33,689 bases of DNA, from assembly GCA_002717365.1 (NCBI GenBank), contig PBDJ01000007.1, positions 4,469 to 38,157 on the forward strand, read 5' to 3'. The stretch comes from Acidimicrobiaceae bacterium. GTDB taxonomy: Bacteria; Actinomycetota; Acidimicrobiia; Acidimicrobiales; MedAcidi-G1. Shown here one piece after another: positions 1 to 33,689 of the stretch. Under the pieces are notes generated by a model. The model worked only from the letters and a program-made list of their open reading frames with translations. It had not been told where the DNA came from and did no database searches. Within the stretch, counting starts at the first letter, position 1. The number at the start of each line of letters is the position of its first letter. The translations under genes and the position numbers were made by a program.

Positions 1-279
1 TCGGCTGGGACCTTCGTCTACGTGGCAACGGTCGATACTCTCCCGGCTATACACAATCCGACAACCGGTCGGCGGGCAGTGCGCAATGTGCTGTCAAGTG
101 CTGCAGCGTTCTCTGTACTTCTGATAGTGCTAAATAGCGCTGGGATCTTGGAACACGGGCATCACGGGATCGACGGCCACCACAACGATGGTCACGTGGA
201 GGAAGATCATCACAACGATGGTCACGCGGAGGAAGATCATCACGACGATGGTCACACAGACAGATCCGGCGACCATTGA
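1..279 (+). CDS. ZIP-family metal transporter, C-terminal part (partial, runs off left edge)
   Basis: The frame is open from base 1, so the gene begins outside the window; a GTG at 22 is probably just an internal valine. The first visible residues (SAGTFVYVATVDTLP) match the late transmembrane segment of ZIP (SLC39-like) zinc/iron permeases, where a small-residue and aromatic stretch ends in an acidic-Leu-Pro motif. A second hydrophobic segment follows (about residues 38-51 of the visible part). The protein ends in a hydrophilic tail of repeated HHNDGHxEED units, about 20 histidines in 40 residues, a plausible metal-binding tail. ZIP proteins import divalent metals across the cytoplasmic membrane. 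The His-rich tail is encoded by 30-bp tandem repeats and overlaps the next gene, suggesting translational coupling. A small independent His-rich membrane protein starting at 22 is the alternative. Confidence 0.7.
   Translation, partial: SAGTFVYVATVDTLPAIHNPTTGRRAVRNVLSSAAAFSVLLIVLNSAGILEHGHHGIDGHHNDGHVEEDHHNDGHAEEDHHDDGHTDRSGDH
181..270 (+). repeat. 30-bp tandem repeat encoding the His-rich tail
   Basis: Two almost identical 30-bp units (181-210 and 211-240, one difference seen) are followed by a partial third (241-257). In the transporter frame each unit encodes a His/Asp/Glu-rich decapeptide. In the +1 frame each unit supplies an ATG (188, 218, 248), so the repeat also creates three candidate starts for the downstream gene. 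Confidence 0.85.
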
Positions 280-1087
280 AACGGCTCGGCCTAAACGGAA
301 GCCGGCACGCCTAGGAGTACTAATCGTCCTTACCCTGATCGCCGTAGTTGCGTTGCCGACGGCGGCTCAAGCCCATGACCCCCTCTTCCTCGAAGATCAA
401 CATGACGAGCCCGAGCACGGACCATTGCTACCCGATGCTCGGATTTCCTTTGCTCTCTACGGGACCCTGCTTGCACCCCAGGACCAAAGAGGATTTCAGT
501 TCCAGATTCCTCCAGGGGCGCACCTGAACCTCTCATTGCTGATACCTGATCTGATACCGGAGAACGTCCTTCCTCGGGAATTCCTTCCATCGCTGGCGCT
601 CACGCGCCCGAACCAAACGGTCCTAGTCCTCGATGCGAATATTCGGGAGAAGTTTGCAGAGCCATATAGCGGGACCAACTACGTCCGGCTACTCGAGTAC
701 AGCGAGGTTGGAAGCGAAGGGATTTACCAGATCCGTATCACTGGAGCCAGACCAGCAAGATTCACTGTCTCCATCGGCTACATCGAAGCGTTCGGAACAC
801 CGGTCGGCAACATGACTAATCGGAACTCAGGCACTGGAACTCTGACCCAGTGGTACGCAACTCCCCCTCCACCAGATCAGGGCGCCACCGATCTGTCAGT
901 TTTGACACAACAGCAGTCAGCAATCGAGACCATGTCACCCACAACTCCGTCTACGGCAAGCACGGTTTCTCTGGAGAAAACCAGCGATCGGGGTCGTAAC
1001 CCACTGCTTGTTGCCGCCGGGCTAGTCGCGCTGGTCGCCATAGCGTTCATTCCGTTAGTTCGGCTCCGGCAGCGCAGCGACCCCTGA
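248..1087 (+). CDS. Exported single-pass membrane protein of unknown function, linked to the ZIP transporter
   Basis: The start at 248 gives a normal signal peptide: a basic stretch (RPKRKPAR), a hydrophobic core (LGVLIVLTLIAVVALP), and an AQA cleavage site before AHDP. The earlier in-frame ATGs at 188 and 218 lie inside the His-repeat and would add a long charged extension. The mature N-terminus is acidic and His-rich (HDPLFLEDQHDEPEHG), followed by an extracytoplasmic domain of about 170 residues that I do not recognise. A Ser/Thr-rich linker and one C-terminal membrane helix (about 253-272) ending in RLRQR complete a type I topology. The gene overlaps the transporter by 32 bp, so the two are probably co-translated. 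A role as an extracytoplasmic metal-binding partner is inferred only from histidine content and context. GC content is lower than in the rest of the window. Confidence 0.7.
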   Translation: MVTQTDPATIETARPKRKPARLGVLIVLTLIAVVALPTAAQAHDPLFLEDQHDEPEHGPLLPDARISFALYGTLLAPQDQRGFQFQIPPGAHLNLSLLIPDLIPENVLPREFLPSLALTRPNQTVLVLDANIREKFAEPYSGTNYVRLLEYSEVGSEGIYQIRITGARPARFTVSIGYIEAFGTPVGNMTNRNSGTGTLTQWYATPPPPDQGATDLSVLTQQQSAIETMSPTTPSTASTVSLEKTSDRGRNPLLVAAGLVALVAIAFIPLVRLRQRSDP

Positions 1088-1184
1088 TGGCCGACCGACT
1101 TCCACGCTTCAAGGTCCAGCCGCGAGCCTGATTCTCCAACCCCACCCCCGGGGATGGCATCGCCTTGGGCTAATTGCAGGAGCC

Positions 1185-1835
1185 TCAACGGATGCCACCG
1201 AACTGCATGTGTGAGGTCTCATTTGTGCTCGCGAGCACCACTTCACCTCGAGGCGAGTCAATCGTGACGGATAGGGCCGGTGGCCCCGCAGATACCGAGA
1301 CGTCTAGATCGATGGCGCGCAGGGTGCTTGCGAGATCATCGGCGTCGGGCATCGTGATGGCCAACGCCTTGAATTCACCCCCAACGGGATTGGTGTCTTT
1401 CGGATTTGCGCACTCAAGCCAATCAATGAAAAACGGCATGCGCCCACCGTGCGAACTTCCGATAGGGAACAAAAGATCCCAAACGAGGAGATCACCCGAT
1501 TCCGTCTTTCGCTGGGTGCGATTGGGACCCTGAGTCGAAACGCCAGCCGATTCCAGTGCCTGGGCAATGGCGTTGAGATCGCCTTCGGCCGCCCAGGTGA
1601 CCATGCCACCGCTCGTCAAGTTGGCGAACTGTTCGCCAGCATTACCTTCCTGGGACTGTGCCGGGTCGGGTCCGATGATCTCGAGATAGGTGGAGCCGAG
1701 GGACAGAAGCGCATTGCGTGTGCCGAGACCCACATGCTCTCCGCCGTAAGCGGCTGGCACCCCGAACGTGTCCGCTGCCCATTCCATGCCTTCGTCTAGC
1801 GATGCCACGGCGTACATGAAGTGATCGATCCGCAT
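1185..1835 (-). CDS. Glyoxalase-like (VOC superfamily) protein
   Basis: This is a 216-residue protein beginning MRIDHFMYAVASLDEG, the usual first strand of a vicinal-oxygen-chelate module: a His near position 5, then a helix covering the substrate cavity. It resembles the glyoxalase-like domain often annotated Glyoxalase_3 (PF13468), with G-TRNALLSLG-TYLEIIG giving the central strand and a Glu ligand candidate. A second module-like half follows (EFKALAITMPDADDLASTLRAI). The substrate cannot be told; the superfamily includes isomerases, dioxygenases and resistance proteins. It lies 18 bases downstream of the beta-propeller gene on the same strand, so the two are probably co-transcribed. It converges with the exported membrane protein gene across a 97-base gap in which I see no convincing terminator. 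Confidence 0.8.
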   Translation of the reverse strand: MRIDHFMYAVASLDEGMEWAADTFGVPAAYGGEHVGLGTRNALLSLGSTYLEIIGPDPAQSQEGNAGEQFANLTSGGMVTWAAEGDLNAIAQALESAGVSTQGPNRTQRKTESGDLLVWDLLFPIGSSHGGRMPFFIDWLECANPKDTNPVGGEFKALAITMPDADDLASTLRAIDLDVSVSAGPPALSVTIDSPRGEVVLASTNETSHMQFGGIR

Positions 1836-1853
1836 GATCAGAACATGTCCCCC

Positions 1854-3185
1854 TTATTGCCAGATGACCCGAGCCACGCACAGGGTGGTGCAGTAGAAGA
1901 TGTCCCGGTTTCCACCCGCCGTTAGGAACATCCCGTTAGCGACCCGGGATCCGGTGTCGACCCGATCGAGCAGGTCTCCGGTTCGGACATCGACTACGAC
2001 CAGGTCGTCGGTTCCGTCTCGGGTGAAGTCGTTGATGACCATTTCCGCTGAGTCGGGGAAGACCACCGGCTGCATGGTTGGCCGGACGTCGAGGTGCCAG
2101 CACACGTCCAGACCGTCGGACGTATCCACCCCGGCCAGGCCCCCGTTGACCGAGTCCCACGCTACGGCCACCTGGTGCTCGGGCACGTGTACCGGAGGGG
2201 CGATGATGCCGCCCCCCGGTGTCCCGAAGGGTTCGACCACGTCGAGACGCTCCGGATCGTCAAGGGCGGCCCGCAACAGACGTTGAGCCCCGGACCACGG
2301 GGTCGGATTACGCCACGACAGTTGCCGACCCGGATGGTCGGGCCATCGGCCATTCGGTTCAGCGGTGTGAATGAGGCGAACCGGTTCGATATCCCCACAG
2401 TCCATAAGCCATGCGGCGCCATCGGAAAGACACGAGTCCCAGGCCAGGCCGTGGTCACCGTTGGCCATGCGGTAACGGGGTGACCAGGATTCATCGACTC
2501 TCATGCCGTCGTCATCAACCCGGATCCGCCACAAGTGTTCGGTGCCCGGTACGTAGACCGTGTCACCGTCCGAGTCGTGGTCAGCGGCGATTCGGCCCAT
2601 CGATCCTTCGGGGAGAGTGATTGGATCAGCGACCAATCCCAGGTCATCCGGGTCAAGGCGGGTAATGGTCGTTCCACCCTGGCCCTCAAGACGCAGATCC
2701 TTAGTGACCAGCGTTCCGTCAGAAAGGGCCAGCAACCCGTTGTGGCTGCGGTCGGTCGGAAGTTCCCGCTCGGCGACGACCTGGCAGTCAGGGTCCAACC
2801 GGTGGAGATACGAGCCGTTAATCGAGTGGATGGAACCATTGGCGTGAGCCAGGATCGCCCCGCACCAAACATGGTCCCCGCACGGCAGGCGTTCTGAGGA
2901 CCTGGTCGGCTCCAGGGTCTTCGGATCGATCCGCTCCACCCAGCCGTAGGGGGGTGGTCCGGTGAACGCCGGCATAGTGCCACCGAGAAACCACTCGCCG
3001 GGGTCCCGTTCCACAACCATCACGTTCCATCGGTCGTTGTGCCGGGTCACCACCTCAGCGGTTCCCAAAGAGGCATCAAGTCGACCAGTTCGGGCCTTCT
3101 GTCGGCGGTTACCTCCGCATTCCACAGGCCATGCGGACGGCCAGTAGCCGGCACTCGGGTCGGTCCGATCCAGCGACGTGGCCAC
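1854..3185 (-). CDS. Cytoplasmic beta-propeller-like protein, function unknown
   Basis: A 443-residue protein without signal peptide or membrane segment. Repeated short units such as GSIHSINGSYLHRLDPD, DGDTVYVPGTEHLWRIRVD and TDDLVVVDVRTGDLLDRVDTG have the strand-turn-strand pattern of WD40, YVTN or PQQ-like propeller blades, roughly six or seven in all. I recognise no catalytic motif. The GTG start at 3185 is supported by a -10-like TAGGGT exactly 6 bases upstream, which suggests a leaderless mRNA. The gene precedes the glyoxalase-like gene by 18 bases, so the two probably form an operon. It lies downstream of another propeller gene (3386-6433), but the two differ in blade sequence and in cellular location. 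A sugar lactonase/gluconolaconase-like or sensor role is possible but not shown. Confidence 0.75.
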   Translation of the reverse strand: MATSLDRTDPSAGYWPSAWPVECGGNRRQKARTGRLDASLGTAEVVTRHNDRWNVMVVERDPGEWFLGGTMPAFTGPPPYGWVERIDPKTLEPTRSSERLPCGDHVWCGAILAHANGSIHSINGSYLHRLDPDCQVVAERELPTDRSHNGLLALSDGTLVTKDLRLEGQGGTTITRLDPDDLGLVADPITLPEGSMGRIAADHDSDGDTVYVPGTEHLWRIRVDDDGMRVDESWSPRYRMANGDHGLAWDSCLSDGAAWLMDCGDIEPVRLIHTAEPNGRWPDHPGRQLSWRNPTPWSGAQRLLRAALDDPERLDVVEPFGTPGGGIIAPPVHVPEHQVAVAWDSVNGGLAGVDTSDGLDVCWHLDVRPTMQPVVFPDSAEMVINDFTRDGTDDLVVVDVRTGDLLDRVDTGSRVANGMFLTAGGNRDIFYCTTLCVARVIWQ

Positions 3186-3191
3186 CAGCGG

Positions 3192-3197
3192 ACCCTA
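3192..3197 (-). promoter_or_regulatory. -10 element (TAGGGT), leaderless promoter of the propeller gene
   Basis: On the minus strand TAGGGT is followed by 6 bases and then the GTG start at 3185, the spacing expected when transcription starts at the start codon. No good -35 box is visible. Confidence 0.4.
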
Positions 3198-3238
3198 ACA
3201 ATGTGCCCGGATTGCCTCGGTGGTCGGACAACGACCTT

Positions 3239-3261
3239 GGTCCTTCGGCACACGAAGGATC
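3239..3261. terminator. Hairpin between two minus-strand genes, possible terminator
   Basis: A perfect 7-bp inverted repeat (TCCTTCG, 5-base loop, CGAAGGA) is extended by G-U and G-C pairs. It lies in the 200-base gap between the lipoprotein stop (3386) and the next start (3185). No T-tract follows on either strand, so intrinsic termination is uncertain. I see nothing else in this gap apart from the -10 box near its left end. Confidence 0.35.
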
Positions 3262-3385
3262 CGGTAGTCCGGAGGTAGAGAAGTGTAAGACCTTTGGGTT
3301 TGCCACCTTGACGGAGGCGCCGAAGAGGACCGCCCATCGAGGGTCTGGATTACGTGGTTGATGGCCGTGTCGGCCTTCTCGCTGG

Positions 3386-6300
3386 CTATCCGGTGGGGCT
3401 GAAGCGGACTAGACGACCGGAGAACTTCCGCTCGCCGACCCACAGGTAGCTGCCGTCGAAGCTAGCGGCAGCCGGCCAGAACATCTGGTTGCGGGTGATC
3501 TCGGGCTGGGTGTCGGAGGCCCCCGATGCACCCAGGATCAGGTCGGCCGATTGTCCAGCGATAGCGTCGGTTACGTCCTGCCAGACGTGGACCTGGCTAT
3601 TGCCCGTGTCAGCGACGAACAGGTGACCGCCGGCCACGGTCGTTCCCCCTGGCAAGTTGAAGATGCCAACTCCTCCGACGGTCGCGGGAGCGCCGGAGGT
3701 GGTGATCTGGTCCACCCTGAACATCTGTGCACCGTGTCCCATCGAAGAGGTGACGGCCAGCCAGGTTCCGTCACTGGATAGGCCTGTCGGTTGGTTGACT
3801 GCCAGCGTGGCAACAGGTTCGTGTGTTCCGTCGGGAATGCCTGCCCAGACGTAGACGGCACTGGCTCGCTTGTCGGCCACGTAGAAGTAGTGCTCGTCCA
3901 TCGCCACCCCGGTCAACTCGTCGAACTGGACGCTTCCGACGCTTCCCTTGAAGTCGTATTCAGGCAGGTTCCCTTCCAACGGAAGCTCGGTCCAGATGAG
4001 GAGACGGGTTCCACCGGCAAGAGCGAAAGAGTCGCCGTGGAGCGTGTTGTCCCAGGGGCCGAATATGTCCTCGCATTGGTGGCGGCTAGCGGTCTCCTCA
4101 TTGCCGTACCAGCAGAAGTGGTAGATGACGTCGGGTGCGGCACCGCTCTCGTCAGGGAGGTTCTTCCACACGAACAGCCTGTTGTCGAAGTCAGACGAGG
4201 CGAAGAGGCTCGTGCCGTTGGAGACCGGCACCGGGTTGGACATGACGAAGTTCTCGATGTTGGCGTCGACGTATAGGTCTGTCGCACCTAGTACGAAGTC
4301 GGGTTTCTGGGTTGCTGAGGTCGGAATCGAGTCGTAGACGACGAGAGAGCTGCCATTGGTCGTGATGTAGATACGGCCACCTACTACCGCAACGGTGGAG
4401 TAGTCACCCCACCTGAAGTCGTAGCCGCCGACGTTGCCCGGTCCCAGGTTAGAAAGCGAAGGACGGTCGGCTGCCGACTCCGGGGGGTCATCCCAGATAT
4501 GCAGCGTGTTGCCCATCATGAGAAGACGATCGTCGTCAGTGAAGTCGCCTCGCAGCCACGGAGCGGCTTGTTCCTCGCCCAGCGGATCGACCACGAAGAA
4601 GTCATACGGCTGTTGATCAGTCGTTGGGAAACTGGTCCAGAAGAAGGTCCCAGCCTCGCTGCCACCGCCCGCGGTGGCGTTGTGGTCGCCCACGATCAGC
4701 GAGTTTCCGTTGCTGGTGATCTGCCTCGGGGTTCCGATGTGGCCTGATCCGGTCAGCAGAAGGTCGGCCGGCTGGCCGTCGTAGGTGGGGAAGCTGTTCC
4801 ATATCAGAACGCTTCCGCTTTTGGTACTGGCGACAGCGACCCTGGTCCCGTCGGTCCACACTCCCCACGGCCACTGGATGTTGGACTTCGACGGATTGGC
4901 GGTCGTGCCACCGCTGAGGATGATGTCGGCGGGTTCGGCGTTACTGGTGGGGAACTCGGTCCATATGAGAATTCGGTCGTTGTTCGTGTCGGTGACTGCC
5001 AGACGGGTGCCATCGGTGCTTGCGCTCATCGGCCAGTTCAACTGGTTACGGCCAGTTCCCGGCTCGTTGGTCGTGAAGTTCGGCTGTCCGAGGACCAGGT
5101 CGGGTGCTTGGTTGGTATGAGTGGGGGCTGTGTTCCAGATGAGCACCCTGTTGTTGAACACGTCGGTCATGATGAGTCGGGCGCCGTCGGTGGTAAGGCC
5201 CGACGGGCGGTTAAATCTGAGCGGACCGCCGGTGTCATTGAAGCCAACGGCTGACAACGTGATGTCCGCATTCTGGGCGGTGGTGAAGAATCCCGACGTG
5301 CCTCCGGGTGCCACGGAGTACGAGGTGGACGGGTAGGTGACCGTGATGGTCTCAGTTGATTGATTCTGATTGGAGTTCGGGTCAGTCGGACCGACTGACT
5401 CAAACGGCCGATCGCTGCCCTCCAGCAGTTCAGGCGAGACCTGGAGTTGCAGAAGGCACAAGGCAGCGAGGTCGTTCTCGCTATCGCTCGGGGGCTGCTT
5501 GGACCTGAGCTCCCCGAGTCGTTCACCGCCGATCTGGGTGATCATGCAGTCGTCGAATCCGGTCGGCGCCGCTGAGTTGCCGAGCAGGAGTGGAGCTGTC
5601 AGGTGGGGCGGGTAGGTCGGCTGGACCGATTCTGTTCCGGGCTCGGGACCTCCTGGTCCGTCAGATGCAGCGGTGTCGCTGGGTCCCGCCCCGCCTTGGG
5701 TTGGTCCCATGCAGGGTCCCATTGCTTGCTGCTCTTCAGGTCCCGGTTGCCTGGTTGCCAGTTCGTCGTAGGTCTGCTGGCCCAGCGCTGCGATCAGGCA
5801 GTTCCTGAGGTCGGGATCTGTGCTCGTAAACGGGTTGGCCGGCTGGTTGTCCGACGGTCCGTTGTCATTGTCTGACCGAACGGGGTCGGTGTCAGCGGGT
5901 CCCATGTCGTCTTGGGTTGGTCCCATGCAGGGTCCCATTGCTTGCTGCTCTTCAGGTCCCGGTTGCCTGGTTGCCAGTTCGTCGTAGGTCTGCTGGCCCA
6001 ATGCCGCGATCAGGCAGTTCCTGAGGTCGGGATCTGTGCTCGTAAACGGGTTGGCCGGCTGGTTGACTGACGGTCCGCCGTCACCGTCTGACTCTGATGT
6101 CGATTCTGGAGCCGTGGACTCGTCGGCTGGTTCGATTGTGGTCGCCGGAGATGCGGTGGGCTTGGGGGCAGTGGTGGAAGTCGTGGAGGCGGGCTGGTCC
6201 TGCTCGAGGTTGGCCGTCGGAGCATCCGAATCCATCGTGGGCTCGGGGACAGTGGTGGAAGTCGTGGAGGAGGCGTCGGCCATGGTCGAGGTGGTGGAGG

Positions 6301-6433
6301 CGGGCTGGTCCTGCTCGAGGTTGGCCGTCGGAGCATCCGGATCCATCGTGGGTGCGGGAGTGGCTGAGTTGGAACCGCCACCACACGCCGAGGCCATCAC
6401 CAACACGGCGAGAACAGCAAGCAGTCTCCTCAT
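3386..6433 (-). CDS. Large lipoprotein: Thr-rich stalk, Cys-pair repeats and a C-terminal beta-propeller
   Basis: 1015 residues. The N-terminus (MRRLLAVLAVLVMASAC) is a lipoprotein-type signal with the lipid-accepting Cys at 17; alanine at -3 makes the lipobox non-classical. A Thr/Ser/Pro-rich low-complexity stalk (about 20-120) contains two copies of a PTANLEQDQPASTTST unit. Next come two near-identical 72-residue repeats (about 123-265) with the core LRNCLIAALGQQTYDEL and a second Cys in MGPCMG, then a diverged third copy (about 290-345, FDDCMITQIGGERLGEL ... LCLLQL). From about 385 to the end are repeated blades such as LVLGQPNF, DTNNDRILIWTEFPT and VADTGNSQVHVWQDV, the NHL/six-bladed propeller style. 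It is probably anchored on the outer face of the cytoplasmic membrane, perhaps binding other proteins or glycans. No enzymatic motif was found and the ligand is unknown. Confidence 0.8.
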   Translation of the reverse strand: MRRLLAVLAVLVMASACGGGSNSATPAPTMDPDAPTANLEQDQPASTTSTMADASSTTSTTVPEPTMDSDAPTANLEQDQPASTTSTTAPKPTASPATTIEPADESTAPESTSESDGDGGPSVNQPANPFTSTDPDLRNCLIAALGQQTYDELATRQPGPEEQQAMGPCMGPTQDDMGPADTDPVRSDNDNGPSDNQPANPFTSTDPDLRNCLIAALGQQTYDELATRQPGPEEQQAMGPCMGPTQGGAGPSDTAASDGPGGPEPGTESVQPTYPPHLTAPLLLGNSAAPTGFDDCMITQIGGERLGELRSKQPPSDSENDLAALCLLQLQVSPELLEGSDRPFESVGPTDPNSNQNQSTETITVTYPSTSYSVAPGGTSGFFTTAQNADITLSAVGFNDTGGPLRFNRPSGLTTDGARLIMTDVFNNRVLIWNTAPTHTNQAPDLVLGQPNFTTNEPGTGRNQLNWPMSASTDGTRLAVTDTNNDRILIWTEFPTSNAEPADIILSGGTTANPSKSNIQWPWGVWTDGTRVAVASTKSGSVLIWNSFPTYDGQPADLLLTGSGHIGTPRQITSNGNSLIVGDHNATAGGGSEAGTFFWTSFPTTDQQPYDFFVVDPLGEEQAAPWLRGDFTDDDRLLMMGNTLHIWDDPPESAADRPSLSNLGPGNVGGYDFRWGDYSTVAVVGGRIYITTNGSSLVVYDSIPTSATQKPDFVLGATDLYVDANIENFVMSNPVPVSNGTSLFASSDFDNRLFVWKNLPDESGAAPDVIYHFCWYGNEETASRHQCEDIFGPWDNTLHGDSFALAGGTRLLIWTELPLEGNLPEYDFKGSVGSVQFDELTGVAMDEHYFYVADKRASAVYVWAGIPDGTHEPVATLAVNQPTGLSSDGTWLAVTSSMGHGAQMFRVDQITTSGAPATVGGVGIFNLPGGTTVAGGHLFVADTGNSQVHVWQDVTDAIAGQSADLILGASGASDTQPEITRNQMFWPAAASFDGSYLWVGERKFSGRLVRFSPTG
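5671..6076 (-). repeat. Two 216-bp direct repeats inside the propeller lipoprotein
   Basis: The segment 5671-5860 recurs at 5887-6076 (offset 216 bp, 72 codons). The core 5695-5849 versus 5911-6065 differs at only a few bases, so the duplication is recent or kept homogeneous by gene conversion. It encodes the two Cys-pair modules. Confidence 0.9.
6185..6352 (-). repeat. Two 57-bp direct repeats in the stalk region
   Basis: Bases 6185-6241 recur at 6296-6352 (offset 111 bp, 37 codons) with one difference. They encode the repeated PTANLEQDQPAST unit of the Thr-rich lipoprotein stalk. The unit is shorter than, and unrelated to, the 216-bp repeat next to it. Confidence 0.9.
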
Positions 6434-6466
6434 GAGCTGAGTCTTGTAGGGCGGCCCGGGCGGGAC

Positions 6467-8137
6467 CTATTCGGCCAGTCCGGTACCGCCCACCACGCGG
6501 ACCCGGCCCGCCCTCGGGTTCACCTCGATACGGTCACCGTCAGCGATAGAGCTCATGACATCAGATACTCCGACGACTGCTGGAATGCCGAGTTCCCGTG
6601 ACAGCACCGCAGCATGCGACATGGGGCCGCCTTCGGCGGTCACGAGCCCGCCAACGAGGGTGAGGACCATGTTGTAGGCCGGTGAGGTAGTGCGGGTTAC
6701 CAGGATCTCGCCCGGCTCTAGGCGGTCGAATGCCTCGTCGGCGTTCTCGGCTACCCGGGCCACGCCGACGAACGGTTCCGTCCCGATTCCCGTCCCGGTG
6801 AGCGGCGGGCGATCAGCGGGTGGCCCGTCGAGTTCGCCCATTCCAAGTTCAGCGATCACAGTCAGGACGAGCGACACCGTCGTGGCCAACGGTTCCGGTA
6901 GCGCGTCCAGCGATGGCTGTGCCTCGGCCTCTCCCAGTGTCACCGGCGGGTCCAGGGTCTTCTGGTGTGCCCGGTTCGCGGCACGGGCTGCCAGGTCGTC
7001 GGTACCGGGTTCCGGCGCTCCGGCCACGACGGCGGGCAGCTCGTAGCGGTCCAGCTCGAAGACGTGGGCGGGGTCCCGGAGACGTCCCGACGAAGCGAGC
7101 CGGCGTCCGGCCTCCAGCATGGACAGGCGCAGCAGTCCGCTCGGCCACTCGGCAGTGATAGGCCCGTTGTCGTCACGCAGATCCATCGCCTCACGTGCAT
7201 CGGCCAACAGGCCGTCGAACCGGGCGCGATCAGCCTCCGGCACCTGTTCCCGGAGCACAGCGGCAGCCTTGTCGGCCTCGTCGGGATCCGGGCCGGTGGT
7301 GTCATCACTGAGGATGCTGGCCAACACCACGGTGGGTGCCTCGCCCAATGTCGGTGAATCCAGGTCGTAGCCGGCGTAGAGTACCGAGCCACACTGGCGC
7401 AGGTAAGCGTGTAACTCGGCGGCGGCCTCCGGCGATGCGGCGGCGACCTCCGACAAGCTGGTCGGCTGAACCCCCGCCGCGGTGACGGCGGCCCGGATCC
7501 GGCTCAGCGCTTCCCGTGGCTCGACCGTCGACGGTGATGCTCCGGCCAGCGTGGTGAGCAGGTCCGTGCTGGCCAGGCCCCATTCACCACCAGCCAGAAG
7601 GAGCAGTCCGATGGGCCCCAGGTCGTAGCCATGGAGGCGGAAGTGCTCCTCGAAGGTCGACCGAAGGTGAGTCAAGATCTCGCTGATGTGGTCGGCTAAC
7701 CCCTGATCATCCAGCGATCCCAGGTCGATGTCCTGAAGGGACAGGTTCCGGGCCACGAGACGCGGCCGGGTCGAGGAGCGCCACTGCTCGATGACCGCCG
7801 GAGCGGGTGAAGTCTCGAGGGTTCGTCGGGCGGCTCGGGTACGACGCCGGAACTCCGGGTGCAGTCGGGAGACAAGTTTCAGGAGCACGGTAGGGGGAGC
7901 CTTAACCGAGGGCCGGTCGGGCAGGATGAGGGGCCGTAGCCGCGTGTACATGAAGCCCTCGACGAAGGCCACCGACAGCGTCTCGGCCGGTATGCCCAGT
8001 ACCGGCCACTGCTCGCGGTAAGCAGCCTCCACCGACGCGGGCAGCAACCACAGCATGATCGGGGTGGTGCCGCCCGTGAAGTGGGAGCGGTCTAACTGCC
8101 ACCGCCCGGGTCCGGGTGGTTGGAACTCCGCAGCCAT
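6467..8137 (-). CDS. PEP-utilising-enzyme mobile (phosphohistidine swivel) domain protein without ATP-grasp domain
   Basis: 556 residues from the ATG at 8137, chosen because a perfect AGGAGG sits 6 bases upstream; a TTG at 8143 is less likely. The C-terminal ~100 residues are the swivelling domain of PEP synthase, PPDK and rifampin phosphotransferase: GEILVTRTTSPAYNMVL, then GGPMSHAAVLSRELGIPAVVG with the phospho-acceptor His in SHAA, then IEVNPRAGRVRVV. The N-terminal ~430 residues are helical and unfamiliar. I see no nucleotide-binding ATP-grasp domain and no PEP-binding barrel. In the known enzymes the swivel His carries phosphate between two active sites, so this protein may need a partner or may have lost phosphotransfer. 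A second protein of this type is encoded at 12728-14509. It lies 33 bases downstream... of nothing on its own strand; the lipoprotein gene follows it after 33 bases and may share its transcript. Confidence 0.8.
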   Translation of the reverse strand: MAAEFQPPGPGRWQLDRSHFTGGTTPIMLWLLPASVEAAYREQWPVLGIPAETLSVAFVEGFMYTRLRPLILPDRPSVKAPPTVLLKLVSRLHPEFRRRTRAARRTLETSPAPAVIEQWRSSTRPRLVARNLSLQDIDLGSLDDQGLADHISEILTHLRSTFEEHFRLHGYDLGPIGLLLLAGGEWGLASTDLLTTLAGASPSTVEPREALSRIRAAVTAAGVQPTSLSEVAAASPEAAAELHAYLRQCGSVLYAGYDLDSPTLGEAPTVVLASILSDDTTGPDPDEADKAAAVLREQVPEADRARFDGLLADAREAMDLRDDNGPITAEWPSGLLRLSMLEAGRRLASSGRLRDPAHVFELDRYELPAVVAGAPEPGTDDLAARAANRAHQKTLDPPVTLGEAEAQPSLDALPEPLATTVSLVLTVIAELGMGELDGPPADRPPLTGTGIGTEPFVGVARVAENADEAFDRLEPGEILVTRTTSPAYNMVLTLVGGLVTAEGGPMSHAAVLSRELGIPAVVGVSDVMSSIADGDRIEVNPRAGRVRVVGGTGLAE

Positions 8138-8143
8138 ATCCAA

Positions 8144-8149
8144 CCTCCT
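8144..8149 (-). promoter_or_regulatory. Ribosome binding site AGGAGG that fixes the start at 8137
   Basis: A perfect AGGAGG on the minus strand, 6 bases before the ATG at 8137 and directly next to the TTG at 8143. It is one of the strongest Shine-Dalgarno sequences in the window and selects the ATG. Confidence 0.75.
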
Positions 8150-8233
8150 CCTGCAGTCGACAACCTAGGCGTCAAAGACTGGGCCTGCCCTGCCGATGAC
8201 CGGACCCCACGGTGGTCGTACCATCTGTGGCCT

Positions 8234-9382
8234 ATGCGATCACGCCCAACGGCTGTCCTCCGGACAGCCCTCGTCGGCCTCCTACTCGTTCTGGCGGCTG
8301 TCGCCTGCGGCGGCGAAGACAAGGTCATCGAGCCGACCACCACCACGGTGGTCGACCTATTCGGCGACACCTCCACCACGACGACCATCGGAAAGCTCGT
8401 AGTTCCCGGCTGGACGCCCACCAGCCTTCCCAACCTTGTGGCAGCCGCCGACGAGTGCGTCGACCTGGCAGAGATCGGTGCCGACCCGCTGCCCGAGGAG
8501 GGCCCGCGAACGGTCACCGTGGAGTCGGGCGACTCGCTCGGCAAGATCGCCAAACGATACGACCGCACGGTCGAGCAGTTCATCCGGGCTAATGGCATCA
8601 CCGACCCGAACCTCCTGCAGGTTGGCCAAGTCCTGGTCATTCCTCGCAAGCGCACCGAGGAGGTCGAGACCGTCGACGGTCCAGCCATCGTCGTGGAGCC
8701 CGTCTACTGCTCCATCGACACCGGTGTGGCCGCCTTCGGACCCGACGGCCAGCAGGTCGGTGGACCAGGAATTATCGAGGTCTACGCCGACTGGAAGCGG
8801 GTCGAGGGACTCCGGGCCGCCCCGCGGGTCAACGGCCGCCTCAGAGGCCTTATCGTCTCCTCGGTCGAGGCGTTCCTCGACGAGGTCGTTCCCCTAGTCG
8901 AGCGCCACGGCTATTCGTGCCGGGACGCAACCAACAACCGGTGCACCTGGCTCCAACACCGATCCGAGGTTCTACTGGCCACCGACAGTTATTTCAGCGT
9001 CCGCGACACCGTACGACGTCTGCTGCCCGGAGCAGTGGCCGCCGAGTCCGAGGTTCTTGCCGAAACCTTCGACCTGTCTACTGGCCTCCCGGTGCTTCTC
9101 GACGAGCTCTTCAATCCGGAGACCGACTGGGTTCCCGCACTGTCAGCGGCGGCCATCGAGCGTCTGGCAAACCAACCGTGGACCGACGAGCGGCGGGTGG
9201 TCGGTGCTGGCCCCGATGCCGTCAACTTCGAGCGGTTCAACCTGACCCACGGTGGCCTCGTGCTGTCGTTCACCCCGGGCTCCATCGGCGGCTCAGGCAG
9301 CCACACCGTCTCCATCACCATCCCATACCGGGCCCTAGAAGGCTTCTGGCTCCCCGACGGCCCGGTATCCCTCCTGGAGTGA
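8234..9382 (+). CDS. LysM-domain lipoprotein with an RsiV/DUF3298-like C-terminal domain
   Basis: 382 residues from the ATG at 8234. The upstream frame is open, but only this start gives a proper signal: MRSRPTAVLRTALVGLLLVL followed by AVAC, with the lipidated Cys at 25. A Thr-rich linker (about 35-52) precedes a single LysM domain (about 92-137, VTVESGDSLGKIAKRYDRTV ... LLQVGQVLVIP), which binds peptidoglycan or chitin-like glycans. The C-terminal region (about 275-380) has the features of DUF3298: a FDLSTGLPVLLDELFNPETD segment, a later GLVLSFTPGSIGGSG strand and ITIPYRALEGFW. In RsiV, a related domain binds lysozyme. A role in sensing or maintaining the cell wall is inferred. A TACCAT -10-like box lies 9 bases before the start. 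The gene is divergent from the swivel-domain gene. Confidence 0.8.
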   Translation: MRSRPTAVLRTALVGLLLVLAAVACGGEDKVIEPTTTTVVDLFGDTSTTTTIGKLVVPGWTPTSLPNLVAAADECVDLAEIGADPLPEEGPRTVTVESGDSLGKIAKRYDRTVEQFIRANGITDPNLLQVGQVLVIPRKRTEEVETVDGPAIVVEPVYCSIDTGVAAFGPDGQQVGGPGIIEVYADWKRVEGLRAAPRVNGRLRGLIVSSVEAFLDEVVPLVERHGYSCRDATNNRCTWLQHRSEVLLATDSYFSVRDTVRRLLPGAVAAESEVLAETFDLSTGLPVLLDELFNPETDWVPALSAAAIERLANQPWTDERRVVGAGPDAVNFERFNLTHGGLVLSFTPGSIGGSGSHTVSITIPYRALEGFWLPDGPVSLLE

Positions 9383-9423
9383 CGACGGGTCAGCCCAACG
9401 GCAGTCCCCCTACCCACCCCTCC

Positions 9424-9429
9424 TAGGCT
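9424..9429 (+). promoter_or_regulatory. -10 element (TAGGCT), leaderless promoter of the nitroreductase gene
   Basis: TAGGCT is followed by 6 bases and then the ATG at 9436. No ribosome binding site is visible before that ATG, which fits a leaderless mRNA. Confidence 0.4.
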
Positions 9430-9435
9430 CTGGCC

Positions 9436-10122
9436 ATGGACCTGTTCGACGCCATGCGCACCACCTTTGCCTGTCGTGAGTTCACCGACGAGCCGGTTAC
9501 CGACGAACAGTTGCACCGGATTCTCGACGCGGCCCGGTTCGCCCCGTCGGGCGGTAACCGACAGGGCATCCACGTAGTTGTCGTCCGCGACCGCGATCTC
9601 CGACAACGGCTCGGCGAATTGGCCGGACCCCCATTGCGCCTCTACGCCGCCCAGGCGGCAGCGGGGGAGGTCCCGTTCAACTCGGTCGTCCCGTCCAACG
9701 TGGATCCCGACGAGGCGATGGCCACCTCGACCGACCAGTTCTCCCTGTTCGACCACATGGGCGACGTGCCGGTCCTACTCGTGGTCACCGTTGACCTGGC
9801 CACCGTCGCCTCCATGGACAAAGACATGGACCGAGTCGGCCTGGTTACCGGTGCCTCGGTGTACCCGCTGGTCTGGAACATCCTGCTGGCCGCCCGGGCT
9901 GAGGGCCTGGGTGGAGTGCTGACCACAGCGGTGGCCCCAGCCGAGAGTGAGGTCCGGAATCTGCTCGGCTTCCCGGAGACCCATGCAGTGGCCGCCATGA
10001 TCCCCCTCGGGGTTCCCATCCGACAACTAACCCGGCTGAGCCGGCGCCCCGTGGAGGACTTCGCTACCACCGACCGGTTTGACGGACCTCCCCTGGCCGA
10101 AACCGTCGACGCCTCGGGCTGA
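9436..10122 (+). CDS. Nitroreductase-family FMN oxidoreductase
   Basis: 228 residues, the usual size for the family. The N-terminus MDLFDAMRTTFACREFTDEP with the following helix and AARFAPSGGNRQGIHVVVV is the classic nitroreductase start, in which the Arg and the S-G-N segment contact FMN phosphate. The later ASVYPLVWNILLAARAEGLGGVLTT segment is the second conserved helix and strand, and VAAMIPLGVP is the terminal strand before the C-terminal extension. Members reduce nitro compounds, quinones, flavins or enones with NAD(P)H; the substrate cannot be told here. In actinobacteria the family also includes F420-linked enzymes. The LLM oxidoreductase gene starts 10 bases after this stop, so the two are probably co-transcribed and may act in the same pathway. 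Confidence 0.9.
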   Translation: MDLFDAMRTTFACREFTDEPVTDEQLHRILDAARFAPSGGNRQGIHVVVVRDRDLRQRLGELAGPPLRLYAAQAAAGEVPFNSVVPSNVDPDEAMATSTDQFSLFDHMGDVPVLLVVTVDLATVASMDKDMDRVGLVTGASVYPLVWNILLAARAEGLGGVLTTAVAPAESEVRNLLGFPETHAVAAMIPLGVPIRQLTRLSRRPVEDFATTDRFDGPPLAETVDASG

Positions 10123-10132
10123 CTACCGTCCC

Positions 10133-10966
10133 GTGGACCTCGGAGTCACCCTCCACCTGACCGACCGGTCAATCGATGTCCGGGACCTAGCCGTAGAGGC
10201 CGAGACCCGAGGCTTCTCCTCGCTGTGGGTGCCAGAGCACACCCACATCCCGACCAGCCGGAACACCCCGCCGCCCTCGGTGATCGAGGCTCCCGAGGTC
10301 TACCCGCGCTCGCCCGACCCCTGGGTGTCATTGGCCGCGGCGGCCGCTGTGACCGACCGGATCCGGTTGGGATCCGGTGTTTCCCTCGTGGCCCAGCACG
10401 ACCCGCTGGCCCTAGCCAAGGTGGTGGCCAGCGTGGACGCCCTCTCGGCGGGTCGGGTGTCGATGGGGGTGGGCTACGGCTGGAACCGGGAAGAGATGGC
10501 CCACCACGGCGTCGACTACGCCACCCGACGGGCCCGGGTTCGTGAGCACGTACTGGCCATGCAGGCCCTATGGGCCCACGACGAGGCAGAGTTCCACGGC
10601 GAATTCGTGGACTTCTCGTCCAGCTGGTCGTGGCCCAAGCCGGTCCAGAGGCCAGGCCCGGCAGTTCTAGTCGGCGGAGCAGCCGGACCCCGGCTGTTCG
10701 ACCACGTGGCCGAATTCGCCGACGGGTGGATGCCCATCGGAGGGGCCGGAATCCGGGCCGCCCTCGACGACCTCAAAGAGGCCTGCCACCGCCACGACCG
10801 TGATCCCGCCGGAATAGCCGTTGTCCCCTTCGGCACGATTGCCGACGAGGGGAAGTTGGACTACTACGCCGGGCTGGGAATTGACGAGGTGGTGCTGCGC
10901 CTGCCGTCGGCCGGTCGCGACATCGTGATGGCCGCTCTCGACGGCCTGACACGCTTCCTCACGTGA
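10133..10966 (+). CDS. LLM-class (F420-dependent type) oxidoreductase
   Basis: 277 residues from the GTG at 10133. The TTG at 10079 would extend the protein into the nitroreductase frame with a segment that does not look like the family. The N-terminus (VDLGVTLHLTD) is the first strand of the luciferase-like TIM barrel. The segment LAVEAETRGFSSLWVPEHTHIP is the conserved helix-strand with the W-x-x-E-H pattern, IRLGSGVSLVAQHDPLALAK is the next strand, and MGVGYGWNREEMAHHGVDY is the loop characteristic of actinobacterial F420-dependent LLM enzymes. The cofactor could be F420 or FMN; the sequence style favours F420. Substrates in this group are very varied. It follows the nitroreductase gene by 10 bases. 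Confidence 0.88.
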   Translation: MDLGVTLHLTDRSIDVRDLAVEAETRGFSSLWVPEHTHIPTSRNTPPPSVIEAPEVYPRSPDPWVSLAAAAAVTDRIRLGSGVSLVAQHDPLALAKVVASVDALSAGRVSMGVGYGWNREEMAHHGVDYATRRARVREHVLAMQALWAHDEAEFHGEFVDFSSSWSWPKPVQRPGPAVLVGGAAGPRLFDHVAEFADGWMPIGGAGIRAALDDLKEACHRHDRDPAGIAVVPFGTIADEGKLDYYAGLGIDEVVLRLPSAGRDIVMAALDGLTRFLT

Positions 10967-11034
10967 CCGGGCCTACGGCTACTGTCGGCGGGCGTCCCTG
11001 AGGGTCTGGGCGCCGCTCACCGGGAGGGCAGGCA

Positions 11035-12726
11035 ATGGCATTCGACCTCATCATCCGTGGTGGGACCGTGGTGGACGGTACGGGTGCCCCGCCGGTCACC
11101 GCGGACGTCGCCGTCGACGGCGACCGCATTGCCGAGGTGGGTCGGGTGGAAGGCCGAGCCCGCCGTGAGATCGATGCCGACGGGTTGGTGGTCACCCCAG
11201 GATTCGTAGACATCCACACCCACCTGGATGCCCAGTTGGCTTGGGACCCGCTAGGCACCTCGGCCTCGTGGCATGGGGTCACCTCGGTCGTGCTCGGCAA
11301 CTGCGGAGTGACGTTCGCCCCCGTGGCCCCCGGTAGCCAGCAGGTGCTGGCCGAGATGATGGAGTCAGTCGAGGACATCCCAGCCTCAAGCATCCTGGAC
11401 GGGCTGTCCTGGAACTGGGAGACGTACGGCGATTACCTCGATGAACTGGACCGTCTTCCCAAGGGTCTGAACGTGGGAGGGATGGTCGGCCACTGCGCGG
11501 TTCGGCTGGCGGCCATGGGGGAGCGAGCCATGGACGAGACTCCGGCGGCCGCCGAGGACATAGCGACCATGGCCACCATGGTTGACCAGGCACTGGCTTC
11601 CGGCGCTTTAGGGTTCTCCACTTCGCGGACCCTGCTGCACAAGGTGCCCGACGGGCGATACGTCCCAGGTACCAAGGCTTCGGCCGACGAACTGATGGCC
11701 TTTGCCGACGTACTGCGTGACCGGGGTGGGATCTTTGAAGTAGCTCCCGCCTACGTGGACATCGGCAACGGGTCGGAGGATCCGGTACAGGACGAGGTCG
11801 GGTTGTACGCCGACATCAGCCGAGCGGCAGACTGCGACGTCTCGATGGCCCTGACCCAGGTTGATGCCGCCCCAGACCTCCACCGGAATGTTCTGGCCGC
11901 CGTGGAACGCGAGAACGCCGCTGGAGCCCGCCTCCGACCCCAGACCACGTCACGCCAGATCGCCATCCTGTTCGGGTTGGCTGGCCGAACTCCGTTCGAC
12001 CGGTGGGGCTCCTGGCAGACCCTGGCCGACCTCCCCTTGGAAGGGCGGGTGGTCCGCTTGCGCGACCCGGCCTCCCGGGCCACCCTCCTAGCCGATGCCG
12101 AGCGGTCGGCATCTGACGGCCGGATCGACTGGACCCGAATCTACCCGCTGGACGACCGGCCGGTCCGCCACGTCTTCACCCCCGAGGACAGCGTCGCGGC
12201 CATTGCTGCTCGACGCCGGGTGCCGGTGGCCGAGGCAATGCTGGACCTCCTAGCCGAGATGGACGGACGGCGGATCCTCACATGGCCGATCCTGAACCAG
12301 GACCTCGACGAGGTGCTGGACATGCTGTCTCGCCCCCACGTGACCCTCGGTTTGGCCGATGCCGGTGCCCACGCCACCCTCATCATGGATGCCAGCCAGC
12401 CCACCTTCTTCCTCACCCACTGGGTGCGCGACGAGGGGCGTTTCACCCTTGAGGATGCCGTTCGGCGCCTCACCTCCGAACCAGCCGACCTGTTCGGCGT
12501 CTCCGATCGAGGCCGGCTCGTCCCCGAGGCTTTCGCTGACGTCAACGTGATCGACCTCGAAGGTCTGGCGCTCGGCTATCCGGAGATGGCCCACGACTTC
12601 CCCGGCGGTGCTCCCCGTTGGATCCAGGGCGCCGACGGCTACCGACAAACGCTGGTCAACGGCGAGGTCTTCCTGGAAAGCGGCCAGCACACCGGCGCCC
12701 TGGCCGGTCGGATGGTCCGCCTCTGA
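11035..12726 (+). CDS. N-acyl-D-amino-acid deacylase-type amidohydrolase
   Basis: 563 residues. It begins with the small beta-domain of amidohydrolases (FDLIIRGGTVVDGTGAPP) and then PGFVDIHTHLDAQ, the HxH metal motif at 61/63. LGNCGVTFAP supplies the D-aminoacylase-type Cys (about 90). PDGRYVPGTKASADELMAF and GLADAGAHATLIMD (catalytic Asp candidate) are typical of the amidohydrolase-3 / D-aminoacylase group. The two histidines that complete the tight zinc site in the characterised enzyme are not evident: the equivalent segments read FEVAPAYVDI and VSMALTQVD. This may be a subfamily with another metal arrangement or substrate. A good purine-rich ribosome binding site (GGGAGGGCAGG) precedes the ATG. 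The swivel-domain gene begins 1 base after this stop, indicating one operon. Confidence 0.85.
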   Translation: MAFDLIIRGGTVVDGTGAPPVTADVAVDGDRIAEVGRVEGRARREIDADGLVVTPGFVDIHTHLDAQLAWDPLGTSASWHGVTSVVLGNCGVTFAPVAPGSQQVLAEMMESVEDIPASSILDGLSWNWETYGDYLDELDRLPKGLNVGGMVGHCAVRLAAMGERAMDETPAAAEDIATMATMVDQALASGALGFSTSRTLLHKVPDGRYVPGTKASADELMAFADVLRDRGGIFEVAPAYVDIGNGSEDPVQDEVGLYADISRAADCDVSMALTQVDAAPDLHRNVLAAVERENAAGARLRPQTTSRQIAILFGLAGRTPFDRWGSWQTLADLPLEGRVVRLRDPASRATLLADAERSASDGRIDWTRIYPLDDRPVRHVFTPEDSVAAIAARRRVPVAEAMLDLLAEMDGRRILTWPILNQDLDEVLDMLSRPHVTLGLADAGAHATLIMDASQPTFFLTHWVRDEGRFTLEDAVRRLTSEPADLFGVSDRGRLVPEAFADVNVIDLEGLALGYPEMAHDFPGGAPRWIQGADGYRQTLVNGEVFLESGQHTGALAGRMVRL

Positions 12727-12727
12727 G

Positions 12728-14509
12728 GTGGCCGCCGAAGGCCTGGTCGACTTCGGCCTCGGACCCTACGTCCACGGGACGCTCAGCCGACGGTTTCCCG
12801 TCTACACCCGCGGCAACGCCGGCGAGGTCTATCCGCAGCCCGTCTTCCCACTGACCGCGTCCATGGTCCGGGGGCTGGCCGCAGATCCGGCCCGGGATTT
12901 CTTCCAATCGACCGGCATGGTTACCGCTGCGGAATGCAATGAGGACGCCGACGTCTTCATGGGGGTGTTTGGTGGCTACACCTACCTGAACCTTTCGGTA
13001 ACCCGGGTGGTGGCCATCCGGACACCGGGCATGTCACTAGCAGAAGCCGACGCGCCGTTCCTCGGATCGGAGGGTCGAGCACCAGTCCACTGTTCTGACC
13101 GACGCGACCGGAACATCGTGGCCACGATGCGCGGCCTGCGTTACGCCTGGAGGATTCTCGGCGCCACTGGTTTGCCGGAACTTGATGACGCCGTTGCCGA
13201 AATCACGACATGGCGAGACGGACTCCCTCCGCTCGAGGAGTCCTCCGACGACCAACTGTTGGATGTCGCAACCGGCATGCTGGCGATGATCAGCCGAATC
13301 TTCGCCGTCCACCTAGCCATCACCGGAGGAACGGGTATCGGTCTGAATGTTCTCCGCCAGGTGACAGGACACCAGGGAACCGCCCGACGGCGATCTCGTG
13401 CTCCGGACCCAATGTCCCTGCTGGGAGGACTGGGTGCAGTCGACTCGGCAGATCCGGCTGCCGACCTCTGGGACCTTGGGCGACTAGTCCGCGCCGATGA
13501 CGGACTCGGGGCGCACTTCGACGCCGGCGTGGCCGGCCTCGATGAGCGACTGCGAGCTGACGCCGCTGCGTCCGGCTTCGTGGCGGCCTTCGACCGGTTC
13601 CTGGATCGACACGGAGCCCGGGGTCCGAACGAGTGGGAGATGGGATGCGACGTCTGGGGAACCACTCCGGAACTACCGCTGGCCCTCGTCGACCGTATGC
13701 GGCACGCCGACGAGGACCACTCGCCAGAGGTACGAGGCGGACAGCGGACCGAAGAACGCGAGGTGGCCGTGGCCAAGGCCCGACTTCGGGTCCGGTTCCA
13801 CGAACGGTGGTTGTTCGACCGGGCACTTCGGTGCACCATGCTGCGAACAAGGGGGCGGGAACGGTGCAAGACGATCCTGGTCGAGGCCATCCACGAGGGC
13901 CGGTTGCGCCTCCGCGAGTTGGGTCGGAGGATCGCCGAACGTCATCCCGGGGTGTTGCCGGATGACTTGTGGTACGTGACGTTGGACGAGATCGACGACT
14001 ACTGCCGAAGACCAGAACCCTTTGCGGCCCTGGTCTTCGAGCGCCGAGCCATCCGGAACCAGCTCCTCGACCTGGAGCCCCCGTTCGCTTTCAGCGACAA
14101 GTTGCCCGACGTTAGGACCTGGGTGCGACGCAACCGGCCGAACGCCTTAGGTGGAATCTCGGTGGGAACCGTCCTGCAGGGCATCGGTGGCTCACCGGGG
14201 CGGGTCAGAGGACGGGTCCGAATCGTGATCGACCCGTCTGATCCCGGCGACCTGGGGACCGGAGACGTGTTGGTGGCGCCCCTTACCGATCCGGCCTGGA
14301 CGCCGCTGTTCGTGCCCGTGGAGGCTGTGGTGGTCGATGTTGGCGGCCAGATGAGCCATGCCGTGATCGTGTCGCGCGAACTGGGTCTGCCATGTGTCGT
14401 GGCTGCCACCGGGGCGACAGCCACCCTTCCCGATGGGGCGCTGGTCGAAGTCGACGGCTCGGCTGGCACTGTGACCGTGCTGGAGGCGCCCGTTCCGGTG
14501 AACCGTTAA
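12728..14509 (+). CDS. Second PEP-utilising-enzyme swivel-domain protein (rifampin-phosphotransferase-like, no ATP-grasp)
   Basis: 593 residues from a GTG at 12728, immediately after the amidohydrolase stop (12724-12726); upstream in-frame starts lie inside that gene. The N-terminal region includes YTRGNAGEVYPQPVFPLT, a segment I associate with swivel-domain proteins resembling the central and C-terminal parts of rifampin phosphotransferase. DDLWYVTLDEIDDY (about 413-426) recalls the same family. The C-terminal domain has GDVLVAPLTDPAWTPLF, then GGQMSHAVIVSRELGLPCVV with the phospho-acceptor His in SHAV, then VEVDGSAGTVTVL. There is no ATP-grasp domain. It is distantly similar to the protein at 6467-8137 in domain plan. 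Strict coupling to the amidohydrolase suggests a shared pathway, whose substrate is unknown. Confidence 0.8.
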   Translation: MAAEGLVDFGLGPYVHGTLSRRFPVYTRGNAGEVYPQPVFPLTASMVRGLAADPARDFFQSTGMVTAAECNEDADVFMGVFGGYTYLNLSVTRVVAIRTPGMSLAEADAPFLGSEGRAPVHCSDRRDRNIVATMRGLRYAWRILGATGLPELDDAVAEITTWRDGLPPLEESSDDQLLDVATGMLAMISRIFAVHLAITGGTGIGLNVLRQVTGHQGTARRRSRAPDPMSLLGGLGAVDSADPAADLWDLGRLVRADDGLGAHFDAGVAGLDERLRADAAASGFVAAFDRFLDRHGARGPNEWEMGCDVWGTTPELPLALVDRMRHADEDHSPEVRGGQRTEEREVAVAKARLRVRFHERWLFDRALRCTMLRTRGRERCKTILVEAIHEGRLRLRELGRRIAERHPGVLPDDLWYVTLDEIDDYCRRPEPFAALVFERRAIRNQLLDLEPPFAFSDKLPDVRTWVRRNRPNALGGISVGTVLQGIGGSPGRVRGRVRIVIDPSDPGDLGTGDVLVAPLTDPAWTPLFVPVEAVVVDVGGQMSHAVIVSRELGLPCVVAATGATATLPDGALVEVDGSAGTVTVLEAPVPVNR

Positions 14510-14519
14510 GCGGTGAGGG

Positions 14520-14539
14520 CTCGACGGCCCGCCGTCGGG
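14520..14539. terminator. Bidirectional hairpin between convergent genes
   Basis: An 8-bp stem (CTCGACGG with CCGTCGGG, one G-U pair) and a 4-base loop fill almost all of the 31-base gap between the swivel-protein stop at 14509 and the serC stop at 14541. There is no T-run, but position and symmetry suit a shared terminator. Confidence 0.5.
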
Positions 14540-14540
14540 T

Positions 14541-15632
14541 TCAGCCGTTGGCGGCCTGGAACGACCCCATGAAGTCGACCAGGGTCCGGACGCTGTCCAC
14601 CGCAAGAGCGTTGTAGGCGCTGGCTCGGATACCGCCCACACTGCGGTGGCCCTTCAGGTTGACCATGCCAGCTTCGGCGGCTTCGGCCACGAATCGTTTC
14701 TCCAGGTCCTCGTCGGGCAGACGGAAGACGATGTTCATATACGAGCGGCTGGCCTCGTCGACCGGGCAGGTGTACCAGCCTCCGCTGCCGTCGATGGCCC
14801 CGTACAAGATCGACGCCCGTTCGGTAGCCCTACGGTCAAACTCGCCCAGGCCACCTTCGGCCTGCATCCACTTCAGGACTTTTCCCATGACGTAGATGGC
14901 AAACATGGGGGGTGTGTTGGCCATCGAGTCGTTGGACTCGTGCGTCGAGTAGTCGAGGTAGGAGGCGAGACGGCGACCGTGGCTGGCCAGGCGGTCCTTC
15001 CGGACCACGACGACAGCCATGCCGGCCGGGCCGAGGTTCTTCTGGGCGCCGCCGTACACCAGGTCGTGAGCGTCCCAGTCGATGGCTCGGCTCAGGAAGT
15101 CTGAGCTCATGTCGGACACCAGGGGTACGTCAACCGATGGAAGCTCGGGGAAACGGATCCCACCGATGGTCTCGTTGCTGGTCACGTGTAGGAAACGAGC
15201 GTCGTCTCGCACCTCGATCTCCTTGGTGGCTGGCACGCGCGAAAAGCCCCCGTCAGCGCCCGACCAGGCTTCGTAAACCGGAGCTACCAATTCGGCGTCG
15301 CCGAGGGCCTTCTGAGCCCACGTGCCGGTGTTGACGTAGCCGGCGGTGTCGCTGTCGGTCAGCAGGTTGAGCGGGACCTGGGCGAACTGGAGTGACGCCC
15401 CGCCCTGCAGGAACAGGATGGCGAAGTCTTCGGGTACGGAGGCCAGTGACCGGAAGTCGGCCAAGGCCTGCATGTGCACAGCGTCGTAGGCGGGGGCTCG
15501 GTGACTGGCCTCAATGATCGACATGCCGGTGCCGTCAAAGTCGAGAAACTCGTCCCTGACCTCCTCGAGGACTGACACCGGAAGGGTGCAGGGGCCCGCG
15601 CAGAAGTTGTGGACACGGGTGGACGTGGTCAT
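14541..15632 (-). CDS. serC: Phosphoserine aminotransferase
   Basis: 363 residues from the ATG at 15632 (MTTSTRVHNFCAGPCTLP), preceded by a GGGAGA ribosome binding site; a longer start would add 15 unrelated residues. It converts 3-phosphohydroxypyruvate and glutamate to phosphoserine in serine synthesis, and can serve PLP synthesis. Family signatures are NFCAGPCTLP at the N-terminus, GMSIIEASHRAP, LFLQGGASLQFAQVPLNLL, HVTSNETIGGIRFPELP, and YGGAQKNLGPAGMAVVVV with the PLP-binding Lys in AQKN. GHRSVGGIRASAYNAL closes the small domain. Length and motifs fit the class V aminotransferase SerC throughout. It is the last of three minus-strand genes, 134 bases after the CapA stop. A TAGGCT box near 15700-15705 could be its own promoter. 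Confidence 0.95.
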   Translation of the reverse strand: MTTSTRVHNFCAGPCTLPVSVLEEVRDEFLDFDGTGMSIIEASHRAPAYDAVHMQALADFRSLASVPEDFAILFLQGGASLQFAQVPLNLLTDSDTAGYVNTGTWAQKALGDAELVAPVYEAWSGADGGFSRVPATKEIEVRDDARFLHVTSNETIGGIRFPELPSVDVPLVSDMSSDFLSRAIDWDAHDLVYGGAQKNLGPAGMAVVVVRKDRLASHGRRLASYLDYSTHESNDSMANTPPMFAIYVMGKVLKWMQAEGGLGEFDRRATERASILYGAIDGSGGWYTCPVDEASRSYMNIVFRLPDEDLEKRFVAEAAEAGMVNLKGHRSVGGIRASAYNALAVDSVRTLVDFMGSFQAANG

Positions 15633-15766
15633 GGGGAAGTCTCCCTTGGTCGAGCCCGGGCCGGCCATAGCGGACACCGGGGTCGTCGCTGGACTGTGCC
15701 AGCCTACCGGAGTGCCCTTCAGGCGGGTCTGGCCGACCCGGTCCCCTGATCTGGGGTTGGGGCCGG

Positions 15767-17035
15767 TCAGCCTGCCGTGAACTGAAGGCGCCGTAGGTCG
15801 GGTTCGACGACGGCCGCCGTCCGGGCCGCCGAGGCGGCCAACACCGCCGGGTCCACGTGGTCAGGGTCGTCGATACCGATAGGCACGATCTCGTAGGCGT
15901 TAGTCCGATCCACCCAGGTGGGTACGTAGCCGGCGTCGTCGACCTGAGGCCCGTTGGCACCGTCAGCCACCGAGAACCAGGCGATCATGCCGTCTTGGGT
16001 ATGTGGGGGACAGGACCGGCACGGGTTCTTGTCGTCGCCCGGCTGGTTGGTGAGGAAGTTCCCCAGGCCCAGTGCCGCGGCCTTGCCGTCATGGACGATC
16101 ACTGGCTGGACCACGTGGGCGTGGTGGCCAAGTACCAGGTCTACGTCGGGCGCTCTCAAGAGGCGGTCGGCCGCCTCGAGTTGGCGGGCTGTCGGGTCGG
16201 TCCGGTACTCCTCACCCCAGTGCACGCTGACCACCACGAACTCGGCGCCGGCAGCCACGGCGGCGGCCGCGTCAGCTGCCACTAGGTCAACATCAAGGTG
16301 GCCGACCAGCCACGGGGGGTCAGTGGGTAGATCCCGCCCGTTCAGGAAGTCGGTCACAGATAGGTGAGCCACTCGGATCCCGCCGGGATCGAACCAGGCC
16401 GGGCCGGCAGCCTCGGCGCGGTCGGCCATCCCGGCAGTGGCCAGCCCGACCCGTCGAAGGTGGTACAGAGTGGACTCCACGGTGGACGGGCCGGAATCCA
16501 GGGCGTGGTTGGAGGCCAGAGAACAGCCGTCGTACCCGGCTCCTGCGATGGCGTCGGCCAGCGAAGATGGGACCCGGAACGTCCCCCGGAAACTCAGGTC
16601 GTCGTCGTGCATCGAGAGCGGGCTTTCCAGATGGCACAGGGCCAGGTCGGCACCGGCCAGGATGGGGCGGACCCGCCGGAACATCTCCGAGAAGTCCCAA
16701 CCGTCGTCCACGTTGGCGTCGGCCCGTTCGGCCACTGCCCCGTGGCTGATGATGTCGCCCGTCGCGACCAGCGTGAAAGCACGGACGGGTTCGGTCGAAG
16801 TGGGGGCTGGTTGGGTCGACACCGTGGCCGGCACCTCCGCGTCAGGCGAAGCGGCCTCTGGGATCGTCTGGTCGTTCGCCTGTACCGCTTCGGGCGTCAC
16901 CGCCTCCTGGTTTGGTGAACTGTCGCCAAAGACGTCGAGGACTAGCACGACCAGAACACCGACTACTACGAGGAACTGCAGGACCCACGCAGCACGCCGT
17001 TCCGACCGGAACAGGGGGTGCAGAGGCTTGCTCAC
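15767..17035 (-). CDS. CapA-family (poly-gamma-glutamate synthesis type) metallophosphatase-like protein, membrane-anchored
   Basis: 422 residues from the GTG at 17035, which overlaps the upstream amidohydrolase stop as GTGA. The upstream frame is open for a further ~390 bases but is a shadow of that gene. A short basic N-terminus is followed by one membrane helix (about 15-36, WVLQFLVVVGVLVVLVLDVF) and a Thr-rich linker. The CapA/PgsA domain then has FTLVATGDIISHG, LALCHLESPLS, YDGCSLASNHALDSG, VVSVHWGEEY and DLVLGHHAHVVQPV, the usual metallophosphatase-fold positions for metal and catalytic residues (Asp, Glu, Asn-His, His, His-His). Family members act in capsular poly-gamma-glutamate production or export, but many are uncharacterised. 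No pgsB/C homologues are present here. Coupling to an exported amidohydrolase suggests a role in processing amide-linked extracellular material; that is inference. Confidence 0.88.
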   Translation of the reverse strand: MSKPLHPLFRSERRAAWVLQFLVVVGVLVVLVLDVFGDSSPNQEAVTPEAVQANDQTIPEAASPDAEVPATVSTQPAPTSTEPVRAFTLVATGDIISHGAVAERADANVDDGWDFSEMFRRVRPILAGADLALCHLESPLSMHDDDLSFRGTFRVPSSLADAIAGAGYDGCSLASNHALDSGPSTVESTLYHLRRVGLATAGMADRAEAAGPAWFDPGGIRVAHLSVTDFLNGRDLPTDPPWLVGHLDVDLVAADAAAAVAAGAEFVVVSVHWGEEYRTDPTARQLEAADRLLRAPDVDLVLGHHAHVVQPVIVHDGKAAALGLGNFLTNQPGDDKNPCRSCPPHTQDGMIAWFSVADGANGPQVDDAGYVPTWVDRTNAYEIVPIGIDDPDHVDPAVLAASAARTAAVVEPDLRRLQFTAG

Positions 17036-18699
17036 GCCGTCTCCCCCAGGATGGGGATGCCGGGCCGGACCGACCGGTCGGTCACACCGCTTGAACGCAC
17101 CACCTGGCCGCCGACCAGGACGTGGTGGATACCGGTCGACTCCAGCCATGTCTCGGCGATGGTGGCCCGGTCCGCGATGGTGTCCGGGTCGAAGACGGTC
17201 ACGTCGGCTACTGCTCCAGCCCGAAGCCGACCCCGGCGGGCCATGGCCGGGCTGCGGGACTCGAGCAGCTGAGCCGGGAGGATGGTCATCTTGGCCAGCG
17301 CTTCGGCAAGTCCCAGGACACCGCGGTCTCGTACATAGGTGCCTAGTACCCGGCTGAAGCAGCCTGCCGCACGGGGGTGGTTGTTGTGGTGGCTGTGGAG
17401 GATGGCGTCCGAGCCGACCATCACCCACGGGGTGGTCAGCGCCGTGTCGATATCGTCGTCGGACATGGCGAAAGCGGCGGTGAGAGCGTTGTCATCGCGG
17501 GCCCGACGCCAGCCGGCCTCGTCTAGCCGGCCGGTCTCGCCTGCCACCTGCAGGTCCTCGTATGAGATGTCGTACTTCTCCTGGAAGTTGTTGAATCGGG
17601 TGCTTCCGGCATAGGTGGCCCAGTAGGTGTAGGGATAGGTGCAGGCTGTGAGGGCCAGGCCCTCGGCCCGACCGGCCTCCATCTGAGTGATAGCTTCGGC
17701 CATCCTCCCGGTTCCCCCGGTGGAGTTGATGTGCTCCACATGGACTGCGCAGCCGGTGCGGCGGGCAACGGAGACCGCCTCGGCCACAGCCTGTTCCTGG
17801 GTGCCGGGCTCCAGGTTCTCGGAGTGTCGAAGGTGTAGGCACAGTGGCACGCCGTAACGGGCGGCCAGTTCGCCGTGGCGGAGCATTTCGTCCAGGGTGA
17901 CCCCGATGTTGTATTCGGGCTGCTCGTGGATGCCCAGGGCTCCGGCCTGCAGGTCCATGTCGGCCAGGCGGACCAGATCGGCGATTTGTGTATCGGTGGC
18001 GTAGTCGATGCCGATCCCGAGGTTTATACGGTGGGTCGACTGGTCGGTCGCTCCGCCGTAGTTCACCGGGGGTCGGTGTTCGGCGGCCTGGGCTAGGAAC
18101 CTATCCATGGGGTTGTCGATGCCGTGCATGCACAGATTGGTGGTCACCCCGTCGGCCACCTTGTGCCACTCGCCGTAGCCGGTAGGCGGGTACGACAGGA
18201 TGTCGATGAAGCCCGGGGCGACGACGAGACCGCGGGCGTCCAACATGGTCTTACCGGTCAGGGGCTCGAGGCTGATCCGGGTGACGGTGTCGCCATCGAT
18301 TCCCAGATGGCTGACGGCGTCGAAGCCCGACTCGGGGTCCATGATCCGACCACCGGACACCACCACGTCGTGGACCTGGTTGGCGGGGGTCGGTGGGGTC
18401 TCGTCGAGGGACGGGGGAATTTCGGGGGTGGTGGTTGCAGGGACGGTGGTGGACCGGGGGACAGCCGGAAGGGTGGTTGTCGTACCGACCTCAGTGGAGG
18501 GTTGACCGGGTAGGCGACGCAGGAAGGCCAGTGTTGCCGCGCCGAACCCAAGACCAATCACGAAGCGGCGGCGGGACACGGCACCGGGTCGGAGGTCGTC
18601 GTCTGGTCCAGTTGGGACGGCGACTTTGTCGTCGGGCGGCGCGTCGTCTTCGATCCCCCTTCCGGTCGGGTCCTCGGAATCCCCGGTTGGCTCGTCCAT
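17032..18699 (-). CDS. Tat-exported D-aminoacylase-like amidohydrolase with an altered HxH motif
   Basis: 555 residues. A long acidic N-region leads to SRRRFVIGLGFGAATLAFL (42-60), a twin-arginine signal, so the folded enzyme is probably exported. A Thr/Pro-rich linker (about 68-105) precedes the amidohydrolase domain, VHDVVVSGGRIMDPESGFD. Where relatives have PGFIDxHxH this protein has PGFIDILSYPP (about 162-172), so the two His ligands are missing. The other metal ligands of the D-aminoacylase group look intact: the Cys in TTNLCMHG (190), the His in LCLHLRHSE and HVEHINSTGG, and an Asp in MVGSDAILHSHHNNHPR. This could be a single-metal enzyme, as the tight site in D-aminoacylase uses Cys and two His. 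It overlaps the CapA-like gene by 4 bp. A TAGCGT box 8 bases upstream suggests leaderless transcription. Confidence 0.85.
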   Translation of the reverse strand: MDEPTGDSEDPTGRGIEDDAPPDDKVAVPTGPDDDLRPGAVSRRRFVIGLGFGAATLAFLRRLPGQPSTEVGTTTTLPAVPRSTTVPATTTPEIPPSLDETPPTPANQVHDVVVSGGRIMDPESGFDAVSHLGIDGDTVTRISLEPLTGKTMLDARGLVVAPGFIDILSYPPTGYGEWHKVADGVTTNLCMHGIDNPMDRFLAQAAEHRPPVNYGGATDQSTHRINLGIGIDYATDTQIADLVRLADMDLQAGALGIHEQPEYNIGVTLDEMLRHGELAARYGVPLCLHLRHSENLEPGTQEQAVAEAVSVARRTGCAVHVEHINSTGGTGRMAEAITQMEAGRAEGLALTACTYPYTYWATYAGSTRFNNFQEKYDISYEDLQVAGETGRLDEAGWRRARDDNALTAAFAMSDDDIDTALTTPWVMVGSDAILHSHHNNHPRAAGCFSRVLGTYVRDRGVLGLAEALAKMTILPAQLLESRSPAMARRGRLRAGAVADVTVFDPDTIADRATIAETWLESTGIHHVLVGGQVVRSSGVTDRSVRPGIPILGETA

Positions 18700-18707
18700 C
18701 GCAGCGG

Positions 18708-18713
18708 ACGCTA
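18708..18713 (-). promoter_or_regulatory. -10 element (TAGCGT) upstream of the Tat amidohydrolase operon
   Basis: TAGCGT on the minus strand is followed by 8 bases and then the ATG at 18699, near-leaderless spacing. No clear -35 box was found. It would drive the amidohydrolase-CapA pair. Confidence 0.35.
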
Positions 18714-18770
18714 GTGGTGGTACCGGGCCCGGGGGCGCCGACCCGACCTGGTCACCGGACGGGGGCTGGC

Positions 18771-18776
18771 TACCGT
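18771..18776 (+). promoter_or_regulatory. -10 element (TACCGT) of the divergent exported protein gene
   Basis: TACCGT lies 3 bases before the ATG at 18780 and 6 bases before an in-frame GTG at 18783. The same hexamer precedes starts at 32455 (6 bases) and 33079 (8 bases). By analogy the GTG at 18783 could be the true leaderless start. Confidence 0.4.
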
Positions 18777-18779
18777 GGA

Positions 18780-19832
18780 ATGGTGACCGTGGGCCTGCCC
18801 AGACGAGCCGTGGCCCTAGCCGGATTTGTTGTGGTACTCGCTGTCGGAGTTGTCTTGGTCACATCGGGACCCGACGGGCCCACTACGTGGGTCGACGGCC
18901 GATCTCCGTCCCGGGTGGAGGCCCGGCTGGTGGTAGATGCCGCGCCGGTGAGGACCATCGACCCGTACCGAGGCTTTGGGACCTGGGTTGACGCCTACGA
19001 CTTCGACCCGGCCTACGTTCCGGGGGCCGTCACCGTTCGCCCGGTGGACGTGGCCGACATGGCCGACCATGGGGTGAGGACCCTCTACCTGCAGTCCTCG
19101 CGGTCTGACTCCCGGGCCACCGGCCTAGTGGCCGACCCGTGGTTGATGGCCGGGTTCCTGCTGGCTGGTGACCGGGCCGACGTAGATGTCGTGGCCTGGT
19201 ACCTCCCCAAGTGGCGGGACGACGATGAGGACCTTGACCGTCTGCTGGCAGTCGACCGGTTTTCCGTGCTGGGGCATCGGTTCGCCGGCCTAGCCGTGGA
19301 TATCGAGTGGAACAGAGACGACCTGGGGGCCATCGAGCGCTCGGACCGCCTGGTGGATCTCACCGATCGGCTACGCCGCACTGTCGGTGGAGATCCACTG
19401 GCCGCCATTGTGATGCCGCCGATCATTACCGATCAGATCAACCTGGCCTTCTGGCCCGGGTTCCCGTGGGACGAGCTGGCCGACCGGTATGACGTCTGGA
19501 TGACCATGGGCTACTGGTCGTTCCGGACCGAAGAGCACGCCGATCCAGCCTTCTACACGGCGGAGAACATCCGGCGAGTACGAGCCAACCTCGACCAGCC
19601 CGACGCCATGGTCCACGGCATCGGGGGCATCGGGTCGGCCGACGGGACCGCCATCGTCGATCCGGGTGAACCACTGGCCACCATCGACGACTTGGGTCCA
19701 TTCGTGGCTGCCCTGTTGGATGAGAGGGCAGTAGGCGGCTCCATTTACGACTGGGCTACCACCGGAACCCAAGCCCGTCGCTTGCTGGCCGACCTTATGG
19801 TCGACTTTCCGGAGGCTTCTACGGCTCGCTGA
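18780..19832 (+). CDS. Exported TIM-barrel-like protein (putative glycoside-hydrolase-like), function unknown
   Basis: 350 residues from the ATG at 18780 (or 349 from the GTG at 18783). The N-terminus has a basic start and a hydrophobic segment (AVALAGFVVVLAVGVVLVTSG), a signal anchor or uncleaved signal. The body reads like an alternating beta/alpha barrel: GFGTWVDAYDF, HGVRTLYLQSS, DVDVVAWYLPKW, FAGLAVDIEWNRDD, AAIVMPPIITDQ, YDVWMTMGYWSF and AMVHGIGGIGS. The strand-end acidic residues in DIEW are where GH18/GH25-like or related barrels place catalytic groups, but I cannot assign a family. It is divergent from the Tat amidohydrolase gene across 80 bases. A cell-surface carbohydrate role is a guess from the fold pattern only. 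Confidence 0.65.
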   Translation: MVTVGLPRRAVALAGFVVVLAVGVVLVTSGPDGPTTWVDGRSPSRVEARLVVDAAPVRTIDPYRGFGTWVDAYDFDPAYVPGAVTVRPVDVADMADHGVRTLYLQSSRSDSRATGLVADPWLMAGFLLAGDRADVDVVAWYLPKWRDDDEDLDRLLAVDRFSVLGHRFAGLAVDIEWNRDDLGAIERSDRLVDLTDRLRRTVGGDPLAAIVMPPIITDQINLAFWPGFPWDELADRYDVWMTMGYWSFRTEEHADPAFYTAENIRRVRANLDQPDAMVHGIGGIGSADGTAIVDPGEPLATIDDLGPFVAALLDERAVGGSIYDWATTGTQARRLLADLMVDFPEASTAR

Positions 19833-20035
19833 GAGACAGCAGGTGACGGTAGGACCGTCCAAGGGTCCGTGGTCGTTGGTGACTGTTTGGGCGGTCTGCT
19901 CCGGCAGCCAACCGGCCAGATGCCCGCGATTGCAGGGATCGGGAGGCCCCATTGGTCAGCGCGCGCGGGACCTCTACCATGGAGGGTGTACCGCAGCGCC
20001 GTCTTGGCGCCTGGGCGGATTGGGGGGTGACCACG

Positions 20036-21577
20036 ATGACCGAGCGGCGCGGCGCGACCTCGACCACGGCGTTTGGCGTGGGACGGCGCGAGAACCACGA
20101 TGCCTCGGCGTTCTACGCCCGGTTCACCGCCCCCGACCTGTCCGACGACGATACGGTGGTACGGGCCCCCGACCTGGGCGACGGTTGCTTCAACGGCAAC
20201 GCCCGTGACATGCACCAATTGCCGGACCGCTCGGTGGCCCTCGTGGTGACCTCGCCGCCGTACTTCGTGGGCAAGGACTACGAGGTCGAGATGGAACGAG
20301 AAGGGGTTCCCACGTCATACCTCGAGTACCTGACCATGCTTACCGATGTCTTCGCCGAGTGTGTCCGGGTGCTGGAGCCCGGGGGCCGCGTCGCCGTGAA
20401 CGTGGCCAATCTGGGGCGCAAGCCCTACCGCAGCCTCTCGGCTGACGTCATCCACATTCTTCAGGACCAGTTGGGTCTCTTACTGCGCGGCGAGGTGGTG
20501 TGGCAGAAAGCCGAAGGGGCGACTGGATCGGTGGCCTGGGGGTCATTCCGGCGGGCTGCCAACCCAGTTCTGCGCGACATGACCGAACGAGTGGTCATTG
20601 CCAGTAAGGGCCGGTTCGACCGGGCCCGCCCGACCGCCCAACGTCGACGAGAGCACCTTCCCTCAGAGAGCACCATCACGACCGACGAGTTCATGGAGGC
20701 CACCCTGGATGTTTGGCGCATCGATGCTGAGCAGGCCAGCCGGGTCGGCCACCCCGCACCCTTCCCAGTAGAACTGCCTCGCCGTCTAATCGACCTCTAC
20801 ACCTACCGGGACGACCTGGTTCTGGACCCGTTTCTGGGCTCCGGGAGCACATTGGTGGCTGCGCTACGGGCTGGACGTCGTGGCGTTGGCTACGACCTCG
20901 ATCCCGGGTACGTAACCCTGGCCAAGCAGCGTCTGGAAGACGAACGTCGTCGCCTTGAAGAGGTCCGACCCGAGGCGTGGCGGCGCCGCGATCTGACTGG
21001 CACGACGAGCTCCCAAGGGGGCCTGTTCGACGTGGTTGACGCCCCGACAGGTGATGGACCGCAGACCACCGACCATGTGCTGGATCGGGCCACGGCGGCC
21101 GGTAAGAAGGTGGCCGATATCGCTGAGGCACTCCTGAAAGAGGCGGGCTTTGAGGTTGTCAGGACTGGGATTGTTCGGCGAGACCTCGGTTTGAAGTTCC
21201 CCTTCTTAGTCACTGACCGAGCGGTGGGTCGCCAATGGTACGTCGACGTGGCCGGGGCGTTCACCAACGCTCGACCCGGGATGCGGCGAGCCGACGTCCT
21301 GTGGCGGACCCTGGGGCGAGCCCACGTGCTGGCCAACGGTCACCAAGATGACCCGGCGAGCCGCCCCCGGCTGCTTCTGTTGACCCCACGGTTGCCCAGG
21401 ACCGGAAGCGAGGGCGACCGGGCGCTGCGAGCTGGTGGCGGGCACGGTTTCTTCGACGCCCTGGAGCTATTTGACGAGGGGGCGCTAGCTCGACTCCGCC
21501 GCTACGCAGAGGTATCTCCGGATCGCCCACTGGCCGGGTTCTGGAATGAGGACGAGATCGAGGCCCGGTTCGCCTGA
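20036..21577 (+). CDS. Site-specific DNA methyltransferase (beta-class order) with extra C-terminal domain
   Basis: 513 residues from the ATG at 20036, which follows a run of six G (20022-20027); a GTG at 20027 and starts at 19952 or 19979 are possible. Motif IV TSPPY (72-76) comes before motif I DPFLGSGST (264-272), the beta-type order of N4-cytosine/N6-adenine methyltransferases; S/TPPY favours N4-cytosine but does not prove it. ECVRVLEPGGRVAVNVANLG and RRGVGYDLDPGYVTLAKQRL are further conserved segments. After about residue 300 a linker leads to a ~150-residue domain (GKKVADIAEALLKEAGFEVV, then DRAVGRQWYVDVAGAFTNAR and DVLWRTLGRAHVLANG) that is not part of the catalytic core and could be a nuclease-fold or recognition module. 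No separate restriction enzyme gene is adjacent, so it may be a solitary regulatory methyltransferase. Confidence 0.88.
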   Translation: MTERRGATSTTAFGVGRRENHDASAFYARFTAPDLSDDDTVVRAPDLGDGCFNGNARDMHQLPDRSVALVVTSPPYFVGKDYEVEMEREGVPTSYLEYLTMLTDVFAECVRVLEPGGRVAVNVANLGRKPYRSLSADVIHILQDQLGLLLRGEVVWQKAEGATGSVAWGSFRRAANPVLRDMTERVVIASKGRFDRARPTAQRRREHLPSESTITTDEFMEATLDVWRIDAEQASRVGHPAPFPVELPRRLIDLYTYRDDLVLDPFLGSGSTLVAALRAGRRGVGYDLDPGYVTLAKQRLEDERRRLEEVRPEAWRRRDLTGTTSSQGGLFDVVDAPTGDGPQTTDHVLDRATAAGKKVADIAEALLKEAGFEVVRTGIVRRDLGLKFPFLVTDRAVGRQWYVDVAGAFTNARPGMRRADVLWRTLGRAHVLANGHQDDPASRPRLLLLTPRLPRTGSEGDRALRAGGGHGFFDALELFDEGALARLRRYAEVSPDRPLAGFWNEDEIEARFA

Positions 21578-21618
21578 TCAGGTTCCCGGCCTATTCCGGT
21601 CATCGGTCCACCTGGCGG

Positions 21619-22443
21619 TCAACTGATGGGGATCGGCTCGAAAACCACTTCGAACAGCACCGGCCACCGCTTGCCGGTGAGAAGGAACCGTCCGGCCTCC
21701 GGATCGTGGGCGATGCCATTTAGCACGTCGTCGGAACCGAAGCCCGACCGGTCGGCTACTAGGTCCGAGGCGTCAACCACTGCGGTAACCCGTCCTGAGG
21801 GTACCTCGACAGCCACGATCCGGTCGGTTCGCCAGACGTTGGCCCATACGGTTCCGTTCACGCACTCCAGCTCGTTTAACTGGTCCACCGGTCGACCGTC
21901 GAGGGTCACTTCTACCCTCGATAACTTCTTGAAACTGTCGAGGTTCCGCAGGGTGAGGGTGGCAGACCCGTCGGACTGGACCAGCGTGGCTCCGTCGAGG
22001 CGGCACAGACCCCAGCCCTGTCCGCCGTAGGTCCGGGTACCTACCACGGTCAGGTCCGCGAGGTTCCAGACGATGGCCCGGCCAGCCTTCCAGGTGAGTT
22101 GCAGGGCTCGCCCATCACCAAGGGCCGTAAATCCTTCACCGAACCAGGTGGGGTCCAGCGAAGCACTCCGCAGGACCCGTCCGGTGGACCGGTCCAGCTC
22201 ACGGATACCGGACTGGCCATGGAGGCCGGTGGTCTCGAAGAGCCGACCGTCGACCAGTTCCAGCCCCTGGGTGAACGACTCGGGATCGTGGGGGTGGGTG
22301 GCTACTACCCGGGGGACCAACCGATGGACGGCCTCTAGCCCTTCAGATGGTGCCGGCTCACCGGAGCCGCAGGACACCAGCACCGTGGCAAGCAGGATAA
22401 CAAGGGCCCCAGCGGGGCTTCGGCGGAGGTCCGGTACGGTCAT
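21619..22443 (-). CDS. Glutaminyl-peptide cyclotransferase (propeller type), lipoprotein
   Basis: 274 residues from the ATG at 22443 (MTVPDLRRSPAGALVILLAT), followed by LVSC, a good lipobox with the lipidated Cys at about 25. An upstream ATG at 22500 would add 19 residues before the hydrophobic core. The catalytic domain matches the plant/bacterial glutamine cyclotransferase family (PF05096): HPHDPESFTQGLELVDGRLFETTGLHGQSGIRE-type opening (shown in part), then FGEGFTALGDGRALQLTWKAG, NELECVNGTVWANVWRTDRIV and VLNGIAHDPEAGRFLLTGKRWP. These five-bladed propeller enzymes convert N-terminal glutamine of peptides into pyroglutamate. Anchoring outside the membrane suggests action on secreted or cell-wall proteins. 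It is divergent from the alpha/beta hydrolase gene. A TACGAT box at 22524-22529 is a -10 candidate. Confidence 0.88.
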   Translation of the reverse strand: MTVPDLRRSPAGALVILLATVLVSCGSGEPAPSEGLEAVHRLVPRVVATHPHDPESFTQGLELVDGRLFETTGLHGQSGIRELDRSTGRVLRSASLDPTWFGEGFTALGDGRALQLTWKAGRAIVWNLADLTVVGTRTYGGQGWGLCRLDGATLVQSDGSATLTLRNLDSFKKLSRVEVTLDGRPVDQLNELECVNGTVWANVWRTDRIVAVEVPSGRVTAVVDASDLVADRSGFGSDDVLNGIAHDPEAGRFLLTGKRWPVLFEVVFEPIPIS

Positions 22444-22533
22444 CGGCGTCGACTGCTCGTCTCGTCGCAGGGTCGGGTGGGCGACGAGACTGCCTCCCAT
22501 GGTCGCCCGACCCGCTCTCAAGAATCGTAGAAC

Positions 22534-23424
22534 GTGACAGCGGTGACCGGATCGCCGGCCGCCGGCCGGGTGGTCAGCGAGGGTGTTACAACGGCCTACC
22601 TGGACTGGGGCGGTGATGGACCGCCGCTGGTCCTGCTGCACCCCAACGGCTTCTGTGCCGGTCTCTACGACCCGTTAGCTCGTCGCCTTGTCGACCGCTG
22701 CCACGTGGTGGGGGTGGACCTGCGGGGGCACGGGGCCAGCGACGACCTGACAGCGGTCGACGAACTCGGCAACGACCTGGCGGCCCAAGACGTCCTGGCT
22801 GTGGCCGACCATCTGGAGTTCGACCGGTTTTCGGTGCTGGGAGTGTCGTTCGGTGGCGCGGTGGGTATTGAGGTGGCTGCTGCTGCCCCTGACCGGATCG
22901 CTGCCCTGCTGCTCTGTGAAGCCATCGCCATTAAGACGGACAGCTCCCGACAGCAGCACTTTGGCGACGACGGCGACGACCACCCACTGGTCGTTGGTGC
23001 CCGACGGCGCCGCGATATCTGGGAGAGCCGGGAGGAGGTGCTGTCTTCCTACGGTTCTCGCCCCCCGTTAGATGCCCTAGACCCTGAGGCTCTAGCTGGG
23101 TACGTGCGCTGGGGGTTTCGCGACCGCGACGACGGGAGGGTCGAACTGGCCTGCCGTCCGCAGACTGAGGCCAGCATCTTCGGTCACGACCGGAGCCATG
23201 GTCCGATCGAAGCCTTCGCTGCCCTCGGTCGTGTCGCCTGTCCGGTTGCCGTTATGGCCGGAGCCCGGACCGACCTGGACCCGGGATGGTTCGCCGATCA
23301 AGCTGCGGTGGTCGGTGTGGACCTGCAGATCCTCGACGGAGGACACTTCGTTCTATTCGAAGACACGGCACAGGCCGTCGACCTAGTTGACCGTAACCTC
23401 CGGACCCTTGGGGTTCTCCTGTGA
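22534..23424 (+). CDS. Alpha/beta-hydrolase fold protein
   Basis: 296 residues from a GTG start. The fold is clear: PPLVLLHPNGFCAGLYDPLA (oxyanion strand and loop, with HPNG replacing the usual HGxG), HVVGVDLRGHGASD, and the nucleophile elbow GVSFGG with Ser105. A cap region contains the acidic segment HFGDDGDDHP. The acid candidate is the Asp in GARTDLDPGW and the catalytic His is in LDGGHFVLFED. Relatives include esterases, epoxide hydrolases, C-C bond hydrolases and haloperoxidase-like enzymes; Ser rather than Asp as nucleophile favours an esterase or C-C hydrolase. The substrate is unknown. The metallo-hydrolase gene starts 37 bases downstream in the same direction, so the two may be co-transcribed. 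There is no signal peptide, so it is cytoplasmic. Confidence 0.85.
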   Translation: MTAVTGSPAAGRVVSEGVTTAYLDWGGDGPPLVLLHPNGFCAGLYDPLARRLVDRCHVVGVDLRGHGASDDLTAVDELGNDLAAQDVLAVADHLEFDRFSVLGVSFGGAVGIEVAAAAPDRIAALLLCEAIAIKTDSSRQQHFGDDGDDHPLVVGARRRRDIWESREEVLSSYGSRPPLDALDPEALAGYVRWGFRDRDDGRVELACRPQTEASIFGHDRSHGPIEAFAALGRVACPVAVMAGARTDLDPGWFADQAAVVGVDLQILDGGHFVLFEDTAQAVDLVDRNLRTLGVLL

Positions 23425-23460
23425 CCCCACCCCATCACCCCTGACGAGACGAGGTATACC

Positions 23461-24786
23461 GTGAGCGAGCGTTCGCTGCACCCGGTAGAGGTGGCCAACC
23501 GGGTGATCGATTCCGGTCAGGCCGAGGCTCCACACAACCGGGTTACCCACCAACTCTCGGTGGTTGACGACGACGTAGCCGTGATCGAGTCGTTCTCCCA
23601 CTGCTGGGCTCTGCGTACCGACGAGGGGCTGATTTGTTTCGACGCAGGTGGGATTAAGCATGGAACGGAGGTGGTGGACGAGCTCCGACGCTGGAGCGAT
23701 CAGCCGGTCACCCACCTCGTTTACACCCACGGTCACCTTGATCACGTCGGCGGAAGTGGTGCCTTTGTGGCCGACGCGGAGGCCCGGGGTCACATCCGAC
23801 CCCGCTTCCTGGCCCACGAGGCCGTTCCAGCCCGCTTTGAGCGATATCGGGTCACCAACGGATGGAACCTGGTGATCAACCGCCGCCAGTTCGGAGGGAT
23901 TCGTAATCGGCAAGACCTGGGGATCGGCGACGACGGACCCGCCTTCCTGCCTGACCACGTCGCTGAGCCAGACGAGGTTTTCCGGGGCCAGATGTCGTTC
24001 ACTGTCGGGGACCGGACCATTGAGCTGCGACATGCCCGGGGAGAAACCGACGACCACGCCTGGGGCTGGGAAGCCGAACAGCGAACTGTTTACAGCGGCG
24101 ACTTCACCTCCTGGGTGTTTCCAAACGCCGGCAACCCGCAGAAGGTGCAGCGCTATCCGATCGAGTGGGCGGCCGCTATGCGCGACATGCTGGCTGCCGG
24201 TGCCGAGCGGGTTTATCCGGCCCACGGCCTGCCCATCGTGGGTCGGAACCGGGTGGAACAGGTTCTGGGTGATATCGCCGAGGCGCTCGAACACCTGACC
24301 GGCCGCACCCTCGAGCTGATGAATGAGGGCGCCACCATCGACGAGATCATCCACGAAGTCCGGGTCCCCGACCACCTACAGGATCGTCCGTGGCTGGCCC
24401 CTCAGTACGACGAACCCGAGTTTGTGGTCCGCAACGTCTACCGCCAGTTCGGGGGCTGGTGGGACGGCAACGCGGCGAACCTGAAGCCGGCCCGCGAAGC
24501 GGCTCTGGCTGCCGAACTGGCCTCTCTGGCCGGTTCGGTGGAGGTACTGGCCGAGCGGGCGGTAGCTCTCGCCGAGTCGGGAGACTTGAGGCTGGCCTGT
24601 CACCTGGTTGAGATGGCGGTAACTGCCGAGCCGACCCATGAGGGGGCCCACCGGGCCAGAGCCGACGTCTACTGGCGTCGACGGGCTGCCGAGCGGTCCC
24701 TCATGTCGAAAGGAATCTACGCCGCGGCGGCCCGCGAGTCGGAGACTGTTCTTGGTGAGGAGACGGTCGGCGACTCCCTGGGTTAG
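23461..24786 (+). CDS. MBL-fold metallo-hydrolase, alkylsulfatase-like
   Basis: 441 residues from a GTG preceded by a GACGAGG ribosome binding site. The metal motif THGHLDHVGG gives HxHxDH at 90-95. Further metal ligands are probable in the segments RHARGETDDHAW, YSGDFTSW and YPAHGLPIVG. After the catalytic domain, YRQFGGWWDGNAANLKP (about 330-346) and the helices to about 410 match the dimerisation domain of SDS/alkylsulfatases, where a conserved W-D-G-N-P/A motif occurs. A separate C-terminal SCP2-like domain, usual in full alkylsulfatases (~600+ residues), is missing. The protein may hydrolyse alkyl sulfate esters or a related ester. It overlaps the menC stop by 4 bp in convergent orientation. 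Confidence 0.87.
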   Translation: MSERSLHPVEVANRVIDSGQAEAPHNRVTHQLSVVDDDVAVIESFSHCWALRTDEGLICFDAGGIKHGTEVVDELRRWSDQPVTHLVYTHGHLDHVGGSGAFVADAEARGHIRPRFLAHEAVPARFERYRVTNGWNLVINRRQFGGIRNRQDLGIGDDGPAFLPDHVAEPDEVFRGQMSFTVGDRTIELRHARGETDDHAWGWEAEQRTVYSGDFTSWVFPNAGNPQKVQRYPIEWAAAMRDMLAAGAERVYPAHGLPIVGRNRVEQVLGDIAEALEHLTGRTLELMNEGATIDEIIHEVRVPDHLQDRPWLAPQYDEPEFVVRNVYRQFGGWWDGNAANLKPAREAALAAELASLAGSVEVLAERAVALAESGDLRLACHLVEMAVTAEPTHEGAHRARADVYWRRRAAERSLMSKGIYAAAARESETVLGEETVGDSLG

Positions 24787-25802
24787 TCGACGACGGGTCC
24801 GACCCCGTCCGTCCCTAGGTACAGCGTTCCACCGACCGGGCGACACGGCGTCGAGATGTCGTTGGCTAGGAAGTCGGCGGTGGCCAAGCCGGGTAGTGGG
24901 TCGAGTGCCCCGATGGCCGACGCCAAGTGAGCGGCGGCCCGGATACCGACCGACCCCTCCAGTAGGGAAGTGACCACCACGCCCAGGCCAGCATTGCGGG
25001 CCCGGGCGGCCGCCTCGGCGGACGCTGATGGGCCGCCGAGGGCTGACGGCTTGAGGACGACTAGGTCGGCGGCGCCTAGGGACACAGCTCGGGCCACCTC
25101 CTCGGGACTACTAGCTGACTCGTCCACGGCGATGGGGATGGGGGAAACAGAACGGAGAACGGCTAGGGCCTCTAGACCGGCCACCGGCTCCTCGACGAAC
25201 TCTGGGCCGTAGATGGACAGGCGTTCCAGACCCCTGAGAGCTTCTGAGGCTGACCAGGCCCCATTGGCGTCCAGGCGAATCCGGACACCAGTTCCGACGC
25301 GTTCTCGAACGGCAGCCACCCGGTCAAGGTCAGCATCGATCCCACCCACTCCTACCTTGACCTTGACCGTGGTATGGCCCGACGCCGCCGCCTCGGCGGC
25401 CGAAGCGGCCACGTCGTCTGGGGTGGTGCCCGTGACCAGGGCGGCTACAGCGACGCGGTCAGGGCTGTCGGGGGCCAGCAGGCGGTGGACCGACGTCCCA
25501 GCGACTTGTGCCGCGAGGTCCAGGAGCGCCGAGTCCACGGCAGCTCGGGCAGTAGGTGACCCAGCGGGGAGGCTTCCGTTGCTGTCGTCCGAAGCCCACT
25601 GGTGGAGGGCGGCCTCAGCTTCGTCCACCGTGTCCGAGGTGAATCCGGCCAGTGGGGCGGCTTCACCGAGACCGATGTGACCGTCCTCGTCCTCCAGGGA
25701 CAGAAGCACTGTCCAGCGGTCGTCGACCGGGCCGTGGGCGGTGGAGATCGGGGAGCGGTAGCGGAGCAGCCGGCGTTCGATCCGGACCGTACAGATCTTC
25801 AT
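24783..25802 (-). CDS. menC: o-Succinylbenzoate synthase
   Basis: 339 residues from the ATG at 25802 (a TTG codon at 25805 is unlikely to be used). An enolase-superfamily enzyme that dehydrates SHCHC to o-succinylbenzoate in menaquinone synthesis. Catalytic features are TTVKVKVG (Lys pair at 147/149), metal ligands Asp178 (RLDANGAW), Glu204 (FVEEP) and Asp227 (AVDES), and the opposite Lys251 (VLKPSALGG). The N-terminal capping domain begins IERRLLRYRSPISTAHG. The group also includes N-acylamino-acid racemases, but the position after menF, menD and menH supports MenC. It is the last gene of the operon; its start overlaps the menH stop by one base (TGATG). Confidence 0.93.
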   Translation of the reverse strand: MKICTVRIERRLLRYRSPISTAHGPVDDRWTVLLSLEDEDGHIGLGEAAPLAGFTSDTVDEAEAALHQWASDDSNGSLPAGSPTARAAVDSALLDLAAQVAGTSVHRLLAPDSPDRVAVAALVTGTTPDDVAASAAEAAASGHTTVKVKVGVGGIDADLDRVAAVRERVGTGVRIRLDANGAWSASEALRGLERLSIYGPEFVEEPVAGLEALAVLRSVSPIPIAVDESASSPEEVARAVSLGAADLVVLKPSALGGPSASAEAAARARNAGLGVVVTSLLEGSVGIRAAAHLASAIGALDPLPGLATADFLANDISTPCRPVGGTLYLGTDGVGPVVD

Positions 25803-26629
25803 CAACGTCGTTCCCGCTCATCGTCCAACTGGGACAGGAACTCCCGGACGGCATCGGTCGTCCGATCCGGGTTCTCGAGGTGGGTGGCGTGACCCGCCCC
25901 GGGGATCACGGAGATAGTCGAGCGGGTCAGGCCAGCGGCCATCCTCATTGCCACGGTCCGGTAGCGCGGGTCCTCCTCACCGACGACCAGCAGGACAGGT
26001 ACCCGGAGACCAGCTAGATCATGCCAGTAGGACGGCTGTCGCCCAGCTCCAGCGCCGCGGAGGCTGCCGGCCAAGCCATCGGGATGGTTGTCCAGTCGCT
26101 GGGCCCGACCGGCGGCCAATGCGTCAGGACCGAGGCGTTCCTGGGAGGCGAAGATCGGACTAGACATCCAATGGTCCACGAACCACTCAAGACCCCGCTC
26201 CAGGAGGTCATCGGCCAAGTCGTCATCGGATCGGGCCCGGGCCGACCGCTCGGCAGCATTTGACAGGCCGGCCGAGGACCCGATCAGGGTTAGAGAGGCA
26301 ACATGCCCGGGGTGGCGGACGGCCAGCCCCACGGCCAGCCGTCCACCCATGGAGTAGCCGATCACGTCGGCCGGTCGGAGTCGGTGGCGGTCGAGTAGGG
26401 AGGCCAAGGCGTCCACCGTGTGCTCGAAACCGAAGAGCTGGGGGTCGTCGGGGACACCGGTCCGGCCGTGGCCCGGAAGGTCGACGACGGCCACCTGGCG
26501 GAGATCAGTTAGGCGACGGCCTAGCGGCCAGATGGTCACTGCCCCCCCGGTGAAACCATGGAGCAACAGGAGGGGAGGACCGTCACCGTCCATCTCGACG
26601 TGGAGATCGGAGGAACCGTTGGCAGCCAC
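25802..26629 (-). CDS. menH: SHCHC synthase (2-succinyl-6-hydroxy-2,4-cyclohexadiene-1-carboxylate synthase)
   Basis: 275 residues from the GTG at 26629, one base after the menD stop; an ATG at 26707 lies inside menD and would add a non-homologous extension. The alpha/beta hydrolase fold has LLLLHGFTGGAVTIWPL, VVDLPGHGRTG, the nucleophile elbow GYSMGGRLAVGLAVRHP, LTLIGSSAGL, VVGEEDPRY and a catalytic His in GAGHATHLENP. HGFTG and GYSMGGRLA are typical of MenH. The enzyme removes pyruvate from SEPHCHC, the MenD product. Without the context it could be called a generic hydrolase; with menD and menC as neighbours the assignment is strong. Confidence 0.92.
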   Translation of the reverse strand: MAANGSSDLHVEMDGDGPPLLLLHGFTGGAVTIWPLGRRLTDLRQVAVVDLPGHGRTGVPDDPQLFGFEHTVDALASLLDRHRLRPADVIGYSMGGRLAVGLAVRHPGHVASLTLIGSSAGLSNAAERSARARSDDDLADDLLERGLEWFVDHWMSSPIFASQERLGPDALAAGRAQRLDNHPDGLAGSLRGAGAGRQPSYWHDLAGLRVPVLLVVGEEDPRYRTVAMRMAAGLTRSTISVIPGAGHATHLENPDRTTDAVREFLSQLDDERERR

Positions 26630-26630
26630 G

Positions 26631-28400
26631 TCAGATCTCGTAGTCGGCGAGAGCTCGATCCACGGCGATGGCCGCCGCCCGGTGGAGGCCCACGTTGGTC
26701 GAAGCATCGACGACGACGTGCACCAGGTGCAGACCCCTGCTCCCGACGGTCGCCGAAAGAACCTGGTCCAGACCGGTCCGGTCGGTTGGACGGTGGAGGT
26801 GGCCGCCGGCCAGGGCTGCTGCGTGTCCGAGGTCTAGGCCGTGCGGGGTGTGGAATAGGCGGTGGTGGTCGACGTGCGACTCGTCGGCGATAGGCAGGAA
26901 CCGGAAGATCCCGCCGCCGTCGTTGTCGACCAACACCACGGTTAGGTCCAGGTCGAGCCGCCCTGCGGCCGTGAGTCCTCCGACGTCGTGGAGGAAGGCC
27001 AAGTCGCCGGTGAACAAGACGGTGGGCGCCGAGGACCCGGCGGCTACGCCGAGGGCGGTCGACACCTGACCGTCGATCCCGCTGGCCCCCCGGTTGGCCA
27101 GGATTCGTAGCGGCCGATCACTGGTGGGCAGGAAGGCGTCCAGGTCACGGAGAGGCATCGAGTTGGCTACCACCAGGTTTGCGCCGGAAGGCAAGGCTCG
27201 GTCCAGAGCAATTGTCACGGCGGGTTCATCGAACGGGGCCCTGTCCACCAGGTCGGTCACCACTGCCGCAGCCCGTGCGTTAGCGCCAACCCAAGCGGCC
27301 GTCCACGGCCCGGACCGGTCAGTAGATGGCAGGTGGGTGGTTAGCAGAGCAGCCAATTGTCCCGGCTCGACGGCCACCCGGTCGGTAACACGGAGAGCGG
27401 CGTCAGGGAATCGGTCCAGATGATCGACAGCTACGACCCGATCGGCACCTACCCGATCCAGCCATAGCCGGTAGCCCTTGCTGGTTGGCATAGCACCAAA
27501 CTGGACCACCACGTCGGGGCGGTGCCGGTCGGACCACGAGGAGCGCATCAAGTGGTCGCCAGTAGCCAGGATCGGAGTCGCAGCAGTGTGGGGTCCCCGC
27601 CGGAGTCCGGAGGCTGGGTCGGCCAGAATTGGCCACCCGGTCCGGCGGGCCAATTCAGCCAAGGCGCCGACGCCGGTGGTGTCGAGGTCCAGAGCCCCAG
27701 CCACCATCAGCCCTCGTTCGGTCCCCAGAAGCCCAAGGAGAGGGCCAGGGTCGGAGGAAACCGCGCCGGGGGGTAGTGGGAGCAGACCGACGGGCGGCGG
27801 GTCGTCGGCTGAAGGCTCCAGCGGCTCACGGAGCGGGACGTTGACGTGGACCGGGCCGGGGATCGGCCGGGTGGCCCGCACTACAGCCTGATGAGCGAGT
27901 GAGGCCGCTTCACCGGCCGGTTGGGTTCCAGCCACTGCTGATGTGGTGGCCCACCGAGCGTGGTTGCCATATAGGCCCTGCTGATCGACGGTTTGTGGGG
28001 CACCCCGGTTCTGGAGTTCCGGAGGCCGGTCGCTGGTCAGGACGAGGAGCGGAACACCCGAGTGAAAGGCCTCGACCACTGCAGGCATGTAGTTGGCAGC
28101 TGCTGTGCCCGAGGTGCACAGCATGGCTACCGGCCGGCTGGTGGCTCGGGCCAGCCCCAAAGCGAAGAACCCCCCTGACCGTTCGTCCAGATGCATCGAC
28201 ACCTCTAGGCCATCTGTGCGGTCGGCGGCCACCGTCATCGGGGTGGATCGGGATCCCGGGGAGGCGGCCACGTGGGCTATGCCGCAGGCCGCCAACTGGG
28301 CGAAGAACGCTCGACACCAGGCCTGGGTGTCGTTCGGGTCGGCAACGGGTAGGGGGGAGACACCCATGGGGGACTCCCCGAGGTGGGAACTGACGTTCAC
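26631..28400 (-). CDS. menD: SEPHCHC synthase (ThDP-dependent)
   Basis: 589 residues from the GTG at 28400, which overlaps the menF stop as GTGA; an internal ATG at 28367 (MGVSPLPV) is the alternative. It joins 2-oxoglutarate and isochorismate. Key features are CGIAHVAASPGSRSTPMTVA (substrate-binding SPGSRS), MHLDERSGGFFALGLA with the ThDP-activating Glu, AMLCTSGTAAANYMPAVVEA, TSDRPPELQNRGAPQTVDQ, and a C-terminal ThDP-binding segment with GDLAFLHDVGGL and DNDGGGIFRFLP. Length matches MenD (about 550-590). It is the largest gene of the MerR-menF-menD-menH-menC operon. Confidence 0.95.
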   Translation of the reverse strand: MNVSSHLGESPMGVSPLPVADPNDTQAWCRAFFAQLAACGIAHVAASPGSRSTPMTVAADRTDGLEVSMHLDERSGGFFALGLARATSRPVAMLCTSGTAAANYMPAVVEAFHSGVPLLVLTSDRPPELQNRGAPQTVDQQGLYGNHARWATTSAVAGTQPAGEAASLAHQAVVRATRPIPGPVHVNVPLREPLEPSADDPPPVGLLPLPPGAVSSDPGPLLGLLGTERGLMVAGALDLDTTGVGALAELARRTGWPILADPASGLRRGPHTAATPILATGDHLMRSSWSDRHRPDVVVQFGAMPTSKGYRLWLDRVGADRVVAVDHLDRFPDAALRVTDRVAVEPGQLAALLTTHLPSTDRSGPWTAAWVGANARAAAVVTDLVDRAPFDEPAVTIALDRALPSGANLVVANSMPLRDLDAFLPTSDRPLRILANRGASGIDGQVSTALGVAAGSSAPTVLFTGDLAFLHDVGGLTAAGRLDLDLTVVLVDNDGGGIFRFLPIADESHVDHHRLFHTPHGLDLGHAAALAGGHLHRPTDRTGLDQVLSATVGSRGLHLVHVVVDASTNVGLHRAAAIAVDRALADYEI

Positions 28401-29710
28401 CGGAGGACCTTTGAGGTGGTCACTACAGGTCCGAGAAGAGCTCGCAGTTTCACATCGGTTTCTAAGAGCTCGCGGGCTGGGTCGGACCCGGCCACCACGC
28501 CGGCACCGGCGTACAGGGTGGTATTGGTCGCAGTGAGTAGGGCAGAGCGCAGAGCAACCCGGAACTCGCCGTCGCCCGATCCGTCCAGCCAGCCCACCGG
28601 GCTAGCGAACCACCCCCGGTCCATGCCCTCGTGAACAGAGCGAAGCTCGGTCGATCGTCCACTCGGGTATCCGGCTACAGCCGGGGTCGGGTGGAGGGCG
28701 CCGACGAGGTCCAGTAGCCCCACCGCTGTTGGGAGGTCGGCGTCGATAGGGGTGTGGAGGTGCTGGATCCCATGGAGCTTTAGGAGACTTGGTTCTCTCG
28801 GATGGCGATCGGTGACTCCTAGTCCAGCCAACGCGCGATTGACTGCGTCTACGACCACTGTGTGCTCATAGCGCTCCTTGGGACTGGTGAGAAGGCCCTG
28901 GCCTAGAGCGGCGTCGATGGCCGGGTCGGAGTCTCGGGGAGCAGAGCCAGCCAGGGCTGCCGTTTTGAGCCTTCCGGCGTGGACGGCGGCTAGGCGTTCT
29001 GGAGTGGCGGCCACGAACGACGTGTTGCCAACTGTGATACCGAGAGTGGCACACGCCGGGTAGGTGGCCCGGAGGGTGGCCAGGAGGCGGGCCACGTCGG
29101 GTCGAAGGTCGACGCGCAAGGACCGGCAGGGCACGGCCTTATGCAGCTCTCCGCGCCTGATGGCGTCCAGGGCTAGATGGACAAGGTTGCAGTAGTGATG
29201 TTGAGCGTCCTCGTCGGCCCAGGTGGCAGGGTCAACGTCGGCCGGGGTTTCAGGGTGAGGCGCGGCTGTCACCGGGGTAGGTCGATCAGCGCCGTCAATG
29301 CGAGTCACCCAGGTTCGGCCATCCCGACGCAGTACCTGGACGGCCGGAAGGACGAGGCGCCCGTTACCGAAGGGGGCCCATGGCCCTGATGGGGCAGTGT
29401 CGTCGAAGGCGAATCCGGCGGCCACCCGGGGCTGGGGGGCGTCGGCTGGCGCTTCGACTTCGAGGTCACCCAGGAGGCCGGCGGCCTGGAGTGCTGCGTC
29501 ATCAAACCGGGACGGGCCGTCCAGCGACACCACGTCGGTCGTCCCAAGGCCCACCCAAGAAACGTCATCCTCGGGAGCCTCCCAGAACCACCGCTCCTCA
29601 TCGGCTGGGGCGGTTGCCAGCCAGGCCAGGGGGTCGGTAGCCGGACCGGACCGGACCTCGGTGGTCGTTGCCGGGAGGCCGGGGCAAAGGCCGGGGTCGG
29701 TCAGGGCCAT
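28397..29710 (-). CDS. menF: Isochorismate synthase
   Basis: 437 residues from the ATG at 29710, inside the last 10 bases of the MerR gene. The chorismate-binding domain is in the C-terminal half: AIRRGELHKAVPCRSLRVDL, FVAATPERLAAVHAGRLKTAALAGSA-type block (shown in part), SPKERYEHTVVVDAVNRAL, HLHTPIDADL, LHPTPAVAGYP, GWLDGSGDGEFRVALRSAL and YAGAGVVAGSDPARELLETD. These match MenF/EntC/DhbC enzymes, which convert chorismate to isochorismate without breaking C-C bonds. Anthranilate and aminodeoxychorismate synthases share the fold, but LHPTPAVAG and the men neighbours support isochorismate synthase. It is the first enzyme of the pathway and the first enzyme gene of the operon. Confidence 0.94.
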   Translation of the reverse strand: MALTDPGLCPGLPATTTEVRSGPATDPLAWLATAPADEERWFWEAPEDDVSWVGLGTTDVVSLDGPSRFDDAALQAAGLLGDLEVEAPADAPQPRVAAGFAFDDTAPSGPWAPFGNGRLVLPAVQVLRRDGRTWVTRIDGADRPTPVTAAPHPETPADVDPATWADEDAQHHYCNLVHLALDAIRRGELHKAVPCRSLRVDLRPDVARLLATLRATYPACATLGITVGNTSFVAATPERLAAVHAGRLKTAALAGSAPRDSDPAIDAALGQGLLTSPKERYEHTVVVDAVNRALAGLGVTDRHPREPSLLKLHGIQHLHTPIDADLPTAVGLLDLVGALHPTPAVAGYPSGRSTELRSVHEGMDRGWFASPVGWLDGSGDGEFRVALRSALLTATNTTLYAGAGVVAGSDPARELLETDVKLRALLGPVVTTSKVLR

Positions 29711-30462
29711 CGACAGGTCACCTCGAGTTGAGAGGCGTCGGCGGCCATCAGAGCGTTGGCCAGGGTATGCCGCTCAGCGTCGGCTACCCGGTCCAGGGCC
29801 CGGTTCACGAGAGAGCGATGGAAGTGCTGGGCCACTAACCGGGTGACGGCAGGTAGGAGAGACCTGACTACCTCAACCAGGGCCTCGTCGGAGCCGTCGG
29901 TTCCGGACTTCACGTGATCCTCGAACAGGGTGATTGCCCGGTCGACCACTTCGCCAACGTTGGCGTTGTGGTCGGCGGCTAGTGCAACGAGCTCGTCGAG
30001 TGGCACCCCGGCGGCGCTGATGGCTAGTCCAGCCCGGACCATGGTCACCGCCCCCTCGTCGAAGAGGGGTCCGCCTTCGCCTTCGACCGGTTCCAGGATC
30101 CCGTTGTCACACAAGAGCGAGACCAGGCCCTCGGGAACCTCAGCCCGGTCAGCCACCTCCCGTCGGGTCAGGTTGGGGGAGCGGGTGGCGTTGGCGAGAC
30201 GGTCTAGGGCGTCGGATCGGGCCGATGCGTCGAGATCAGCGATCTGGGCCAGCGAGAAGCCTTCTTTGGCAAGTCGTCGGATCTCTGCCAAGCGGTTGAG
30301 ATGGGCATCCCGGTAAACAACTCGTCGGCCCCGGCGGACTGGCGGCTCAAGGAGGCCGAGACGCTGGTAGTAGCGGATGGTGTCAACCCCGATTCCGCTA
30401 GCCGCCGACAGACGGTCCACGGTAAGCAGGTCGTCGGTCACCGAACCAGGGATGAATTCCAC
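29701..30462 (-). CDS. MerR-family transcriptional regulator leading the men operon
   Basis: 253 residues from a GTG at 30462. The N-terminal MerR winged helix (about 12-82) reads LTVDRLSAASGIGVDTIRYYQRLGLLEPPVRRGRRVVY, here quoted in outline, with the typical IRYYQRLGLL and a Y-R-D wing. A second HTH-like block follows (about 96-130, TRREVADRAEVPEGLVSLLCDNGILEP), so the protein carries two DNA-binding-type modules. The C-terminal ~120 residues are helical with VRSLLPAVTRLVAQHFHRSL. No Cys cluster for metal sensing is visible; the ligand is unknown. The gene overlaps menF by 10 bp, so regulator and enzymes are probably co-translated. The promoter region carries nested inverted repeats, a probable autoregulatory operator. 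Confidence 0.88.
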   Translation of the reverse strand: MEFIPGSVTDDLLTVDRLSAASGIGVDTIRYYQRLGLLEPPVRRGRRVVYRDAHLNRLAEIRRLAKEGFSLAQIADLDASARSDALDRLANATRSPNLTRREVADRAEVPEGLVSLLCDNGILEPVEGEGGPLFDEGAVTMVRAGLAISAAGVPLDELVALAADHNANVGEVVDRAITLFEDHVKSGTDGSDEALVEVVRSLLPAVTRLVAQHFHRSLVNRALDRVADAERHTLANALMAADASQLEVTCRWP

Positions 30463-30468
30463 GATTCG

Positions 30469-30497
30469 ATTGTACGAGTAAACACTCTCAGTGTCGA
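30469..30497 (-). promoter_or_regulatory. Leaderless promoter of the MerR-men operon
   Basis: On the minus strand TCGACA (30492-30497) and TACAAT (30469-30474) are 17 bases apart. The GTG start at 30462 is 6 bases after TACAAT, where transcription would begin. This is the best -35/-10 pair I found in the window. An inverted repeat lies in its spacer and -35 box. Confidence 0.6.
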
Positions 30498-30505
30498 TGC
30501 TCGTA
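30473..30505. promoter_or_regulatory. Nested inverted repeats, putative MerR operator
   Basis: Inner repeat ACACT-CTC-AGTGT at 30482-30494 and outer repeat TACGAG (30473-30478) with CTCGTA (30500-30505) have nearly the same centre (30488/30489). A third, overlapping dyad GAGT-AAAC-ACTC spans 30476-30487. They cover the spacer and both boxes of the men promoter. MerR proteins bind dyads between -35 and -10. The same site could affect the divergent selenoprotein gene. Confidence 0.55.
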
Positions 30506-30562
30506 TTCTCAAAGATGTGGCTGGAACACGCTGTAGCCGCAGGACCGTGGCACGATGGCCCA

Positions 30563-31456
30563 GTGACCTCGACGCTGCCCGTGGACTACATCGCCCTTAC
30601 CCGGGCCCAGTACGACGCCCTGGGCTACCAGGCGTACCAGTGGGCCGAACGGCCCGACCCCCCGGCTTGGACTCCTATGCCCACCCTGGCCAGCGCTTCG
30701 GTGGTTCTCATCGGCTCGGGCGGGGCCTACCGCGAAGGCCAGGTGGCCTACCACTGGAAGGACGACACCGGAATCCGGCATATCCCCAGCGCCGAGCCAG
30801 CCACCGATATCCGGGTCACCCATTTTGCCTATGACCTAGAGCCGGCCCGCGAAGATCCCAACATCGTCTTCCCGGTAGACCGCCTCCGAGAACTGGTCGA
30901 CGAGGGTGTGATTGGAGGCCTAGCGCCCACCGCCCTGGGATGCATGGGCGGGATCTACTCGGTGCGCCGGGCCGAACAGGAACTGGCCCCGGCCATCGTG
31001 GACGAGGTGCTGGCCATGCGAGACGCCGGTCAAGCCGACGTGGCGCTGTTCGTCCCCGTCTGACCGGTGTGCCACCAGACCGTGGGTCTGGTCGCACGGG
31101 CGCTGGAGGCCGCCGGCATGCCGACCCTTTGCCTGACCGCCGCGTACAGCATCACGGCGGCAGCCAACCCTCCCCGAGCAGCTTTCGTCGACGTGCCGCT
31201 GGGCAACACAGTGGGGCGCCCCCACGACCCGGAGTTCCAACGCGACGTACTGCGGCGAGCCCTGGCCGCTGCCCAGACCATGGACGTGCCGGGCACCATC
31301 ACGGATCTGGGCGTGTCGTGGGACGGAGACGGATCCTGGAAGCGGTTTGCCTCGTCGACCGGAGTCGGGAGTGGTGATGGCGAGGACGACCGCCGCCAGC
31401 GGTTAGACACCCCCCAATACCAGTACGAGGCCGATCGCCTAGCCGCCGGAGGCTGA
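30563..31456 (+). CDS. Selenoprotein of the GrdB/PrdB (glycine/proline reductase) family, UGA read as selenocysteine
   Basis: 297 residues if the TGA at 31061-31063 is read as selenocysteine (Sec167). The reading frame is the same on both sides: VALFVPV-U-PVCHQTVGLVARALE, a UxxC redox pair (Sec167, Cys170). The GTG start gives VTSTLPVDYIALTRAQYDAL, the family's opening; an ATG at 30491 lies in the operator region. Family features continue on both sides of the TGA: GSGGAYREGQVAYHWKDD and IRVTHFAYDLEPAREDPNIVFPVDRLREL before it, and AAFVDVPLGNTVGRPHDPEFQ, LAAAQTMDVPGTITDLGVSW after it. GrdB and PrdB are selenoenzyme subunits of reductive amino-acid or betaine fermentation; this shorter relative has unknown substrate. 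No grdA/C/D/E or prdA gene is nearby. A SECIS-like hairpin follows the TGA. An esterase gene starts 5 bases after its stop. Confidence 0.85.
31061..31063 (+). other. In-frame TGA, selenocysteine codon
   Basis: Codons 31058 GTC, 31061 TGA, 31064 CCG, 31067 GTG, 31070 TGC. The TGA interrupts a frame that is homologous to one family on both sides and places Sec two residues before a Cys pair partner (U-P-V-C). A normal stop would truncate the protein in the middle of its domain. Confidence 0.82.
31069..31097 (+). promoter_or_regulatory. Bacterial SECIS-like hairpin
   Basis: Stem: GTGC (31069-31072) with GCAC (31094-31097), a C-C mismatch (31073/31093), A-T (31074/31092), then CCAGACC (31075-31081) with GGTCTGG (31085-31091). 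The apical loop is GTG (31082-31084). Eighteen bases separate the TGA from the loop, whose first base is G. Bacterial SECIS elements sit in the coding sequence just after UGA with a small loop starting with G/GU, so position, loop and stability all fit. Found by eye; no folding program was run. Confidence 0.78.
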
Positions 31457-31461
31457 CCGAG

Positions 31462-32412
31462 GTGACTGTCGCCGACGACCTCCGCCCATTCCTGGACCTC
31501 ATCCAGAGCACCCGTTCTCCCATAGCCGACACCACGCCAGAATCCCTGCGGGCCACGTACTCGGCTCTCGGCCTTCCCGGAGGCGTTGAAATGGCTGTTG
31601 TGGAGGACCGCGCCATCCCCGGACCGGACGGTGACGACCTGCCCGTGCGTGTCTATAGGCCGTCAGCCGACGCCGAGCGCCCGCCGGTGGTCGTCTACCT
31701 GCACGGTGGCGGGTGGACTATCGGCGACCTAGACACCCACGACGAACCGTGCCGGGCACTGGCGGCCGGTACGGGTGCTGTGGTGGCAGCCGTTGGCTAC
31801 CGCTTGGCCCCAGAGCATCCGTTCCCGGCGGCTGTTGATGACGCCTACACCGCGGTTTGCTACGTGTCCGAGCACGCTGACGACCTCGGGGTGGACGCCA
31901 GTCGACTGGTGGTGGCCGGCGACAGTGCCGGAGGCAACCTCTCAGCGGTGGTTTCGCTTATGGCCCGCGACCGCTCTGGTCCGGCCATCGCCTTCCAGTT
32001 CCTGATCTACCCGGCGGTCGACTTTGACCTGACGTCGGGCCGGTGGACGTCGCTAGAGGAGAACGCCACGGGATATTTCCTTCACTTGGAGACGATGCGA
32101 TGGTTTGCCGATCACTACGGCGGAGCTGATCGTCTAGTCGCCGAGCCGTATGCCGCACCGATCCGAGCCGCCGACCACTCCGGACTGCCACCGGCACACG
32201 TAATCGTGGCCGGCTACGATCCGCTGCGTGACGAAGGCTTGGCCTATGCCGAGATCCTGCGGGAGGCTGGGGTTCCGGTCACGGTGGCCAACCACGAACA
32301 GCAAATCCACGGCTACTGGCACTTCGTCCCCCACCTGGAGTCCAGCCGTCGGGCCCGGGAGGCTGATGTCGGCGTGTTGGCCGCCGCCATTGATGCCCTA
32401 CCCGTGGTCTGA
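31462..32412 (+). CDS. Alpha/beta hydrolase, hormone-sensitive-lipase-like esterase
   Basis: 316 residues from a GTG preceded by GACCGAG. The HSL signature VVVYLHGGGWTIGD (HGGG at 81-84) forms the oxyanion hole, and GDSAGGN holds the nucleophile Ser155. The acid is the Asp of AGYDPLRDEG and the His is in QIHGYWHF. RLAPEHPFPAAVDDAY is a further family hallmark. These enzymes hydrolyse short-chain acyl esters; actinobacterial members often act on lipids or xenobiotic esters. There is no signal peptide, so it is cytoplasmic. It begins 5 bases after the selenoprotein stop, so the two are probably one transcript, though a functional link is not evident. Confidence 0.92.
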   Translation: MTVADDLRPFLDLIQSTRSPIADTTPESLRATYSALGLPGGVEMAVVEDRAIPGPDGDDLPVRVYRPSADAERPPVVVYLHGGGWTIGDLDTHDEPCRALAAGTGAVVAAVGYRLAPEHPFPAAVDDAYTAVCYVSEHADDLGVDASRLVVAGDSAGGNLSAVVSLMARDRSGPAIAFQFLIYPAVDFDLTSGRWTSLEENATGYFLHLETMRWFADHYGGADRLVAEPYAAPIRAADHSGLPPAHVIVAGYDPLRDEGLAYAEILREAGVPVTVANHEQQIHGYWHFVPHLESSRRAREADVGVLAAAIDALPVV

Positions 32413-32442
32413 CCACCGCCCGGGCCGGCCTCCGACCTCAAG

Positions 32443-32448
32443 TACCGT
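32443..32448 (+). promoter_or_regulatory. -10 element (TACCGT), leaderless promoter of the tyrosine phosphatase gene
   Basis: TACCGT is followed by 6 bases and then the GTG at 32455. The surrounding 12-mer AGTACCGTCGAC (32441-32452) is repeated exactly at 33063-33074, upstream of the next gene. Confidence 0.45.
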
Positions 32449-32454
32449 CGACCG

Positions 32455-32997
32455 GTGATTCTTTTTGTTTGCACCGGCAACATCTGCCGGTCCCCGATGG
32501 CCGAGGTTCTGCTCCGGACCCGGATAACCGAGGCGGGTACTGACGGCCCGGAGGTCCGGTCCGTGGGCACAGCAGCCGTCGGTGGCCCAGCTACGCCGGC
32601 CGCCGTGGAGGTGCTGGCCGACCGGGGCATCGACCTGTCTGGGCACGTCAGCCGGCCCCTAACCGACGGATCGCTCGCTTCGGCGGATCTGGTGGTGGCT
32701 ATGACCCGACGTCATGAAACGGTGATCGGTTCGGCGGACCCCGACGCCCGGAGCCGAACCTTCCTGGCCGGTGAGGTGGCCCGGCTAGGAGGCCAGGTCG
32801 GCCCCCGAGGCCCCCGGTTGCTGGCTGACTGGGTTCGGGCCCTGGACGGGGCCCGAGGTGGACACTTCACTACCGGCCGGGTGGCTGACGAGGTCGCTGA
32901 CCCGTACGGAGAACCCATCGAAACCTACCGGGCTTGTGCCGACCGCCTAGACGGCCTCTGCACCGCCCTGGCTCGCCTACTGGTAGCACCTAGCTAA
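32455..32997 (+). CDS. Low-molecular-weight protein-tyrosine-phosphatase family protein
   Basis: 180 residues from a GTG. The P-loop FVCTGNICRSPMAE gives Cys6 as nucleophile and Arg12 as phosphate ligand in C-x5-R-S. SVGTAAVGGPATPAAVEVLADRG is the next conserved block, and ADEVADPYGEPIETY has the general-acid Asp in DPYG, placed as in the family. Substrates may be phosphotyrosine proteins, or the protein could be an arsenate-reductase relative; the DPYG and single P-loop Cys pattern favour phosphatase. An insertion between residues about 95 and 130 is rich in Gly/Arg. A leaderless promoter is proposed just before the gene. No tyrosine kinase gene is next to it. Confidence 0.9.
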   Translation: MILFVCTGNICRSPMAEVLLRTRITEAGTDGPEVRSVGTAAVGGPATPAAVEVLADRGIDLSGHVSRPLTDGSLASADLVVAMTRRHETVIGSADPDARSRTFLAGEVARLGGQVGPRGPRLLADWVRALDGARGGHFTTGRVADEVADPYGEPIETYRACADRLDGLCTALARLLVAPS

Positions 32998-33035
32998 GCG
33001 TCATCGAACTCGATCGCTGGCTTTGTGCCGGACGA

Positions 33036-33058
33036 CCGGGCACCAGACAGGTGCCGGG
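33036..33058. terminator. Hairpin between phosphatase and acyl-CoA dehydrogenase genes
   Basis: A 9-bp inverted repeat with one mismatch (CCGGGCACC, loop AGACA, GGTGCCGGG) lies 38 bases after the phosphatase stop and 6 bases before a TACCGT box. It could be a terminator (no T-run) or an operator over the -35 region of the next gene. Confidence 0.45.
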
Positions 33059-33064
33059 CTTCAG

Positions 33065-33070
33065 TACCGT
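33065..33070 (+). promoter_or_regulatory. -10 element (TACCGT) of the acyl-CoA dehydrogenase gene
   Basis: TACCGT is followed by 8 bases and then the ATG at 33079, near-leaderless spacing. It lies in the same 12-mer that precedes the phosphatase gene. Confidence 0.4.
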
Positions 33071-33078
33071 CGACACTT

Positions 33079-33689
33079 ATGGAGTTCGTCCGGACCCCCA
33101 AACTGGAGGCGTTCGCCGACGAGGTTCGCACGTGGTTGGAGGAGCACCTAGTGGGGGAATTCGCCGACCTGCGGGGCCGGGGCGGTGTCGGCCATGAGGA
33201 CGTCGAAGCCGAGACCCTCCTGGCCTGGGAACGCCAGTTGGCTTCGGGCGGATGGCTAGGCCTCGACTATCCGGAGCGCTTGGGTGGCCGTGACGCCTCC
33301 CTGGCCGAACAGGTGGTCTTCCACCAGACCTACGTCGAGGCCCGGGCCCCGGGCCGCATCCCCAATATCGGCCTCACCTTGCTCGGCCCTACCGTCGTTG
33401 CCTACGGGACGCTGGAGCAGCAGGAGCGGTTCGTTCCACCCATCCTCGCCGGCACCGAGCACTGGTGTCAGGGGTATTCCGAACCCAATGCCGGCTCCGA
33501 CCTCGCCAATGTTTCGACTCGAGCCCGTCTAGTTGGCGACCGGTGGCTGGTCTCCGGTCAGAAGGTCTGGACCTCGTTAGCCCAGGTAGCCCAGTGGGCG
33601 TTCGTGGTTTGTAGGACCGATCCGGATGGCGTGCGCCATGCCGGCCTTTCCTATCTGCTGGTGCCCATGGACCAACCGGGCGTCGAGGT
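33079..33689 (+). CDS. Acyl-CoA dehydrogenase, N-terminal part (partial, runs off right edge)
   Basis: 203 codons are visible from the ATG at 33079 (MEFVRTPKLEAFADEVRTWL); no stop occurs before the window ends. The helical N-terminal domain includes ASGGWLGLDYPERLGGRDAS and FHQTYVEARAPGRIPNIGLTLLGPTVVAYGTLEQQERFV, quoted only in part here, where ACADs have a G-W-x-G-x-x-x-P-x-x-x-G-G pattern. WCQGYSEPNAGSDLAN is the FAD-binding Q-x-x-S/T-E-P-x-A-G-S-D motif, and WLVSGQKVWTSLAQVAQWAFVV begins the middle beta domain with the G-x-K-x-W-x-(S/T) pattern. The enzyme oxidises acyl-CoA thioesters with FAD and passes electrons to ETF. The substrate class cannot be set from this half. Confidence 0.93.
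   Translation, partial: MEFVRTPKLEAFADEVRTWLEEHLVGEFADLRGRGGVGHEDVEAETLLAWERQLASGGWLGLDYPERLGGRDASLAEQVVFHQTYVEARAPGRIPNIGLTLLGPTVVAYGTLEQQERFVPPILAGTEHWCQGYSEPNAGSDLANVSTRARLVGDRWLVSGQKVWTSLAQVAQWAFVVCRTDPDGVRHAGLSYLLVPMDQPGVE

Follow-up and report, generated by a model that had tools for sequence, protein, structure and literature searches.

A PrdB-like gene with an internal UGA codon

The window, by which we mean the whole stretch of 33,689 nucleotides that was analysed, carries a PrdB-like gene at positions 30563-31456 of the plus strand that encodes 297 amino acids plus a stop when its single internal TGA (31061-31063) is read as selenocysteine. The translated frame runs VPV-U-PVC-HQT around this codon, which places the putative selenocysteine at residue 167 and its UxxC partner, a cysteine encoded at 31070-31072, at residue 170; a second TGA at 31454-31456 ends the frame. 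The GTG at 30563 was preferred as the start because close homologues, which are also of similar length, start near the same position. The first-pass annotation had described a single frame with a lone TGA at 31061, a UPVC motif and several family-typical peptides, and our translation agreed with it on each of these points. Under the ordinary genetic code the gene is split into two ORFs, 30491-31063 and 31067-31456.

Five bases after the PrdB-like gene lies an alpha/beta hydrolase gene (Abhydrolase_3 by Pfam; 31462-32412, plus strand), possibly co-transcribed with it. Divergent to it is a MerR-type regulator gene (also assigned with Pfam; 29701-30462, minus strand), whose end runs 10 bases into the start of menF, the isochorismate synthase gene. 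The minus strand from 24783 to 30462 holds this MerR gene followed by menF, menD, menH and menC, the men names being taken from the sequences. Every gene in this series overlaps its successor, and the same order was found in the family. From about 6 kb before the PrdB-like gene to 2 kb after it, the neighbours were these men genes, the MerR gene, the alpha/beta hydrolase, a phosphatase and an acyl-CoA dehydrogenase. Our sample of relatives comprised 100 genomes, 48 of which (G000-G047) make up the window's family. Across 20 family loci, menF was present at 19, the MerR gene upstream at 19 (at the exception, L098, the fetched stretch stops at the contig end), the alpha/beta hydrolase downstream at 18 and a low-molecular-weight phosphatase at all 20; a CoA-transferase family III gene stood on the opposite strand at 12 of them and is not found in the window. 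We weighed the MerR gene as a clue to function but set it aside: it shares bases with menF, and it did not turn up next to homologues from outside the family.

The best family match was to the NCBIfam PrdB model (TIGR04483), which covered residues 33-249, across the TGA, with an E-value of 1.7e-39 and 135.7 bits, each half of the protein alone matching its own part of the model. This score is under half the curated cut-off of 300 bits; eight relatives, including cysteine forms and the second paralogue described below, scored 76-154 bits and a GrdB-type protein 67. The Pfam GRDB model (PF07355) exceeded its gathering score (29.6 against 22 bits) over 66 residues, corresponding to profile positions 267-331 of 347, and the GrdB model TIGR01917 gave 36.2 bits (E 3.2e-9) over positions 266-422 of 431, below its cut-off of 602.2 bits. 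The kinship with the GrdB/PrdB family proposed in the first-pass annotation therefore stands, with PrdB, not GrdB, as the nearest relative.

Decoding of the UGA codon

A PrdB-like match was found in 62 of the 100 relatives, a count that includes the second paralogue and weak GrdB matches. Within the family, 44 of 48 genomes had a match spanning the codon with 62-100% identity (41 near full length, and partial ones in G046, G033 and G023), and each of these contained exactly one internal stop, a TGA. Among the other four genomes, G036 had a piece ending before the codon together with the second paralogue, G038 had the second paralogue only, and G041 and G047 had no PrdB-like match. The position of the TGA within the UPVC motif was read in the 30 family matches that were fetched, and the codon column was TGA in all 27 of those free of N. 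Homologues therefore read on through this position and do not end at it. When the window gene was paired with 11 relatives, 10 pairs gave dN/dS values of 0.10-0.21 upstream of the codon and 0.06-0.28 over the 85 codons downstream, the eleventh being too diverged to yield a value. A sequencing error was excluded, because 44 genomes would not share one internal TGA by error. We also rejected the reading of UGA as tryptophan under another code, since homologues carry cysteine here and neighbouring genes, for example that at 31462-32412, terminate in TGA.

Cysteine occupied the column of residue 167 in 15 homologues that were examined. Three of these (L049, L108 and L109) came from loci fetched without asking for cysteine, and the remaining 12, all of the 12 proteobacterial loci, have it by construction, the scan pattern having spelled cysteine at that place. 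The cysteine forms were not limited to genomes without selB, which was above cut-off in 9 of 14 genomes with such a form. On a tree of 69 rows (83 were available, of which 12 near-copies and two UxxU forms were left out; two rows were a GrdB outgroup), the selenocysteine or cysteine state required at least five changes. In a wider sample of the phylum, 75 of 396 genomes had a PrdB-like match, and most of the places listed had one TGA; six had no stop (G454 and G468 were examined among these), eight had two TGA, and at five a TAA or TAG was present as well, so broken genes may be among the more distant matches.

The machinery for selenocysteine insertion was found in the same genome. A profile search identified selB with 273 bits (L047:2056-3774), and selA adjoins it (L047:3779-5104), the name of the latter resting on its sequence and its place next to selB. 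The tRNA-Sec, with anticodon TCA, scored 67.5 bits and was also called by ARAGORN, and selD (L067, contig 45; 357.5 bits) has an in-frame TGA of its own, reading GUGCK. The first-pass annotation had held that this organism uses selenium and had pointed to these four genes as the place to look; all four were present. Among the relatives, 57 of the 62 genomes with a PrdB-like match had selB above cut-off, against 16 of the 38 without one (p 8e-8); restricting the comparison to genomes of at least 90% completeness and no more than 5% contamination gave 35 of 35 and 10 of 29 (p 2e-9). These p-values are too small because the genomes are related. The five match-bearing genomes without selB above cut-off were 66-85% complete, and the match in them may instead be GrdB or the second paralogue.

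Immediately after the UGA lies a SECIS-like element (31064-31100, plus strand), recognised from covariation and folding, in which 31074-31081 would pair with 31085-31092 around a GUG loop (31082-31084). This arrangement agrees with the bacterial SECIS pattern given in a passage of PMC1088965, namely a hairpin directly after the UGA with a small apical loop holding a G. In an alignment of 48 sequences (44 distinct, with one GrdB row left out), 25 cells had changed on both sides of the hairpin, where shuffles averaged 4.1 (sd 1.7) and none of 500 reached that count, with the caveat that related sequences can exceed shuffles; controls with slid partners gave 0-6 two-sided changes. The number of pairs with two-sided change, four, was not beyond shuffles, 59 of 500 being as high. 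The UGA and the next 37 nt, folded as 40 nt, gave -22.3 kcal/mol (z -2.74) with the hairpin at the tip, and the 31-nt stretch with the hairpin was hardly below shuffles (z -1.06). On the other side, a 54-nt fold of the window sequence lacked the hairpin, and RNAalifold, run on 36 sequences, picked a competing upstream stem instead. That upstream stem was dropped, its covariation not being above shuffles. An Rfam search of 401 bases gave no SECIS hit and two matches, both under their gathering scores.

These results constitute strong comparative evidence that the UGA at 31061 would be decoded as selenocysteine by SelB and tRNA-Sec, and the two short frames are a single gene whose internal UGA most likely encodes selenocysteine, as the first-pass annotation had argued; coding is conserved on both sides of the codon. 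That the UGA is instead a real stop, leaving two separate genes or a disrupted one, is barely conceivable and was ruled out as a working model: ordinary gene calling does yield two ORFs, but purifying selection flanks the codon on both sides, the single TGA recurs together with the SECIS-like hairpin, and selA, selB, tRNA-Sec and selD make up a complete machinery in the genome.

Variant forms and predicted structure

In an alignment of 28 of the available rows, the UxxC motif was nearly invariant, with Cys170 in at least 90% of rows, and P104, G118, T188, P212, G214 and G218 were conserved away from the motif. The partner cysteine is not universal: the motif is UxxD in L053, with aspartate at this place, and UxxU in L111 and L115. 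The PrdB-like genes of the latter two loci (near 6317 in L111 and 6372 in L115) have two TGA three apart, reading UPIU, and are followed by a nitrilase-type gene (PF00795) in L111 and by a gene of the ornithine cyclodeaminase family in L115.

Many family genomes, among them those of L052, L057, L061, L064 and L066, carry a second, longer UGA-containing PrdB paralogue of about 350-430 amino acids as read, with the motif UPLC-TRTV and a domain followed by about 100 additional residues. Ten long rows of this paralogue formed one clade on the tree, and it was not found in the window's own genome (77.8% complete). Outside the family, the proteins of L048, L054, L062, L063 and L065 have a C-terminal cysteine pair (CRAC, CMIC, CLVC or CGC) that is absent from the window protein; judging by its sequence, this pair could provide an internal site for resolution or electron relay.

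An AlphaFold2 model built with 28 sequences had a pLDDT of 94.7 and a pTM of 0.93 and predicted an alpha/beta fold in which residue 167, modelled as cysteine, sits between a strand (160-164) and a helix (168-183). Foldseek found no solved structure matching the predicted model at E<=0.001, so the surroundings of the selenocysteine are so far uninformative on catalysis, and a sequence search for solved relatives returned none that was useful.

Function of the PrdB-like protein and its relation to known reductases

The D-proline and glycine reductases employ a pyruvoyl subunit, and PMC10838667 cites the work on its processing. PrdA (TIGR04480) gave a weak match in 6 of the 100 genomes, was above cut-off in none, and was not found in the window's own genome. 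The pyruvoyl subunit model PF09338 likewise had no match in that genome; it matched in 7 of 100 relatives, including two of the 48 in the family (G011 and G012), on contigs other than those of the PrdB-like gene. The absence from the own genome is weak evidence because that genome is 77.8% complete, so it is the family counts that carry weight, many relatives also being incomplete. In the two family genomes, the PF09338 gene encodes a full-length pyruvoyl-type reductase subunit (L071 1456-2811 in G011, and G012:C24). No prd genes, such as those for PrdC, PrdD or a racemase, were among the neighbours from about 6 kb before the gene to 2 kb after it. As far as our searches reached, with no PrdA and no PF09338 in the genome and no prd neighbours, the first-pass annotation was right to call this a stand-alone relative of the reductases. 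The host also has cytochrome c oxidase subunit I (CtaD; 696 bits, above cut-off) and should therefore be able to respire oxygen. Its genome size and gene content suggest, tentatively, that it may be a planktonic marine actinobacterium from the MedAcidi-G1 family, the genera of which are described as aerobic heterotrophs (PMC10205998). Since PrdA was not found in a host equipped for oxygen respiration, 'proline reductase', as such proteins are usually labelled, is probably a misnomer for this one.

The reading we favour, and consider somewhat better than evenly supported, is that of a stand-alone PrdB-like selenol reductase of 297 residues, with Sec167 and a resolving Cys170, that acts without PrdA. 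The protein would correspond to the selenocysteine-bearing subunit of D-proline reductase, working without the pyruvoyl subunit PrdA, and the UGA at 31061 would be read by SelB and tRNA-Sec with the help of the SECIS-like hairpin downstream. Sec167, predicted to lie at the N-terminal end of a helix that follows a beta strand, would act as a selenolate nucleophile and attack an electrophilic carbon, or another atom bearing a leaving group, of a small substrate. Cys170 would then resolve the Se-substrate intermediate, releasing the reduced product, and thioredoxin or a low-molecular-weight thiol may reduce the resulting Se-S bond. Because there is no pyruvoyl group to activate an amine, an already activated substrate, either a CoA-linked compound or one whose leaving group is a halogen or a quaternary amine, would be likelier than D-proline.

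The neighbours of homologues were also examined. No window neighbour recurred consistently beside homologues outside the family, and there and around the second paralogue the mix differed each time from lineage to lineage; this survey used 30 proteins hand-picked from 191 candidate ORFs, and three of the 30 had no Pfam family; a clustering of all ORFs around the homologues was swamped by antisense ORFs. The second paralogue had an acyl-CoA dehydrogenase match beside it in L052, L057 and L066; further such matches lay close to L049 and L119, and L065 had a MenH-like match nearby. CoA-transferase family III was the one recurrent theme, and we regard it as a weak hint of the substrate. It follows the cysteine form on the same strand, 269-320 bases past the matched stretch, at all six loci of a betaproteobacterial clade (L072, L073, L074, L077, L078 and L080), follows the matched stretch in L108 at a distance of 6 bases, and is also near L049 and L083. 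These positions, together with the 12 of 20 family loci noted above, the acyl-CoA dehydrogenase beside the L052 paralogue, a carboxyl transferase by L049 and the presence of just 10 CoA-transferase III genes in the 1.87 Mb of the window's own genome, would suit an alternative in which the protein performs a step in the catabolism of an organic acid as its CoA ester, coupled to CoA-transferase III. We think this rather unlikely, given that the transferase is absent beside the window gene and was not found beside the selenocysteine forms of other families or beside five cysteine forms (L075, L076, L079, L081 and L082), and that the arrangement in each clade counts as one inherited event.

To a similar degree we doubt that the protein is a general thiol or selenol oxidoreductase, using its UxxC in the manner of thioredoxin-type selenoproteins in defence against disulphides, peroxides or electrophiles. 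The existence of UxxC, UxxU and CxxC forms and the divergent MerR regulator at 19 of 20 family loci would fit such a role, and many selenoproteins with UxxC are thiol oxidoreductases according to a passage of PMC1088965. The predicted alpha/beta fold is larger, however, and no thioredoxin was among the 50 Foldseek matches listed; the conserved P104, G118, T188, P212, G214 and G218, far from the motif, suggest a bound substrate, and the MerR gene, overlapping menF, may serve that operon.

It is improbable that we are dealing with a genuine D-proline reductase subunit whose pyruvoyl partner is unrecognised or non-homologous. The PrdB HMM match is near full length, the name is used in the passages available from PMC1088965 and PMC2398784, and the gene next to the PrdB-like gene of L115 belongs to the ornithine cyclodeaminase family, a class tied to proline; but L115 is a distant UxxU form, and the score of 135.7 bits against a cut-off of 300 sits with relatives at 76-154, a GrdB-type protein reaching 67. 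PrdA above cut-off in none of 100 genomes, PF09338 in two of 48 family genomes and on other contigs, and nearest neighbours that are no prd genes all tell against it.

The stand-alone selenol reductase that we favour belongs to a kind of selenoprotein that is already known. 'PrdB' is the third most abundant known selenoprotein family of a Sargasso Sea set, with 42 genes, and D-proline reduction is assigned to it in that 2005 paper (PMC1088965); the GOS data held 235 selenocysteine and 110 cysteine PrdB sequences, the former out of 3,506 selenoprotein sequences (PMC2398784); a later survey put 'proline reductase' at 6.4% of marine selenoprotein genes (PMC9402790); and the PrdB family, with a UxxC motif, is entered as D-proline reductase in a 2026 review (PMC13188914). 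Ordinary gene calling splits the window gene in two, as the first-pass annotation had expected of standard callers. The family as a whole has nevertheless been noticed, 'PrdB' having been counted with the abundant selenoproteins of the sea from 2005 on (PMC1088965, PMC2398784). The open-access papers searched gave no account of a stand-alone PrdB-like group without PrdA, and what we add is evidence against the D-proline reductase reading for this group. The marine 'PrdB' shares with our protein the family name, the UxxC motif and its marine abundance and is probably the same group; the passages of PMC1088965 and PMC2398784 contain nothing on the host genome, the operon context or an analysis of partners. 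It is possible, though on balance doubtful, that the abundant marine selenoprotein called 'proline reductase' forms a class of its own, made up of oxygen-tolerant reductases with a single subunit, in selenol or cysteine form, which use no pyruvoyl cofactor and cleave a bond between carbon and a heteroatom in a substrate that is already activated, possibly a CoA ester, and that marine metagenome surveys reporting D-proline reduction have been misread. If the marine proteins labelled PrdB do belong to the stand-alone group, a major marine use of selenium has the wrong name and its function is unassigned, and the natural cysteine forms and the confident structure model make the question of function directly testable.

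Among characterised systems, the window protein shares with the D-proline reductase subunit PrdB (TIGR04483) similarity over the whole domain and a selenocysteine in UxxC, as the latter is described in the part seen of PMC13188914. It differs in scoring less than half the cut-off, in extending about 50 residues past the C-terminal end of the model, and in having neither a detected PrdA nor prd neighbours in a host with cytochrome oxidase. GrdB pairs with the pyruvoyl protein GrdE. With GrdB, GrdF and GrdH the window protein has a homologous C-terminal half (TIGR01917, E 3.2e-9) and selenocysteine in common, but it is without the N-terminal half of the 431-position GrdB model, and no GrdE-type gene was found in its own genome. 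FarB of monofluoroacetate dehalorespiration offers a further parallel, being a GrdB relative with selenocysteine that has been assigned to a non-amine leaving group (C-F), and it differs from the window protein in having a GrdE-like partner and a radical-SAM gene and in belonging to an anaerobe, according to the passages available from PMC10838667.
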